Shown here piece after piece: positions 1 to 64,000 of a stretch of DNA of 64,000 nt (within the stretch, counting starts at the first letter, position 1; every line of letters begins with the position of its first letter). Location of the stretch: positions 558,001-622,000 of the forward strand of contig NZ_CP098732.1 of NCBI RefSeq assembly GCF_023824315.1. Reading direction: 5' to 3'. This DNA is from Acinetobacter tibetensis. GTDB lineage: Bacteria; Pseudomonadota; Gammaproteobacteria; Pseudomonadales; Moraxellaceae. The position numbers were made by a program, and so were the translations under genes. The notes below the pieces were generated by a model that ran no database searches, was not told where the DNA came from, and saw only the letters and a list, made by a program, of their open reading frames with translations.

Positions 1-533
1 AGATAAGCTGCGAAGGCGATCGCACTGGCAAAAACCAGACTGGCTCCGAGCCAGAAATGTTCTTGAACAGGCGCATGCTGTTGTTCCTGAAGCATGACCA
101 AAACGGTCCCTCCGTAACTGAGCACAATGGCGAGCATACTTTTGACCGAAAGTTTTTGCCGATACAGCACACAAGATGCCAATACCGTTAAAGTAGGGTA
201 GAGGAATAAAATAATGCGTTCTAAAGATGCACTAATATACATTAAGCCTAAAAAATCCAACCAACTGGCAAAGTAGTACCCCATCAGGCCTGCAACCATG
301 AGCAGTCCCCAATCTTTTGCTTGTAAACCTTTGCTCTTTTCCCGATTGAACCAGCAGATGAGTAAAAAGAACGGTAAGGCACAGGCCATACGAATCGCCA
401 TCAAGAGCGTGGCATCCACCAGTGGAGATAGGGCATAAGCTTGTTTGATAAAAATCGCTTTGCTACTAAATAAAAAAGCCGCACCAATAGCAAACAAACT
501 GCCGAGTTGGCTGCGAGATAAAGAGAGATTCAT
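1..533 (-). CDS. DMT/EamA-family transporter, 3' end cut by the window
   Basis: Reading down from an ATG at 533 gives an open frame of 177 codons that runs off the left edge, so the C-terminal part is missing. The product begins MNLSLSRSQLGSLFAIGAAF and has repeated hydrophobic segments separated by short basic loops, five or more in the visible part, as in one EamA half of a 10-TM drug/metabolite exporter. The motif ALER followed by ILFLYPTLTVLAS near residues 105-120 is typical of EamA repeats. The substrate cannot be inferred. The gene starts 930 bp from the divergent pntAA. The family call is fairly firm; any gene name would be a guess. Confidence 0.8.
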   Translation of the reverse strand, partial: MNLSLSRSQLGSLFAIGAAFLFSSKAIFIKQAYALSPLVDATLLMAIRMACALPFFLLICWFNREKSKGLQAKDWGLLMVAGLMGYYFASWLDFLGLMYISASLERIILFLYPTLTVLASCVLYRQKLSVKSMLAIVLSYGGTVLVMLQEQQHAPVQEHFWLGASLVFASAIAFAAY

Positions 534-1463
534 GAAAATATAACTTTTTAAAAGATAGGATTGCGACCGATATGCAGTATAGGCTTTTGGTCAGGAAGAG
601 AAAAATGCAAAAAAATGATTAATTATCATACTTTTTTGAATGAAATAAATAAAAATACATATACCAAAGTTATATGAATGCTAGGTGATTTTCTTTAAGT
701 CTTTAAAAATATTTAAGTCTTTGTTTATTTGGTGGGGACTTTCTACAGATTCATTGCAATGATGACTGGACTGAAAGATGACGGTCATGTGATGTGAATA
801 ATAAACGACCTAAAATAGTGCAAAACATGTCGAATGAAACATATTGCATCATCAGATTAAATGATTTGAAAAGTTTTTTTTAATTAGATTTTCTGCATTA
901 TCCGACTTTGGTCATATTTCATGATTATGCTGAAAATAGTTGTTGATTTAAATAAAGCGAGATTGAGTTGAATTTTGACTTGAGATATTTCTGGAAGAAG
1001 TTTCGAATTGAATTCATCGCATTTGGGCGAATGGAAGACGAAATAAATGGTCATCTTGGTCAACTTCGCAGCTAAAAACTAAAAAAATGCCTGAACTTTG
1101 TATAGCCTCAGGACTATTTTCTTCACACGGGATTCAAGGGGAATTTTGTCAGAAAAACCAATCCGTTTGATTAAATCACGATGGTTTTAAAAAAAGCAAC
1201 GAGATTCTGACCCATAAAATAAAACACTTACCAATTGAATAGCGATTCAACACCGCAATGTTCTAGGCAAAACCGGTGAATGATATATCGAACAATTCTT
1301 TTTATGAATCATCAGTTCAAAATGAGGGTATTTATTAAATAAATATTGGGTGGTAATTTAAAAAAGTTCAATTAGAATCCAAAATTCAACAAGAACACAT
1401 CCAGAGGGAACATCGTTTCTAACGGTGTTTGCTAGATAGAGAAAATTAGCTTGAGGAACGCTC
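534..1463. other. Long AT-rich intergenic region between divergent genes
   Basis: About 930 bp with no supportable open frame. It holds the promoters of the DMT transporter (left) and the pnt operon (right). A leader hairpin can be drawn just before pntAA (AACATCGT 1408-1415 with ACGGTGTT about 1421-1428, one T-G pair). I find no tRNA-like fold and no clear sigma-70 box with good spacing. A small RNA is possible but not shown. Confidence 0.5.
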
Positions 1464-2591
1464 ATGCAGATCGGAATCCCTACCGAAACTGTCGTCGGTG
1501 AAAATCGTGTAGCTGCTACGCCAGAGACAGTAAAGAAATTGATCAACGCTGGTCATAGTGTGGTCATTCAACGTGGCGCTGGTGTAAAGGCTGCTTATAT
1601 TGACAGTGCTTATGAACAAGTCGGTGCTAAAATTACAGAAGATGCCTATATTGGCAGTCAGATGATTTTGAAAGTTCGCGCCCCTAAGGGTGAGGAAATT
1701 CAAAAGTTAGAGCCAAACACCACTGTTGTGGCAATGTTTGACCCTTACCGCAATACCGAATTAGATCAATTTGCATCACAAAACGTGTCTGCATTTGCAT
1801 TGGAATTATTGCCTCGTACTTTATCTCGTGCGCAAAACATGGATGTATTGTCTTCTCAAGCCAACCTTGCAGGTTATAAATCTGTGCTTTTGGCAGCCGC
1901 AGAATATCAACGTATGTTCCCAATGTTAATGACCGCTGCAGGTACTGTTAAACCAGCTCGTATCGTGATTATGGGTGTGGGTGTTGCTGGTTTACAGGCC
2001 ATTGCGACTGCAAAACGCTTAGGTGCTATTGTGGAAGCAACAGATTTACGTCCAACTGCAAAAGACCAAGTAGAATCTTTGGGGGGCAAGTGGTTAGACG
2101 TCCCTATGTCTGATGAAGAAAAGCAAAAAGCTGCCGATGCTGCCAAGAATGGTTATGGCTGGATGCCTGGTGAACAGTACATTAAAGATCAAGCTGCGAT
2201 TGTGGATAAGGCGGTATCGAATGCAGATATCGTGATTACCACTGCATTATTGCCAGGTCGTGATGCACCTCGTCTTATCCGTGCTGAAACGGTAGCTAAA
2301 ATGAAACCAGGTTCGGTCATTTTAGATATGGCAGTTGAAACTGGCGGTAACGTTGAAGGTTCTAAAGAAGGCGAAACCGTGATGACTGAAAATGGTGTGA
2401 AAATTTTGGGTGTTCCAAATATTCCATCTACAGTGTCGACGGAAGCTTCAGCACTTTATGCACGTAACGTTTTCAATTTTGTCGAAACATTGTTTGATAA
2501 AGATAAAAACTTTGTCCTAAATCAAGAAGATGAAATTCAAAAAGCCCTATTGGTCACTCATGGCAGCCAAGTGCTGTTGAAGCGTGCGTAA
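1464..2591 (+). CDS. pntAA: NAD(P) transhydrogenase alpha subunit, part 1 (NAD-binding domain I)
   Basis: 375 residues, the length expected for the separate NAD(H)-binding domain I of three-gene transhydrogenases (in E. coli it is fused in a longer PntA). It hands hydride between NADH and NADP+ in the cytoplasm, coupled to proton inflow through the membrane subunits. Seen: MQIGIPTET at the N-terminus, RVAATPETV, the Rossmann loop [18 protein letters not shown] around residues 170-185, and [15 protein letters not shown]. The ATG follows a GAGGAA-type ribosome site with good spacing. pntAB starts 11 bp after the stop, so this is the first gene of a three-gene operon. Confidence is high. Confidence 0.96.
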
Positions 2592-2602
2592 GGAGATTTC
2601 TC

Positions 2603-2926
2603 ATGGTTGAAACAATTACTATTTTTGTCCTTGCCATCTTCGTAGGTTATTACGTGGTGTGGGGCGTTACGCCAGCATTACATACACCACTTATGGCAGT
2701 AACCAATGCGTTGTCGTCCATTATTGTGGTGGGTGCAATGATTCAAACTGTAGGGATTCCTGCAATTGGTGTGGATGCGAATGTTGCATTCCAAAGTGTG
2801 AATGTGGTGAGCATCTTGGGTGCAGTTGCCGTGTTCTTAGCAAGTATCAATATTTTCGGTGGCTTTGCTGTAACCGCACGTATGCTTGAAATGTTTAAGC
2901 CAAAGCAAAAGAAAAAAGAGGGCTAA
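2603..2926 (+). CDS. pntAB: NAD(P) transhydrogenase alpha subunit, part 2 (membrane)
   Basis: 107 residues with three or four hydrophobic helices, equal to the C-terminal membrane part of E. coli PntA. It forms half of the proton channel (domain II) with PntB in the inner membrane. Seen: [19 protein letters not shown] and later [14 protein letters not shown], both hallmark stretches of this subunit, then a basic KPKQKKKEG tail. An AAGGAG ribosome site lies between the pntAA stop and this ATG, and pntB begins 3 bp after its stop. Translational coupling of all three genes is likely. Confidence 0.95.
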
Positions 2927-2929
2927 TAT

Positions 2930-4384
2930 ATGGAATTCATTCGAGACTATGCGGATTGGTTCTACCTGATTGGTGCTGTCCTCTTTATCTTAACTTTACG
3001 TGGTTTGTCTGGTCCAAAAACTGCGATTCAAGGTAACCGTTATGGCATGATCGCAATGGCGATTGCTGTTGTGACCACCTTCTTCGTGGCAGATCATCCT
3101 GTGATTTGGATGATTGGCGGTGCGATGGTACTCGGTGCAGTCGTAGGTATTGCTCGTGCACGGACTGTCCCAATGACACAAATGCCTGAAACAGTGGCAT
3201 TGATGCACTCATTGGTGGGCTTGGCTGCGGTATTAATTGCGATTGCGGCAATCCTGCATAACAACCAACTCACCGCTTTATTTGCACAAAATGAAGCTGC
3301 TTTAACTGCTGCGGGTGTACAACATGCCCACATGAGCAAAGTTCATTTATTTGAATTGTTCGTGGGGTGTTTTGTGGGTGCAATCACCTTTACTGCATCT
3401 GTATTTGCTTATGGTAAATTGGCTGCAAAGAAATGGGCAAAAACCATTTCGGGTGCATGGGTTAAACCTGTACAAGCGTTGATTTTCCTTGCAATGTTGG
3501 CGTGTGGTGTGTACTTCTTCACGACAGGCAACATGACTGCATTCTGGGCAATGACGGCACTTGCACTTGCATTTGGCTGGGTGTGGATTGCACCAGTGGG
3601 TGGCGGTGATATGCCAGTTGTGGTCTCACTGTTGAACTCTTTCTCTGGTTGGGCAGCAGCAGGTATTGGTTTCACACTTGAAAACAATATGTTGATCGTT
3701 GCGGGTTCATTGGTGGGTTCTTCTGGTGCGATTCTGTCTTACATTATGTGTAAAGCGATGAACCGTTCAATCATCAATGTATTGTTCGGTGGTGCAATGG
3801 GCGGTGCAGCAGTTGCATCGGCAGATAAAGGTGAACAAGTTCAACGTAACCACCGTTCTGGTTCGGCAGATGATGCAGGCTTCCTGATGTCAAATGCAGA
3901 CAGCGTTGTGATTGTACCGGGTTATGGTATGGCGCAAGGTCGTGCACAGAATGCAGTGAAAGAGTTATGTGAAATCTTGAAAGAACAGGGTGTAAAAGTT
4001 CGCTTCGCAATTCACCCAGTTGCAGGTCGTATGCCGGGTCACATGAACGTCCTTTTGGCTGAAGCAGACGTGGCTTATGAAGACATCTTAGAGATGGATG
4101 AGATTAACTCAGACTTCCCAGCAACGGATGTGGTGCTTGTGATTGGTGCGAACGACGTGGTAAACCCTGCGGCGAAAGACGATCCAACATCTCCAATCTA
4201 TGGCATGCCAATCTTGGAAGCACATAAAGCGCGTACCATTATGGTGATCAAGCGTTCTATGGCAACGGGTTATGCAGGCTTAGACAACGATTTGTTCTAC
4301 AATGAAAAAACCATGATGGTCTTTGGTGATGCGAAGAAAGTTGTGGAAGATATGACCAAAGCCATTAATGGTGGCGGACACTAA
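2930..4384 (+). CDS. pntB: NAD(P) transhydrogenase beta subunit
   Basis: 484 residues: about nine membrane helices (residues 5-270) followed by the NADP(H)-binding domain III (about 300-484). Domain III shows VVIVPGYGMAQGRAQNAV, the NADP loop, then GRMPGHMNVLLAEA and VLVIGANDVVNPAA. With PntAA/AB it makes the inner-membrane complex that supplies NADPH using the proton gradient. It is the last gene of the pnt operon. The stop codon is followed by a palindromic repeat unit and then a strong UUCG-loop terminator. Nothing is missing or unusual. Confidence 0.96.
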   Translation: MEFIRDYADWFYLIGAVLFILTLRGLSGPKTAIQGNRYGMIAMAIAVVTTFFVADHPVIWMIGGAMVLGAVVGIARARTVPMTQMPETVALMHSLVGLAAVLIAIAAILHNNQLTALFAQNEAALTAAGVQHAHMSKVHLFELFVGCFVGAITFTASVFAYGKLAAKKWAKTISGAWVKPVQALIFLAMLACGVYFFTTGNMTAFWAMTALALAFGWVWIAPVGGGDMPVVVSLLNSFSGWAAAGIGFTLENNMLIVAGSLVGSSGAILSYIMCKAMNRSIINVLFGGAMGGAAVASADKGEQVQRNHRSGSADDAGFLMSNADSVVIVPGYGMAQGRAQNAVKELCEILKEQGVKVRFAIHPVAGRMPGHMNVLLAEADVAYEDILEMDEINSDFPATDVVLVIGANDVVNPAAKDDPTSPIYGMPILEAHKARTIMVIKRSMATGYAGLDNDLFYNEKTMMVFGDAKKVVEDMTKAINGGGH

Positions 4385-4396
4385 ATGAGACTCTCA

Positions 4397-4430
4397 AGTC
4401 CCTCTTTTATAAAAGGGATTTAGGGAGATT
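4397..4430 (+). repeat. Palindromic intergenic repeat, unit A
   Basis: A 34-bp unit, AGTCCC then TCTTTTATAAAAGGGA then TTTAGGGAGATT, containing the palindrome CCCTCTTTTATAAAAGGG. Two more units of the same family, facing each other, lie at 38602-38694 between pheS and pheT. Their shared order (palindrome, then TTAGGG, then GATT) shows common descent and not chance hairpins. Confidence 0.7.
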
Positions 4431-4431
4431 C

Positions 4432-4456
4432 AAAACCACCCTTCGGGGTGGTTTTT
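4432..4456 (+). terminator. Rho-independent terminator of the pnt operon
   Basis: A perfect 10-bp stem AAAACCACCC / GGGTGGTTTT closed by a TTCG tetraloop and followed by a T run. It ends the pnt operon. A near-identical copy occurs at 5053-5080. Confidence 0.9.
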
Positions 4457-4548
4457 ATTTTTGAAGTTGATTAAGTATCCAAAAATAAAAAAAATTTATG
4501 AATTATTTAAAATTTGATCCAAAGTCACAAAGTTTAAAGTATTACATT

Positions 4549-4590
4549 TGTCAAAATATCATCAAAAATGAGTGGAAACTGTCAAAATAT
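4549..4590. promoter_or_regulatory. Two 11-bp direct repeats, possible regulator site
   Basis: TGTCAAAATAT occurs at 4549-4559 and again at 4580-4590, 31 bp apart or about three helical turns, ahead of the DUF3303-like gene at 4691. Same-face spacing fits a dimeric or cooperative DNA-binding protein, but the region is AT-rich and no regulator is identified. Confidence 0.3.
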
Positions 4591-4690
4591 TTGTATGGCA
4601 TGACTGATATATGTGGTTGGGTGTGATGATTTATCGAACTCTCTCATAGTTATAAATCAGGTATGCAAAATCAGTTGGTGGAGGTGGCGT

Positions 4691-4984
4691 ATGTTATTTA
4701 TTGCTACGTATACTGTTCGCTCAGAAAATCGTAATGCTGCAATGGAGCGTTTTCTTCAGAGCGGAGGAAAAGTACCTGTAGGTATAAAAATGCTCGGAAG
4801 ATGGCACACTGTTGCACAGTTATCAGGCTTTGCAGTCATTGAAGCGGATGATGCAGAATTGATACAACAGTGGGTTATGGAGTGGAATGATATTCTTTCT
4901 ATGGAATTGTTCCCTGCTTTAACAGATGAACAAGTTGGACCACTTATGTTTGCTGCACTTGCGAAGAAAGAGGTTGTAGGGTAA
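4691..4984 (+). CDS. DUF3303-family small protein
   Basis: 97 residues, MLFIATYTVRSENRNAAMERF onward, with KVPVGIKMLGRWHTVAQLSG and a C-terminal ISMEL-like acidic stretch. It resembles DUF3303 proteins, small cytoplasmic alpha/beta (ferredoxin-like) domains of unknown function. An in-frame start at 4613 exists, but the ATG at 4691 has a GGAGGTGG ribosome site 5-8 bp upstream and begins exactly where the family domain begins, so I chose it. The gene stands alone between two copies of one terminator (4432-4456 and 5053-5080). I infer no pathway. Confidence 0.8.
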   Translation: MLFIATYTVRSENRNAAMERFLQSGGKVPVGIKMLGRWHTVAQLSGFAVIEADDAELIQQWVMEWNDILSMELFPALTDEQVGPLMFAALAKKEVVG

Positions 4985-5052
4985 TACAGTTATCGATATG
5001 TATTGAATTTGCCTTACAGTATTACAGCTTACTAAGATCTCCAAAAAATTGG

Positions 5053-5080
5053 AAACCACCCTTCGGGGTGGTTTTTTTTA
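5053..5080 (+). terminator. Rho-independent terminator, second copy of the UUCG type
   Basis: Stem AAACCACCC / GGGTGGTTT with a TTCG loop and a T8 run. It shares 24 identical bases with the pnt terminator, so the two form a direct repeat about 620 bp apart around the DUF3303-like gene. Confidence 0.9.
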
Positions 5081-5204
5081 TGTCTGTTTCCAGCATTGGC
5101 GTGAACAGCAATCAAAATATAGGATAAAACCTGTACACAGCTAAATAAAAGCACAGTCATATAGCAGGGCTAGTTCAGCACTTCATAAAAAATATGTGTT
5201 GTGC

Positions 5205-5221
5205 TTGGCACTGATTTTGCA
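5205..5221 (+). promoter_or_regulatory. Sigma-54 (RpoN) promoter of amt
   Basis: TTGGCACTGATTTTGCA matches the sigma-54 consensus TTGGCACG-N4-TTGCW at all but one base (T for G after GGCAC). The invariant GG (5207-5208) and GC (5219-5220) are exactly 10 bp apart. A start would fall near 5232, giving a leader of about 19 nt before the amt ATG at 5251. Ammonium transporter genes are classic NtrC/RpoN targets, so position and motif support each other. No convincing NtrC palindrome is visible upstream. Confidence 0.75.
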
Positions 5222-5250
5222 TTTTGTGAACAGACTTCGGGGGAATGTTC

Positions 5251-6591
5251 ATGAAAAAAATAATTTATTTACTTTTACTAGGTTTATGGGGTGTTACTAC
5301 TACAGGCTTTACTGCTGATGCGGTAACCACGCAAGCACAAAATATCCAAGAAATTCGACTTTCACTCGACAGTGTTTGGGTGGTGATGGGCGGGATTTTA
5401 GTGTTTTTTATGCAAGCTGGTTTTGCTTTGGTTGAAAGTGGCTCTGTACGCGGGAAAAACACGGTTAATGTCCTGATGAAAAACTACATGGATGCCTGTT
5501 TGGGCGGCTTAGTGTTTTGGTTAATTGGTTTTGGTTTGATGTTTGGCATTAATACCACAGGATGGTTTGGCGCAAGTCATTTTGCCCCCAATCATTTGGA
5601 TGATTGGCATTGGAACTTATTGTTCTTCCAAATGATGTTTGCGGCAACTGCAACCACCATTGCCAGCGGTGCTATGGCAGAACGAATTCACTTTGTTGCC
5701 TACGTGGTGAGTGCAGCATTTGTGAGTGGGTTAATTTACCCTGTGTTTGGAAGTTGGGCATGGGGCAGTCTGTTTGAAGGTGAGGGCTGGTTAAAGTCAT
5801 TGGGTTTTATTGATTTTGCAGGTTCAACTGTTGTGCATTCCATTGGGGGATGGGTCGCGTTGGCAGGGATTGTGGTCTTAGGTCCTCGCTTAGGGCGCTT
5901 CGGTCGTAATGGGCAGTCGCACTATTTGGCGGGACATAATGTACCGCTGGTGGCATTGGGTGGTTTTATTTTATGGCTAGCATGGTTTGGCTTTAATGCA
6001 GCTTCGACGGTCAATGCGACGGTGAGTATTGGGCGTATTGCCTTGAATACGCACCTTGCTGCTTGTGCAGCAGCAGTGGCCTACATGTTTTATGCACTAC
6101 TACGTGGAAAAGCGATTCTGATCCGCACCACCATTAATGCATCTTTAGGAGGCTTAGTTGCGATTACCGCAGGTTGCGCAACAATGACGCCATTGTTTGC
6201 AATTGTGACGGGATTGGCGGCAGGCTTGGTGGTAAGTGTTATGCCAGTTTTGATTGAAAAGTTGAAGTTGGATGATGTCGTGGATGCTGTGACAGTACAT
6301 GGTTTTTGTGGAGCATGGGGAACAATTGCAGCCGGATTGTTTTATGAAGCGAGTCCATTTAATTCACAAATTATTTCAATTCAATTTTTAGGTGTCATTG
6401 CTGGTTTTGTTTGGGGTTTTGGGGTGGCCTTTGTGGTGTTTAAAGTACTTGAAAAAGTATTGGGTAGCTTACGTGTCAGTAAGCAACATGAGCAGCGCGG
6501 ACTTGACTATACCGAACATGCAGAATTGTCTTATCCGGAGTTTCAACGTGATGTAACTTTTGAAACTGATGGAATGACTAAACGTCATTAA
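5251..6591 (+). CDS. amt: Ammonium transporter (Amt family)
   Basis: 446 residues from the ATG at 5251. An ATG two codons earlier (5245) lies only 1 bp from the GGGGG ribosome site, while 5251 has 7 bp, so 5251 is preferred. Residues 1-23 look like a signal peptide (KKIIYLLLLGLWG then TGFTADA). About eleven membrane helices follow. Seen: FMQAGFALVESGSVRGKN (the AmtB-type first helix), HSIGGWVALAG, GFNAAST and VHGFCGAWGTIAAGLF, which carry the pore histidines. It forms a trimeric inner-membrane NH3/NH4+ channel. No glnK (PII) gene is next to it; instead an unknown gene starts 12 bp downstream. A sigma-54 promoter lies just upstream. Confidence 0.93.
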   Translation: MKKIIYLLLLGLWGVTTTGFTADAVTTQAQNIQEIRLSLDSVWVVMGGILVFFMQAGFALVESGSVRGKNTVNVLMKNYMDACLGGLVFWLIGFGLMFGINTTGWFGASHFAPNHLDDWHWNLLFFQMMFAATATTIASGAMAERIHFVAYVVSAAFVSGLIYPVFGSWAWGSLFEGEGWLKSLGFIDFAGSTVVHSIGGWVALAGIVVLGPRLGRFGRNGQSHYLAGHNVPLVALGGFILWLAWFGFNAASTVNATVSIGRIALNTHLAACAAAVAYMFYALLRGKAILIRTTINASLGGLVAITAGCATMTPLFAIVTGLAAGLVVSVMPVLIEKLKLDDVVDAVTVHGFCGAWGTIAAGLFYEASPFNSQIISIQFLGVIAGFVWGFGVAFVVFKVLEKVLGSLRVSKQHEQRGLDYTEHAELSYPEFQRDVTFETDGMTKRH

Positions 6592-6603
6592 GGAGTGTTG
6601 AGC

Positions 6604-7212
6604 ATGCCAAATGAATTACTCACCATAGGACAAAAAAGAACAGCGATTGAGCGTGGTTTAAGCCAGTATTTGAAGGGAATCGCTTTAGAGCGAGTTCTGA
6701 GCTATTGGGAGCAAGAATATGGAGATAAGCCTTCTTTTGTACTCAATCGCTTTTTAAGCGAAGTGTGTAATACGGACGAACTTCGTTTTTACCGTAAAGA
6801 TATGCTACGCCAAGTTTTATTCGAAATTGCTGAAGTCGAAAAACAGGTCTTACTTCAAGTCAAACCTCAGGAAAAACAAGAGGCTTTGGTGTCAGGACAA
6901 CTGAGTGATGCCTTTGCGCAATTTGTAGGATGTGTGGTGAAAGCTGTGGCTCAGACAGATTTTTCGGACTTTGATCAGGATGTGAAAGTACGATTGACGG
7001 ATCTGGGGTATGCGGTAGTAGAACAAGCTGCAATACATGACGTTGAGTTTATTAGTGATTTGCCGATTATGAGTTATTCTCAGGTGATTACAGCAATTTA
7101 CGAAGTTTATTGTGAATTTTATGGGCCGACCAAAGCAGACTTCGTTTTTGCACGTGCAAAAGAACAAACTAAACAACAATTTATGGATGTTGATTTGCAT
7201 CAACTGATTTAA
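6604..7212 (+). CDS. Unknown helical protein in the amt operon
   Basis: 202 residues, not recognised. I chose the ATG at 6604, 8 bp after AGGAG, over a GTG at 6595 that overlaps the ribosome site. The protein is acidic, probably all-helical and cytoplasmic, with no signal peptide or membrane helix. The N-terminal half (residues 10-80) has TAIERGLSQYLKGI and RFYRKDMLRQVLFEIAEVEK. The C-terminal part has YEVYCEFYGPTKADFVFARA, a weak echo of a helical module with a central GP seen in some signalling proteins. It begins 12 bp after amt and precedes a strong terminator, so it is almost surely co-transcribed from the sigma-54 promoter. A nitrogen-related role is inference from position only. Confidence 0.8.
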   Translation: MPNELLTIGQKRTAIERGLSQYLKGIALERVLSYWEQEYGDKPSFVLNRFLSEVCNTDELRFYRKDMLRQVLFEIAEVEKQVLLQVKPQEKQEALVSGQLSDAFAQFVGCVVKAVAQTDFSDFDQDVKVRLTDLGYAVVEQAAIHDVEFISDLPIMSYSQVITAIYEVYCEFYGPTKADFVFARAKEQTKQQFMDVDLHQLI

Positions 7213-7238
7213 ACTGTCGACTTAAATTTGGCTAACAA

Positions 7239-7272
7239 AAAAGCCAGTTAATTTCAAGATTAACTGGCTTTT
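7239..7272. terminator. Bidirectional terminator between amt operon and rsfS
   Basis: Perfect 14-bp stem AAAAGCCAGTTAAT / ATTAACTGGCTTTT with loop TTCAAG, A-rich on one side and T-rich on the other. It sits between convergent genes and can serve both. Confidence 0.88.
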
Positions 7273-7295
7273 GTAGACCATGTTGGTCATTTTTC

Positions 7296-7697
7296 TTATG
7301 CTACAGATTCTGGAGCTGTACGCCATAAGCTTTCTAGGTCGTAAAATTTACGCGCAGTCGGCAACATGACATGAACCACGATGAGTCCAAGGTCAACAAG
7401 GATCCATTCTGCATCACGTTCACCTTCGACACCGATTGGGCGGAAGCCAGCTTTACGCGCTTCTTCAGCCACATTGTCGGCAAGTGCTTTCACGTGACGA
7501 GTTGATGTACCACTTGCAATCACAATCGCATCTGCGACATTGCTAATGCTGCTAACATCAAGTTCGATAATATCTTTTGCTTTTACATCTAATAGAGCTT
7601 CATGTACAACTTTTAAGCAAGCTTGCACATCTTGAGCTTGAGAATTCATTGCGAGATCGAGAGAATTAGAAGCGCTGGGCGATGGTTCTAAATTCAT
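7296..7697 (-). CDS. rsfS: Ribosomal silencing factor RsfS
   Basis: 133 residues. RsfS (RsfA/YbeB/Iojap) binds ribosomal protein uL14 and blocks subunit joining in starvation. Seen: KAKDIIELDVSSISNVADAI (residues 39-58), VIASGTSTRHVKALADNV, and GERDAEWILVDLGLIVVHVM, the family core. The first 16 residues (NLEPSPSASNSLDLA) are not conserved family sequence, and a start at the internal MNSQAQD (residue 17) is possible; neither start has a strong ribosome site. It lies apart from its common partners (holA, nadD), downstream of the hyi-glxR cluster on the same strand. Confidence 0.92.
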   Translation of the reverse strand: MNLEPSPSASNSLDLAMNSQAQDVQACLKVVHEALLDVKAKDIIELDVSSISNVADAIVIASGTSTRHVKALADNVAEEARKAGFRPIGVEGERDAEWILVDLGLIVVHVMLPTARKFYDLESLWRTAPESVA

Positions 7698-7772
7698 AAA
7701 GGGTCATAATTCCTGACAATAACTCATGCTCTAATATAGCGGTTTTATCACCAAATTTCAATTGTCTGTTTT

Positions 7773-8567
7773 TTAACTTTGTGGATGCTCAGCAAAGTAC
7801 TTGTTTTTCCATGCAAATGAATGGTTCGAGTGGGCCTGTGGGCGATATTCGGCAGCAATAAAACCCGTGTAATCACTGTGGCTTAACCAATCAAAAATTT
7901 CTTTAAAGTGAATTTGTGCGGTATCGGGTTCATGTCGCCCTGGACAATCTGCAAATTGAATATGTCCAATTTCTAAAATATTTTCTTTCAATTCTTCTAG
8001 TACATTTTCACCCATCATTGCCATGTGGTAGCAATCGTATTGCATTTTTAGTGCGGGATGTTGAACTGCTTCTAGAATCTCTTGAGCTTGTGCAACATTT
8101 TGAATGAGGAAGCGCGGCATATCTGTGCCATTAATCATTTCAAACACAGGTTGAATATGATGTTCTGCCAGCATAAAGCAAGCGAGCTTTAAGTTTTTGG
8201 CTAAAGTATTTAGGCAAGGCAATAAGTCACAGTCGAGTGGTTGTTTACCCGCTAAAATGTTAACGTTCGGTACTTTTAACGCAACGGCATATTGAATTGC
8301 TAATTCTAGAGCTTGGTGAAATTCTAGTTCTCGTCCAGGAATACCTGCCAAACCATTGCCACCTTGCATGAGGTCTCCAACAGGCACATTAATCAGGCAT
8401 AAACTTAAATCGTGCTGGATCAGTTGGTTTTGAATTTCAGCAATACTAAGTTCATAAGGGAATTGAATTTCAATATGCTTAAAGCCATGAGCATAAGCCA
8501 GTGCAAAACGTTCGATGAGTGGCACTTCAGTAAAGATCATGGAAAGATTCACTGCGAGTTTAGTCAT
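7773..8567 (-). CDS. hyi: Hydroxypyruvate isomerase-family TIM-barrel protein
   Basis: 264 residues. Hyi/OtnI enzymes interconvert hydroxypyruvate and tartronate semialdehyde, or related 2-oxo acids. Seen: AVNLSMIFTEVPLIERFALA at the N-terminus, NVPVGDLMQGGNGLAGIPGR, NILAG, FEMINGTDMP (metal-ligand Glu region), MQYDCYHMAMMGENV, and IGHIQFADCPGRHEPDTAQI with GFIAAEYRP near the C-terminus. An AGGAG site stands 7 bp before the ATG. The gene begins 18 bp after glxR, with which it makes a metabolic pair. Glyoxylate carboligase, the usual third partner, is absent here, so the true substrate is open. Confidence 0.85.
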   Translation of the reverse strand: MTKLAVNLSMIFTEVPLIERFALAYAHGFKHIEIQFPYELSIAEIQNQLIQHDLSLCLINVPVGDLMQGGNGLAGIPGRELEFHQALELAIQYAVALKVPNVNILAGKQPLDCDLLPCLNTLAKNLKLACFMLAEHHIQPVFEMINGTDMPRFLIQNVAQAQEILEAVQHPALKMQYDCYHMAMMGENVLEELKENILEIGHIQFADCPGRHEPDTAQIHFKEIFDWLSHSDYTGFIAAEYRPQAHSNHSFAWKNKYFAEHPQS

Positions 8568-8585
8568 GAGCTTGCTCCTGCATTA

Positions 8586-9455
8586 TTATTCTGTTTCAAC
8601 ATGTTGAATTACAGTGGCTAAATCTGATTCAGCATAGCCTTTATTCTGGTGTGCCTGCAATTCCGATAATGCTTTTTTTGCAACTGGAATATCTAATTGA
8701 AATTTTTTAGCCAACTGCACAGCATTATTTAAATCTTTTGATAAAGTCTGCACCTTCCATTGTACAGGTTCAAACTGATGATTGGCCATTCTTGGTGTTA
8801 AAATTTGAAACGGCTTTGAATCAGCAAATCCACCTGCCAATGCTGGAGCAAGTAGGGTGGTATCGACACCTGCTTGACGCGCTAAGGCAACTGCTTCTGC
8901 TATTAAGGTGCTACTTGCTGCGACAATTAATTGGTTGCAAATTTTGGTGGCTTGTCCTGTCCCTGTTTCTCCCATGCGTGTAACACGTTGCGAAAGTACA
9001 TTATAAATCAGACTTAAGCTTTGAATGATTTCGGCATTGCCCCCTGCAAAAATCACCAATGTGCCTTGTTCCGCACCCGCTGTTCCGCCAGAAACAGGGG
9101 AGTCAATCCAATGCACATTATCTTGTTGTACTAATAATGCCAGTGTCTTGGTTTTATCCACAGATAAGCTTGAGAAATCCACAACTACTTGATTCGCAGT
9201 CCAGAATGGCTGAATTTTTTCAATCACCTGTTGTGCAGCAGAATCATCTGAAAGACAGATTAGGATGACGGGATAGTCTGCAATGTTTTCCAGTTTTAGC
9301 GCAGTTGCACCTAAATCAATGAGCACATCACAGGCAGTTGCGGTTCTGTTCCATACGGCCACTTCAAATCCAGCTTGAAGCAATCGGGTGGCCATACGGC
9401 TGCCCATGAGTCCCATACCTAGAAATGCAATTTTTGTATTACGATCAAAACTCAT
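8586..9455 (-). CDS. glxR: NAD(P)-dependent 3-hydroxyacid dehydrogenase (tartronate semialdehyde reductase-like)
   Basis: 289 residues. A beta-hydroxyacid dehydrogenase that likely reduces tartronate semialdehyde to glycerate. Seen: IAFLGMGLMGSRMATRLLQA (Rossmann nucleotide loop, residues 9-28), DSPVSGGTAGAEQGTL (substrate loop, about 117-132), and GQATKICNQLIVA with the catalytic lysine near 170. The paired hyi gene supports the GlxR/GarR assignment over 3-hydroxyisobutyrate dehydrogenase, which has the same fold. A GAGAGA site precedes the ATG. It lies between a crotonase gene and hyi on the minus strand with short gaps, so one transcript is likely. Confidence 0.82.
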   Translation of the reverse strand: MSFDRNTKIAFLGMGLMGSRMATRLLQAGFEVAVWNRTATACDVLIDLGATALKLENIADYPVILICLSDDSAAQQVIEKIQPFWTANQVVVDFSSLSVDKTKTLALLVQQDNVHWIDSPVSGGTAGAEQGTLVIFAGGNAEIIQSLSLIYNVLSQRVTRMGETGTGQATKICNQLIVAASSTLIAEAVALARQAGVDTTLLAPALAGGFADSKPFQILTPRMANHQFEPVQWKVQTLSKDLNNAVQLAKKFQLDIPVAKKALSELQAHQNKGYAESDLATVIQHVETE

Positions 9456-9492
9456 TGGAATCTCTCTATCGCTTATGTATGTTGCCTAAACT

Positions 9493-10281
9493 TTATTGAA
9501 ACTGACGTGGAACAAATTGAACTTCAGGTTGTTTATCTTTTTTACGCGCCAGTTGACTGTTTTTACCTAATAAAAGTTTCAGTTGCCAGATTTTTTCTAA
9601 ACGTAAAGATTTACGTGGTTGATGTTCCATTGCATCCAGTACTTGCTTGGCTGCTGCTAAGGCATCTGGGGAGCGTTGCAGCATTTCTTCTGCAAGGGCT
9701 TGTGCTTGTTGTAATGGCGTCTCAGATAAATGTGTGACTAAACCAATGGTTTTGGCATAGTTGGCATCGAAAATACGGGCGGTCAGGGTTAACTCTTTGG
9801 CTAAATCAAGACCAATCACTCCTTTAAGCGAGCGGCTTAAACCCATGTCTGGCACAAGTCCCCAACGACTTTCCATAATTGACATTTGGGTATCAGGATG
9901 GGCAATACGAATATCTGCCGCCAAAGCCAATTGCATGCCTGCGCCAAAACAAAAACCTTCTAGTGCTGCAATGACAGGCACAGGCAGTTCTTGCCAAATA
10001 AGGAAGGCTTTTTGGAACAGGCTTTGTCCGGGTTTGACCAGTTCCCATGCTGCATAAGCACGGTTTTTGGGATTATTTAAATCGGCAAGATCAATGCCTG
10101 CACTAAATACATGAGCTTCACCCGTTAAAATGACACAACGAACGCTGCGGTCTTTTTTCAGTTGATTGGCGACTTTGACCAGTTCATTGAGTAAGGCAAA
10201 GCTCATGGCATTGCGCTTCTCTGGGCGGTTTAAACTGACTGTCGCGATTCCGTTTTGTTTTTCTACACGTAATAAAGCCAT
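9493..10281 (-). CDS. Crotonase-family protein (enoyl-CoA hydratase/isomerase)
   Basis: 262 residues from the ATG at 10281; the open frame continues 17 codons upstream (to 10332), but MALLRVEKQNGIATVSLNRP is the normal family start. The two oxyanion-hole segments are present: HVFSAGIDLADL (about 65-76) and GFCFGAGMQLALAADIRIA. At the first catalytic Glu position of enoyl-CoA hydratase there is Gln (GAGMQ), while MESRWGLVPDMG keeps a Glu followed 8 residues later by Asp, the spacing seen in dienoyl-CoA isomerases. So an isomerase or other crotonase activity is at least as likely as hydratase. It is the first gene of a minus-strand group with glxR and hyi. Confidence 0.85.
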   Translation of the reverse strand: MALLRVEKQNGIATVSLNRPEKRNAMSFALLNELVKVANQLKKDRSVRCVILTGEAHVFSAGIDLADLNNPKNRAYAAWELVKPGQSLFQKAFLIWQELPVPVIAALEGFCFGAGMQLALAADIRIAHPDTQMSIMESRWGLVPDMGLSRSLKGVIGLDLAKELTLTARIFDANYAKTIGLVTHLSETPLQQAQALAEEMLQRSPDALAAAKQVLDAMEHQPRKSLRLEKIWQLKLLLGKNSQLARKKDKQPEVQFVPRQFQ

Positions 10282-10371
10282 GTTGGATACTCTAATTTTG
10301 CTTTGCATCGGAGCATAGCATGCACATGACACGCTTGCATGACAGCTCAGTCACATCTTTTTTCCCTGAAA

Positions 10372-13182
10372 TTATTGCATGTGTTTATTTAAAATTGACT
10401 GAGCTGCTTGTTTCACTTGTTGCATGATGAGCTTGAGATCATCAAAGCGTTGTATCGCTTCTTGAATAAACTGTTCGTCGGCACGACGCTTTTCTTTACG
10501 TAGCGTCGAAATAAATTGTTCAAATGACCCTGAAGATTCTTGTAGATTAGGCGTGCCCACGTAGCGTGTGGCGCCGTACAAGCGATGTAAGGCATGTTCA
10601 AGCTGAGGGAAATCTTCTAATTCAATCAGTTGTTGCATTTCATCGAGTTCGGTATGGAAACTGTCGACTAACATTTTTAAAAGATCAATCGCCAGATCTT
10701 CTTTGTTGGCTGCCAGTTGTAAGCTTTGTTGCCAGTTCAGAATTTGTGGATCAAGTGCTTCAATGACGATGTTTTTTTCTACAATGGCGGCTTTATCAAA
10801 ACTTTTACTGGTCCAATGCGTCAAGATTTGAATGATTTGCTCCATTTGAATTGGTTTGGTCACATAGTCATCCATGCCGACTTTTAAAAGTTTTTGTTTC
10901 TCATCTGCCAAAGCATGTGCAGTCAGCGCAATGATGGGCAGGTGCGTTTCTTCTTCTAAGGTGGATTCTAGTGCGCGAATGGCTCGTGTGGTATCAATAC
11001 CAGACATAACTGGCATTTGAATATCCATAAACACCAAGTCAAAAGGTTTTAGTTTTTGTTCCAGACGCGACTGAATAATATCAATGGCTTCCTGACCGCT
11101 TTGCGCCTTGGTGGTGGTCACATTCAGTTCGGCCAGTAGGGCTTCCAGAACAATCAAGTTGGGTAAATGGTCATCGACGGCTAAAATATGTAAGCCTTGA
11201 CCATCAAAGTTTTCATGTTGTTCAGATTGGAACATGGATTGATTGCTGAGCAGTTGAATCAGTGCGTTACGGCTCAGAGGTTGATACAGTGGGCGTGCAC
11301 GATATTCATTCAGCATATTGGGATCGAGTGCCATTTGGTAGCCATAAACCGCAAGACTACCCGTATAGCGACTACGAATTTCTTTCAGCATGGCTTGGGT
11401 ATCGCCGCTGTGATCCACAATCAACCACGTATTTTCTTGCTGCGATTGAATTTGGTTTAGGCGACTAAATAAATCCAGAATGGATGCGGATTCGATATGC
11501 TCGACTTGATAGTTTTCGAGATAGTGACGCAGTACATGTGCAGCCGCAGGATGTGCCAAATAAGACACCACTTTCATGTGTTCGAACTGTGGATGAACAA
11601 TTTCATATTCTTCATCGACAGCAAACATGGCGGTAAACCAGAAGGTCGAACCTTTTTCGGTGGGTGCACGTTCTTGGTTGTCTTCAAAACCAATTTGACC
11701 CTGCATCAAATGCACCAATTGTTTGGAAATCGCAAGCCCTAATCCAGTGCCACCAAATTGACGTGTGACCGAAGCATCACCTTGCGAGAAGGATTCAAAT
11801 AAGCGTTTGCGATCTGTCCCACTTAAGCCAATACCACTGTCTTGGACACTAAAGTGCAGTAAGCATTGTCCAATATCATCATGCTTCATGCGTACTCGAA
11901 CAATGATTTCACCATCGGGGGTGAATTTGATGGCATTGGAAATCAGGTTGGTCAAAATTTGCTTAAAGCGGAGTGTGTCACCAATGACTTGTTTGGGGAC
12001 GTCATCGCCATAGTAGAACGCCATATCAATATGCTTTTGTGCCGCCAGTGGCGATAACATGTCCATCACATCAAAAATGGCTTCTTCCAGATCAAAGGGG
12101 GCAGTTTCTAATTCTAGTTTGCCCGCATCAATTTTAGAAAAATCTAAAACATCATTAATCAATGCCAATAAATGGGCAGAAGATTTACGAATGGTCTGTA
12201 AATATAAATTTTGCTCGTTGCTTAAATTGCCCTGACGAAGGAGTAAATGAATAAAGCCATCAATACTGTTTAAAGGCGTTCTTAATTCATGGCTGATATT
12301 GGCAAGAAATACCGATTTTGCCTGATTGGAAGAAATCGCTTGGTCACGCGCTTGGCGGTAAGTAATGTTTTGTACTTCTAGAGTATCCAGCGTACGTCTT
12401 AAATCATCTTCAGTTTGTTCTGTATGTTCTTTTAACTCTAGAAAGCTAAAATGAAGTCGTTTTACTACATTGGCAATATCGCGTTGTAACAGTCGAAGCT
12501 CGCCCGTACTGTTAATGATCATGTGTTGATCGAGTGTGTCGGCATTCAGACGTTGTAATTGCATACGAATCTCGTACATGGGGGCAATCCAACGACGTGA
12601 ATAGAAGTTTAAACACAACAGCAAGAGTAATAAGGTTAAAAGCCCCGTTGCCACCAACACAATCAGGACGCGATAGCGTGCAATTTGTAAGGGTTGATTG
12701 TCCAGTTCAATCAGCAACCAACCTTTTTGATGAGGTGATTCATTAATCTGCATGCCATAGACATGATTGCCATTGAGTTTTAATGGTCCAAAAAAATTCT
12801 TGTCTTTCGGGTATTTTGGCCAAGCTGAATATGCGTCTCCACCAATATTCAGGCGTTCAGCACCAGTATGGTCAATAATGGTGGCATGATTTAAGAGCTT
12901 TTCATTGAACATATACTGCATGGCATTTTGCGCTTGGTCATAGTGCCATGGATAGCGATTGAGCAAGTCGAGTGCCGATTCGGCCGTACTTTGGTAGCGA
13001 GTTAAAATCGCAATGGCCATTTGGCGCTGTTGCGCTTTTGCTGCATTCGATGTTTCAGATAAAACCAATGCCGTGCCTACACAAGCCAAAATCATAATAG
13101 GCACAAAAATCATGGCAATCAGTTGCCCATACGCATGATTTAAGTGTAAGCGTTTAAATAACTTTTTATTGATATTCGGCAT
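10372..13182 (-). CDS. gacS: GacS/BarA-type hybrid sensor histidine kinase
   Basis: 936 residues. Membrane helices at about 18-40 and 170-192 enclose a periplasmic sensor; a HAMP-like linker follows. HisKA box FLANISHELRTPLNSIDGF (His near 300), ATPase boxes LISNAIKFTPDGEIIVRVRM, DSGIGL and GGTGLGLAISKQL, a receiver domain with VFMDIQMPVMSG (Asp near 725), and a C-terminal Hpt domain with LHRLYGATRYVG. This tripartite layout is that of GacS/BarA, which phosphorylates GacA. It reads divergently from cysM, in the same neighbourhood (rlmD, relA) as barA in E. coli, which supports the name. gacA is not in the window. Confidence 0.93.
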   Translation of the reverse strand: MPNINKKLFKRLHLNHAYGQLIAMIFVPIMILACVGTALVLSETSNAAKAQQRQMAIAILTRYQSTAESALDLLNRYPWHYDQAQNAMQYMFNEKLLNHATIIDHTGAERLNIGGDAYSAWPKYPKDKNFFGPLKLNGNHVYGMQINESPHQKGWLLIELDNQPLQIARYRVLIVLVATGLLTLLLLLLCLNFYSRRWIAPMYEIRMQLQRLNADTLDQHMIINSTGELRLLQRDIANVVKRLHFSFLELKEHTEQTEDDLRRTLDTLEVQNITYRQARDQAISSNQAKSVFLANISHELRTPLNSIDGFIHLLLRQGNLSNEQNLYLQTIRKSSAHLLALINDVLDFSKIDAGKLELETAPFDLEEAIFDVMDMLSPLAAQKHIDMAFYYGDDVPKQVIGDTLRFKQILTNLISNAIKFTPDGEIIVRVRMKHDDIGQCLLHFSVQDSGIGLSGTDRKRLFESFSQGDASVTRQFGGTGLGLAISKQLVHLMQGQIGFEDNQERAPTEKGSTFWFTAMFAVDEEYEIVHPQFEHMKVVSYLAHPAAAHVLRHYLENYQVEHIESASILDLFSRLNQIQSQQENTWLIVDHSGDTQAMLKEIRSRYTGSLAVYGYQMALDPNMLNEYRARPLYQPLSRNALIQLLSNQSMFQSEQHENFDGQGLHILAVDDHLPNLIVLEALLAELNVTTTKAQSGQEAIDIIQSRLEQKLKPFDLVFMDIQMPVMSGIDTTRAIRALESTLEEETHLPIIALTAHALADEKQKLLKVGMDDYVTKPIQMEQIIQILTHWTSKSFDKAAIVEKNIVIEALDPQILNWQQSLQLAANKEDLAIDLLKMLVDSFHTELDEMQQLIELEDFPQLEHALHRLYGATRYVGTPNLQESSGSFEQFISTLRKEKRRADEQFIQEAIQRFDDLKLIMQQVKQAAQSILNKHMQ

Positions 13183-13335
13183 GGCAAATGTAGTAAATTC
13201 CCTATGCTCAGCATATTAGCATGCTTTATTTGAAACTGACCGCGCTTTAATCACTTTCATGAAAAACCCTGCGAAATGGGTGCAGGACACCCTATTTTTT
13301 CATACAATACCCGCACCTCGATCAAGGTACACATA

Positions 13336-14265
13336 ATGAGTAACACAATCCCCGATTTTCAAGCCGATGAATTTTTGTTAGACCACTATGTAGGAAAAAC
13401 ACCGCTAGTGCGTTTACAGCGTCTAGCAAATCACACGCAAGCTACGGTTTTAGCAAAATTAGAAGGCAATAACCCAGCGGGTTCAGTCAAAGACCGTCCA
13501 GCCTATAACATGATTATGCAGGCAGAAAAGCGTGGGAAAATTCGACCGGGGGATACCTTGATTGAAGCGACTAGTGGCAATACGGGTATTGCACTTGCCA
13601 TGGTTGCGGCGATGCGAGGCTATCATATGAAATTGATTATGCCTAACAACATGAGCCAAGAACGTAAAGATGCCATGCGTGCCTATGGTGCAGAGTTAAT
13701 TGAAGTGACTCAGCAGCAAGGGATGGAAGGTGCGCGCGATTTGGCGTTGCAAATGCAAGCTGAAGGGAAAGGTTTGGTGCTGAATCAGTTTGGTAATCCT
13801 GACAACGTCGAAGCGCATTACCTGACCACGGGGCCAGAAATCTGGCAACAAACGGGTGGGAAAATCACCCATTTTGTCAGCTCAATGGGCACCACAGGCA
13901 CCATTATGGGCGTGTCGAAATACCTAAAAGAACAAAATCCTGAGATTCAAATTGTGGGTTTACAGCCAGAAGATGGTTCGAGCATTGCGGGAATTCGTCG
14001 TTGGCCACAGGAATATTTGCCGACTATTTTTGATCGTAGCCGGGTTGATCGTATTATGGATATTCCGCAAATTGAAGCGGAAAAAACCATGCGTAAACTG
14101 GCACAAAAAGAAGGCATTAGTGCGGGGACATCTTCAGGTGGTGCGGTGTGGGCATCTTTACGTATTGCAGAAGAAAATCCAGATGCGGTCATTGTCTGCA
14201 TTATTTGTGACCGTGGTGACCGTTATTTATCGACAGGTTTGTTTTCGGTACAAGATCCTGAATAA
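13336..14265 (+). CDS. cysM: Cysteine synthase B
   Basis: 309 residues from the ATG at 13336, which has AAGG 7-8 bp upstream; the frame is open from 13276, but those 20 residues are not family-like. A PLP enzyme that makes cysteine from O-acetylserine and sulfide or thiosulfate. Seen: GKTPLVRLQRL, KLEGNNPAGSVKDRPAYNMI with the PLP lysine (about 48), EATSGNTGIALAMVAA (PLP phosphate loop), and SSMGTTGTIMGVSKYL. The NNPAGSVKDRPA form and RRWPQEYLP favour CysM over CysK. Divergent from gacS. Confidence 0.94.
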   Translation: MSNTIPDFQADEFLLDHYVGKTPLVRLQRLANHTQATVLAKLEGNNPAGSVKDRPAYNMIMQAEKRGKIRPGDTLIEATSGNTGIALAMVAAMRGYHMKLIMPNNMSQERKDAMRAYGAELIEVTQQQGMEGARDLALQMQAEGKGLVLNQFGNPDNVEAHYLTTGPEIWQQTGGKITHFVSSMGTTGTIMGVSKYLKEQNPEIQIVGLQPEDGSSIAGIRRWPQEYLPTIFDRSRVDRIMDIPQIEAEKTMRKLAQKEGISAGTSSGGAVWASLRIAEENPDAVIVCIICDRGDRYLSTGLFSVQDPE

Positions 14266-14291
14266 TTTAAGCTCCATTATAGAGACTGAAG

Positions 14292-15110
14292 ATGCGTTTA
14301 CCTGTTCTAGTTTTTGATATTGAAACCATGACGGACTTAAAGTCTGGGTCGCATCTTTACGGTCTAGATTTACCTGAGCCAGATTTAGAGCAAGCATTGA
14401 TCAAGTTGCGTCGTCAAGAGTCTGGCATGGATTTTCAGCGCTTGCCCTTGCATGAAATTGTCTGTATTTCGGGGTTATGGGTCGATGAATTAGGGGCGAT
14501 GAAACTGTTTTCATTTAGTCGAGAGCAGTATTCAGAAGCTGAAATTTTAAAGAAGTTTCTCTCCATTTTTGATAAGAAGCATCCGACGCTGGTTAGTTGG
14601 AATGGTTCACAGTTTGATCTTCCTGTGATTTTGTTCCGTGCTATGTATCATGGATTATCTGCATCGAGTTTGTTCGATCAGGGTGAGATTGATCATCAGA
14701 AGAAGTATAATAACTACCAGAACCGTTACCATCATCGTCATGTTGATTTAATGGATGTAATGGCCATGTTTAATTTGCGTCATTTCCAGAAATTGGATGA
14801 TGCCGCTCATTTATTGGGTTTTCCTGGTAAGCGTGGTGACGGAAGTTATCATGTCCCCGAATATGTTCGGTTACAACAATGGCAGGATTTAACTGGCTAT
14901 TGTGAAGGTGATGTATTAAATACATGGCTGATCTATTTACGCTGGTTGTTATTAAAAGGTCAGTTGCAACTAGAAGAGCATCGCGCTTGGATACAGGCCA
15001 GCATTCAGTTGCTACAGATTCACCCACAACATACTGATTTTCTAGAAATTTGGCGTAAAACGTCACAACAGACAGAATTTACAACATCCGATTTTCACCA
15101 TTTAAACTAG
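14292..15110 (+). CDS. Predicted 3'-5' exonuclease, PolB-like
   Basis: 272 residues. It carries the DEDD exonuclease signature: VFDIETMTD (residues 7-15, Asp and Glu of ExoI), LVSWNGSQFDLPVILFRA (ExoII), and a late YCEGDVLNTWLIYLRW (ExoIII, with the final Asp). This is the pattern of the proteobacterial predicted 3'-5' exonuclease family related to the proofreading domain of DNA polymerase B, but with no polymerase domain. The biological substrate is unknown. It lies 26 bp after cysM and 6 bp before rlmD, so it is probably co-transcribed with both. Confidence 0.85.
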   Translation: MRLPVLVFDIETMTDLKSGSHLYGLDLPEPDLEQALIKLRRQESGMDFQRLPLHEIVCISGLWVDELGAMKLFSFSREQYSEAEILKKFLSIFDKKHPTLVSWNGSQFDLPVILFRAMYHGLSASSLFDQGEIDHQKKYNNYQNRYHHRHVDLMDVMAMFNLRHFQKLDDAAHLLGFPGKRGDGSYHVPEYVRLQQWQDLTGYCEGDVLNTWLIYLRWLLLKGQLQLEEHRAWIQASIQLLQIHPQHTDFLEIWRKTSQQTEFTTSDFHHLN

Positions 15111-15116
15111 GTTTTC

Positions 15117-16508
15117 ATGAAGCATCGTAAGCATACCCGTCCAAGTCAGCAACCGATTTATACTTTTCAGGTTGAGACACTTTCGCATGAGGGACGAGGG
15201 ATTGCCCATTATGGTACGGATGCCGCACACCCTGTAGAAAAACACGGCAAAAAAGTTTTTATTGCTCAGGCATTACCTGGTGAAACGGTTCGTGCCAGAA
15301 TTACACACAGCAATAAGCGTTTAGAAGAAGCAGATTGTGTTGAAGTCTTGGGCACATCATCTACACTAAGGGTGAAGCCAGCTTGTCCGCATTTTAATGT
15401 CTGTGGTGGTTGTAGCTTGCAGCATATTGAGAAAGATGAGCAGATTCGTTTTAAACAGGATGTGCTGAAATCACATTTACAGCATTTTGCAGGCTTACAG
15501 CCAGAACAATGGTTGGCGCCCATTCGCTCTTTACGAGAAGATTACCGCCGTAAAGCCCGTATTGGCGTACGTTATTTCCCACAGCGTGATCAACTTGTGG
15601 TGGGATTTCGTGAAAAGCAAAGTAATAAATTGACTTCAATTGATCGTTGTTTAGTGCTTGATCAGGCTTTTGGTTCGATTACGCGTTTAAAACAGTTACT
15701 CCAAAGTCTAACAGCCAAAGCCACGATTGGGCATATAGAATTAGCAATGGGAGATCAGGATATTGCCTTACTGATTCGCCATACAGAAAAATTATCGGAC
15801 CATGATGTCAACCAATTAAAACAGTTTACGTTACAGAAACAATGGCAATTGTATTTACAGCCCGCAGGTCCAGACAGTGTACAGCGTGTGGATCAGGCAC
15901 AGGCTGAAATGCGTTTACATTATGCTTTAACTGACTTTGATGTGAATTTTAGCTTTAGTCCACTGGATTTTACTCAAGTGAACTCAACTGTAAATCCGCA
16001 AATGGTCAAGCTGGCATGTGAATTGCTTCAACTGCAACAAGGTGATCGTGTTTTAGATCTCTTTTGTGGACTTGGCAACTTTTCTTTACCCCTTGCACGT
16101 TGTGTAGGATCAACAGGACAGGTGATTGCGGTCGAAGGAAGTGATGAAATGGTACAACGAGGTCAGGACAATGCACGTCGCAATGCCGTGACCAATATTG
16201 AATTCTTTTCACAAGATTTAACAAAAGATTTTTCGCATCATTCTTGGGCAAAACAGGGATTTGATGCATTATTGATAGACCCTCCACGTTCAGGCGCGGA
16301 AGAGGTAATGCATTATGTTCCTAAATTTAATGCAAAAAAAATCGTTTATGTATCATGTAATCCAGCAACATTGGCAAGGGATGCAGGTGTTTTGGCACAA
16401 TATGGCTATCGATTAAAAAAGGCGGGTGTGATGGATATGTTTACGCATACTGAACATGTCGAATCAATTGCCTTATTTGAGCAAGAAAAAGAGATAAACG
16501 ATTTATAA
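15117..16508 (+). CDS. rlmD: 23S rRNA (uracil-1939-C5)-methyltransferase
   Basis: 463 residues. RlmD (RumA) methylates U1939 of 23S rRNA with SAM. An N-terminal TRAM domain (15-80) is followed by the iron-sulfur cluster cysteines in [14 protein letters not shown] (about 88-101), the SAM loop [16 protein letters not shown] (about 312-327), and the catalytic motif [10 protein letters not shown] plus [14 protein letters not shown] with the nucleophilic cysteine. All expected residues are present. The ATG is 6 bp after the exonuclease stop; relA follows after 29 bp, the same order as in many gammaproteobacteria. Confidence 0.95.
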
Positions 16509-16537
16509 TATGAATGATCATTTCGTAGGAGAAGGGT

Positions 16538-18844
16538 ATGGTCACAGTACGTGAGCAATTGCCTGGACGACTCAATGAGTTGTCTGAGGAAGCGACTGTA
16601 GAGCATGCCGAACAAGCTCAACTCGATTTAGCCGAATGGTTAGATCGAGTACGCAGCATTTTAGACGGGGCAGCGCTCAAGCAACTCGAAGAAGTTGCAA
16701 AAGAGACTCTGCAAAAAGAGTTAGAATCCACCATAAATCATCGATCGAGCACCTTTTATACAGGGATCGAGATGGCCGATATTTTGGCGCATTTACACGT
16801 CGATGAAGATACCTTATCTGCCGCAATGTTGTACCGCAGTGTCCGTGAAGGACTCATGAGCATTGATTTTGTCCGTCAGCATTTTGGTGAGCAGGTGTTT
16901 AGCTTGGTAAAAGGAACCCTGTCTATGGGTAAACTTTCCGAGTTGATTGAACAAAATAAACGCTTAGAAGATCATTTTAATAATGATCAGCGTGAACATT
17001 TGACGGGCATCTATAAGATGCTGATTTCAGTCACGGAAGATGTTCGGGTTGTACTCATCAAGCTGGCAGAACGTACCTATGCCTTACGTGAATTGGCAAA
17101 ATCATCACGTGAGCGTCAGGAACGTGTCGCACGAGAAATTCTGACCATCTATTCTCCATTGGCACATCGCTTGGGAATTGCACAATTAAAGTGGGAACTG
17201 GAAGATTTAGCTTTCCGTTATTTGGCGCCAGAACGTTATAAAGAAATTGCGTCATTACTGAATGAAAAGCGTCTAGAACGAGAACACTATATTCAGTTTG
17301 TGATTGATAAGCTCAAGAATGAGTTAGCCGATCATGGTATTGAAGCTGAAATTAATGGGCGGGTGAAACACATCTATTCGATTTATCGGAAGATGAAAAG
17401 TAAAAACCTAAGCTTTGATCAACTTTATGATATTCGTGCCGTGCGGGTATTGGTGAAGTCGGTTCCTGAATGCTATCACTCATTGGGGATCGTGCATCAA
17501 ATTTGGCGTCATATTCCACATCAATTTGATGACTATATTACCAATCCGAAAGCCAATGGCTATCGTTCTTTACACACAGCGGTGATTGCCGAAAACAAAT
17601 CACTGGAAGTACAAATCCGTACCCGCGACATGCATGAAGAAGCAGAGTTGGGCGTGTGTTCGCACTTTAACTATAAAGAAGGCGCGAAAACCACTGATCG
17701 CTCTTTCAATCATCGTTTGCATTCATTGCGCGCCGTGTTAGAACACTTCCAAGAGCGTAATGATGCCAGTGCGCATAAAGAAGATGAAGATTCTGAAAAC
17801 TTTGAACAGATTCAAGAGTTTGAAGACTTTGAAAAAATCTATGTGTTCAGTCGTGATGGGGATATTAAGGAGTTGCCACGCGGTTCGACGGTGCTGGATT
17901 TTGCGTACCATGTCCATACCGAAGTGGGCAACAAGTGCTATGCTGCACGTGTGAACCAACGTTATGTGCCACTGACCTACACCTTGAAAACAGGTGAGCA
18001 AGTTGAGATTTTAACCAAAAAAGATCGTGAACCGAATCGTGACTGGTTGGTGAATTCTTTAGGTTATATCCGAACAGCACGTGCCCGCGATAAATTACGT
18101 CATTGGTTCCGTCAGCAAGATCGCAGTAAAAACCTAGAAATTGGTCGTGACATTCTCAACAAAGAATTATCACGTCTGGCGATTCATCCCAAAAGTATCG
18201 ATTTAAGTGACTACTGTAATCACTTTAATGTGAAAACAGGGGATGACATTCTGATCAACTTGGTGAGTGGGGATATTAGTCTACATGCCTTGATGAATCA
18301 GGTGAATCGTCATATGCATCTGGATCAGGATGAACCTGAACTGGTGCTTAAACCGGCTCTGAATCCACGTGCCAGTCATACGCTGTCAGCGCATGGGATT
18401 TTGATCGATGGCTTGGATAATGTGGAATTGCATGTTGCACAATGCTGTCAACCTGTCCATGGTGAGTTGATTGGCGGGTATATCACCTTAAATCGTGGGG
18501 TCAGTATTCATAAGGTCGCGTGTCCTGACTATGTGCGTATGATTGGTCAAGAACCTGAACGGGCTGTAGAAGCCGACTGGGAAATGCAACCTACACGTGG
18601 TCAAAGTGTACAGATTGTGGTGGAAGCCTATGACCGCCGTGGTTTGTTGAAAGATTTAACTCAAGTGATCTTCTCGGACCAAATCAATATTCGTCAGGTA
18701 AACACCATTTCTGAAGCAGATGGTATTGCCAATATGAAATTGTTGATTGAGGTGAAAGGTTTGGCACAATTGTCGCGTTTGTTGGCACGATTGGAGCAGC
18801 AACCCGGCATCATTAGTGCGCGCCGCTTAATTCAAGGCAATTAA
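16538..18844 (+). CDS. relA: GTP pyrophosphokinase (ppGpp synthetase)
   Basis: 768 residues. RelA makes (p)ppGpp on stalled ribosomes. The N-terminal hydrolase domain is degenerate: where bifunctional enzymes have an HD dyad it reads AAMLYRSVREG (about residue 100), so hydrolysis is not expected. The synthetase domain shows GRVKHIYSIYRKMKSK, YDIRAVRV, FDDYITNPKANGYRSLHTA and EVQIRTRDMHEEAELG. A TGS domain follows (KIYVFSRDGDIKELPRGST), then the CCQPVHG zinc-finger-like region and a C-terminal ACT domain (VVEAYDRRGLLKDLTQVI). An AGGAG site precedes the ATG. It is ended by the terminator at 18852. Confidence 0.95.
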   Translation: MVTVREQLPGRLNELSEEATVEHAEQAQLDLAEWLDRVRSILDGAALKQLEEVAKETLQKELESTINHRSSTFYTGIEMADILAHLHVDEDTLSAAMLYRSVREGLMSIDFVRQHFGEQVFSLVKGTLSMGKLSELIEQNKRLEDHFNNDQREHLTGIYKMLISVTEDVRVVLIKLAERTYALRELAKSSRERQERVAREILTIYSPLAHRLGIAQLKWELEDLAFRYLAPERYKEIASLLNEKRLEREHYIQFVIDKLKNELADHGIEAEINGRVKHIYSIYRKMKSKNLSFDQLYDIRAVRVLVKSVPECYHSLGIVHQIWRHIPHQFDDYITNPKANGYRSLHTAVIAENKSLEVQIRTRDMHEEAELGVCSHFNYKEGAKTTDRSFNHRLHSLRAVLEHFQERNDASAHKEDEDSENFEQIQEFEDFEKIYVFSRDGDIKELPRGSTVLDFAYHVHTEVGNKCYAARVNQRYVPLTYTLKTGEQVEILTKKDREPNRDWLVNSLGYIRTARARDKLRHWFRQQDRSKNLEIGRDILNKELSRLAIHPKSIDLSDYCNHFNVKTGDDILINLVSGDISLHALMNQVNRHMHLDQDEPELVLKPALNPRASHTLSAHGILIDGLDNVELHVAQCCQPVHGELIGGYITLNRGVSIHKVACPDYVRMIGQEPERAVEADWEMQPTRGQSVQIVVEAYDRRGLLKDLTQVIFSDQINIRQVNTISEADGIANMKLLIEVKGLAQLSRLLARLEQQPGIISARRLIQGN

Positions 18845-18851
18845 GCGAATT

Positions 18852-18880
18852 AAAAAGCCTGCCTAGAGCAGGCTTTTTTA
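18852..18880 (+). terminator. Rho-independent terminator of relA
   Basis: Perfect stem AAAAAGCCTGC / GCAGGCTTTTT with loop CTAGA and a T run, 8 bp after the relA stop. Confidence 0.88.
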
Positions 18881-18920
18881 TATACGTGGTTTATAAGAAA
18901 GATTGAAGAGAGAGTAAGCA

Positions 18921-19676
18921 ATGGAACAACTATTGGCGGTCATGCAAGAATTACGTGAAAAATGTCCGTGGGATCAAAAGCAAACGCCCAATAGTTTAAC
19001 GTCTTATGCGATTGAAGAAGCTTATGAAGTTGAGGCTGCAATTCGTTCTGGTGATATTCAACATATTAAAGAAGAACTGGGTGATTTGTTGCTCCAAGTG
19101 GTTTTTCAATCCCAAATGTACAGCGAGCAAGATGCTTTTAATTTTCAGGATGTGGTGCAAGGGATTACTGAAAAACTGATTCGCCGTCATCCACATGTTT
19201 TTCAGGCTGAACAGTTTAATCAGTTGACCGCAGAAGAAGTGTCAACTCTGTGGAAGCAAATTAAACAGCAAGAAAAACAAGGCAAACCACAATCCCGTTT
19301 AGACCAAATTAAGCATGGTCCAACTTTACAACAAGCAGAGCAGATCCAAAAAAATGCGGCGCATATTGGTTTCGATTTTGCCAATGTGGCAGATGCTTAT
19401 GCCAAATTAGAAGAAGAACTTGCTGAATTACAGCAAGCAATCAAGCAACAAAACTCAGACGAAATAGAAGCTGAATTGGGAGATTGTTTATTCTCTTTGG
19501 TCAATGTTGGACGTAAACTAGGCGTCAATAATGAAATCGCCCTGTTAGGAACGATTGATAAATTTAGAACACGCTTTGCTTACATTGAAAATCAAGCCCA
19601 ATTGCAAAACAAAACCGTAGAGCAATTATCCTTGATGGAAATGGACCAATTGTGGGAGCAGGCGAAAAACATATGA
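18921..19676 (+). CDS. mazG: Nucleoside triphosphate pyrophosphohydrolase MazG
   Basis: 251 residues, made of two MazG helical domains. It hydrolyses NTPs to NMP and PPi and in E. coli lowers ppGpp-linked responses; it often follows relA. Seen: KCPWDQKQTPNSLTSYAIEE, the metal-binding EEAYEVEAAI with EELGDLLLQVVFQSQM (about 32-68), and a second set ELAELQQAIK / EAELGDCLFSLVNVGRKLG in the C-terminal half. It has its own ribosome site (GAGAG) after the relA terminator. Confidence 0.94.
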   Translation: MEQLLAVMQELREKCPWDQKQTPNSLTSYAIEEAYEVEAAIRSGDIQHIKEELGDLLLQVVFQSQMYSEQDAFNFQDVVQGITEKLIRRHPHVFQAEQFNQLTAEEVSTLWKQIKQQEKQGKPQSRLDQIKHGPTLQQAEQIQKNAAHIGFDFANVADAYAKLEEELAELQQAIKQQNSDEIEAELGDCLFSLVNVGRKLGVNNEIALLGTIDKFRTRFAYIENQAQLQNKTVEQLSLMEMDQLWEQAKNI

Positions 19677-19700
19677 CTTTATAATAAATACAGGCAACTT

Positions 19701-20105
19701 ATGCAGCTGAATTTTAACGCTATTCGATTATTGCGAATATTGACACTTTTCACGTTCCTGATTTTTGGACTAGATCGTGTAAATGCGCAAAACTTTGATC
19801 AACAGTACTTGAATTGGAAAGCACAACAACAAGCCCAAGATGCTCGACTGGGTTCATCACGTACCGATGCAAACTATTATTTGTCAAAACCCAGTTTAAA
19901 TACGGTATCGGGCAATAAAATACGCTTGAATAGTGCAACATCAGAACAATTGCAGCAGCTTTCAGGTATCGGTGAGAAAAAAGCCGAAGCGATTTTGCAG
20001 TATCGGCAACAGCACGGAAAGTTCAAAACTATTGATGAGTTACAGCAGATTAAAGGTATTGGACCTAAGCTCTTGCAAAAAAATAAAGACCGCTTAGCAC
20101 TCTAG
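19701..20105 (+). CDS. ComEA-like helix-hairpin-helix DNA-binding protein
   Basis: 134 residues. An N-terminal hydrophobic signal (RILTLFTFLIFGLDRVNA, about 11-28) exports the protein. After a Gln/Ala-rich linker come tandem helix-hairpin-helix motifs: RLNSATSEQLQQLSGIGEKK and FKTIDELQQIKGIGPKLLQK (GIG repeats). This is the architecture of ComEA, the periplasmic receptor that pulls DNA in during natural transformation; Acinetobacter is naturally competent. More than one ComEA-like gene can exist in these genomes, so I give no symbol. It lies 24 bp after mazG. Confidence 0.85.
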   Translation: MQLNFNAIRLLRILTLFTFLIFGLDRVNAQNFDQQYLNWKAQQQAQDARLGSSRTDANYYLSKPSLNTVSGNKIRLNSATSEQLQQLSGIGEKKAEAILQYRQQHGKFKTIDELQQIKGIGPKLLQKNKDRLAL

Positions 20106-20238
20106 ACTTGGGTTTTGCAGGATTGATATGCAATATTCGGTCATGCGTAGAGATAATCAAATTGCCCTTTGATTGTGTTAGAGATATGATTAGCACCATC
20201 TTAGATATTTTACGTTCAGGCGTAGGAGACAGCGTCTT

Positions 20239-21687
20239 TTGCAAACTTTGCGCGCGTCAAAATGTGGTTTATCCACCGCTCAACTACCTGCTTCAATTCT
20301 TGATGTAATTGATGCCCTAACCAAAGCGGGCTACGAGGCTTATATCGTAGGGGGCGGTGTTCGCGATTTAATGCTAGGCCTTAATCCGAAGGATTATGAT
20401 GCCGTGACCAATGCCACACCCTCACAAATTAAAGAAGTGTTCGGCCGTCGTTGCCGTATTATCGGTCGTCGTTTTGAGTTGGCTCATGTCTATTCTGGGC
20501 GTGAACTGATTGAAGTGGCGACGTTCCGAGCACCACCAAAAAAAGCAGTGACTTCCGCTGCGGGCATGATCCTGCGTGATAATAATTGGGGCTCGATAGA
20601 GCAAGACTTTTCTCGTCGTGATTTTTCTATCAATGCACTTTATTATCAACCCCGTAAAGCTATTGTGCTCGACTTTTGTAATGCAGTAGAAGACGTTCAA
20701 AGTCGTACTTTGCGTTTACTGGGTGATCCTCAATTGCGTTTTGAGGAAGACCCAGTGCGAATGCTGCGTGCGTTGCGTTTTTCTGCCAAATTAAAATTTA
20801 GTATTGATCCAAAAATTTTAGAAATTTTTACACCTGAGCGTACACAGCTTTTGCGTGATGTCTCACCGCATCGTCTTTATGATGAATCACAAAAATTATT
20901 TACCATGGGGCATTTGTACCAAGTGCTCCCAATGTTGATTGATTTTGGCATTTGGCATCAGCTTTTTGCAGAGATTCGCCCTGAAATCACACCATTTATT
21001 GAGCGTGCTGCGAAAAATACCGATCAGCGAATTCAAATTGGTAAAACCATTAATCCTGCATTTTTCTATGCAGTGTTGCTATGGAAACCTTTTTTAGAGC
21101 GTTGTGATTTTTACTTGCAAAAAGGTGTGGTGGCTGCAGAAGCACGCGCTCAAGCGGGACTGGACGTATTAAAGCGTCAAGCAACACGTACTGTGATTCC
21201 GCGTTTTGCTGAAACCTTTATTCGTGAAGTATGGGAAATGCAAACCCGATTGTTGAACCCGAAACCTCAACAAATTGAAGCATTGTCTAACCATGCGCGC
21301 TTCCGTGCAGGCTTTGACTTTTTATTGTTGCGTGAAAAAGCAGGCGATAATACCACGCAATCTATGGGCAGTTGGTGGGATGCTTATCAACTGATGTCTA
21401 CGGACGAAAAAGAGCGTGCGATCGGTCAATATAACCGGCAACGTGCCAAAACACGTCGTAAGGTTGCTCAAGAAGAACCAGCGGAAACCAAGATTGCAGT
21501 TGATATTGAACCTTTGGTGCAAGAGCAAGAGCCACGTAGTCGTCGAAGCCGAAAAGCCAAAACTACAGAAACTGCTTCTCGAACGACAACTCATAACACC
21601 TCTGAATTGAATCACGATCATCCTATTTTAAAGAGAAAACGGGTAAAACGTGATTTAAACCAAGTCGTTTTTGGGCCAACCCAATGA
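20239..21687 (+). CDS. pcnB: Poly(A) polymerase I
   Basis: 482 residues from a TTG start at 20239; there is no in-frame ATG before the conserved region, and AGGAG lies 10 bp upstream. It adds 3' poly(A) tails that promote RNA decay. Seen: AYIVGGGVRDLMLGLNPKDYDAVTNAT (nucleotidyltransferase loop GG-RD and the DxD-type metal site, split here over residues 34-60), RRDFSINALYY, and FEEDPVRMLRALRFSAKL. The last 60 residues are basic (RSRRSRKAK, KRKRVKRDL), the normal RNA-binding tail of PcnB. The stop overlaps the folK ATG by 4 bp. Confidence 0.93.
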   Translation: MQTLRASKCGLSTAQLPASILDVIDALTKAGYEAYIVGGGVRDLMLGLNPKDYDAVTNATPSQIKEVFGRRCRIIGRRFELAHVYSGRELIEVATFRAPPKKAVTSAAGMILRDNNWGSIEQDFSRRDFSINALYYQPRKAIVLDFCNAVEDVQSRTLRLLGDPQLRFEEDPVRMLRALRFSAKLKFSIDPKILEIFTPERTQLLRDVSPHRLYDESQKLFTMGHLYQVLPMLIDFGIWHQLFAEIRPEITPFIERAAKNTDQRIQIGKTINPAFFYAVLLWKPFLERCDFYLQKGVVAAEARAQAGLDVLKRQATRTVIPRFAETFIREVWEMQTRLLNPKPQQIEALSNHARFRAGFDFLLLREKAGDNTTQSMGSWWDAYQLMSTDEKERAIGQYNRQRAKTRRKVAQEEPAETKIAVDIEPLVQEQEPRSRRSRKAKTTETASRTTTHNTSELNHDHPILKRKRVKRDLNQVVFGPTQ

Positions 21688-22172
21688 AGATTGTGAGCTA
21701 TATCGGCTTGGGGAGTAATTTGGGCGATTCGCGCCAAATTTTGACTGAAGCCATTCAGAAGTTAGCAACATTGGGTGCTGTGAGTACATCTAAATTGTAT
21801 CAAAGTCCACCCATGGGGCCTCAAGATCAACCGCATTACTTTAATGCGGTAGCACGTTTGGAAACGGACTTGGCTGCTTTGACATTGTTGGATCAATTAC
21901 AACAATTTGAGCAGGATGCAGGGCGGGTTCGTCTGCGTCGTTGGGGAGAGCGTACTTTAGATCTAGATTTGTTGCTGTATGGTGATGAACAGATTCAACA
22001 TGAGCGTTTGACCGTTCCACATGTTGGAATTTTAGAACGTGATTTTGTGGTTATTCCATTATTGGACTTAGACCCAAATTTACACATTCAGGGACACCGA
22101 TTAGATCGCCTTGATTTATTACAGCACACCACATTAACTGAAGTGGCTGATCAGCATTGGGCCAATATTTAA
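21684..22172 (+). CDS. folK: 6-hydroxymethyl-7,8-dihydropterin pyrophosphokinase
   Basis: 162 residues. FolK transfers pyrophosphate from ATP to hydroxymethyl-dihydropterin in folate synthesis. Seen: YIGLGSNLGDSRQILTEAI at the N-terminus, YQSPPMGPQDQPHYFNAVAR, and the signature RWGERTLDLDLLLYGDE with the metal-binding aspartates (about 92-108), then VPHVGILERDFVVIPL. The ATG overlaps the pcnB stop (ATGA), so translation is coupled. panB follows after 42 bp. Confidence 0.95.
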   Translation: MKIVSYIGLGSNLGDSRQILTEAIQKLATLGAVSTSKLYQSPPMGPQDQPHYFNAVARLETDLAALTLLDQLQQFEQDAGRVRLRRWGERTLDLDLLLYGDEQIQHERLTVPHVGILERDFVVIPLLDLDPNLHIQGHRLDRLDLLQHTTLTEVADQHWANI

Positions 22173-22214
22173 TAACAAAGGTATGTTCTAGGAACTTCTA
22201 GAGAGGAACATCTC

Positions 22215-23024
22215 ATGATTAGTCTGAGTGACTTAAGACAATTTAAACAAGATGGACGTAAGTTTTCATGCCTCACTTGCTACGATGCGAGCATGGCAAA
22301 AGCAATGGAGCTTGCTGAAGTCGATACGATTTTAATTGGTGACTCTTTAGGGATGGCGATTCAAGGTCGTGATTCAACTTTACCTGTAACCGTTGAAGAC
22401 ATGGCTTATCACACTGCGGCTGTGCGCCGTGGTAATCAACATGCGTTGATTATGACTGACTTACCATTTATGTCTTATGCAACGCTGAATGATGCATTGG
22501 TGAATGCGAAAACCGTGATGCAAGCGGGCGCGCAGATGGTCAAAGTTGAAGGCGGTGCTTGGTTAAATGAAACTGTAGAAGTATTGACCCGTAATGGTAT
22601 TCCAGTCTGTGTGCATTTGGGTTTAACCCCGCAATCTGTCCATGTTTTAGGTGGTTATAAGCTGCAAGCGCGTTCACGTGAAGCCGCAGATAAATTGCTG
22701 GCAGATTGCCAAGCTGTGGTTGATGCAGGAGCTGCGGTATTGTTACTCGAATGTGTGCCTGCACAATTGGGTCAAGAAGTGACGGCTCGCTTTCCGCACA
22801 TTCCTGTGATTGGTATTGGTGCAGGTGTTGAAACAGATGGACAAGTTTTAGTTGTACAAGATATGCTCGGTTTAACATTTGGACGCGTAGCCAAATTCGT
22901 GCGTAATTTTATGAAAGAGCAAGCCGGGGAAACTGCAATTTTAGATGCATTTAAGGCATATCATGCCGCTGTGCTCGATCAATCATTCCCAGCAAAAGAA
23001 CATACTTTTCAAGTAGAGCTGTAA
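22215..23024 (+). CDS. panB: 3-methyl-2-oxobutanoate hydroxymethyltransferase
   Basis: 269 residues. First committed step of pantothenate synthesis: ketoisovalerate plus methylene-THF gives ketopantoate. Seen: [39 protein letters not shown] with the metal-binding Asp, [23 protein letters not shown], and [27 protein letters not shown] site precedes the ATG. panC begins 1 bp after its stop, so the two steps that converge on pantothenate are translated together. Confidence 0.96.
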
Positions 23025-23025
23025 T

Positions 23026-23874
23026 ATGAAAACTGAAACGACGATACAAGGCTTAGCAGGATCACTGCAACCAGCTCGTACTGCGCGAAAAATTATCGGC
23101 TTTGTTCCGACTATGGGGAATTTACATCAAGGACATTTGAACCTTGTACGTGAAGCACGCAAACTTTGTGATGTGGTTGTGGTCAGTATCTTTGTGAATC
23201 CGATTCAATTTGGACCCAATGAAGATTTTGATAATTACCCACGGACATTAGATCAAGACAGTCAGCTTTTGGCAGATGTTGGTTGTGACATTATTTTTGC
23301 ACCATCGGTCGAGCAAATGTATGGTAAGCAGCCACGTTTAACCAATATTAGTGTCTCAGAAATTACCAATGATTTGTGTGGTAAACAACGTCCTGGTCAT
23401 TTTGATGGCGTGGCCGTTGTTGTGACCAAGTTATTTAATATTGTACAACCGAATTATGCCTTCTTTGGTCAGAAAGACTTTCAACAGTTGGCGGTGATTC
23501 GTCAATTGGTGCGTGATTTAAATATTCCATTGGAAGTGATTGGTGTACCAATTGCACGTGCAGAAGATGGTTTGGCTTTAAGCTCGCGTAATGGTTATTT
23601 AACTGAAGAGCAACGTAAAATTGCGCCAAGCATTTTTCAAAATTTGAAACATGCAGCAGCAGAATTGCAGCAAGGCACTGATTTAACAGAAGTGTTAGCG
23701 AATATTAAAACGTCGTTGACAGAAGCAGGTCTAGTTGTGGACTATGTAGAAGCGCGTACACCACAATTACAAGGTATTGATCAATTTAATCAGGATCTTG
23801 TTTTGTTTGTTGCGGCAAAATTGGGCACAACCCGACTCATCGATAATTTGCAGGTTAAGCATACTGCATCATAA
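23026..23874 (+). CDS. panC: Pantothenate synthetase
   Basis: 282 residues. Joins pantoate and beta-alanine using ATP. Seen: [20 protein letters not shown] (the HIGH-type nucleotide motif, about 27-46), [37 protein letters not shown], and the KMSKS-like [14 protein letters not shown]. All usual catalytic residues are there. It overlaps nothing but sits 1 bp after panB. rapZ follows after 21 bp on the same strand. Confidence 0.96.
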
Positions 23875-23895
23875 AAGCCAAGGAATAGCTTTGCC

Positions 23896-24747
23896 ATGAA
23901 GCGCATTTTGATTGTGACAGGACAATCTGGTTCAGGTAAGTCATCTGCATTGCAGGTACTGGAAGATTTAGGTTATTACTGCATTGATAATTTGCCTTTG
24001 GCATTGCTGCCAGAGATTGTGGCGAAACTGGATCGTGAAAATAATCTCGAACAATTGGCCTTAGGGGTGGATGTTCGGAGTACTCGTGCAGATTTGCAGG
24101 AGTTTGATCATGTTTTTGAACAATTATTAAGACATGGGGCGGTCGATATTATTTATTTGACCACGCGGGATCAGGAGTTAATTGCACGATTTAGTGCTTC
24201 ACGTCGCCCGCATCCATTGTCGAATCGTTTTAAAAGTTTGAATGAGTGTATTCAGGAAGAAAAAACATTATTACTTCCGATACAATTACGCTCTACAGTA
24301 CATATTGATACAACTGATAAAAGTGTGCATGATTTGAAGCATACTTTATTGTCTAAACTTGGACAGTCCGATAACTTAATTGTAATTTTGCAGTCATTTG
24401 GCTATAAACATGGCATTCCTTTAGATGCTGACTATGTCTTTGATGTGCGTCATTTACCGAATCCGCATTGGGATTTGGAGTTGCGGAAATATTCTGGTTT
24501 AGATGTACCAGTACAAAAATTTTTGGAACAAAGCCCGCAGTCCAATGAAATGTTTAAAGACATTTATCATTTTTTGGACAAGTGGTTACCTGCATTTGCC
24601 GAGGGGCATCGTCACTATATGACGGTCTCCATCGGCTGTACAGGTGGACAGCATCGTTCTGTTTATATTGTGGATAGACTCAAAAAAGCACTTGAAGCGA
24701 ATTGGTCTATTCAGGTCCTACATCGAGAAATGAAGCATTGGTCATGA
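23896..24747 (+). CDS. rapZ: RNase adapter protein RapZ
   Basis: 283 residues. RapZ (YvcJ family) binds nucleotides and, in E. coli, guides RNase E to the GlmZ small RNA to tune glucosamine-6-phosphate synthesis. Seen: Walker [21 protein letters not shown] (residues 9-28), [28 protein letters not shown], a [10 protein letters not shown] block, and the C-terminal [18 protein letters not shown]. Its stop overlaps the ptsO start (ATGA). The rpoN, hpf and ptsN genes that usually stand upstream are not here. Whether the GlmZ function holds in this genus is not known from sequence. Confidence 0.93.
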
Positions 24748-25013
24748 TTGACACAACTGTTGACGTAATTAATAAACTAGGGTTACATGCGCGTGCATCT
24801 GGCAAACTCATTGAAGTAACCACCAAATTCAAATCATCTATTCAGATTGGAAAAGGTGATAAATTAGTCGATGCGAAAAACATTATGTCTTTACTGATGC
24901 TTGGCGCAGGTAAAGGCACCACTTTACGTTTAGTGATTGAAGGCGCAGATCAGGAAAAAGCCCTATCTGAAGTTCAAGCACTATTTGCAGCAAAATTTTA
25001 CGAGGCAGATTAA
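24744..25013 (+). CDS. ptsO: Nitrogen-PTS phosphocarrier protein NPr
   Basis: 89 residues from the ATG at 24744 that overlaps the rapZ stop; a longer frame from 24702 lies inside rapZ and is not needed. HPr fold: [18 protein letters not shown] with the phosphorylated His (about residue 17), then [20 protein letters not shown] around the Ser-46 region. NPr passes phosphate from EI-Ntr to EIIA-Ntr. In A. baumannii the GigA-GigB stress pathway is reported to act through this protein, and that pair lies at 61111-62714 in this same window. Confidence 0.92.
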
Positions 25014-25015
25014 TC

Positions 25016-25549
25016 GTGGCACGTCGACCGAACCGTTTTACTGACGAAGACTTTGAATCTTTAGAAGGACGTGCAAGTAAAACTGAACAGAAAAAAGCCG
25101 TACAACGTATGGCATCTTTAGGTTCTCAACTTGCAGAGTTGAACACTAAACAAATTCAAAACTTACCTGTTGAAGAGCGTTTGATTGAAGCACTTTTGGA
25201 TGTGAAACTGATTACATCAAATGAAGCTCGTCGTCGCCAATTTTTACGCATTGGTAAGTTGTTGCGTAATGAAGATGAAACTGTGATTTTATCTTATTTG
25301 ACACCGCAACAAGGCGCGAAAAAAACTGCTCAATTGCAGCGTTGGGTCGATCGTATGATCAAAGATGGTGATGTGGTCATTAATGAGTTTTCAAAAACGT
25401 ATAATGCCGCGGAACGTCATACCATTCGTCAGCACATATTGCGTATCCACCGTGATATGAAACAGCAGGCTGATGAGGAGCAACTTAAAGCTTCGCGTTT
25501 GAAGTTGTTTAACTACGTTCAGCAAGTGGCTTTAATTTCAGATAATTAA
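25016..25549 (+). CDS. darP: Ribosome biogenesis factor DarP (YjgA)
   Basis: 177 residues from a GTG start 2 bp after ptsO. DarP assists late assembly of the 50S subunit. Seen: RRPNRFTDEDFESLEGRASK at the N-terminus, ELNTKQIQNLPVEERLIEAL, EARRRQFLRIGKLLRNED and RHTIRQHILRIHRDMKQQ, all typical of the DUF615 family; the protein is highly charged and helical, as expected of a ribosome binder. The rapZ-ptsO-darP cluster ends with the terminator at 25561. Confidence 0.9.
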   Translation: MARRPNRFTDEDFESLEGRASKTEQKKAVQRMASLGSQLAELNTKQIQNLPVEERLIEALLDVKLITSNEARRRQFLRIGKLLRNEDETVILSYLTPQQGAKKTAQLQRWVDRMIKDGDVVINEFSKTYNAAERHTIRQHILRIHRDMKQQADEEQLKASRLKLFNYVQQVALISDN

Positions 25550-25560
25550 GTCATTTAGAC

Positions 25561-25593
25561 ATAAAAAAGCGACCGTTAAGGTCGCTTTTTTAT
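25561..25593. terminator. Bidirectional terminator after darP
   Basis: 14-bp perfect stem ATAAAAAAGCGACC / GGTCGCTTTTTTAT with loop GTTAA, between the convergent darP and acyl-CoA ligase genes. Confidence 0.9.
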
Positions 25594-25627
25594 GTGAGGA
25601 CATTTGTCCGTGCGGTCTACTGAGTGC

Positions 25628-27271
25628 TTAACTAAACTCGCCCGTTGTACGCTCTTTGGCCCAGTCGCGCAGGACAAATTTTTGTAGCTTGCCTGTCGAA
25701 GTTTTTGGAATTTCCGTAATCACCACATCTTTAGGGACTTTAAAGCGTGCCAGATGTTGCTTACAGAATTCAATGATTTCCTCTGGGGTAGTTTCTTTGC
25801 CTGCTTTGAGCTCGATAAAGGCGCAAGGGACTTCTTGCCAACGCGGATCAGGTTTGGCAACCACCGCGGCCGTTAAAATGGCGGGATGTCGATACAAGAC
25901 TTCTTCCACTTCTAAAGAAGAGATATTTTCGCCGCCTGAAATAATGACATCTTTGGAGCGGTCGGTAATTTTGGCATAACCATCAGGTTGGCAAACTGCC
26001 AAATCACCTGTATGGAACCAACCACCCTTAAAGGCTTCTGTGGTTGCTTCAGGGTTTTTCAGATAACCTTTCATGACAATGTTACCACGGAACATAATTT
26101 CGCCCATTGTTGTTCCATCTTTAGGCACAGGTTCTAAGGTTTCTGGATCAAGCACTTTCATACCATCTTGCAGCGGATAAGGAACACCTTGACGCGAATG
26201 CAGTTGCGCTTGTTCTTGAATACTTAATTCACTCCAGCCTGCTTGAGACGCACAAAGGGCAGAAGGCCCATAAGTTTCCGTGAGACCGTAGACATGTGTG
26301 ACATTAATGCCAATATTACGCATCCCTTCAATAATCGCAGCAGGGGGCGCTGCACCTGCCACCATGACTTCGACGCGATGTTCAAACTTAATTTGTTTCT
26401 GTTCTGGAGTATTAATTAACATCGATAACACAATCGGTGCGCCACAGAAATAATCCACTTTATGCACTGCAATTAAGTTAAAGATCAATTCAGGGTCAAC
26501 TTTACGTAAGCAAATGTTAGTACCGCCATTGGCAGCCATGGTCCAAGCAAAACACCAACCATTGCAATGGAACAGCGGTAAAGTCCATAGGTAGGTGGCA
26601 CGTGGTGTCATACCGCAAGCGATGATATTACTGGCCGCATTAATGTATGCTCCGCGATGGTGATAAACCACGCCTTTAGGGTTGCCTGTCGTACCCGAAG
26701 TATAGTTCAGGCTAATGGCATCCCATTCATCACTGGGTAAATGCCATTCAAACTCAGCATCGCCTTCTGCGAGCCAGTCTTCATATTCAATTTGACCAAT
26801 CGGAGTGGAAAAACATTGTTCGTATTCTTCATCATCCACATCAATCACGTAAATTGGCTGTGAAACTAAACTTAAAGCTTCTTTGGCAAGTGGTGCGAAT
26901 TCAGGGTCAACTAAAAGTACTTTGGTTTCAGCGTGTTCTAGCATAAATGCGATAGTTTTAGCATCTAAGCGTGTATTCAGGGTATTTAATACGGCACCAA
27001 TCATCGGCACTGCGAAGTGGGCTTCAAGCATGGCTGGAATATTGGGTAACAGTACTGAAACTGTATCATTTTTACCGATGCCTAATTTTTGTAACTGCTG
27101 TGCAAATTGGCGGCAACGATTGTAGGTTTCACGCCAACTGATACGTCGCTTACCGTGAATGATTGCATCTTGATTCGGGTAAATATAAGCGGCGCGTTCT
27201 AAATAACGCAGGGGTGAAAGTGCAACAAAATTCGCTGGGGTGCGCGGTAGTTCATCGTAGGCAGCAACCAT
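25628..27271 (-). CDS. Acyl-CoA synthetase (AMP-binding, AlkK-like)
   Basis: 547 residues. An ANL-family ligase that activates fatty acids to acyl-CoA through an acyl-AMP intermediate. Seen: LNYTSGTTGNPKGVVYHHRG (P-loop, about 190-209), YGLTETYGPS (adenine site), GWFHTGDLAVCQPDGYAKIT and DRSKDVIISGGENISSLEVE (hinge), and KTSTGKLQKFVLR with the C-terminal catalytic lysine. The sequence style matches medium-chain ligases such as AlkK; chain length is inferred. A GGAG site stands 7 bp before the ATG. It is divergent from thrS across a 489-bp gap. Confidence 0.9.
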   Translation of the reverse strand: MVAAYDELPRTPANFVALSPLRYLERAAYIYPNQDAIIHGKRRISWRETYNRCRQFAQQLQKLGIGKNDTVSVLLPNIPAMLEAHFAVPMIGAVLNTLNTRLDAKTIAFMLEHAETKVLLVDPEFAPLAKEALSLVSQPIYVIDVDDEEYEQCFSTPIGQIEYEDWLAEGDAEFEWHLPSDEWDAISLNYTSGTTGNPKGVVYHHRGAYINAASNIIACGMTPRATYLWTLPLFHCNGWCFAWTMAANGGTNICLRKVDPELIFNLIAVHKVDYFCGAPIVLSMLINTPEQKQIKFEHRVEVMVAGAAPPAAIIEGMRNIGINVTHVYGLTETYGPSALCASQAGWSELSIQEQAQLHSRQGVPYPLQDGMKVLDPETLEPVPKDGTTMGEIMFRGNIVMKGYLKNPEATTEAFKGGWFHTGDLAVCQPDGYAKITDRSKDVIISGGENISSLEVEEVLYRHPAILTAAVVAKPDPRWQEVPCAFIELKAGKETTPEEIIEFCKQHLARFKVPKDVVITEIPKTSTGKLQKFVLRDWAKERTTGEFS

Positions 27272-27713
27272 CTAACAACTCCATGTATATTTATTATCAT
27301 CGATGCTTTAAAGATAAGCATTTCAAGTTGGACTTGCATTTATGCTTTAGTCGAGGGGTTACTTTTTTATAAAGTAATGAATTTTATGTAAAAATATTCA
27401 ATAGTTGGTGTTTTTTGAATCTTTGTTCATAAATGTGATTAAATTCAAATATATATGAAAAAGTAGAAGGTGTGTTTGTTTTTTAATCTCATTTGTCAAT
27501 GCAGAAAACTATAGCGAATAAAAATATATGCATGACATCAAGATTGAAAATCATTCTAAAAGGTTCAAATGCATAAAAAATGACAATTTTTTGATTGGGA
27601 TAAGATTTATCGAGTTAAAAGGTTTTATCCAACCCTGAACCCGTGTAAAATTCTTAGCAGTTTTTATCCACCGTTTTTATCTTTTGAGGTTTTACCTCGA
27701 TCATAATCTCGCG
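27272..27713. other. AT-rich gap upstream of thrS
   Basis: About 440 bp without a gene. It must contain the promoters for the divergent ligase and thrS. A small hairpin GAGGT-TTT-ACCTC lies at 27686-27698 and could be a second folded domain of the thrS leader. No other structure stands out. Confidence 0.5.
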
Positions 27714-27743
27714 GTGACATGCTCCATGGTACGGGGCATCACT
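27714..27743 (+). promoter_or_regulatory. thrS leader hairpin mimicking the tRNA-Thr anticodon arm
   Basis: ATGCTCC (27719-27725) pairs with GGGGCAT (27733-27739) to form a 7-bp stem with one U-G pair, extended by GTG (27714-27716) with CAC (27740-27742) across a 2-nt bulge. The loop is exactly 7 nt, AUGGUAC: in anticodon-loop numbering U33, then G34 G35 U36 (a threonine anticodon), then A37. The thrS ribosome site AAGGA begins only a few bases later. In E. coli, threonyl-tRNA synthetase represses its own translation by binding an anticodon-like hairpin in this place. The structure is seen; the function here is inferred. Confidence 0.7.
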
Positions 27744-27760
27744 CCTTAAGGATTTTTTTT

Positions 27761-29683
27761 ATGCCAATTATCACTTTGCCAAATGGCGATCAAAAACAAT
27801 TTGATCAAGCCGTATCTGTGATGGACGTTGCACTGAGCATCGGTCCGGGTCTTGCTAAAAATACAGTTGCAGGAAAAGTCGATGGTCGCTTAGTCGACGC
27901 ATCTGACCTAATTACCACGGATGCAAGCCTTCAAATTATTACGCCTAAAGACGAAGAAGGTGTCGAAATTATTCGTCACTCTTGCGCTCACTTGGTGGGA
28001 CATGCAGTTAAGCAATTGTTCCCTGAAGCGAAAATGGTGATTGGTCCAGTCATTGAAGATGGCTTCTATTACGATATTTTCAGTGCAAAGCCATTTACGC
28101 CAGAAGACATGGCTGCCATCGAAGAGCGTATGAAAAAGCTCATCGACCAAGATTATGATGTCATTAAAAAAATGACCCCACGCGATGAGGTGATTGCAGA
28201 ATTCACAGCGCGTGGTGAAGATTATAAATTACGCTTGATTGCAGACATGCCAAATGAAACTCAAATGGGCTTGTACTACCATCAAGACTATTTGGACATG
28301 TGTCGCGGTCCACACGTACCAAATACTAAATTTTTAAAAGCATTCAAGCTGACTAAAATGTCAGGCGCTTATTGGCGTGGGGATGCAAAGAATGAACAGT
28401 TACAACGTATTTATGGTACGGCGTGGGCGGATAAGAAACAGCTTGCGGCTTATATCAAGCGTATTGAAGAAGCTGAAAAGCGTGACCACCGTAAAATTGG
28501 TAAAGCTTTAGACTTGTTCCATATGCAAGAAGAAGCACCGGGTATGGTGTTCTGGCATCCAAATGGTTGGACCATTTACCAAGTGCTTGAACAATACATG
28601 CGTAAAGTTCAGCAAGACAATGGTTATCTCGAAATTAAAACGCCACAAATCGTAGACTTTACGTTGTGGGAAAAATCAGGTCATGCGGCAAACTACGCAG
28701 ACAACATGTTTACGACCCATTCTGAAAGTCGTAACTATGCTGTGAAGCCAATGAACTGCCCATGTCACGTGCAAGTGTTTAACCAAGGTTTGAAGTCTTA
28801 CCGTGATTTGCCAATTCGTTTAGCAGAGTTTGGTTCGTGTCATCGTAATGAGCCATCAGGTTCATTGCACGGTATTATGCGTGTACGTGGCTTTACCCAA
28901 GATGATGCACACATCTTCTGTACCAAAGAACAAATTGGTAAAGAGGTTGCTGACTTTATTAAACTGACTTTAGATGTTTATAAAGACTTTGGTTTCGAAG
29001 ACGTGCAAATGAAATTGTCTACACGTCCAGAAAAACGCGTGGGTGATGATGCACTTTGGGATATGGCGGAAAAATCTTTAGCAGATGCTTTGGATGCTGC
29101 TGGTCTTGCTTGGGAGTTACAACCAGGTGAAGGGGCATTCTACGGTCCGAAAATTGAATTCTCGTTGAAAGACTGCTTAGGTCGAGTATGGCAATGTGGT
29201 ACAATCCAATGTGACTTCAATTTACCAGAACGTTTAGATGCGTCATATGTCACTGAAGATAATGACCGTGATCAACCTGTAATGTTGCATCGTGCAATTC
29301 TTGGTAGTTTTGAACGTTTTATTGGTATACTTATTGAACACTATGCGGGCTTTATGCCACCTTGGTTAACACCAATCCAAGCATGTGTGATGAACATTAC
29401 CGATTCGCAAGCAGAAGCTTGTGAGTCTGTCGTTGCGAAACTTAAAGAAAACGGTCTCCGTGCGATTTCAGACTTGAGAAATGAGAAAATCGGCTTTAAG
29501 ATTCGTGAACGTACATTAGAGCGTATTCCTTACTTATTGGTCCTTGGAGACCGTGAAGTAGAGGAAGGTACTGTAAACGTCCGTACCCGCTCTGGAAAAA
29601 ATTTGGGTACTATGTCAATCGACGCTTTCGTTGACTTAGTAAAAGCAGCCGTTGCCGAACGCGGCCGGTACATTGTGGAGTAA
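27761..29683 (+). CDS. thrS: Threonyl-tRNA synthetase
   Basis: 640 residues from the ATG at 27761, which has AAGGA 8 bp upstream; an in-frame ATG at 27719 falls inside the leader hairpin and is rejected. Domains: TGS (1-65), editing domain with [16 protein letters not shown] (zinc-type His motif, about 70) and CRGPHVPNT, the class II catalytic core with [10 protein letters not shown] (zinc Cys near 335), [14 protein letters not shown] and the late [19 protein letters not shown], and an anticodon-binding C-terminus. First gene of the thrS-infC operon; the leader suggests autogenous control. Confidence 0.96.
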
Positions 29684-29688
29684 CAGCG

Positions 29689-30240
29689 ATTAAACAGCCT
29701 GACCGTAATCAACAGGGCGGTAACAAATCAAACCGTCCTGCTTTGAATGATGAAATTCGTGCGAAAGAAGTTCGTCTTGTAGACGAAAATGGTGAGCAAA
29801 AAGGTATTGTAAGCTTGGCAGATGCATTGCGCGCTGCTGAAAGTGTTGAGCTTGATCTGGTTGAGATCGTAGCAAACGCTGAACCGCCTGTTTGTAAAAT
29901 CATGGACTTCAACAAGCATTTGTTTGATCTAAAGCAAAAGCAGAAAGAAGCGAAGAAAAAACAGCATCAAGTACAGGTGAAAGAAATCAAACTCCGCCCT
30001 GGTACTGATGTTGGTGATTACAACGTAAAATTACGTGCAATTATCAAGTTCCTTGAAGAAGGCAATAAGGTAAAAATCACATTACGCTTCCGTGGTCGTG
30101 AAATGGCTCACCAACAGTTAGGTTTGGCTCAATTACAGAAAATTGAAACAGATGTGGCTGAATTTGGTATTGTAGAGCAAGCACCAAAGATGGAAGGTCG
30201 TCAAATGGGTATGTTACTTGGTCCTAAAAAGAAAAAGTAA
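29689..30240 (+). CDS. infC: Translation initiation factor IF-3
   Basis: 183 residues from an ATT start at 29689, which has GGAG 8 bp upstream (overlapping the end of thrS) and gives [20 protein letters not shown], the usual N-terminus. A TTG at 29743 would remove this conserved part and has no ribosome site. infC genes characteristically use AUU/AUC starts, by which IF-3 represses its own synthesis. Seen: [55 protein letters not shown] and [19 protein letters not shown]. It is 5 bp after thrS and ends with its own terminator, not followed by rpmI. Confidence 0.95.
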
Positions 30241-30255
30241 TGATCCATTGATCTT

Positions 30256-30286
30256 AAAAAAGCACTGCCTATGCAGTGCTTTTTTT
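30256..30286 (+). terminator. Rho-independent terminator of thrS-infC
   Basis: Stem AAAAAAGCACTGC / GCAGTGCTTTTTT with loop CTAT and a T run, 15 bp after infC. It also faces the convergent methyltransferase gene, so it may act both ways. Confidence 0.9.
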
Positions 30287-30309
30287 ATTGCAACATGAAG
30301 AGAAGATTG

Positions 30310-30969
30310 CTAACCAATTTGATTATGACCTGATAAAGTTGCTTGCAAAGCGCATAAGCCTTCTATCTCAAGTCCAATCTGAATATTCCTAAAGTTAGCA
30401 TTACTTAAGCTTTGTATATGTTCATCTTTGGTCATATACAGTTCGAGATTCTTCATATTTCCATCAGGTTGAGCCAAGTGATCTGTAATGAAGTAAGAGC
30501 CATTGGGTTGGATGACTTGTTGTGCAATACTTTTATGAAAATCACAGGCGTATGCTTTATGGCGAAGTTCATGTAAAGCTTGATGAATCACGATATAGTC
30601 AAAGCGTTGACCATTGAGTACTGTATACCAATCCTGTTGTTTAAAGTCAGCTAGGATGAAATCTACGGACTTATGGGGAATAGCCGCTAAGCGTTGTTTG
30701 GCTAAGTTATGCATAGCTGCTGAAAAATCGACGGCTGTATAATTAATACTAGGTCGTCTACTTAAGAGCTCATATGCAAAGAAACCAGGGCCAGAGCCTA
30801 ATTCTAAAATACGAATATCTTGTTTAAGGTCGGCTAAAATTTGAGATACATAATAAGCAAAAAACTGTTGTCGATAAGGTCGCTTAAAGTTGGCTTCATT
30901 TGCCCACTGTATTGCATGAAGTGAGTCTTGTAAGTTGATTGGGCTAGGAATATCTATGATTTTATGCAT
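30310..30969 (-). CDS. Class I SAM-dependent methyltransferase, substrate unknown
   Basis: 219 residues. Motif I ILELGSGPGFFAYELLSRRP (about 54-73) and the acidic AVDFSAAMHNLAKQRL show SAM binding; FILADF and FDYIVIHQALHEL complete the Rossmann-like core. There is no signal peptide. It is not one of the well-known RNA or ubiquinone methyltransferases that I can recognise, so the substrate is open. It sits alone between the convergent infC and the divergent GST gene. The insertion of this and neighbouring genes separates infC from rpmI-rplT. Confidence 0.8.
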   Translation of the reverse strand: MHKIIDIPSPINLQDSLHAIQWANEANFKRPYRQQFFAYYVSQILADLKQDIRILELGSGPGFFAYELLSRRPSINYTAVDFSAAMHNLAKQRLAAIPHKSVDFILADFKQQDWYTVLNGQRFDYIVIHQALHELRHKAYACDFHKSIAQQVIQPNGSYFITDHLAQPDGNMKNLELYMTKDEHIQSLSNANFRNIQIGLEIEGLCALQATLSGHNQIG

Positions 30970-31088
30970 TTGTGTAGCGTGTTTTTATATGAATAAGTGC
31001 TAAACAGTTTATAAAATTACATCAAAATAATCATGTTTAATTATGCTATGGTGTATCCCAAAGAAGTGAATAAACAAAGGAAATAACA

Positions 31089-31706
31089 ATGATCGACTTG
31101 TATTATTGGGGCACACCCAACGGTCATAAAATTACGATTGCTTTAGAAGAAATGGGTTTGGAATATCAAATTTTCCCAGTCAATATTTCAGAGAATGATC
31201 AATTCCAGCCTGATTTTTTACGGATCTCGCCAAACAATAAAATTCCTGCCATCGTTGATCAAGATGGACCGAAGGGTGAACCGATATCGGTATTTGAATC
31301 AGGCGCGATCTTGCAATATTTAGGTCGAAAAACAGGCTTGTATTATCCAACAGATGAACAAGAGCGCGTTGAAGTGGAGCAGTGGTTAATGTGGCAGATG
31401 GGCGGTTTAGGGCCAATGTTAGGGCAAAACCATCATTTTAGTCGTTTTGCACCTGAACGAATTCCATATGCAACAGAACGTTATGTGAATGAAACTAAAC
31501 GTTTATACGGTGTATTGAATAAGCAGTTGATCGGTCAAAAATATGTGGCTGGAGAATATTCGATTGCAGACATGGCAATATTACCGTGGATTTTGCGCTA
31601 CGAGTGGCAGCAGATTCAATTAGAAGATTATCCTTATGTGAAAGAATATGTCGAGCGTTTGACCGCACGTCCAGCCGTCCAGAAAGCTTTAGCAATTAAA
31701 GTTTAA
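31089..31706 (+). CDS. Glutathione S-transferase family protein, YfcG-like
   Basis: 205 residues. The thioredoxin-like N-domain begins MIDLYYWGTPNGHKITIALE with Thr9 and Asn11, the residues that contact glutathione in YfcG/Nu-class enzymes instead of a Ser/Tyr/Cys. FLRISPNNKIPAIVDQDGP and SVFESGAILQYLGRKTGLYY complete the GSH site. The helical C-domain shows EQWLMWQMGGLGPMLGQNHH, also YfcG-like. Disulfide-bond reductase activity is the likely role. An AAGGAA site precedes the ATG. The stop codon lies within a TTAAAGT triple repeat (31700-31720). Confidence 0.88.
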   Translation: MIDLYYWGTPNGHKITIALEEMGLEYQIFPVNISENDQFQPDFLRISPNNKIPAIVDQDGPKGEPISVFESGAILQYLGRKTGLYYPTDEQERVEVEQWLMWQMGGLGPMLGQNHHFSRFAPERIPYATERYVNETKRLYGVLNKQLIGQKYVAGEYSIADMAILPWILRYEWQQIQLEDYPYVKEYVERLTARPAVQKALAIKV

Positions 31707-32319
31707 AGTTTAAAGTTTGGGGTAGATGGTTTAAAAGCGATCTACCTCCACAAAATTTATATTCCTAACAGGCTTAAATTTATATATTTTGGATTTATGT
31801 TTCTCAGTTAAACCCTCTTTTGAACAATAAAGTAAATCGCCATTTAGAGTGATGAACCAGTTATAAAATAGTTCACACATGTTTGTCTTGGATGTGTGAT
31901 TTCCGTAAGATTGCCATGAATTAAGCCCTTAATTTTTGATTTTAATTAACTTCCCTAAAGCTTATGCGTGGCATCAACGATGTTTTGAGAGTGATTCTCC
32001 TGTGAGGGAATAAATCTATCAACAAAGTCTTTTGTATATTTTGATTTTCTTAAGAAAGAGTATTTTTCTATTTAAAATACAGCTACGGTAATTAAAGCTG
32101 TTCCACCTGCTGTTTGAGGATACAAATTGGGTTAAAAGCTTCAGGCGAATTTTATTTCCTCCGAATCGTTGTTCCATTTATCCACGTGTTCTTCCTTTAT
32201 TTTTGTTCGTATCATTGATGGGGGATATCCTTTCTTAGGCTGAGAGCATCAGTATGTTAATATCTGCTCCTTACCCAGCATTTTTTATGATTTTCAAACC
32301 TGAAAATCAGTAGGTTGTG
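31707..32319. other. Long AT-rich intergenic region after the GST gene
   Basis: 613 bp without a gene. Near its start GGTAGAT (about 31723) can pair with ATCTACC (about 31742), a weak stem. Near its end a perfect hairpin GATTTTCA-AACC-TGAAAATC (32289-32308) stands just before the ribosome site of the next gene. In between I see no tRNA, riboswitch or clear promoter; a CTGAGAG stretch at 32240 resembles part of a TPP riboswitch but the rest is missing. Confidence 0.5.
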
Positions 32320-32610
32320 ATGAAAGCATTTTTTTTAAATTTAACTCGAATTATCGAAGCAAACCCTAGAATTTATATCAGTATTATTGTGGGAATTGTA
32401 GGATGTTGTATTTTATTCGTCGCAGAAGCCGTGCATGTTCAAAAAATTGTTGAGTTACTGAATACTAAGGATCAAGCACTATTGCGAGCTGCTATTGAGC
32501 CGATTGCAGATAAATACACTGTGGCGCGTAGTTTATTATTGGTGTTTTCATTTATTTGGTCAGGTTATGAATATTTTTTGACAAAGAAAAAGTTAGGTTT
32601 GTCTTCATAA
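32320..32610 (+). CDS. Small two-helix membrane protein, unknown
   Basis: 96 residues from the ATG at 32320 (AGG 5 bp upstream); a GTG one codon earlier is also possible. One membrane helix at about 19-37 (ISIIVGIVGCCILFVAEAV) and a second at about 69-85 (VARSLLLVFSFIWSGYEYF), with a soluble stretch QKIVELLNTKDQALLRAAIE between them and a basic end. I do not recognise the family. It starts 4 bp before the YqaA-like gene, so the two are co-translated, and a perfect hairpin lies directly upstream of its ribosome site. Confidence 0.75.
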   Translation: MKAFFLNLTRIIEANPRIYISIIVGIVGCCILFVAEAVHVQKIVELLNTKDQALLRAAIEPIADKYTVARSLLLVFSFIWSGYEYFLTKKKLGLSS

Positions 32611-32614
32611 CCTC

Positions 32615-33043
32615 ATGTGGACTTTAGGGCTTTTATTCCTTTCAGCATTTGGTGCAGCCACTTTACTGCCTTTGCAATCTGAAGCGGTGTTATTGGGATT
32701 GTTGGCAAATGGAAGTTATTCTGCTGGATTGCTGATAACAGTAGCCAGTATCGGTAATATTTTAGGCTCATGCGTCAATTGGTATTTAGGCTTTAAGATT
32801 GAACACTACAAGCATAAAAAATGGTTTCCTGTTTCAGAACAGAAAATGCTGCAAGCACAGCGAATTTATCAAAAATATGGTTTTTGGTCGTTATTGTTGA
32901 GCTGGGTGCCTATTATTGGAGATCCCATTACCTTGATTGCAGGATTGCTCAAAGAAAATTTTCTGCGTTTTTTGTTGATGGTGTGCATAGCGAAAACTGG
33001 GCGTTATCTCGCACTTTATCTTATTTTTCTAGGGTGGTTCTAA
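32615..33043 (+). CDS. YqaA-family (DedA/VTT-like) membrane protein
   Basis: 142 residues, four hydrophobic segments. Seen: LFLSAFGAATLLPLQSEAVL (the acidic reentrant loop), VASIGNILGSCVNWYLGF, then YQKYGFWSLLLSWVPIIGDP and ITLIAGLLKENFLRFLL, the pattern of the YqaA branch of the VTT/DedA group (inner-membrane proteins tied to lipid scrambling or transport). The ATG lies 4 bp after the small membrane protein. Function in this organism is unknown. The gene ends close to the convergent TonB-C gene. Confidence 0.85.
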   Translation: MWTLGLLFLSAFGAATLLPLQSEAVLLGLLANGSYSAGLLITVASIGNILGSCVNWYLGFKIEHYKHKKWFPVSEQKMLQAQRIYQKYGFWSLLLSWVPIIGDPITLIAGLLKENFLRFLLMVCIAKTGRYLALYLIFLGWF

Positions 33044-33067
33044 TTGGAAAAGCTGTTCAGTGAAGAA

Positions 33068-33090
33068 TAGGGAGGTAAAAATCCTCCCTA
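33068..33090. terminator. Hairpin between convergent genes, probable terminator
   Basis: Perfect stem TAGGGAGG / CCTCCCTA with loop TAAAAAT. It lacks a long T run on either side, so its strength as an intrinsic terminator is uncertain. Confidence 0.5.
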
Positions 33091-33098
33091 GAACCTTC

Positions 33099-33836
33099 TT
33101 ATGAGCATTGGTTGAGTTTGAATTGAATTTCATCTTTAAAGCTAGATTTTTTATAAAGCCATAAAGTGCTTGCGGTGCGCTTCACTGTAATTTGGCTCTT
33201 GGAAATGGCTTGTACAATATTTTGGTCGAGTGCATAAATGCCAGAGCCTTGATTTATTTTTACTTTTTTGACCGCACCGTGTTTATCTACTTTAAAGCTA
33301 AACTTGATCTTACGATCATGTTGATTTAAATCATCACGATTGAGTTCAAGTTGGGGTTGGGTCTTATAGGAAAATTTAACTTTTTGTTGCTGCTGCTGTG
33401 CCATCCAGTTTTTAGAATTAAAGCTATAATTACACTCAGATGGGTCCTGTTCCAGATTTAAACTAAAGGTTTGATAGCCAATAATGGGAAGCGTAGTATC
33501 TTCGACTTTATAAGGCTGAACATGAGCTTGACGTACAGCTTGAAGTAAAACTTCATCTAAGTTTTTTAAGCCCGTACTTTCTTGAACACTGGCTTGAGTG
33601 ATTTTTCCTGTTTCATCAGCATAAATACGCAAGATTGCCGCACGATTCTGTCCTTTTAAATCATCATGGTTATATTGCGGCTGAGGGAAGGTCGTCCATT
33701 GAATACGTGTGGTTAAATGGGCGGGCAGTGCAGTGCTTTTTTGTACCGCCAATTGTGAGGTGCTGGCTTTTTCCGCACTGTAGCTATGTACAAAAGGAAA
33801 ACTAAGAATCAAGGAAAAACAAATCAGTTGTTTCAT
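33099..33836 (-). CDS. Exported protein with two TonB C-terminal-like domains
   Basis: 245 residues. Residues 1-20 (KQLICFSLILSFPFVHSYSA) are a signal peptide, not the uncleaved anchor of true TonB, and there is no Pro-rich spacer. Two TonB-C modules follow: AAILRIYADETGKITQASVQ to about residue 115, and RKIKFSFKVDKHGAVKKVKI in the C-terminal half, each with the beta-beta-alpha-beta pattern. Without an anchor it cannot couple to ExbB/ExbD in the usual way, so a periplasmic binding role is more likely than energy transduction. Convergent with the YqaA-like gene. Confidence 0.78.
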   Translation of the reverse strand: MKQLICFSLILSFPFVHSYSAEKASTSQLAVQKSTALPAHLTTRIQWTTFPQPQYNHDDLKGQNRAAILRIYADETGKITQASVQESTGLKNLDEVLLQAVRQAHVQPYKVEDTTLPIIGYQTFSLNLEQDPSECNYSFNSKNWMAQQQQQKVKFSYKTQPQLELNRDDLNQHDRKIKFSFKVDKHGAVKKVKINQGSGIYALDQNIVQAISKSQITVKRTASTLWLYKKSSFKDEIQFKLNQCS

Positions 33837-33941
33837 AAGATCAGAGATGACATTCGTTCAAGAATGCTCATGCATAATGGTGGCTGAATTATCGCCCAGT
33901 ATTTCCTGATTTGAAAATACTGGCAAGTCTAAATTCATGTT

Positions 33942-35186
33942 TTATTGGTCTTTTTCTTGAGTAATATCGACGCCAAATAAATCAGAAGTTTTTAACCAAC
34001 TCAGTCTGACCACAAGCATGGTCATACAGCCGCCAAACACGGTTGCCATAATGGTGCCCATATATTTGGCTGCAAGCCCAGATTCAAAAGCACCTAATTC
34101 ATTGCTACTGGATACAAACATACCGTTTACTGCTGCAACGCGCCCACGCATATTTTCAGGTGGATAAATTTGTAAGATGGTTTGACGTATCACGACTGAA
34201 ATACTGTCACAAGCACCTGTTATGGCTAAAGCTAATAGTGACAGCCAGACATGACTGGAAAAAGCAAAGACGAAGGTGAAAAACCCAAATCCAGCCACAG
34301 CGAGTAACATGTTGCGCCAAGCATTGCGTGTAGGTGGAAATCGGGTGAGGGCAATCATGGTAATCAATGCACCAATTGATGGAGCTGTGCGTAAATAGCC
34401 TAAACCTTCAGGGCCTGTTTTTAAGATGTCTTCGGCAAAAATAGGAAGGAGGGCAATGACACCACCAAATAAAACAGAAACCAAATCAAGTGAAATCGCC
34501 CATAAGACAATTTTGGTGTCGCAAATAAAACGAAATCCATCGCCTAAGCTTGCCCATAAGTTCTCTATTTCAATACTTGGGAAGCTGCGTTTCTGTAATA
34601 AGTTAATCAGAATAAAGCAGAGGCTCAGCAATACGGCAACACTGAGTAAACTGGTTTCTCGTCCCAGAAATACAAGCATAAACCCACCCAACATTGGACC
34701 TAAGATAACGCCACTTTGCCAGCCAATCGTGGTCCATGTGGCCCCATTGACATATAGCTCACGTGGAATGAAAAAGGGTTTTAATGAGGTGGCTGAAGGA
34801 TTGTAAAATCCACGAATTGTACCTAAAGCAAAAATCACGGCATAAATGCCCCAAGATAAGCCTGTTACGCCAAGATGCCCTAAGCCAAAAGCATGAAATA
34901 AGCTCCATAAAACGAGGGGGAGTGGTACTGCAAAGCATAGGCAAATTTTCATAATGCTTTGTTTGTTAAAGCGATCGGAAAAATAACTACCCCATAGTGA
35001 AAGGGTTATAAATGGAATGGCTTCGGCAAGTCCAATGAAACCGAGAGTGAGCGGATCTTTGGTAATCTTATACAGTGAATATGCCGCAATAATTTCTTGA
35101 ATGAGAATGGCAAGAGTAAGGCAAAATTGATTGAGTGTAACTATAGAGAAGTCTCGGTATCGGAGTGCGGCATTATACGACTTGGG
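33942..35186 (-). CDS. MFS transporter with no visible start codon (possible 5' frameshift)
   Basis: The frame is open for 414 codons from just after a stop at 35187-35189 down to 33942, the normal length of a 12-TM MFS carrier, and the upstream part reads as true protein: YNAALRYRDFSIVTLNQFCL, then LGFIGLAEAIPFITL and GSYFSDRFNKQ (loop 2-3 motif). Yet the first ATG (34952) is at about codon 79, and no ATG, GTG or TTG precedes it. An ATG at 35209 starts MILSPRLNPS in another frame that would join by a one-base shift near 35180. So the gene is either frameshifted, uses a rare start, or holds a sequencing error. Later parts (GALLPIFAEDILKTGPEGL-like block, MRGRVAAVNGMFVS) look intact. Confidence 0.75.
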   Translation of the reverse strand, partial: PKSYNAALRYRDFSIVTLNQFCLTLAILIQEIIAAYSLYKITKDPLTLGFIGLAEAIPFITLSLWGSYFSDRFNKQSIMKICLCFAVPLPLVLWSLFHAFGLGHLGVTGLSWGIYAVIFALGTIRGFYNPSATSLKPFFIPRELYVNGATWTTIGWQSGVILGPMLGGFMLVFLGRETSLLSVAVLLSLCFILINLLQKRSFPSIEIENLWASLGDGFRFICDTKIVLWAISLDLVSVLFGGVIALLPIFAEDILKTGPEGLGYLRTAPSIGALITMIALTRFPPTRNAWRNMLLAVAGFGFFTFVFAFSSHVWLSLLALAITGACDSISVVIRQTILQIYPPENMRGRVAAVNGMFVSSSNELGAFESGLAAKYMGTIMATVFGGCMTMLVVRLSWLKTSDLFGVDITQEKDQ

Positions 35187-35319
35187 TTAAGTCTAGGTGA
35201 TAAAATCATCGCTTAAATCTTAGTAGGAAATAGACTAAGCTTCCTTTTTTTGCTCATTATTTGCTTTTGTTTTAGGCAAAGTTCGATTAGAATACTGGCT
35301 CCCTTACCTGCAGGTCGTC

Positions 35320-35352
35320 TTGCAATGGTGCAAACGTTCCGAACAGGTGTTC
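35320..35352 (+). promoter_or_regulatory. Folded leader of rpmI-rplT, candidate L20 control site
   Basis: Two small inverted repeats, TTGCA-ATGG-TGCAA (35320-35333) and GAACAGGTGTTC (35341-35352), lie just before the ribosome site AGAGG of rpmI. In many bacteria L20 represses rpmI-rplT by binding such a leader. The repeats are seen; the control is only suggested. Confidence 0.35.
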
Positions 35353-35365
35353 AAAAGAGGTTGTT

Positions 35366-35560
35366 ATGCCTAAGATGAAAACTCGCCGTGGTGCAGCTAA
35401 ACGCTTTAAAGCGACTGCTAACGGTTTCAAGCGTAAACAAGCGTTCAAACGCCACATTTTGACCAAAAAATCTGCTAAGCGTATTCGTCAATTGCGCGGC
35501 TGTGTAATGGTTCACGTGAGTGACGTTGCTTCAGTTCGTCGTATGTGCCCATACATCTAA
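35366..35560 (+). CDS. rpmI: 50S ribosomal protein L35
   Basis: 64 residues, [20 protein letters not shown] followed by [20 protein letters not shown], the standard bL35 sequence. Very basic. It has an AGAGG ribosome site and is followed 11 bp later by rplT. Unlike in E. coli it is not next to infC, from which it is about 5.1 kb away. Confidence 0.97.
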
Positions 35561-35571
35561 GGAGATTATAA

Positions 35572-35931
35572 ATGGCTCGTGTAAAACGTGGTGTACAGGC
35601 TCATCGCCGTCATAAAAAAATTCTTGCTCGTGCTAAAGGTTACTACGGCGCTCGTTCACGCGTATATCGCGTAGCGTTCCAAGCAGTAATCAAAGCGGGT
35701 CAATACGCTTACCGTGACCGTCGTCAGAAGAAACGTCAATTCCGTGCTCTATGGATTGCGCGTATCAATGCTGGTGCTCGTCTAAACGGTTTGTCTTACA
35801 GCCGCATGATCGATGGCTTGAAAAAAGCTCAAGTAATCATCGACCGTCGCGTACTTGCTGACATCGCTATGCATGACGCAGTTGCATTTGCTGCTTTGGC
35901 TGAAAAAGCTAAAGGCGCATTAGCTGCTTAA
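35572..35931 (+). CDS. rplT: 50S ribosomal protein L20
   Basis: 119 residues: [39 protein letters not shown], then [20 protein letters not shown], the bL20 signature. L20 is essential for early 50S assembly and in several bacteria represses its own operon. An AAGGAG site precedes the ATG, and a strong terminator follows at 35949. Confidence 0.97.
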
Positions 35932-35948
35932 TCATCTTTCGATGATTT

Positions 35949-35977
35949 AAAAAAGACCGCTTTATGCGGTCTTTTTT
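35949..35977 (+). terminator. Rho-independent terminator of rpmI-rplT
   Basis: Stem AAAAAAGACCGC / GCGGTCTTTTTT with loop TTTAT, 17 bp after the rplT stop. Confidence 0.92.
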
Positions 35978-36083
35978 ATTGCATAATTTTTATGGAAAAG
36001 ACTGGTGTTACATAATTTATCTTTAAATGAACAGGACTTAGTTGCCTAATAAAAACAAGTCATTATAAAAAAGGAATAGGACG

Positions 36084-36296
36084 ATGCTTGCAGAAATTGT
36101 GGGTGTGAATCAGGCGCGGATCACTGTAAAGCTAGAAATGATTCCAAGAATTGGTGAATCTGTCAAAATTATGTATGGACCCGATGCACAATTAGAAGGA
36201 GAGGTTGTTGCTGTGCAGCATTATATCAATCAGCATGCCGATGAGCATAAAGTGCGCATTGAGATACGCCCCTTTAATTTGTTGATAACCTCTTGA
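36084..36296 (+). CDS. Small unknown beta-rich protein
   Basis: 70 residues, MLAEIVGVNQARITVKLEMI then GESVKIMYGPDAQLEGEVV and a VRIEIRPFN end. The alternation of hydrophobic and charged residues suggests a small beta barrel (SH3- or OB-like), but I recognise no family. An AAGGAATAGGA ribosome region stands just before the ATG, and codon use resembles the neighbours, so I take it as a real gene. It stands alone between the rplT terminator and the bidirectional terminator at 36383. Confidence 0.7.
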   Translation: MLAEIVGVNQARITVKLEMIPRIGESVKIMYGPDAQLEGEVVAVQHYINQHADEHKVRIEIRPFNLLITS

Positions 36297-36382
36297 TCTA
36301 ATTTGTTTTAACTATACTTTAATAAATCTTTAGAAAAGAAGGTTTCTGATTCAATTGATTTAATTATTTATGATGAATTAAA

Positions 36383-36407
36383 AAAAGGCCACATGATGTG
36401 GCCTTTT
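36383..36407. terminator. Bidirectional terminator between convergent unknown genes
   Basis: Stem AAAAGGCCACA / TGTGGCCTTTT with loop TGA, flanked by A and T runs, so both strands can use it. It lies between the genes at 36084-36296 (plus) and 36414-37436 (minus). Confidence 0.85.
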
Positions 36408-36413
36408 ATGTTT

Positions 36414-37436
36414 TTATAAACCAAAATAATAAGCCACAACACAAATAATGACGGTAATCAGGATGAGCTTGAATACGGCAGAAGAGCCAATTTTATGAGG
36501 GTGATGTGTAGTGGATGGAGTAGAAGCTGCAGTTGTAACGGGGGCACCTTCTAATGGATTGTTGACTGCGATTGAAGTTAGTTGCGCTGTTTGATAGTGG
36601 TTGGCAACTTTCACAATAAATTTGGCTTGAAGATCTTCGAGTTTTTGCGAAAAGTGGCGTAGGTTGAGTTGTTCATCGGCACTGAGAAGCGAGCCATCTT
36701 CATGTTGAGGATGTTGTAATTTATTGTGGATATAATGATTTAAGGCTTCGAGTCTGTAGAGGGATTTATGCGCAAAATCAGCAGGATAATCCGTCGGTAT
36801 TAAAGCAAGCTTTTGTGGATTTAATTCATTTTCAGTATTTGTTTTTGCAACATAGCCAAAATACGGTAAGTTGGACTGTGTAGGCTCGACAAAACCTTGT
36901 ATTAAGGGACTATTGAATAATTCGGTTTGTGTGTAGCTTTGAATATCATCCCAATTTGGCTGTTGCAAATCTGCATCAATGCGTTTGGCGAGTTTGGAAT
37001 TGAGTTCAAAACGCCAGAAGGTTTCGTGACGTAAGGGGTTTTGCTGTGCAGTTGGGACTTCAAAATCATTATCTGCGTTATACCATTCCGCCAATTCTTT
37101 ACCAAAAATCCAGGCTATTTTTTTATTGGCTTCATGGCTGACAATAAAATGTGCGAAAGGCAGCAGTTCGACGTTGGCATTTGGATTCTGTTCGTCATTT
37201 AACAGACTTGAACTGTGTAAACTTAGGCGTTTTGTGCCCTGTTTTTTGAGTCCTTCAAGCCAAATTTGAAAGTGTTGTGCCAATAAATGCTGCGAGATAA
37301 GATCTCGAAATACAAAGAGATATTGATCAAAAATAGGATGTTGTTTCCAACGATTAAAACTCAGCTCTTTGTTGAGGAATTCATTGCCATAGGTAACGAG
37401 GGTGAGCTGTTGTTTCCAAATTTGATCGAGGGCCAT
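36414..37436 (-). CDS. Unknown protein with a C-terminal membrane anchor
   Basis: 340 residues, not recognised. The first 300 residues are soluble, with ALDQIWKQQLTLVTYGNEFL at the start, HFIVSHEANKKIAWIFGKEL, and LNHYIHNKLQHPQ near 230. A low-complexity Thr/Ser/His stretch (about 300-318) leads to one hydrophobic helix, VFKLILITVIICVVAYYFGL, that ends the protein. That is a tail-anchor layout, which would place the bulk in the cytoplasm on the inner membrane. It is divergent from pheS across about 155 bp. Confidence 0.8.
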   Translation of the reverse strand: MALDQIWKQQLTLVTYGNEFLNKELSFNRWKQHPIFDQYLFVFRDLISQHLLAQHFQIWLEGLKKQGTKRLSLHSSSLLNDEQNPNANVELLPFAHFIVSHEANKKIAWIFGKELAEWYNADNDFEVPTAQQNPLRHETFWRFELNSKLAKRIDADLQQPNWDDIQSYTQTELFNSPLIQGFVEPTQSNLPYFGYVAKTNTENELNPQKLALIPTDYPADFAHKSLYRLEALNHYIHNKLQHPQHEDGSLLSADEQLNLRHFSQKLEDLQAKFIVKVANHYQTAQLTSIAVNNPLEGAPVTTAASTPSTTHHPHKIGSSAVFKLILITVIICVVAYYFGL

Positions 37437-37570
37437 AGATATTGATCTCTTTGCAAGTGGGTTTATCTTATACTTTTTCTAATTTCGGATGTTAATCAAA
37501 TTTTCCTTAATTGGAAACGCATCAATCTTATTAAAAACTGATAGAATATCGGGTTTTATCTTATTATTAA

Positions 37571-38572
<1,002 letters not shown>

Positions 38573-38601
38573 TAGTTTAAACAGTTATTTGAGATTTATT
38601 G

Positions 38602-38694
38602 AAATCCCCCTAAATCCCCCTTTATAAAGGGGGACTAGTCTACCTAAAACGGTAGTGTGTTTTTCCCTCTTTTAAAAGAGGGTTAGGGGAGATT
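38602..38694. repeat. Pair of inverted palindromic repeat units (B and C)
   Basis: Unit B (38602-38636, reading minus) holds CCCCCTTTATAAAGGGGG, and unit C (about 38662-38694, plus) holds CCCTCTTTTAAAAGAGGG then TTAGGGGAGATT. Both match unit A at 4397-4430 when oriented alike. The two face each other about 25 bp apart, like a REP pair, and lie within the pheS-pheT transcript. Confidence 0.75.
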
Positions 38695-38709
38695 AAGGAC
38701 ATTGAATTT

Positions 38710-41091
38710 ATGAAAATTAGCGAAAATTGGTTGCGCACATGGGTGAACCCAGCCATTGATAGCGAAACTTTATCTGACCAACTGACCATGTTAGGTCTCG
38801 AAGTTGATGATTTATCTCCTGCGGCAAAACCATTTACGGGTGTTGTGGTAGGTGAAGTGCTTACCGTAGAACAACATCCTGATGCAGACCGTTTACGTGT
38901 CACTACTGTAAATATTGGTTCGGATGAGCCATTACAAATTGTATGTGGCGCACCGAATGTTCGTGTGGGCATGAAAGCTCCTGTAGCGACGATTGGTGCT
39001 GTGCTTCCAGGTGATTTTAAAATTAAAAAAGGCAAGTTGCGTGGTATTGAATCACAAGGCATGTTATGTGGTGCTTCGGAAATTGATTTAGAAGACAAAA
39101 TTGATGGTCTTTTAGAGTTACCTGCAGATGCACCTGTGGGCGTGAATGTCCGTGAATATCTAAACTTAGATGATCATGTGATTGACATCAGCATTACCCC
39201 AAACCGTGGTGACTGCTTTAGTATTCGTGGTATTGCGCGTGAAATTGCGGTGATTAACCAAATGACGGCAGTGGCACCTGAAATTAAAGAAGTTGCTGCA
39301 ACAATCCTCGACGAGAAAAAAGTGATTGTAACCACTGAAGGTTGCCCTCGTTATTTAGGTCGTGTGATTAAAAATGTCAATACTAAAGCACCAACACCAG
39401 AATGGATGGAGCGTGCACTTGCGCGTTCAGGTATGCGTCAACACAGTATTTTGGTTGATATTACCAACTATGTGTTAATGGAGTTGGGTCAACCATTACA
39501 TGCTTTTGATGGTGGGAAAGTTCAGGGTGCAGTACATGTGCGTCAAGCAACAGCAGCCGAAAAACTGGTGCTGTTAAATGAACAAGCTGTTGAACTGAAT
39601 GAAAAAGTGATGGTGATTGCGGATGATGAAAAAGCATTGGCAATTGCAGGCATCATGGGTGGTTTATCTTCTTCAGTCACTGATGAAACCACTGAAATTT
39701 TCTTAGAGTCTGCATTCTTCGCGCCGTTACATATTGCTGGTCGTGCGCGTAGTTTTGGTCTGCATACCGATGCTTCGCAACGTTATGAACGTGGCGTAGA
39801 TTTTGAATTACCAATGCTGGCAATGCACCGTGCATCACAATTGATTGCTGAGCTGGCGGGTGGTGAATTTGGTCCGATTACTGTTGCTGAACAAGCTGAT
39901 GTTTTGCCTAAGCGCGAAGCGATTGGACTTAAACAGACACAAGTCGATCAATTACTGGGTTATCGTGTAGACGGTGAATTTATTGCTGATGCTCTAACAC
40001 GTTTAGGTTGTGCTGTGACAGTTAAAGCCGAAGGTCAGTGGTCTATCGTTCCTCCTTCACACCGTTATGACATGGTAATTTATCAAGATTTAATTGAAGA
40101 AGTTGCCCGTATTCACGGTTATGACCATATTCAAATCAGTCTCCCTGTGATTGATGCAAAACTTGCCAAGTATCAAGATCAATTTGAAATGGCGCAATTA
40201 CGTCAGACCTTGGTGACATTGGGTTATCAAGAAGCGATTAGCTTTAGTTTTGCAGATCTGAAGCTTGAAAAGCAGCTCAATCCAATGGTAAATCCATTGG
40301 CATTGGCTAATCCAATTTCAAGTGATTTGGCGGTCATGCGTTCGACCTTACTTTCAAGCTTAATTCCTTGCGTGCAATATAATATTAACCGCCAACAAAG
40401 TCGTGTGCGCTTCTTTGAGTTGGGCTTACGTTTTGATTATCAAGATGCCAATAACATCCATGATTTAAAACAGATTCCAACATTGGCCATGATTGCTGTA
40501 GGTGCGAAGCAAGCAGAATCTTGGCATGCCAAACCGCAAGCAATGGATTTCTTTGACTTTAAAGGTGAAGTGGAAGAGTTATTGGCGGCAGGACGTGTCA
40601 AAGTGGAATATGCTCGTTCAGAGCGAGTATGGTTGCATCCTGGTCAGTCCGCAGAGATTATGGTGGATGGTCAATCAATCGGTTATTTAGGTCGTTTGCA
40701 CCCAACACTGGAAGCAGAGTTGGATTTAGGTACGACTTGGGTGGCTGAACTCGATCAAAAGGCAGTTTTGCAAACTTATGTATCTAATTTTACAGAATTA
40801 TCACGTTTTCCATCAGTAAGACGTGATATTGCGCTTTTAATTAGTGATAAGATTAATATTGGTGAAATTCAGCAACTTATCACTAAAACTGGTGGGGAGC
40901 TGTTAAACTCGAATTGGCTCTTCGATGTGTACACAGGACAAGGGGTCGAAGCAGGTAAGCGCTCATTGGCATTTGCACTGTTATGGCAACATCCATCTCG
41001 TACCTTGGAAGATGCTGAAATTAAATCGGGTATGGATACAATCATTGAAGTGTTGCAAAACACTTATCAGGCGACATTGAGGGCTTCATGA
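38710..41091 (+). CDS. pheT: Phenylalanyl-tRNA synthetase beta subunit
   Basis: 793 residues, the normal bacterial length. An N-terminal tRNA-binding OB domain ([20 protein letters not shown], about 45-64) is followed by the B3/B4 editing region ([18 protein letters not shown] near 250), B5 ([20 protein letters not shown] near 450) and a C-terminal anticodon-binding FDX domain with [14 protein letters not shown]. Its stop overlaps the ihfA ATG by 4 bp, so the two are coupled, as in E. coli. Confidence 0.96.
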
Positions 41092-41384
41092 CAGCATTAA
41101 CTAAAGCAGAAATGGCTGATCATTTAAGTGAGCTCACGAGTTTAAACCGTCGTGAAGCAAAACAAATGGTCGAATTATTCTTTGATGAAATAAGCCAAGC
41201 GCTTATTTCTGGAGAACAGGTTAAACTTTCGGGTTTCGGGAACTTCGAGTTGCGTGATAAGCGTCAACGACCAGGTAGAAATCCTAAAACGGGTGAAGAG
41301 ATTCCGATTTCTGCCCGCCGTGTAGTTACATTCCGCGCAGGTCAGAAATTTAGACAGCGTGTTGGGAAAGAGCAGATCGATTGA
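41088..41384 (+). CDS. ihfA: Integration host factor alpha subunit
   Basis: 98 residues. [20 protein letters not shown] at the start, [20 protein letters not shown] (the DNA-intercalating beta arm with the Pro-Gly tip) and [20 protein letters not shown] follow, the IhfA form of the HU/IHF fold. With IhfB it bends DNA by about 160 degrees; it also helps sigma-54 activators reach their promoters, which is relevant to the amt promoter here. The last gene of the pheST-ihfA operon. Confidence 0.95.
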
Positions 41385-41398
41385 TCTGCTTTTTTTTA
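41371..41398 (+). terminator. Rho-independent terminator overlapping the ihfA stop
   Basis: Stem AGCAGATC / GATCTGCT with loop GATT and a T8 run. The TGA stop of ihfA (41382-41384) lies inside it. Confidence 0.88.
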
Positions 41399-41466
41399 TT
41401 ATTTTGAGCTTGATGTAATTTCTTAAAATTATTGATATTTCGATGTAAATAGTAAATTTCAGGCAT

Positions 41467-41500
41467 AAAAAAAGAGAGAACGTAAGTTCTCTCTTTTTTT
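41467..41500 (-). terminator. Terminator of the alanine-repeat lipoprotein
   Basis: Perfect 15-bp stem AAAAAAAGAGAGAAC / GTTCTCTCTTTTTTT with loop GTAA. It lies 20 bp after the stop of the minus-strand gene and may also back up the ihfA terminator. Confidence 0.88.
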
Positions 41501-41519
41501 TGCTACGTAATCGTAAAGA

Positions 41520-41774
41520 TTAGTGAGCAGCAGAAGCAGCAGCGTCAGCAGCAGAAGCAGCAACGTCAGCAGCAGAAGCAGCAACGTCAGCAGCAGAAGC
41601 AGCAACGTCAGCAGCAGAAGCAGCTTCAACAGCAGCAGCGTCTACAGCAGCAGAAGCTTCAGATGCAGCAGAAGCAGCAGCTTCAGTAGCAGGAGCTTCG
41701 TCTTTTTTAGCACAGCCAACGAAAGCTAAAGTAGTAGCAACTGCAGCAGCAATAGCGATTTTTTTGAATAACAT
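41520..41774 (-). CDS. Small alanine-rich repeat lipoprotein
   Basis: 84 residues. Residues 1-20 form a lipoprotein signal (FKKIAIAAAVATTLAFVG) with Cys21 in FVGC, followed by AKKDEAPATEAAA. The rest is a 7-residue repeat of the type AASAADV, four or more copies, ending in AASAAH; Ala at heptad positions fits a coiled coil, as in the small Lpp-type lipoproteins, but the sequence is unrelated to Lpp and lacks its C-terminal Lys that binds peptidoglycan. GAGAG lies 7 bp before the ATG. The role is unknown; a high expression level is suggested only by its strong terminator. Confidence 0.8.
   Translation of the reverse strand: MLFKKIAIAAAVATTLAFVGCAKKDEAPATEAAASAASEASAAVDAAAVEAASAADVAASAADVAASAADVAASAADAAASAAH
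41526..41625. repeat. 21-bp tandem repeat inside the lipoprotein gene
   Basis: The plus strand shows the 21-mer AGCAGCAGAAGCAGCAACGT-C repeated perfectly about three times with close variants at each side. Each copy encodes one heptad, AASAADV. Copy number may vary by slippage without breaking the frame. Confidence 0.85.
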
Positions 41775-42134
41775 GGCATCACTCTCTAAAATATGAGATT
41801 AAAAAAAACCAAGGTCAGCTGTTATGTGCTTTTATTCTTCCTAAATTTGTTAGGTAGTAACAATGCAGGAGCAGCTTAACTGGTCTGCGAATATGCTATC
41901 ACTGCCCATTTTTAATTACTACTAGTTTGTGTGAAAAAAAACCAAAAAATGAGCAAATAAATGCTTTTTTTAACAGAAAATAACAATTAAAGATGTGCTT
42001 TATATTGGAGAAATACTAATTAAGTTTATAAAATTAAAGAGGTTTTTAAAATCATTCATTTAACAATCAAATATTTGCAACTATTGTTACATAGTTCAAG
42101 GCGAAATGTGTATTTGTGTTAACAAAGTCAACCA
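41775..42134. other. AT-rich intergenic region between the lipoprotein and rho
   Basis: About 360 bp with no gene. It must contain the lipoprotein promoter (minus strand). I see a weak CCTAA/TTAGG stem near 41840 and several A/T runs, but no convincing promoter, RNA or repeat. Confidence 0.5.
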
Positions 42135-42161
42135 AATAAAAAGGCCACTATAAAAGTGACC
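42135..42161 (-). terminator. Terminator of rho (minus strand)
   Basis: On the minus strand GGTCACT pairs with AGTGGCC (one G-T pair) across a 5-nt loop and is followed by TTTTT. It lies 23 bp after the rho stop. Confidence 0.75.
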
Positions 42162-42183
42162 TGTTTATTTTTCATGAATCAAA

Positions 42184-43452
42184 TTAATTGGTTGCTTTAC
42201 GCTTCATTTGATCAAAGAAATCATCATTGGTTTTGGTTTCTTTCATGCGATCCAATAAAAATTCCATTGCTGCCAATTCATCTTGAGTATGAAGTAACTT
42301 GCGTAGAATCCATACTTTACGTAGATTATCTTCAGACATTAAGCGCTCTTCACGACGTGTGCCTGACTTTTTAATGTTCATGGCAGGGAATACACGTTTT
42401 TCAGCAATACGACGATCCAGAGTGATCTCTTGGTTACCTGTACCTTTGAATTCTTCATAGATCACTTCATCCATCTTACTACCAGTTTCAATCAGGGCAG
42501 TCGAGATAATGGTCAGTGAGCCACCTTCTTCAATATTACGTGCGGCACCAAAGAAACGCTTCGGACGCTCAAGTGCATGGGCATCCACACCACCTGTTAA
42601 TACCTTGCCAGATGAAGGCACAACAGTGTTGTAAGCACGAGCCAAACGTGTAATCGAGTCAAGCAGAATTACGACATCTTTCTTGTGTTCAACCAGACGT
42701 TTTGCTTTTTCAATCACCATCTCAGCAACCTGTACGTGGCGCGCTGGAGATTCATCAAAAGTAGAAGCAATAACTTCACCACGTACTGTCCGTTCCATTT
42801 CAGTTACTTCTTCAGGACGTTCATCAATCAGAAGAACGATAAGGAAGCACTCTGGATTGTTACGTACAATCGATTGAGCGATGTTTTGCAACAACATGGT
42901 TTTACCCGCTTTAGGCGGGGCAACAATAATAGAACGTTGGCCTTTACCAATTGGAGCAACTAAATCGACCACACGTGCAGTTAAATCTTCTGTGGTACCG
43001 TTACCTAATTCCATGACCAACTGTTCAGTTGGGAATAATGGCGTTAAGTTTTCGAATAAAATTTTATTGCGCGAGTTTTCAGGTGTGTCGTAGTTAATTT
43101 GATTCACTTTTAAGAGAGCAAAATAACGTTCACCTTCTTTCGGTGGGCGAATCGTTCCTGTGATGGTGTCACCCGTGCGCAAGTTAAAACGACGAATTTG
43201 TGAAGGGCTAACATAAATGTCATCTGGTCCAGCAAGATAAGAGCCTGCTGCAGAGCGTAAAAAACCAAAACCATCTGACAGAATTTCGAGAACGCCATCA
43301 CCAAAGATCTCTTCGCCATTCATCGCATGACGCTTTAAGATGGCAAAGATAATATCTTGCTTACGGTTACGTGCCATTCCTTCTAGGCCCATAAACTCTG
43401 CAATTTTGATGAGTTCGCCAATTGGTTTTTTCTTGAGTTCGGTTAAATTCAT
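42184..43452 (-). CDS. rho: Transcription termination factor Rho
   Basis: 422 residues. N-terminal [20 protein letters not shown], the RNA-binding cold-shock-like domain with [20 protein letters not shown] and [18 protein letters not shown] (about 65-100), Walker [15 protein letters not shown] (near 180), Walker [18 protein letters not shown], the Q-loop [20 protein letters not shown] and the late [20 protein letters not shown]. Complete hexameric helicase. trxA lies upstream on the same strand, the order seen in E. coli. The 270-bp leader after the trxA terminator may carry Rho autoregulation. Confidence 0.97.
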
Positions 43453-43723
43453 ATGTGGTCAGATAGAATCAAAAATTCTAGAAACAGGTTGGAAAGGGAG
43501 CAACATTCGGTCGCATACAGCAATAAAATGACGGCATTGTCTTAATACAATAACAACGCGGTGGTCTGATAAATTGTTGCGAAGAGAAAATGTATGAAAC
43601 AATTTCTGTTGCCGAACGGCGATCTTATGTGTTGTGTCTTGTAAGAAAAAGATGGAGTTGAAATCCTTTCTTTCTTGAACATGAAATATAAGAGAGATTC
43701 TTAACTTTGTCAATTTATAGACG

Positions 43724-43754
43724 AAAAAAATGCGCTATTGGGCATAACGCATTT
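43724..43754 (-). terminator. Terminator of trxA (minus strand)
   Basis: On the minus strand AAATGCG (43754-43748) pairs with CGCATTT (43734-43728), with an inner ATA/TAT, and a T run follows. It lies 22 bp after trxA and separates it from the rho leader. Confidence 0.75.
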
Positions 43755-43775
43755 GGTCTAATTGCAAAGTTTGAA

Positions 43776-44102
43776 TTAGATATGGTCTTCAATGAAGGCT
43801 GTTAATTTAGATTTTGGTGCTGCGCCAACTTGTTGAGCAACGACTTCGCCATTTTTAAACATTAATAATGCTGGAATGTTGCGAATGTTGTAATTAACTG
43901 CTGTTGCTTCGCAAGAAGTAACGTCAACTTTTACAATTTTTACTTTGCCTTCGTATTCGTTAGCAAGAACTTCCAATACAGGTGCAATCGCTTTACATGG
44001 TGCACACCAACCTGCCCAGAAATCAACAAGAACGGGAGTATCTGAATTTAAAACATCTGCTTCAAAGTTTGCATCTGTAGTGTTGATGATATTGCCTGAC
44101 AT
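43776..44102 (-). CDS. trxA: Thioredoxin 1
   Basis: 108 residues, standard length. VDFWAGWCAPCKAIAPVLE carries the redox WCAPC pair (the usual form is WCGPC, so Ala replaces Gly), with a cis-Pro in RNIPALLMFKNGEVV. It is a general cytoplasmic disulfide reductase fed by thioredoxin reductase. It reads toward rho and is divergent from ppx. Confidence 0.94.
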   Translation of the reverse strand: MSGNIINTTDANFEADVLNSDTPVLVDFWAGWCAPCKAIAPVLEVLANEYEGKVKIVKVDVTSCEATAVNYNIRNIPALLMFKNGEVVAQQVGAAPKSKLTAFIEDHI

Positions 44103-44367
44103 GGAATATGCTCCAAAAATTTTATTAAAAGATAGCTAATAGCTCTAAGTATTACATAGCCATCTTTAACAATGTAGTGTTAGATGCAAATTTTCGACCT
44201 TTACAGCAGATTTGTCTAATTGAAGCTCACGATGATGTTAATCGTGTAACACAATTGTCATATATGCTTAAAAATAAAAAGCTCAGCCTTTAAAAGACAT
44301 AAATGGCTTTTAAATTGCATGTATGTGCATTACTCTAGGCTCAATTCTGTACAGGTTTATTTGAAGA

Positions 44368-45888
44368 ATGTCTGATTTTTTGATTGATGAAGAATTACTT
44401 GCTGCCATCGATATGGGATCGAACAGCTTTCACCTTGCGATTGCGCGTGTAGACCATGGTGAAGTCAAAAAAGTTGCTTCAATGTCAGAAAAAGTTCAGT
44501 TAGCCGCTGGACTTGATGAAAATAAAAACTTAACTGAAGCAGCACAACAACGTGGTTTGGCATGTCTAGCACGTTTTGTTGGGCGTTTAAGTTCAGTGCA
44601 GCCAAATCGTTTAAGAATTGTGGCAACCAATGCTTTACGCCAAGCCAAGAACGGACATGAATTTATTCAGAAAGCTGCAGAAATATTGCCAAAACCGATT
44701 GAAATTATTGCAGGACGTGAAGAAGCACGTCTGATTTATTTGGGTGTATCGCATACCATGGCCAATAGTGGTCGTCGTTTGGTGATTGATATTGGTGGGG
44801 GATCAACCGAACTGATTATCGGGGAAGAATTTGAACCAATCCACACCGAATCTTTACAAATGGGGTGTGTCGCGTTCACCAAGTTATATTTTGCCGATGG
44901 TGAAATTAATCAAAAAAGTTTTGATAAAGCTGTGGTTGCAGCGCGTAAAGAGTTATCCGCAATTGCCAATACCTATAAAGAGGCAGGTTGGGATACTGTT
45001 GTTGGATCGAGTGGCACCATTAAAGCCTGTCGCCAAATTGCGGTCAATATGGGGTGGAGTAATGAGCAGGAAAATCTGACTCGTGAAGGGCTAGAAAAAC
45101 TGAAAGAAAAACTTCTTAAATACAAACATATTTCGGAAATGGATTTTGATGGTCTCAAGGAAGACCGTCGAGCAGTTTTGCCAGCTGGAATTGCAATTTT
45201 GTCTGCAGTATTCGAGTTATTAGAAATTGAAGTCTTGGTTTATTCGGATGGAGCATTACGCGAAGGCGTCATGTATGACTTGCTTGGTCGTTTCCAACAT
45301 GAGGATATTCGTGACCGTAGTGTGCAAGCGTTAATGGGGCGCTATGGTGCAGATCCGAAGCAGGCTGAGCGCGTCGTTAAAACTGTACAGCATTTATTTG
45401 ATGGGGTAGCAAAACCACTGAATTTAACCAGTGATGACAGTGACTTACTGCGTCGCGCGGCATATTTGCATGAAATTGGATTGGCGATTAGTCATGGTGG
45501 TTATCATCGTCATGGTGCTTATTTATTACAACATTCGGACATTGCAGGCTTCTCGCAGATTGACCAAAACCAGATTTCACACTTGGTTGCACATCATCGT
45601 CGCAAGTTACGTGGTGATGCAAAAATTGACGTGATGAAGGTTGGTGGTAGCAAACTTGTGCATCTATGTCTATTGCTTCGATTAGCAGTTTTACTGAATC
45701 ATAGTCGTAGCGATGCGATGCTTCCTGCCATTGAATTAACCATTGGCAATGCGCAACAATGGCAACTCTGTGTTTCTGGCGATGCCAAACAATGGCCTTT
45801 GCTTGTTGCAGATTTGCATGATGAACAAATGCAATTCAGGCATTGGGATATTGAATTGAATATTCAGTCGGAACAATTTATCGATTAA
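44368..45888 (+). CDS. ppx: Exopolyphosphatase
   Basis: 506 residues. Removes terminal phosphates from polyphosphate. The Ppx/GppA N-domain shows AAIDMGSNSFHLAIARVD and VIDIGGGSTELIIGEEFEP (ASKHA phosphate loops), then SSGTIKACRQI. The C-terminal HD-like part has AAYLHEIGLAISHGGYHRHG with LLQHSDIAGF. Length fits Ppx (about 510) and not GppA, but the two families overlap, so a minor pppGpp phosphatase activity remains possible, relevant to RelA in this window. Divergent from trxA. Confidence 0.9.
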   Translation: MSDFLIDEELLAAIDMGSNSFHLAIARVDHGEVKKVASMSEKVQLAAGLDENKNLTEAAQQRGLACLARFVGRLSSVQPNRLRIVATNALRQAKNGHEFIQKAAEILPKPIEIIAGREEARLIYLGVSHTMANSGRRLVIDIGGGSTELIIGEEFEPIHTESLQMGCVAFTKLYFADGEINQKSFDKAVVAARKELSAIANTYKEAGWDTVVGSSGTIKACRQIAVNMGWSNEQENLTREGLEKLKEKLLKYKHISEMDFDGLKEDRRAVLPAGIAILSAVFELLEIEVLVYSDGALREGVMYDLLGRFQHEDIRDRSVQALMGRYGADPKQAERVVKTVQHLFDGVAKPLNLTSDDSDLLRRAAYLHEIGLAISHGGYHRHGAYLLQHSDIAGFSQIDQNQISHLVAHHRRKLRGDAKIDVMKVGGSKLVHLCLLLRLAVLLNHSRSDAMLPAIELTIGNAQQWQLCVSGDAKQWPLLVADLHDEQMQFRHWDIELNIQSEQFID

Positions 45889-45923
45889 CACTGTTTGGTT
45901 AATTTAGGGATAATGGTTGACCT

Positions 45924-46748
45924 ATGAAAAATAAAGCTGCTCAATCTAAAGCATGGGCAACAGTCCAAATTGCACGTCATCCAGACCGTCCGCAATTTTT
46001 GGACTATGTTGGTGAAATCTTCACTGAATTCGATGCTTTACATGGAGATCGTTTGTTTGGTGATGATGGTGCGATGGTCGGTGGCTTAGCACGTTTTGAT
46101 GGCAAACCCGTGATGATCGTCGGTCAGCACCGTGGTCGTAGCACTCGTGAAAAATTAAAGCATAACTTTGGGATGTCTAACCCAGAAGGTTATCGTAAAG
46201 CACAACGTTTGCTTGATATGGCAGAGCGTTTCAATTTACCTGTATTCACTTTTATTGATACTATGGGCGCTTACCCAGGTGTCGGTGCTGAAGAACGTGG
46301 TCAAGCGGAAGCGATTGCGACTAGCCTTGCACAACTTTCAAATTTGAAAGTTCCTGTTATTGCAACAGTATTGGGTGAAGGGGGTTCAGGTGGTGCTTTA
46401 GGTATTGGTGTTGCTGACCGTGTGATTATGTTGTCACACAGTATTTATTCAGTGATTTCACCTGAAGGCTGCGCATCTATTCTGTGGAAAACTGCTGAAA
46501 AAGCAGAGCAGGCCAGTGAAGCATTGGCGTTAACGGCAGACCGTTTAAAACAGATAGGTATTGTTGAATACGTGGTTGATGAAGGTCAAGGTGCGCATTT
46601 AAATCCTGAACAAGTGATGGAAAGTTTAAAGGCCGTACTCAAACAAGCATTGGATGAGTTACAGCCAATGGATGCCCAAGAACGATGCGAAGCACGTTAC
46701 CAACGTTTAATGAAGTTTGGCAGCGACAATTTAGGTCTAACGTCTTAA
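45924..46748 (+). CDS. accA: Acetyl-CoA carboxylase carboxyltransferase subunit alpha
   Basis: 274 residues, about 45 shorter at the N-terminus than E. coli AccA. A stop codon lies just two codons upstream in frame, so the short form is real. Seen: [60 protein letters not shown] and [20 protein letters not shown] (crotonase-fold acyl site), and [11 protein letters not shown]. With AccD it carboxylates acetyl-CoA in fatty acid synthesis. The last 64 bp overlap tilS in another frame. Confidence 0.95.
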
Positions 46749-48040
46749 TACAGGCGCAGACCTTTACAGAACAAAGTTCTTATCTCATAGGATGTAGTGG
46801 CGGTGTGGATTCCATGCTGTTGCTGCATCTTATGTCGTTTTTATTCCCGCAAAAAGTTCGTGCAATTTATGTAGATCATCAGCTGCAATGTATGAGTTCG
46901 GCTTGGGGCGAATTTGTCTTGAATGCCTGTCAGCAATTGCAGGTGCCCTGTAGCATTGTTCCTGTTCGTGTGGCTGAAGGTAATCTAGAAAACCAAGCAC
47001 GCAATGCCCGCTATCAAGCCTTTGCAGAATATTTACAGGACAATGAAGTTCTAGTTTTAGCCCATCATCAGCAAGATCAGGCTGAAACTTTGATGTTACG
47101 ACTGCTTTCAGGGGCTGGTGTACAAGGTTTATCTGCCATGTCTGTGGTCGATGTACGAGCGAAAATGACGCTTTGGCGACCTATGTTAGAATTGTCACGT
47201 GAGCAGATTTGCCAATGGGCAGCTCAGTTGGATATGCAAAATGTTGAAGATCCGACCAATGCTGATCCAGATTATGATCGCGCTTGGTGCCGTCAAATTT
47301 TATGGCCTATTTTAGAGCAACGCTTCCCTAAAATGCAGCAAGCGCTGGGTCGAACCAGTATTTTAATGCAAGATGCAGATGAAATATTGGCGGAAGTATT
47401 AGCCTCTGATTTGGAGAAATGCGGAAACCAATCTTTTCTGAATATTGAACCATTACAGACGTTGTCGATAGCCAGACAACGCCAACTCCTTTCGTATTGG
47501 ATGCAAGGAGAAGCCACGTATCGTCCCAATTTTGCCATGGTGCAACGCTTAATCACTGAAGTGCTTGAGGCAAAGCAGGATGCACAAGCGGCGTTACATT
47601 GGCAGGGCTATTATTATGTCCGTTATCAACAGCAAATCTTTCGCTTAAATGCGGACACCTATTTAGCCGAACAGCGGTTTCCTATTTTGCCAACACAAAT
47701 GCAAATTTTCGATCTTGAAGAGGCTGTGTCTGTGCTTTCTGGACGGTATTTGATTCAAGCACAAGCACTTGGGTTGTCAAAAGAACTATTGGGTAGACAA
47801 CTGATTTTGTCTACCCGAGCCGGTGGCGAAAAGATCCATCTTTATGGACGTGTTGGCACTTGGCCGCTGAAAAAAGCACTACAACAAGCACAAATTTTTC
47901 CGTGGTTGCGTCATACAATTCAAATATTAAGCATAGATAATGTTATGCTAGGGGTTTTTACACCCAAAGGTTTTTGGTTGGCACAGTCTGAATATCTAGT
48001 TGTGGATGGATGGCAGCCGAAATTAGTTTCAGAGCAATAG
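46685..48040 (+). CDS. tilS: tRNA(Ile)-lysidine synthase
   Basis: 451 residues from the ATG at 46685, inside accA; later starts would cut the helix [16 protein letters not shown] that family members carry before the P-loop. TilS converts C34 of tRNA-Ile2 (CAU) to lysidine. Seen: [17 protein letters not shown] (PP-loop, about 33-49), [28 protein letters not shown] and [15 protein letters not shown], then the TilS C-terminal domains ([12 protein letters not shown]). The overlap of 64 bp with accA is on different frames. proC follows after 24 bp. Confidence 0.92.
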
Positions 48041-48064
48041 AATACTCAATATCGAGCGTAAATC

Positions 48065-48895
48065 ATGAGTGCAGTTTTAAATTGTAATATTAGTTTTATC
48101 GGTGGCGGCAATATGGCGCAAGCCCTCATTGGCGGCTTAATTGCGCGAGGCATGCCCACTACTCGTATTACAGTTGCTGATCCCTTTGAAAATGTACGTC
48201 AACTTTTGCAAGAAAAAGATGTGCATGTGACGGATGATAATATTGCTGCTATTCAACATGCAGATATTGTTGTATTGGCAGTCAAGCCTCAGGTGCTGAC
48301 CAATGTACTTAAACAATTACATGGTTTACTTGATGGTAAGTTGATTATTTCAATTGTTGCAGGCGCAGAAATTGAAACGATGGCAACTTTATCAGGTACA
48401 GACCGTATTGTTCGAGTGATGCCAAATACGCCAGCATTGGTACAAACTGGGGCACATGGTTTATATGCGACGGATGTTGTCGATGCCAAAGACCGAGAGT
48501 TGGCCAGTCAAGTTTTGGCCGCAACGGGATTAACCATCTGGGTCAATTCTGAAGCACAAATTGATGCGGTGACCGCAGTTTCAGGTTCGGGGCCTGCGTA
48601 TTTCTTCTATATGATGGAAAGCATGATTCGTGCTGGTAAAAACATGGGGCTAGATGAAAAAGTTGCCACTGCATTAACTTTACAAACCGCTTTAGGCGCT
48701 GCACAAATGGCAATTACCAGTGCAAACTCACCAGCAGAGTTACGTAAAAATGTGACTTCTCCGAATGGTACAACTCAAGCTGCTTTAGAAGTGTTTGATC
48801 GTGCTCAAATTTCACAAAATATTCAATCAGCCTTGGCTGCTGCAAAAAAACGTAGCCAAGAATTGGCTCAAGAATTAAGTGAAAATAGTAAATAA
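48065..48895 (+). CDS. proC: Pyrroline-5-carboxylate reductase
   Basis: 276 residues. Final step of proline synthesis, NAD(P)H-dependent. Seen: ISFIGGGNMAQALIGGLIAR (nucleotide loop, about 9-28), VVLAVKPQVL, RVMPNTPALVQTGAHGLYA, and the signature VTAVSGSGPAYFFYMMESMI with SPNGTTQAALEVF. Complete. It lies 24 bp after tilS and 26 bp before the YggT gene; proC-yggT adjacency is widespread in gammaproteobacteria. Confidence 0.95.
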   Translation: MSAVLNCNISFIGGGNMAQALIGGLIARGMPTTRITVADPFENVRQLLQEKDVHVTDDNIAAIQHADIVVLAVKPQVLTNVLKQLHGLLDGKLIISIVAGAEIETMATLSGTDRIVRVMPNTPALVQTGAHGLYATDVVDAKDRELASQVLAATGLTIWVNSEAQIDAVTAVSGSGPAYFFYMMESMIRAGKNMGLDEKVATALTLQTALGAAQMAITSANSPAELRKNVTSPNGTTQAALEVFDRAQISQNIQSALAAAKKRSQELAQELSENSK

Positions 48896-48921
48896 TTGAT
48901 TTTAATTAGGAAAATTTAAAT

Positions 48922-49491
48922 ATGGGTGCAAACTCTGCGCTAATTTTTGGCATTATTATTAACGTAGCGATTTTGCTCGTATTCTTCCGCTTTTTAATGC
49001 AATTGGCTGCGGTTAGTCCGTACAATCCTGTGGTGCTGTCTACGGTCAAAGCCACTAAGATTGTGGATATTTTCAGTCGTATTTTCCCGACACTGGGTAA
49101 AGGGCGAGTGAACTCTGCCGCTTTGGCATTGGTCGTGGTACTTTATTTGCTCAAAATATTTGGCATTATGTATTTATCGGGGGCAATGCCGAACAGTCCA
49201 ATTCATTTGGTGATTCTGACTTTTGTGACCATGATTCAGGACTTGATTCGTTTCTGTCGTTACCTGATTTTTGCAACGATTATTTTAAGTTGGGTGGTGA
49301 TGTTTACCCAGTCACGTTCACCTTATATTGAAGTGATTCAAGAGTTGGCTGAGCCTTTATTGGCACCATTCCGTCGTTTGTTACCGAATATGGGCATGAT
49401 TGATTTATCACCCATTGTGGCTTTCTTGGCTTTATATATCGCTGAGATTATTATGAATGAAGTCGCAATTGCACTGTTGACTGGCTTATAA
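48922..49491 (+). CDS. YggT-family membrane protein
   Basis: 189 residues with two YggT repeats, each a pair of membrane helices: FRFLMQLAAVSPYNPVVLST with the NP motif (about 22-40), and FATIILSWVVMFTQSRSPYI followed by PLLAPFRRLLPNMGMIDLSP in the C-terminal half. Inner-membrane protein of unclear function, linked in some bacteria to osmotic or potassium response and cell shape. An AGGAAA site precedes the ATG; a strong bidirectional terminator follows. Confidence 0.9.
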   Translation: MGANSALIFGIIINVAILLVFFRFLMQLAAVSPYNPVVLSTVKATKIVDIFSRIFPTLGKGRVNSAALALVVVLYLLKIFGIMYLSGAMPNSPIHLVILTFVTMIQDLIRFCRYLIFATIILSWVVMFTQSRSPYIEVIQELAEPLLAPFRRLLPNMGMIDLSPIVAFLALYIAEIIMNEVAIALLTGL

Positions 49492-49510
49492 AATTCACTG
49501 TATAAAGCAA

Positions 49511-49540
49511 AAAAAAGGACTCAAATTTGAGTCCTTTTTT
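49511..49540. terminator. Bidirectional terminator between yggT and polA
   Basis: Nearly perfect 30-bp palindrome, AAAAAAGGACTCAAA / TTTGAGTCCTTTTTT, in the gap between two convergent genes. Confidence 0.92.
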
Positions 49541-49563
49541 ATTGTTTTTCGACTGTTCACACT

Positions 49564-52326
49564 TTAGTGTGCTTCATCCCAGTTCTGACCTTTACCGACT
49601 TCAACCAGTAGCGGAACAGAAATTTCCAGTACCGATTGCATTACTTTAGCCAGTTTTGGTGCCAATTCATCTGCAATTTCGGCATCCACTTCAAAGACCA
49701 ATTCATCGTGTACTTGTAAGAGCATTTTGGCTTGATCTTTCGGTAGAATTTTATCCACTTCAATCATTGCGATTTTAATAATGTCCGCAGCACTGCCTTG
49801 CAGTGGGGCATTAATTGCCGCGCGTTCAGCTGCTTTACGGATCATCATGTTGCGCGCATCAATCTCTGGCGTATATAAACGACGGCCTAAAATGGTTTCG
49901 ACAAAGCCTTGTTCCAAAGCAACTTGACGTGTGCGTTGCATGTACTCGTAAATGCCTGGATAGCGATGGAAATATTGTTTGATATAGTTCTGTGATTCTT
50001 CACGGCTAAAGCCCAATTGACGAGTCAAGCCAAATTCCGACATACCATATAACAGACCAAAGTTGACGGCTTTAGCTTGACGACGCTGATCGTTAGTCAC
50101 CTGATCTAATGGAATGTTCAATACTTCCGAAGCTGTGCGGCGATGTACGTCTTGACCATGACGGAAGGCATCTAACAGGGCATCATCCTGAGAGAAATGT
50201 GCCATTAAACGCAGTTCAATTTGTGAATAGTCGGCTGCCAGTAACACTCGACCTTCAGGCGCAATAAATGCCTTACGAATCTGACGCCCAATTTCTTCAC
50301 GGACAGGAATATTCTGTAAATTTGGATCGGTCGAAGATAAACGTCCTGTCGCAGTCAACGCTTGGTGATAACTGGTATGTACGCGGTGGGTATCATTGTT
50401 GGCTTGTTTCAATAAACCATCGGTATAGGTGCTTTTAAGTTTAGATAAGCCGCGATAATCCAAAATCAGAGCACTAATGGGATGGTCTAATTTTTCTAAA
50501 ATACTTTCGCTGGTGCTGTATTGTCCTGTGGCAGTTTTTTTGCCGCCTTTTAACCCCAGTTTATCAAACAGGATTTCACCGACTTGTTTCGGAGAGCTGA
50601 CATTAAATGGTTGACCTGCCAATTCGGTAATCTGATTTTCCAAATCTTGCATGGTTTTGGAAAAATCTTCACCCAATTGATCTAAAAATTGAAGATCAAG
50701 CTGAATACCATTTTCTTCCATTGACGTTAATACACGTGCTACAGGTACTTCAATATTATGCAAAATATTGATTAGTTCTGGATGTACTTTAAGTTTTTTA
50801 TCCAGCACCTCATACAGACGGAAGGTGACATGGGCATCTTCGGCTGCATAGTGTGCGGCAGTCTCAATTTCAATTTGATTGAAGGTCTTTTGTTTCGCCC
50901 CTTTACCTGCGACTTCTTCATAGGTGGTGGTAAGGTGGCTTAAATACAGGCGAGCCACATCATCCATTCCATGACGAGTAGCGACAGAATTCAGCACATA
51001 CGATGCCAGCATGGTGTCAAAATACCAACCTTGCAGTTCAATCCCATGATTGGCAAAAATATGTGCATCATATTTCAGGTGATGACCAATTTTTTTAATC
51101 TCAGGATTTTCTAAAATTGGTTTAATTTGTGCAAGCACGCTTTCACGCTCTAATTGTTCAGGTGCACCTTCATAATCATGCGCGAGAGGGATGTAGTAAG
51201 CATCTTGTGCATCAAAAGCAATAGAAAAGCCCACCATTTCAGCAATACGATAATCCAGACTGGTGGTTTCAGTATCAATTGCGAACTTGCTCGCACTTTG
51301 CATACGTTGTAATAATTTTGCCCAAACCTCTGCGGACAACACCGTATGATAGTTGGCTTGCCCGAGTTGATCATCAACACTGGTTAAAGTCGCTTGATCT
51401 TCAGTTTCAATTGGAGCTGCTACAGGAGCCTGCTGAAGGCTGGCATTACTTTGTTTGTTGTTCGTATGGTTTGGATTGTTGGGGTGATCCAAGGATTGTA
51501 ATTGATTACGGAATTCTAGTTCGGTGTATAGACGACGTAATTCATTCACATTTGGGTCTTGGATGGCTAGATCTTCGTAGCAAACGCTAATTTCTAAATC
51601 ACAGACAATACTGGCCAGTTGATGGTCGATCGCGATGCCTTCAACATTGTCTTTAATGTTTTGACCAACTTTGCCTTTAATCTGGTCGACATTTTCTAAA
51701 ATACCACCAATTGAACCATATTCGGTCAGCAGTTTGGCTGCGGTTTTAGCACCGACTCCTGGTACGCCCATAATGCCGTCAGATGCATCGCCCATTAAAG
51801 TCAGATAGTCGATTATTTGGTTTGGCCAGACCCCAAACTTTTCAAAAACGCCATTGATGTCCATAGGCTTTTCTTTAAAGCTGTCTTCAAGCGTGACTTT
51901 TTCGGTGACCAGTTGCGCCATGTCTTTATCGCCAGTCGAAATCAGGACTTGCTGTCCTTTGGCTTCAGCGCGTTTGGCTAATGTCCCGATAATATCGTCA
52001 GCCTCTGCACCAGGCAGCATATGCACTGGAATACCCAAAGCACGGATTAAGGCGTGTAAATATGGAATTTGTTGTGCCAATTCCTCTGGCATGCTTGGTC
52101 GATCACCTTTATAAATGGGTGAAAGTTCATGGCGGAAAGTCGGTTCTGGGGTATCAAAAATGACTGCCATGTGCGTCGGTTGAGTACGACGCATCAGTTT
52201 CTGAATTGCAGAAATTGCGCCACGTACAGCATTGGTGTGCAACCCCGTAGAAGTTGTCAGAGGTGGGACCGCATGGAAAGCGCGAAATAAAAAATATGAC
52301 CCATCGACCAATACAAATGGTGACAT
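49564..52326 (-). CDS. polA: DNA polymerase I
   Basis: 920 residues with all three activities. The 5'-3' exonuclease domain (1-290) shows FVLVDGSYFLFRAFHAVPPL and GVGAKTAAKLL. The 3'-5' exonuclease (about 330-515) keeps its acidic residues: FAIDTETTSLDYR, GHHLKYDAHIFANHG and YAAEDAHVTFRLYE, so proofreading should be active. The polymerase motifs are LLAADYSQIELRLMAHFSQD (A), RRQAKAVNFGLLYGMSEFG (B) and MLLQVHDELVFEVD (C). It replaces RNA primers and fills repair gaps. Convergent with yggT and divergent from the DUF2339 gene. Confidence 0.97.
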   Translation of the reverse strand: MSPFVLVDGSYFLFRAFHAVPPLTTSTGLHTNAVRGAISAIQKLMRRTQPTHMAVIFDTPEPTFRHELSPIYKGDRPSMPEELAQQIPYLHALIRALGIPVHMLPGAEADDIIGTLAKRAEAKGQQVLISTGDKDMAQLVTEKVTLEDSFKEKPMDINGVFEKFGVWPNQIIDYLTLMGDASDGIMGVPGVGAKTAAKLLTEYGSIGGILENVDQIKGKVGQNIKDNVEGIAIDHQLASIVCDLEISVCYEDLAIQDPNVNELRRLYTELEFRNQLQSLDHPNNPNHTNNKQSNASLQQAPVAAPIETEDQATLTSVDDQLGQANYHTVLSAEVWAKLLQRMQSASKFAIDTETTSLDYRIAEMVGFSIAFDAQDAYYIPLAHDYEGAPEQLERESVLAQIKPILENPEIKKIGHHLKYDAHIFANHGIELQGWYFDTMLASYVLNSVATRHGMDDVARLYLSHLTTTYEEVAGKGAKQKTFNQIEIETAAHYAAEDAHVTFRLYEVLDKKLKVHPELINILHNIEVPVARVLTSMEENGIQLDLQFLDQLGEDFSKTMQDLENQITELAGQPFNVSSPKQVGEILFDKLGLKGGKKTATGQYSTSESILEKLDHPISALILDYRGLSKLKSTYTDGLLKQANNDTHRVHTSYHQALTATGRLSSTDPNLQNIPVREEIGRQIRKAFIAPEGRVLLAADYSQIELRLMAHFSQDDALLDAFRHGQDVHRRTASEVLNIPLDQVTNDQRRQAKAVNFGLLYGMSEFGLTRQLGFSREESQNYIKQYFHRYPGIYEYMQRTRQVALEQGFVETILGRRLYTPEIDARNMMIRKAAERAAINAPLQGSAADIIKIAMIEVDKILPKDQAKMLLQVHDELVFEVDAEIADELAPKLAKVMQSVLEISVPLLVEVGKGQNWDEAH

Positions 52327-52516
52327 TCTACAAATCCTGATTATGAACTAGGGCTTATATTACGTGAAAAAGGCAAAGCTGTCTTATGTGTAATGTCACT
52401 ATGCGCTAAGTAACATTATAGTGATTCGCTTCAAGTGTATAAATTTGCAGTATTTTGTATGCGAAACTGCTTGCATGAATGGTGATCAAGTAAGATAAAC
52501 AGATTGAAGCTGTGTA

Positions 52517-55366
52517 ATGCATAAACCCATGTATAAAAAAGACAAACAGGGAATGGTTCTACTCTTAATCGCATTAACCGTATTGTTAGTAATTGCGATA
52601 GTGATGCAATGGCAATCGACAGTAGTCGCTGCTGCCCTTGGGTTAACCGTCGTGATGGTGCAGTCAATCTCGAATATCCATCAGCGTTTAGTGCAATTAG
52701 AACACATATCATCACAACCCTTTATTCAAGCAGCAGGAATTGGGACACAAAAGATTCTGATTTATGGGGCTGCCTTGGTGGCATTGTGGGCCTATGCCAA
52801 TACATGGATGTGGATGGTCGGTGGGGCATTGCTGGTTTTACTGCTGTGTTTGATTCAATTGATCAGTGCATTTCAGCGGCGATTGGCTCTATTAGAGCAA
52901 CCGCAGCAACAACCTTCGGGGTTTATCACTAGAACTTCCACATTACCGATGTCAGAGCAGCCGCTTCCTCCTGCAATGCCAATGTCGGGACAGTTGACGA
53001 TGACGCAACAACAGGATGCAACTGTTCAACAACCGCAGCAAACCTCAGTTGACTTAAATACAGCGTCATCAGGGTCTTCACCCGCATGGTGGCAACCTGC
53101 TGTGGATTGGATGCAGCATGGCAATCCAATTTTAAGAGTTGCCGTTGCTCTACTTATGGTCGGTGTCGTGTTGTTGCTGCGTTTTGCCAGTGAACATTGG
53201 CAATTAAGTTTAGCGGTGAAACTGGGATTTATTGCGCTTGCAGGTGGAGCGACCACATTCGCGGGTTATTTGCTGCAACGTAAAAATGCATTGTTTGCCA
53301 TCGCCCTTCAGGGCTTAGGTTTAGCAGTCATCTTTCTTACGCTGATTTTTGCTCATCATTTTGAAGTGCTGCAAAGTCTAATGACTGCCAGCGTTTTATT
53401 TGTGATTTTGTTGGGTATTACCGTGGTGCTGAGTCTGAAGCAGCAAGCACTGTATCTGGCTATTCTTGCTTTGAGTATGGCGTATCTAGCACCTTTACTC
53501 ATTCCGCACACTCATCCCGATGTGGTGTTCTTATTTGGCTATTATTTTGTGATTAATTTGGCTGTGGTCGTGGTCAATTATTTGCAGCCATGGAAAATAC
53601 TGCACCAGATCGCTTTTTTTGCCACGATGTTTATTGGCGGATCAGTGATTGGGATTTACGCGGAAAATTCGCAACTGAATACTCTCGATATCATTTTATG
53701 GTTGCATATTGCACTATTTATTTGGCTCAGTATCCGTTATAGCCAGTTGATGGTGGCAGAGCAACAGCAACAACGAGAATCAGAAACCCTCTCAAATAAG
53801 AAAAAGCTTCAACCGATTTTAGATGTGGGACTCATTTTTAGTGTCCCTGTACTGGGGTTTTCATTACATGCTTTTTTAATGCATGACTCTACTGTAGCGT
53901 TGACTTGGGGAGCTGCTGCATTGGCAGTAATTTATGGGCTATTGAATTTTTGGATTAAGCGTCAGCATCCGCAATTGTCTATCTTAGCCAAAAGCTTTTT
54001 TATTCTGGCTGTTGTATTTACTGCTTTGATCTTTCCGTTGGCAAAAGGGGCGCACTGGACCTCTACAGGTTGGGTGATTCAAGGTACTGCTTTAATTGTT
54101 TGGGGCATTACTGAACGCTATCGTTTAAGTCGGTATGTGGGTGTCGGATTGGTTCTGCTCAGTACTATCGCACTGATGTACCAGATTTGGTCGAATGATG
54201 ATTTTCCTATTTTAACCACGGTCATTTATGCCATTGCGCAATTTATTTCGGCATTTTATTTATTACATTATCAGGACGTAGAAGAATATTTCAGCGCCCG
54301 TATCTTGAGTGGTATTTTCCTTGTTTCAGGCATGTATGCAGGCGCTATCGCAGGTGTAGAGCTGATGCACTGGCAGCCGTGGGCATTTAGTTGCTCAATA
54401 GCCATCGCTACGGTTTTACTGGCATGTTTTAGCGTAGTCGTCCAGTTTAAATCCAAATTGGAGTGGCAAAGTTTGCAACTCACTTTGCTGGGGAGTTTAT
54501 TGCTGTTGCTTTATGGTCTGAGTGTATTTGAAGACGTGTTTACAACGCAGCGCTGGACCAGTCAAACCGTGCAGTTCAGTTTTGCCATCAGCGCAGTAGT
54601 GTTAAGTTTGATGTTGATATTCATGCAGCGTTTATCAGTACGCATTGCGAATCAACTGTGGGCTGCAATACTTTGCCTTGCACTTGCCAGTGCTGGTTTA
54701 GCGCTTTTCCCACAGATGCCAATTGCAACCTTAGGTGTTGTACCTCTCTTATATGCATTCTATGAGTTTTTCAAACTTAAACGTGATTTTGTTAATCAGA
54801 CATCTGTATGGGGGCTTGGACTATTGTGGTTGCTGGTTTTAAATTTAGATTCATATTCTGCTCTCCATTACTATGCGGCGCCCTTATTGAATCTGACTGA
54901 CGTATTGTCTTTGCTTATGTTTACAGGCTTATTGTGGATTATCTATCGACATGATTTTGAGGAGCAGTCCTCGCTAGAATGGAGCGTTAAAATTACCACC
55001 ATTTTGATTGGGCTGTTGGTGTTTAGTAGTATTGTGGTTCGAGCCATGCATCATTATCTGGCAACGCCGTTATGGGGCAGTGCCATTTGGCATGATGGTT
55101 CGGTGCAGCTTAGTTTGACTTTGTTGTGGGTGATTTTAGCTTTTGTGTTAATGACTTTTTCAAGCCAGCGTCATATTCGTCAAATTTGGTTTGTTGGAGC
55201 AGCATTGCTTGCGATTGTGGTATTTAAATTATTGTTATTGGATCTATCACAAAGCGGTACGTTAACACGGGTAATTTCCTTTATTGGCTCAGGTGCGGTG
55301 ATGTTGGTGATTGCCTATATTGCCCCATTACCGCCCAGTCTGGTCGAACAAAAAAAAGAGCGATAA
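52517..55366 (+). CDS. Large DUF2339 membrane protein
   Basis: 949 residues with about 25 hydrophobic helices. After two N-terminal helices (18-40, 75-115) comes a Gln/Pro/Ser linker (about 130-195), then SPAWWQPAVDWMQHGNPILR and VAVALLMVGVVLLLRFASEH, which open the DUF2339 repeat region that runs to the end. The family is a very long inner-membrane protein of unknown function in Acinetobacter, Pseudomonas and others. Start is uncertain: MHKPMYKK (52517) and the second Met at 52529 both lack a clear ribosome site. It ends 1 bp from the convergent mscS stop. Confidence 0.85.
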   Translation: MHKPMYKKDKQGMVLLLIALTVLLVIAIVMQWQSTVVAAALGLTVVMVQSISNIHQRLVQLEHISSQPFIQAAGIGTQKILIYGAALVALWAYANTWMWMVGGALLVLLLCLIQLISAFQRRLALLEQPQQQPSGFITRTSTLPMSEQPLPPAMPMSGQLTMTQQQDATVQQPQQTSVDLNTASSGSSPAWWQPAVDWMQHGNPILRVAVALLMVGVVLLLRFASEHWQLSLAVKLGFIALAGGATTFAGYLLQRKNALFAIALQGLGLAVIFLTLIFAHHFEVLQSLMTASVLFVILLGITVVLSLKQQALYLAILALSMAYLAPLLIPHTHPDVVFLFGYYFVINLAVVVVNYLQPWKILHQIAFFATMFIGGSVIGIYAENSQLNTLDIILWLHIALFIWLSIRYSQLMVAEQQQQRESETLSNKKKLQPILDVGLIFSVPVLGFSLHAFLMHDSTVALTWGAAALAVIYGLLNFWIKRQHPQLSILAKSFFILAVVFTALIFPLAKGAHWTSTGWVIQGTALIVWGITERYRLSRYVGVGLVLLSTIALMYQIWSNDDFPILTTVIYAIAQFISAFYLLHYQDVEEYFSARILSGIFLVSGMYAGAIAGVELMHWQPWAFSCSIAIATVLLACFSVVVQFKSKLEWQSLQLTLLGSLLLLLYGLSVFEDVFTTQRWTSQTVQFSFAISAVVLSLMLIFMQRLSVRIANQLWAAILCLALASAGLALFPQMPIATLGVVPLLYAFYEFFKLKRDFVNQTSVWGLGLLWLLVLNLDSYSALHYYAAPLLNLTDVLSLLMFTGLLWIIYRHDFEEQSSLEWSVKITTILIGLLVFSSIVVRAMHHYLATPLWGSAIWHDGSVQLSLTLLWVILAFVLMTFSSQRHIRQIWFVGAALLAIVVFKLLLLDLSQSGTLTRVISFIGSGAVMLVIAYIAPLPPSLVEQKKER

Positions 55367-55379
55367 TTTATCGCTCTTT
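55355..55379. terminator. Palindrome holding both convergent stop codons
   Basis: AAAGAGCGATAA and TTATCGCTCTTT form a 12-bp inverted repeat around one T. The TAA of the DUF2339 gene (55364-55366) and of mscS (55368-55370, minus) are its centre, and an A7 run precedes it, so it can terminate both transcripts. Confidence 0.8.
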
Positions 55380-56285
55380 GGGTCCTCTTTTGAGTTCTTT
55401 CTCATAGGCATACTGGTCAATCTCATCACGAGTTTTGGGGCGAGGGCGGTCAATAATCCCCATTTTAGGGACTGGAATTTCAATATGATTTTTTAAGAAA
55501 CCATTACGCACATGCTCTTGAAGTTCATCCCGTGCTTTTAGAAAAATTTCTTGTCGGCACCAAACAGCAAACAGAATTTCGATGGTTGATTCACGAAAGG
55601 CGGTTACTGTGACCTCAGGTTTAGGATCATCCAAGACCAAGGGATAGTTGGCAGCAACATCTAACAGTACTTCACGGACTTTAATGATGTCTTCCTGAAA
55701 GTTAATAGCGAGGGTAATTGGAATCCGCCGAATGGAGAATTTGGATAAATTTAGGACGGGAGCGCGAATCAATTGTTCGTTGGGCAGACGTACATAAATA
55801 TTATCTAAAGTCAGTAATTTTACCGAGAGTAGATCAATAGAAATGACTTCTCCTTCAATGGTATGTCCACGAATCAAGGTAATTTGAATGGTATCTCCCA
55901 CTTCAAAGGAACCTTCACCAATCAGGAATAGACCGCTAATTAAGTTACTGGCAGATGTTTGTGAGGCGAAACCAAGCGCGACGGTAAAAATACCTGCAGC
56001 GCCAATAAAGACACTGAGCTTAAAGCCTGCTTCTTTTAGACTTGCCATGATAAACAGGATGAAAATAAAATAAAAAATACCGCGACGCCAAACCATACTT
56101 TGATGAGCGTTAAAATTCTGTCCAACCGTTCGTATAAAGGTATTGGAAATCAGGCGCGCGAAGATGAAACCAATCAGACACAGTACCAGCGCGACTAAAA
56201 TCTCACTGATTCTTTCGAAGTTAATATTGGTAAAAATTTCCTTCAAGCTGACAGCAACATCTTTAGGAATATTGGTCTCTGGCAT
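55368..56285 (-). CDS. MscS-family mechanosensitive channel
   Basis: 305 residues. Three membrane helices: ISEILVALVLCLIGFIFARL (about 26-45), a second at 70-85, and the pore helix with FIGAAGIFTVALGFASQTSA SNL split by glycine/alanine as in MscS TM3 (about 94-118). The beta domain begins at GLFLIGEGSFEVGDTIQI and continues through IDLLSVKLLTLDNIYVRLPN, with a C-terminal alpha/beta domain and a charged tail. It lets solutes out under osmotic downshock. It starts 9 bp after the unknown gene at 56295-57119, so the two form an operon. Confidence 0.9.
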   Translation of the reverse strand: MPETNIPKDVAVSLKEIFTNINFERISEILVALVLCLIGFIFARLISNTFIRTVGQNFNAHQSMVWRRGIFYFIFILFIMASLKEAGFKLSVFIGAAGIFTVALGFASQTSASNLISGLFLIGEGSFEVGDTIQITLIRGHTIEGEVISIDLLSVKLLTLDNIYVRLPNEQLIRAPVLNLSKFSIRRIPITLAINFQEDIIKVREVLLDVAANYPLVLDDPKPEVTVTAFRESTIEILFAVWCRQEIFLKARDELQEHVRNGFLKNHIEIPVPKMGIIDRPRPKTRDEIDQYAYEKELKRGPKER

Positions 56286-56294
56286 ATCAGTATC

Positions 56295-57119
56295 CTAAAA
56301 AAATGAGTCAAACATATTGAACAAGGCACCGCCTGGTGAGCGTGGTGCATGTACATAAGTGACTTCACCCGCCAAAGGTGGAGTGCGGTTTTCAATTTTA
56401 ATGCGCGGTGGTCGGGTTAAATCTTCGTGAATGACTTTAATTTGTGACGTCCATAAACGATTGGTACTTTCACTGTAAAAAAGAGGTAGTGCCGAAACAG
56501 GGATATTCATTCGATCAAAGCGAAGTTGTTGACCACTGGTGTTGTGGAACTCAATCGGTGTGACTGCCCGAAATGGACTTGGTTTAAGTAAACTTAACTC
56601 CGTACGCCCATCCACTGCGGTGGCATAGCAGATCTCACCTGTACGGTGGTCGGGACCGAACCACGTATCTTTGGGTTGCATCATCGGAAGGTCAAATAAC
56701 GGTTCACGTTGGCTTTCGACAAAACCAGCAATCCAGAGTGGCGTACTAATGTAGAGGGTTCCGCGTTGCCCAGCAGGAATATAAATGGGATCGACAGGTT
56801 TAATCACCACAGATCGATCTGCCAAGCGTGGCATCAAATGAAATGTTTCGTGCGTTTGACGAAACATATAACGCTCAATTTTTATGGGTTGCGGAAAGGC
56901 AAATTCAGGATCTTTGATGATATTCCATTGGCGCTCAGAATCTTTTTGATATTGTGGGCGATGATATTCTAGGCGCCATTCATTGATACTTCGCGCCAGA
57001 CGAAACAATAAAGAGCCAAACTGCCATGTTTTAGCTTGATTTAATTCGAATTTTTGTTCGCCCCACCATTTGAGTGAGGGGTGTGCAGCTTGATGATGCT
57101 CGAAATCAGATGATGCCAA
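56295..57119 (-). CDS. Unknown cytoplasmic protein paired with MscS
   Basis: 274 residues from a TTG start (57119) with AGAGGA 11 bp upstream; no in-frame ATG precedes the conserved-looking part. No signal peptide or membrane helix. Blocks worth noting: WQFGSLLFRLARSINEWRLE (about 31-50), FRQTHETFHLMPRLADRSVV, DPIYIPAGQRGTLYISTPLW, TWFGPDHRTGEICYATAVDG and a proline-rich beta end. It may belong to the DUF432-type proteins found beside MscS channels, a guess from context. A role in setting channel activity is inference. Confidence 0.7.
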   Translation of the reverse strand: MASSDFEHHQAAHPSLKWWGEQKFELNQAKTWQFGSLLFRLARSINEWRLEYHRPQYQKDSERQWNIIKDPEFAFPQPIKIERYMFRQTHETFHLMPRLADRSVVIKPVDPIYIPAGQRGTLYISTPLWIAGFVESQREPLFDLPMMQPKDTWFGPDHRTGEICYATAVDGRTELSLLKPSPFRAVTPIEFHNTSGQQLRFDRMNIPVSALPLFYSESTNRLWTSQIKVIHEDLTRPPRIKIENRTPPLAGEVTYVHAPRSPGGALFNMFDSFF

Positions 57120-57220
57120 AATAAAAAAGTCCTCTAGTCAGTTCAGTCAAAAACAGACTTCACGCTGTCATAAGCTTAGAGTACACTCAAAAGCCTCTTT
57201 TTCATCATTATAATTTTGTG

Positions 57221-58711
57221 ATGCAAATACTTAAACAAATACAAATTCCTTATAGTTTTGCCAAGCGACATGGCGTTTTACTTCGATATGATGGGGAACA
57301 GGTTTTTATTGTACGCCGTGAAAATACTGCATGGATTGCATTACAAGAAGCGCGCCGTTTACTTCATGTGCCTGCACACTATGAAATATTAGATGACCAA
57401 CGTTTTAATGCCTTGCTCAGTTCTAGTTATGCTGGGGACACAGGCGAGTCACAGCAAGTGGCTGCTGGGCTGGAAGATCATCCCGATTTGCTCAGTTTGG
57501 CAGATCAAGTGCCAGAAGCTGAAGATCTCATGGATCAAGAAGATGATGCGCCGATTGTACGTTTAATTAACGCCTTACTTTCAGAAGCGATTCGTGTTGG
57601 TGCATCGGATATTCATATTGAAGCCTTTGAAAAGAAACTCTCGGTGCGTTTACGAGTGGATGGTCAACTGCGTGAAATTGTACAACCTCGCCGTGAATTG
57701 GCACCGCTTTTGGTGTCTCGGATTAAAGTCATGGCGAAATTGGATATTGCTGAAAAACGGATTCCTCAGGATGGACGTATTTCATTGCGCCTAGCAGGTC
57801 GTGAAGTCGATGTGCGTGTCTCGACTTTGCCCTCATCACATGGCGAGCGTGTCGTGATGCGTTTGTTAGATAAACAAGCAGGTCGTTTGAATATGACTCA
57901 TTTGGGCTTGTTGAAACCCGACTATGAGCGTTTGACTCAATTGGTGCATCGTCCACACGGCATTATTTTGGTGACTGGGCCGACGGGTTCAGGTAAGACC
58001 ACGACTTTATATGCGGCCTTATCCGACCTAAATGACAATACCCGCAATATTTTGACCGCTGAAGATCCAATTGAATATCAGTTGGAAGGGATTGGTCAGA
58101 CACAGGTGAATACTAAGGTGGACATGACCTTTGCGCGGGCGCTTAAGGCCATGCTACGTCAAGACCCTGATGTGGTGATGGTGGGGGAAATCCGTGACTT
58201 AGAAACAGCCGAAATTGCGGTGCAAGCCTCTTTAACGGGACATTTAGTCTTATCGACCCTACACACCAACACGGCAATTGGTGCGGTGACTCGATTAAAA
58301 GATATGGGCATTGAACCTTTCTTATTGTCGAGTTCTCTTATTGGTGTGATTGCACAACGTTTGGTTCGTACACTTTGCCCACATTGCACTACGTGGCACG
58401 AGGCAGACCCATTTGAACAGCAGATTTTTAAGCCGATTATTTCTTCGGTTGAAGGGTTGAAATTGCCAGAGCCACAGGGGTGTGAGCAATGTTCACATAT
58501 GGGTTTTAGTGGGCGAACTGCAATTTATGAAATTGTACCTGTGGATGAATCTATGCGCCGTTTAATACATGGCAACGCGGCTGAATTTGAATTAGAAAGT
58601 TATGCACGGCAGCATTCAGGCTCTATTCGGGATGATGGTTTGAGAAAAGTTTTGGCAGGTAAAACGACTTTGGAAGAAGTTTTACGTGTGACCAATGAAG
58701 CGGCTGAATAA
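57221..58711 (+). CDS. gspE: Type II secretion ATPase GspE
   Basis: 496 residues from the ATG at 57221 (a GTG one codon earlier is possible; neither has a clear ribosome site). N-terminal domain with ASDIHIEAFEKKLSVRLRVD (about 130-149), Walker A GPTGSGKTTTLYAALSDLND (about 250), the Asp box LTAEDPIEYQLEGIGQTQVN, Walker B LRQDPDVVMVGEIRDLETAE, the His box GHLVLSTLHTNTA, and a zinc motif with CPHC and CEQC. It drives pseudopilus assembly for exoprotein secretion. No other gsp gene is near; scattered T2SS genes are normal in Acinetobacter. Confidence 0.92.
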   Translation: MQILKQIQIPYSFAKRHGVLLRYDGEQVFIVRRENTAWIALQEARRLLHVPAHYEILDDQRFNALLSSSYAGDTGESQQVAAGLEDHPDLLSLADQVPEAEDLMDQEDDAPIVRLINALLSEAIRVGASDIHIEAFEKKLSVRLRVDGQLREIVQPRRELAPLLVSRIKVMAKLDIAEKRIPQDGRISLRLAGREVDVRVSTLPSSHGERVVMRLLDKQAGRLNMTHLGLLKPDYERLTQLVHRPHGIILVTGPTGSGKTTTLYAALSDLNDNTRNILTAEDPIEYQLEGIGQTQVNTKVDMTFARALKAMLRQDPDVVMVGEIRDLETAEIAVQASLTGHLVLSTLHTNTAIGAVTRLKDMGIEPFLLSSSLIGVIAQRLVRTLCPHCTTWHEADPFEQQIFKPIISSVEGLKLPEPQGCEQCSHMGFSGRTAIYEIVPVDESMRRLIHGNAAEFELESYARQHSGSIRDDGLRKVLAGKTTLEEVLRVTNEAAE

Positions 58712-58738
58712 CTGAAAGTGATCAGGCTATTTCTTAAT

Positions 58739-58778
58739 TTTCTCTTTCGCTTTAGAAGAAAGGACTGCGAAAGAGAAA
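58739..58778 (+). terminator. Long-stem hairpin after gspE
   Basis: TTTCTCTTTCGC pairs perfectly over 12 bp with GCGAAAGAGAAA across a 16-nt loop, and a T-rich tract (58789-58793 and on) follows. A probable terminator, although the T run is not immediately adjacent. Confidence 0.6.
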
Positions 58779-58938
58779 TAAATTAATTTTTTTAAATATT
58801 TTAAAAAGCATTGCTTTAAGGGTTGATTTGTCTAGTTGAAATATTAGCCTTTAGTAATTGATAGTAATGATTTTGTGTTGCTAAAAAAATGATGCAAGTC
58901 ACTATGAAACTTAACGTAAGAACAAATAGATTTTAATA

Positions 58939-59511
58939 ATGAATAAACTTTTAATTTCCTTTTTTTTAATAAGTGGGGCATTTATTGCCCAGCACGGTTT
59001 TGCTGATACTGAATTGTTTAAGGTGTATAAGCAATGTCATGATGAGATGGAGTGGTCTTGTGATGTCATTAGAAACACCAATGGCAAGAAAGAAAAAGTT
59101 TATGCTGGTATGAAGTCACCACAGATTGAGCATCTAAATCAAAATTATTACCATGTTCAAATGTCATGTGGCAGCCCATGCCAGATCCATCATTTTCTAG
59201 CGAAAAATAGGCAAGCAGATGATATGACTCAAGAATTCATCGCGATAGATGCTCAGCGTAATTGCCTAATTGAAACTGATTCTGAACAGAATAAAATTAC
59301 TGCACGTCAATTAAATTCGCAAAAAAGACAGACATTGATCAGTACTCAGCACTCTATTTTTCAAAATGTTCCTATTTTTGATATCGCTCAATATACCGTG
59401 TTTCAAGGTTCTTCTTATTTTGATCAAAATGGTAATTTAATTTTGGTGGCAGATGAAATCGATGATCAAAAGAAATTTAAAAAGATATTTCCAAATCCTT
59501 GTAAGTTATAA
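58939..59511 (+). CDS. Exported cysteine-rich protein, unknown
   Basis: 190 residues. Residues 1-22 (NKLLISFFLISGAFIAQHGFA) are a cleavable signal peptide. The mature part has six cysteines (KQCHDEMEWSC, SCGSPC, RNC and the C-terminal PNPC), an even number that fits three disulfides in the periplasm. Other visible blocks: HHFLAKNRQADDMTQEF and IFDIAQYTVFQGSSYFDQNG. I recognise no family. It has a weak ribosome region, and it stands alone between gspE and ohr. Secretion through T2SS is possible but not shown. Confidence 0.75.
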   Translation: MNKLLISFFLISGAFIAQHGFADTELFKVYKQCHDEMEWSCDVIRNTNGKKEKVYAGMKSPQIEHLNQNYYHVQMSCGSPCQIHHFLAKNRQADDMTQEFIAIDAQRNCLIETDSEQNKITARQLNSQKRQTLISTQHSIFQNVPIFDIAQYTVFQGSSYFDQNGNLILVADEIDDQKKFKKIFPNPCKL

Positions 59512-59516
59512 AGTCT

Positions 59517-59544
59517 CTATCCCGAAGTGATGACTTCGGGATAG
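59517..59544. terminator. Perfect hairpin between convergent genes
   Basis: CTATCCCGAAGT and ACTTCGGGATAG form a 12-bp stem with loop GATG. There is no T run on either side, so it may terminate with help from Rho or protect 3' ends. Confidence 0.6.
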
Positions 59545-59554
59545 AACGTGTGAC

Positions 59555-59980
59555 TTAAACAATCACATTCAATGTCACGTCAATATTGCCGCGAGTGGCA
59601 TTTGAATAAGGGCAAACAATATGTGCCGCATCTACTAATTTTTGTGCTTCAGCTTGCTCTAAGCCTTCCAAATGAATATTCAAAGTCACTTGAATACCAA
59701 AGCCTGTTGGAATTGGGCCAATACCTACCTCACCTTCGATATAAACGTCAGGCGTAATTTTTAAATGATCACGATTGGCAACGAATTTCATTGCACCAAG
59801 AAAACAGGCTGAATAACCTGCAGCGAATAATTGTTCAGGATTGGTACCACCACCTGCACCACCCATTTCTTTTGGAAGAGCAAGTTTGACATCTAAAATA
59901 CCGTCAGATGAGATTGCACGACCATCACGGCCACCTGTAGCTTTGGCATGTGCGGTATAAACTACTTGTTCTAGAGACAT
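59555..59980 (-). CDS. ohr: Organic hydroperoxide resistance protein Ohr
   Basis: 141 residues from the ATG at 59980 (AGGTG 6 bp upstream; a GTG three codons earlier overlaps that site and is rejected). Thiol peroxidase that reduces organic hydroperoxides. Seen: VVYTAHAKATGGRDGRAISS, the catalytic Cys in AAGYSACFLGAMKFVA (about 60) and the resolving Cys in AHIVCPYSNATRGNIDV (about 125). The lack of an internal insertion and the GTNPEQLFAAGY block place it in Ohr and not OsmC. A candidate operator lies upstream; no ohrR gene is adjacent. Confidence 0.93.
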   Translation of the reverse strand: MSLEQVVYTAHAKATGGRDGRAISSDGILDVKLALPKEMGGAGGGTNPEQLFAAGYSACFLGAMKFVANRDHLKITPDVYIEGEVGIGPIPTGFGIQVTLNIHLEGLEQAEAQKLVDAAHIVCPYSNATRGNIDVTLNVIV

Positions 59981-60014
59981 TTTATTCACCTATATTTATG
60001 TCGAATGCAAATAT

Positions 60015-60042
60015 ATCGTACACGATTTAATTTACAGTGCAA
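60015..60042 (-). promoter_or_regulatory. ohr promoter with overlapping inverted repeat
   Basis: On the minus strand TTGCAC (60042-60037) and TACGAT (60020-60015) are 16 bp apart and could be -35 and -10 boxes. The -10 box overlaps ATCGT-AC-ACGAT (60015-60026), a 5-bp inverted repeat that could be a repressor site such as for OhrR. Sequence fit is moderate. Confidence 0.45.
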
Positions 60043-60258
60043 GTATTAAACAATGAGATTTATATATAGCCACACTCAATTTTTTAGATCAATTGAGTTT
60101 TGTGAAGATTCGTTCACAACAAGGTCAGCATATAAATTGGGTAAATATCTTTAAGCCGAAACCAATAGCTTATTTCAGATGAAATCTCACAAAGCTGGAT
60201 ATTTAACTTTATTGAAAAAAGTAGTTTTACCCAAAAGAAATAAGGTGGGGTAGGCTTT

Positions 60259-61086
60259 TTAACCAAACTGAACCAATCGGCGATGTTGCATTAAAGGCAT
60301 GGACTCACGAATTTGTTGTTGTTCTTGTAAGTCAAAAGGTACAGTAATGAGCTGTGCACCCTCAGTTGTAATAATATCGAGTACTTGCCCACGACTATTG
60401 GTCGCGGCAGTATGTCCCCATGTTTGGCGTTTTTCACCATGCCAGCCTTGTTGAGCAGCCCCGAGCACTTGGCATTGACTGTCCATGGCACGCGCTTGTA
60501 AAAGTAATTGCCAATGCATTTGACCAGTGGTGTAAGTAAAGGCAGAAGGAGCAGTTAAAATATTGGCACCACGAGCACGTAAATGTAAAGCCAGTTCAGG
60601 GAAACGAAGGTCATAGCAGACCATCATCCCAATGTTGCCAAAAGGAGTTTGTGCAACAACAATATCTGAGCCTGGTTCAAAAAACTTAGATTCTTGGTAG
60701 CCACCGACAGCATCACCGACTTGTACATCAAACAAGTGAATTTTGTCGTAACGCGCTTCTGTACGCTCAGGGCTAATACACAAACTGACTGTGCGCACAC
60801 GACCATCTTCAATCACAGAACCATCAGGACGGAAGGGGCAAGGTAAAGTTCCTGCAATCAGCCAGATTTGATACTGGTGAGCTAAAGTTTCGAGTCGTTT
60901 TTGGATCGTTTCGAACTGTGCTGCTGTTTCACGTTGTTTGCCTGCGGCAAAGCACACGAAATTTTCAGGGAACACCACCAAAGAAGAACCCTGTGCTTTA
61001 CTCTGTTGAATCAATGATTCGATGACCTTGAAGTTTTCTTCAATGTCATTTTGAGAATTCATTTGAGCAACAGAAAGTAAAGACAT
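60259..61086 (-). CDS. Carbon-nitrogen hydrolase (Nit-type amidase)
   Basis: 275 residues, nitrilase fold with the complete Glu-Lys-Cys triad: LVVFPENFVCFAAGKQRE (Glu about 41), ARYDKIHLFDVQVG (Lys about 115) and GMMVCYDLRFPELALHLRA (Cys about 155). The RYDKIHLFD and CYDLRFPE forms are those of the Nit1/Nit2/NitB group, whose members hydrolyse deaminated glutathione or omega-amides. The substrate is thus suggested but not proven. It lies 24 bp after gigB on the same strand, and may be part of that transcript. Confidence 0.88.
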   Translation of the reverse strand: MSLLSVAQMNSQNDIEENFKVIESLIQQSKAQGSSLVVFPENFVCFAAGKQRETAAQFETIQKRLETLAHQYQIWLIAGTLPCPFRPDGSVIEDGRVRTVSLCISPERTEARYDKIHLFDVQVGDAVGGYQESKFFEPGSDIVVAQTPFGNIGMMVCYDLRFPELALHLRARGANILTAPSAFTYTTGQMHWQLLLQARAMDSQCQVLGAAQQGWHGEKRQTWGHTAATNSRGQVLDIITTEGAQLITVPFDLQEQQQIRESMPLMQHRRLVQFG

Positions 61087-61110
61087 CAGTTTATCCTTGT
61101 AGCAAGTACA

Positions 61111-61632
61111 TTAAGCGTTTTGTTGATGAGACGCTTGTTCCAAATTATCTTGTTCTTTTTGGAGTTGTTTGACCAGCGGTTCAAACATATTTTGATTATT
61201 TTCGTTCAATTTCATCAAGGTTTTGTGCGCATCAAGTACGGTTGTCAGCATACTTGAGTTGGTTACGTGTTCTTCCATTAACTCACGTGTACATACGCTT
61301 GGATCACCGCAGTAATTCAAGATGACGAAAACCTGACCTAAGCCCATGCTATTGGCTAAAGTCGTAATATCTGGATTGGTTGATAACATGACGGCCTGAA
61401 TGTTGTGAGCTTGTTTTAGCTTCAAACCAAGTTTCGCTAAAATGCCTAGCACTGTGCTATCGATGAATGTAGTTTGGGTTAAATCTACGATTGCCCCAAC
61501 GACATTCGACTGTTGTTCAATACGGTTTAAAAGTTTGTCTAGACTGATACAAGATTGGGCTCGCACTTCGCCGATAAGCTTAAAAATATGCGTTCCGTCC
61601 AAACTTGCATATTCAACATGACCTGTTGACAT
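61111..61632 (-). CDS. gigB: STAS-domain anti-anti-sigma-like protein GigB
   Basis: 173 residues from the ATG at 61632. A TTG at 61692 lies in a hairpin and would add 20 unconserved residues. The STAS fold runs from VEYASLDGTHIFKLIGEVRA to about residue 110, with the phospho-acceptor serine in TTFIDSTVLGILAKLG (DST). In A. baumannii the pair GigA (phosphatase) and GigB is reported to control stress tolerance and virulence through NPr; the gene order, domains and sizes match, so I use the names. The C-terminal 60 residues are a helical, Gln-rich tail that ordinary STAS proteins lack. Confidence 0.85.
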   Translation of the reverse strand: MSTGHVEYASLDGTHIFKLIGEVRAQSCISLDKLLNRIEQQSNVVGAIVDLTQTTFIDSTVLGILAKLGLKLKQAHNIQAVMLSTNPDITTLANSMGLGQVFVILNYCGDPSVCTRELMEEHVTNSSMLTTVLDAHKTLMKLNENNQNMFEPLVKQLQKEQDNLEQASHQQNA

Positions 61633-61685
61633 ATAAATGCCATTTGCAGAGAAGGATTTTAAAATTATCACATAGGGCAACTGTA

Positions 61686-61705
61686 GACTCAAGTATTCTT
61701 GAGTC
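61686..61705. repeat. Hairpin in the gigA-gigB gap
   Basis: GACTCAAG and CTTGAGTC form a perfect 8-bp inverted repeat with loop TATT. It is not followed by a T run on the minus strand, so it is not a clear terminator; an operator or RNA-processing site is possible. Confidence 0.55.
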
Positions 61706-61745
61706 GTAGATACCTATTGAATTGTTTAAGTTGTTGAAAATTAAT

Positions 61746-62714
61746 TTAATTCATTCTGCATAAACTTAAGATAGCAATATCATCTGCCACATGTTCAGGG
61801 GCTTGAAATGATTGATTTTGCAAATGGAAGACCAATTGTTCGAATTGTTCGTTCAATCCACCATCAAAAGGTTCAAGAGCACCATCCGAGCAAATAATGA
61901 AACGTGAATGCTTATTTAATAGACATTCGAATTCTTCTACTTCTAAATCTTCCGTTAAACCGAGTGGAAAACTACTGGTATTTAAAATTTTAGGTGGATG
62001 ATTGGGTTCTAGCATAATTGCAGGAGGATAGTGTCCAGCGCTCGACCATTTTAAAACATGGGTTTCTAAATTCAATGTACCGGCAATCATGGTGATGTGC
62101 TTTTCAATATTTTCTTGTACCAACATCCCATTCAGTTTCTTAATCAATTCTCTTGGTGTTTTTGAGCGGCCATGAAACGCAGCCATCCAAGAAGTGAGTA
62201 AACTGCTGGTGACACCATGACCAGACACATCGGCCAAATAGAAAATAATTTCTTTGTCACTGAGCTTCCAATAGTCGTACCAATCGCCAGAAAGATAGGC
62301 CGAAGGTTGGAACAGTGTTTCTATACGATAATTGGTCAGTTCAATCGGGTTTGGGAGTAATCGTTTCTGAAGTTCAGCAGCAGACGGTAAATCACGACTG
62401 TCCTGATTACGCTTATATTGAGCATCAATTTTTAATAATGAATGTTCAGGATTGGCAGGTAAACGATTCCAAATCCAACCTGCAAGGGCGCCGAGCTCCC
62501 AAGCCTGAGCCAAAGCGGTCCCTTCGTTTTCAAAGGCCATAACAATTGTGGGCAAACTCCACTGATGGGTCAGATAATCTTGTACATCGGCAATCGCGAT
62601 AATCGTAGGATCATACAAGTCAATATCATTAATTTGAATCATCTGCACACTTGGGAGTGTATTAAGCACCTGATCTAAATAAGGAATATTACGAGTTGGT
62701 TGAATGAAATACAT
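61746..62714 (-). CDS. gigA: SpoIIE/RsbU-type protein phosphatase GigA
   Basis: 322 residues. Residues 1-100 look like a degenerate receiver domain (VQMIQINDIDLYDPTIIAIA, no acceptor pocket that I can see). The PP2C-type phosphatase starts at LPSAAELQKRLLPNPIEL, with metal-binding aspartates in SGDWYDYW, FYLADVSGHGVTSSLLTSW, ICSDGALEPF and ADDIAILSL. It likely dephosphorylates the STAS protein GigB encoded 113 bp downstream. In A. baumannii this system is tied to the nitrogen PTS (NPr). The gap between the two holds a perfect hairpin. Confidence 0.87.
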   Translation of the reverse strand: MYFIQPTRNIPYLDQVLNTLPSVQMIQINDIDLYDPTIIAIADVQDYLTHQWSLPTIVMAFENEGTALAQAWELGALAGWIWNRLPANPEHSLLKIDAQYKRNQDSRDLPSAAELQKRLLPNPIELTNYRIETLFQPSAYLSGDWYDYWKLSDKEIIFYLADVSGHGVTSSLLTSWMAAFHGRSKTPRELIKKLNGMLVQENIEKHITMIAGTLNLETHVLKWSSAGHYPPAIMLEPNHPPKILNTSSFPLGLTEDLEVEEFECLLNKHSRFIICSDGALEPFDGGLNEQFEQLVFHLQNQSFQAPEHVADDIAILSLCRMN

Positions 62715-62818
62715 ATATATATTGTATGATCCTTTAGATTTACATCGTTAGATGTACTATATCAATCAAGTAATTGCTAGAAAAAATAATGCTTTTCAGT
62801 GCAAATAAGTTTTACAAA

Positions 62819-63742
62819 TTATTCAGACGATGGTGAGTTATCTGAATCTTGCGTATCATCAATACCATCATCAGGTTCTTCGTCGACAAAGGAAATATTG
62901 TCAGCATCAAGCCCTTGCTTTTGCGCAATTTCAAAATTCTTACGTTGTAAATAGATATCTCGAATCGCTGCGTAACGGTCACCTTGTAATACATTTTCTA
63001 CATCAAGGATTTGGGCGCGTGTATCAATACCACGGAGCAATTGATCTGACCAATATAAGCCATCGTTATCTGCAAAGATGTATTTTTGTGGGCGTGCTTG
63101 ACCATCAACAGCAAAACCAAATCCATCACGGAAAGTACTTGGACCTATAATAGGTAAAACCAAATATGGACCAGAAGGGACACTATAATAACCAAGTGTT
63201 GTGCCAAAGCCTTCTTCTTCCATGTCTAGACCTAAACGTCGTGCAGGATCAGCAAAACCTAAAGTTGTCACAGTATTAATCGTAAAGCGACCTAAAGACT
63301 TTGCAGCACGTGATGGGCGCCCTTGCACCAATTGATTTACGGCATTCCAAGGTTCATTTAAGTTTTTACGAAATGCACGATAAGCACCACGGACACTGTC
63401 AGGAACTTTAGTTTTATATTGTACTGCTACTGGTCTAGCAAAATTTCGGTCTAAGAAATCATTGAAGGCAAAGGTTTCACGGTTTAATGCTTCTAAAGGG
63501 TCTTTGATGCTATCGGGCTGTGCAGCATTTGCATTCACTTTTAAATCATTTGCTTTTACATTTTTGAGTTCTTTTAATGACTCAAGTCTAGAAACCTGAG
63601 TAGTAGATGATGCATCAGGTGCAACTTCATTTACAGGAGTGTCGCTTGAAGCTGTAGCAGATAGATCATCATTTGCTTGAACAGTAGAAGCAAAACTAAC
63701 AGCTAAAAGTGTCGCACATAAATAATAGTGAGTATGTTGCAT
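62819..63742 (-). CDS. mlaA: MlaA-family outer-membrane lipid asymmetry protein without a lipobox
   Basis: 307 residues. The MlaA/VacJ domain runs from DPLEALNRETFAFNDFLDRN (about 82) through GRFTINTVTTLGFADPARRL, EGFGTTLGYYSVPSGPYLVL and PIIGPSTFRDGFGFAVD to about 270. MlaA removes misplaced phospholipids from the outer leaflet with MlaC and the MlaFEDB transporter. The signal (HTHYYLCATLLAVSFASTVQ then AND) has its only Cys at position 9, with no lipobox at the cleavage point, so it should be a soluble or self-inserting protein. The acidic C-terminal tail (DDGIDDTQDSDNSPSS) is another oddity. Confidence 0.88.
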   Translation of the reverse strand: MQHTHYYLCATLLAVSFASTVQANDDLSATASSDTPVNEVAPDASSTTQVSRLESLKELKNVKANDLKVNANAAQPDSIKDPLEALNRETFAFNDFLDRNFARPVAVQYKTKVPDSVRGAYRAFRKNLNEPWNAVNQLVQGRPSRAAKSLGRFTINTVTTLGFADPARRLGLDMEEEGFGTTLGYYSVPSGPYLVLPIIGPSTFRDGFGFAVDGQARPQKYIFADNDGLYWSDQLLRGIDTRAQILDVENVLQGDRYAAIRDIYLQRKNFEIAQKQGLDADNISFVDEEPDDGIDDTQDSDNSPSSE

Positions 63743-64000
63743 AATAGATCCAAGACGGTTCTTAATGTCATAAGCAAAATAAGAAGTCTAAAATAAAGGG
63801 TATGGAGCGTATTGTAACAGTTGTTTTCTTCAGAGTATTAAAACAAATTTGATCAAAATATGTAATAAAACCGCGTAATAGGTTGTTAATTAATCATATG
63901 AACATTATTTTCGAATAAAATTTAAAAAGGGTATTGCAAGGGATGTGAAATGCTGTAGAATGCACATCCATCGGCGGTGATGTTGATTAAAACTTGTTGA
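63743..64000. other. AT-rich region upstream of mlaA
   Basis: 258 bp with no supportable gene; it should hold the mlaA promoter on the minus strand. I see A/T runs but no convincing boxes. Confidence 0.5.

Follow-up and report, generated by a model that had tools for sequence, protein, structure and literature searches.

The thrS gene of Acinetobacter tibetensis is preceded by a hairpin that resembles the anticodon arm of tRNA-Thr and that is very probably an operator bound by threonyl-tRNA synthetase (ThrRS), a reading to which its structure, its place, its conservation and covariation, its likeness to the Escherichia coli operator and the conservation of the enzyme all point. In the window, by which we mean the whole 64-kb stretch of DNA that was analysed, the hairpin occupies positions 27719-27739 of the plus strand, on which the other elements of the leader and thrS itself also lie. 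Just as the preliminary description had reported, it consists of a 7-bp stem (5' strand ATGCTCC, 27719-27725; 3' strand GGGGCAT, 27733-27739) and a 7-nt loop, ATGGTAC (27726-27732), which, numbered as an anticodon loop, reads A32 U33 G34 G35 U36 A37 C38, with U33 at 27727, the threonine anticodon G34-G35-U36 at 27728-27730 and A37 at 27731. The hairpin, which was delimited from the sequence, its conservation in the genus and its covariation, lies 42 to 22 nt upstream of the thrS start codon, the ATG at 27761 of a 640-amino-acid ThrRS (27761-29683; TIGR00418, 740.8 bits). The Shine-Dalgarno sequence AAGGA (27748-27752) begins 9 nt past the stem, inside TCCTTAAGGA (27743-27752), which is identical in 34/34 distinct Acinetobacter leaders in our alignment. 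TCCTTAAGGA is also a palindrome holding the Shine-Dalgarno bases, in which a 3-bp hairpin could form. On both strands of the window, 203 stretches can form 7/7 pairs around a 7-nt loop, and only three of these carry U33 together with G35-U36, namely the thrS mimic and two A/U-rich ones.

One detail of the preliminary description had to be revised, the extension of the stem by three further pairs. Pairing of GTG (27714-27716) with CAC (27740-27742) is possible, but the resulting fold reaches only -24.5 kcal/mol, while in the favoured fold the same bases pair with an upstream CACCG instead; the extension thus costs 3.5 kcal/mol, and we rejected it as the real base of the hairpin because it breaks the outer stem of an upstream hairpin and yields a less stable fold. 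The favoured fold of the 112-nt leader, at -28.0 kcal/mol, has a z score of -2.8, with equally stable folds in 2/200 shuffles. A different base suggested by the relatives, A27717-U27743 and G27716-C27744, gives -25.9 kcal/mol.

Within the genus, a search pattern that combined the ends of the stem with GU and with the flank downstream was found exactly once in 117/119 Acinetobacter genomes, and a backwards control pattern in 0 of the 119. In both genomes without the mimic an intact thrS start is lacking: for G029 the match to the thrS model is confined to positions 239-563, and for G030 no thrS match exceeds the cut-off. The pattern itself requires GU, so that the invariance of these two bases is read from the fact that every genome whose thrS start is intact matches it. 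The wobble base, by contrast, takes all four letters among the 117 genomes (43 with U, 43 with G, 29 with C, 2 with A); U33 is retained in 112/117, and position 37 is occupied by A in 100 genomes and by G in 17. Therefore, the GGU loop, which the preliminary description had set apart from a CGU-type loop, is indeed present but has no special status, and because four wobble bases occur inside one genus it is ordinary drift. The stem varies little within Acinetobacter, with a double change at 1/7 pairs and two percent of non-pairing stem cells; at 31-39, 28/117 genomes have C-A or C-C instead of a pair. For alignment, 38 leaders of the genus were taken in full (the best 30 thrS of the 119 genomes, the window's own and 7 named ones), and 34 distinct leaders were aligned.

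For a wider view we turned to 134 genomes of gammaproteobacteria, roughly one for each family, from which we obtained a class set of 116 leaders; this set does not include the window's genome, a genome lacking a match, G264, G326 and 14 genomes with partial or weak matches. Another 51 leaders came from 103 genomes of Moraxellaceae outside the genus, and 30 further leaders of the genus and those of 80 named relatives were added. In an anchor test, CACT within -45 to -8 of the start served as the sole anchor, and the preceding 21 nt were scored. At least 6/7 pairs together with G35-U36 were found at 178/206 near-start anchors versus 1/1680 elsewhere in the same loci and, in the class set alone, at 39/59 near-start anchors versus 0/261 far ones. 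Counted by leader, the mimic was present in 39/116 of the class set, 30/51 other Moraxellaceae, 30/30 of the genus and 77/80 named relatives (the misses being L012, L028 and L080), and a wider search range raised the other Moraxellaceae to 31/51. The mimic is missing from 77/116 class leaders by the anchor test and from 20/51 other Moraxellaceae leaders by the wider search. Its pattern in Moraxellaceae reads as recent loss in genus g9 and absence in genus g2. Leaders without it are 5/10 in genus g9 (L232-L236) and 6/6 in genus g2 (L268, L275, L278, L279, L281, L282).

The preliminary description had asked whether the stem changes in a compensatory manner and whether the anticodon bases drift freely among relatives. 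In 127 distinct CACT-anchored sequences, a set selected neither on stem pairs nor on GU, 761/889 stem cells were paired versus 590 ± 10 after strand shuffling, demonstrating that the stem covaries across gammaproteobacteria; in the class set the figures were 284/378 versus 237 ± 6. The loop-closing pair was formed in only 81/127 of the anchored sequences. In the loop, NGU is kept and only N34 drifts. With compensatory stem changes and a kept NGU, the proposed reading as a tRNA-Thr anticodon-arm mimic in front of thrS is well supported. A covariance model, R1, built from 38 class sequences plus the window, matched beside thrS in 41/134 class genomes at E <= 2.6e-4, only two of the 41 matches coming from outside the model, and two further matches at E <= 1e-3 fell away from thrS. 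With R1, the element now has a covariance model, which Rfam 15 does not provide for it, not even for its E. coli form: no thrS-type family of Rfam 15 matched the window or the E. coli leader, for the leaders even at a relaxed threshold.

An ordinary hairpin at the ribosome site, acting through standby binding or stability and without ThrRS, would adjoin the Shine-Dalgarno sequence in the same way, and elements of this type commonly influence translation with no ligand involved; the likeness to an anticodon would then be accidental. We consider this highly improbable in view of the dinucleotide at positions 35-36, which in 7/7-stem leaders near the start was GU in 143 cases, related leaders counted singly, while AU, the next most frequent of 16 possible dinucleotides, reached 10, and in view of the stem letters, which vary between leaders while GU stays. 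Furthermore, the hairpin is fixed at thrS, the best other match in the genome having E = 2.17. On this figure we also dismissed additional targets of ThrRS elsewhere in the genome. Plasmids gave no match. Even less credible is a T-box, another tRNA-reading leader or an attenuator: T-boxes and attenuators are generally known to control synthetase genes in other bacteria, but the loop carries the anticodon GGU and not a threonine codon, the window has no Rfam match at gathering scores, the thrS leaders have none at E <= 1 (their sole match being a cspA model elsewhere in L015), and no terminator-like site was found in 27270-27770. With neither an Rfam match nor a specifier codon nor a terminator-like site, we discarded these candidates.

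The ThrRS-binding operator that we favour has a second, nearly invariant part, which lies outside the anticodon arm. The 5' flank of the mimic is G(-3) A(-2) C(-1) (27716-27718) and its 3' flank CACU followed by C(+5) (27740-27744), where A(-2) and CACU are nearly invariant and C(+5), at 27744, is the partner of G(-3). We examined 126 distinct hairpins that were chosen by their six outer pairs and GU, and whose stem pairing is partly by construction for that reason, and that were found without using CACT. CACT directly followed in 122/126 of them (in 91/94 when U33 was also required), and A(-2) was present in all 122 CACT-bearing hairpins and in 123/126 overall. Positions -3 and +5 were paired in 110/122 (C-G 60, G-C 31, U-G 15, U-A 4) and unpaired in 12/122 (C-A 10, A-G 2). 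In Moraxellaceae, the two positions were paired in 54/54 with four pair types, whereas the 38 class hairpins showed no gain over shuffles (z -0.2); covariation of -3/+5 is thus seen in Moraxellaceae only, because the class set is nearly always C-G (C-G 35, U-G 2, C-A 1). The pooled flank z scores, 9.7 for (-3,+5), 9.1 for (-5,+6), 8.0 for (-8,+6) and 7.9 for (-3,+8), are inflated by relatedness, since several further flank positions come close to the score of -3/+5. A(-2) and U(+4) are able to pair besides -3/+5, so the hairpin likely has a base of two pairs, which one base opposite CAC would separate from the anticodon stem; the E. coli leader folds likewise, with six pairs underneath. For the other leaders, an extended lower helix of the E. 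coli kind was rejected, as their flanks pair less than shuffled ones. Judged from these alignments, the conservation of A..CACU, the part that does not mimic the tRNA, equals that of the anticodon. We take A(-2) and CACU to be the conserved motif of a 2002 structure paper, the abstract of which reportedly widens the mechanism, by means of a conserved RNA motif, to some of the Gram-negative bacteria. In laboratory evolution of E. coli MG1655, a thrS leader mutation arose in three strains of one population (PMC13148393), and coordinate mapping on the reference NC_000913.3 places its site inside CACU; weaker autoregulation as a consequence of the mutation is a suggestion of its authors, which they themselves call untested.

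Upstream of the mimic, the alignment revealed another hairpin (27669-27716), present in 32/34 distinct Acinetobacter leaders. Its outer stem, CACCG (27669-27673) with CGGTG (27712-27716), shows one-sided changes only, while its cap, GAGG (27686-27689) with CCTC (27695-27698), has double changes at 4/4 pairs. This hairpin might be a true second ThrRS site, equivalent to domain 4 of E. coli, within a two-site operator; like domain 4 it lies upstream of the mimic, it is widespread in the genus and its cap covaries, and that it fails a strict scan for mimics proves little because E. coli domain 4 fails too. However, the loop of its cap varies both in its length and in its letters, with no conserved GU and nothing anticodon-like, and two leaders (L085, L097) keep the mimic without this upstream hairpin, and hence we regard a second site here as rather unlikely. 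Further upstream, the TGTAAAAT box (27644-27651), found in 34/38 Acinetobacter leaders, is a candidate -10 element, from which transcription would start near 27658; a consensus promoter scan does not have the TGTAAAAT box among its results, so that the thrS promoter here is putative.

The number of mimics differs between lineages. In the strict scan, which covered 180 nt upstream of the start in 273 distinct leaders, 47/273 leaders had two or more GU hairpins, while each of the other 15 dinucleotides gave 1 (AC) or 0. Pseudomonas or Stutzerimonas accounted for 39 of the 47; their thrS leaders also carry the mimic, with GGU and CACU, at -40 to -41 from the start, and have as their own feature a second GU hairpin at -98 to -115, with CCTGCC and loops such as ACTGTGA. 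In pseudomonads (L015-L062, L083), the loop of this second hairpin, which lies upstream of the mimic, has the form N-C/U-N-GU with a varying base 34. No Acinetobacter leader had a second GU hairpin under the strict scan, which also misses E. coli domain 4. The covariance model matched three times consecutively in L141 (27.7, 17.0 and 16.2 bits) and three times in L118 (37.0, 14.3 and 8.9 bits, the last of which could be chance). Tandems of two or three anticodon-like hairpins ahead of thrS were noted in single genomes of the class sample, L141 (442-537, plus strand), L118 (290-388, minus strand) and L181 (107-161, plus strand), and three Moraxellaceae leaders (L248, L261, L269) have, besides the mimic, an extra hairpin with an anticodon-like loop at -102 to -107, followed by a T-rich stretch. 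Tentatively, and without quite favouring the idea, we suggest that thrS operators vary in valency around an invariant core, from a single mimic in Acinetobacter through pairs in pseudomonads and E. coli to tandem triplets in a few families, and that lineages gain and lose mimics, which would set the steepness of self-repression by the dimeric ThrRS. Acinetobacter would then carry its private upstream hairpin in place of a second mimic. Such differences in mimic number between lineages are experimentally testable.

The kind of element is already known from E. coli, whose thrS operator has domains 1-4 according to two reviews (PMC9976931, PMC11088916). In E. coli, as these and two other sources describe (PMC9976931, PMC11088916, PMC3858243, PMC6542539), hairpins like the tRNA-Thr anticodon arm are bound by ThrRS and the 30S subunit is kept off, and changing the loop to a methionine anticodon brings the gene under the control of MetRS. 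E. coli domain 2 is the same as the A. tibetensis mimic in having a 7-nt-loop hairpin with U33-N-G35-U36-R37 at -42 to -22, with A at the second base ahead of the stem, CACUG right behind it, and then AAGGA. The E. coli operator differs in having CGU in the loop in place of the GGU of A. tibetensis, a longer lower helix of six pairs below an internal loop and, as far as the reviews state, a second anticodon-like hairpin (PMC9976931, PMC11088916), whereas Acinetobacter has a different upstream hairpin without an anticodon-like loop. The probable Acinetobacter operator adds a lineage-specific upstream part to a known kind of element. In the open-access literature, which lacks the original papers sought, we found no description of an Acinetobacter thrS leader or operator. 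Both tRNA-Thr anticodon arms compared from the same genome, GGU (CTCCC-TTGGTAA-GGGAG) and UGU (ACTGA-CTTGTAA-TCAGT), have U33-N34-G35-U36-A37 in common with the mimic, which differs from them in its 7 pairs and, in this genome, in A32 and C38.

The enzyme is conserved as well. The TIGR00418 profile gives a single full thrS match in the genome, at 27761-29683, and the encoded ThrRS shares 63% identity with that of E. coli over 636 residues, including N575, R583, E600 and R609 of the E. coli enzyme, which are presumably its anticodon contacts. Solved relatives include the E. coli entries 1QF6 and 1KOG, the latter of which we take to be the complex of ThrRS with the operator. By analogy with E. 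coli, ThrRS binding, repression and competition by tRNA would be expected in Acinetobacter. Free ThrRS would read G35-U36 of the loop through its C-terminal anticodon-binding domain, as it does on tRNA-Thr, and would seat on the conserved base, consisting of A..U, the -3/+5 pair and the single base across from CAC; bound in this manner, it would cover the Shine-Dalgarno site and keep the 30S subunit off. Surplus ThrRS binding to the hairpin would most likely shut off its own production, while tRNA-Thr that is plentiful relative to ThrRS would draw the enzyme away and allow thrS to be translated. A textbook case of RNA mimicry is here extended to Acinetobacter by evolutionary evidence, in that the wobble base drifts while the bases read by ThrRS are fixed.

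A second full-length thrS occurs in 4/119 Acinetobacter genomes (L283-L286), and a mimic precedes it in 0/4 leaders. In the one genome where its neighbourhood was examined (L319, 7865-9781, minus strand), the neighbourhood also contains genes for a Fur-family protein, FolE2, dihydroorotase, phosphoribosyl-AMP cyclohydrolase and cysteinyl-tRNA synthetase. Zur targets in other bacteria include folE2, pyrC2, hisI2 and thrS2, as listed in a review on zinc regulons (PMC6103462). From its sequence context, the second thrS looks like a zinc-starvation copy that would escape control by the mimic.

Downstream of thrS in the window, the frame of infC (IF3; 29689-30240) runs from an ATT at 29689, with the TTG given in the list of open reading frames lying 18 codons further on; this would be an AUU start like that of E. 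coli infC. In E. coli, infC is followed by rpmI-rplT, which do not follow it here, since the next open reading frame of at least 60 amino acids (30310-30969) is methyltransferase-like and lies on the opposite strand. Immediately upstream of thrS, a tRNA-Val (GAC) gene was found in 15/16 class leaders tested, mostly ones without the mimic (L116, L136, L144, L152, L166, L177, L181, L185, L193, L198, L202, L212, L213, L218, L225); two of these, L116 and L181, have both the tRNA-Val gene and the mimic.
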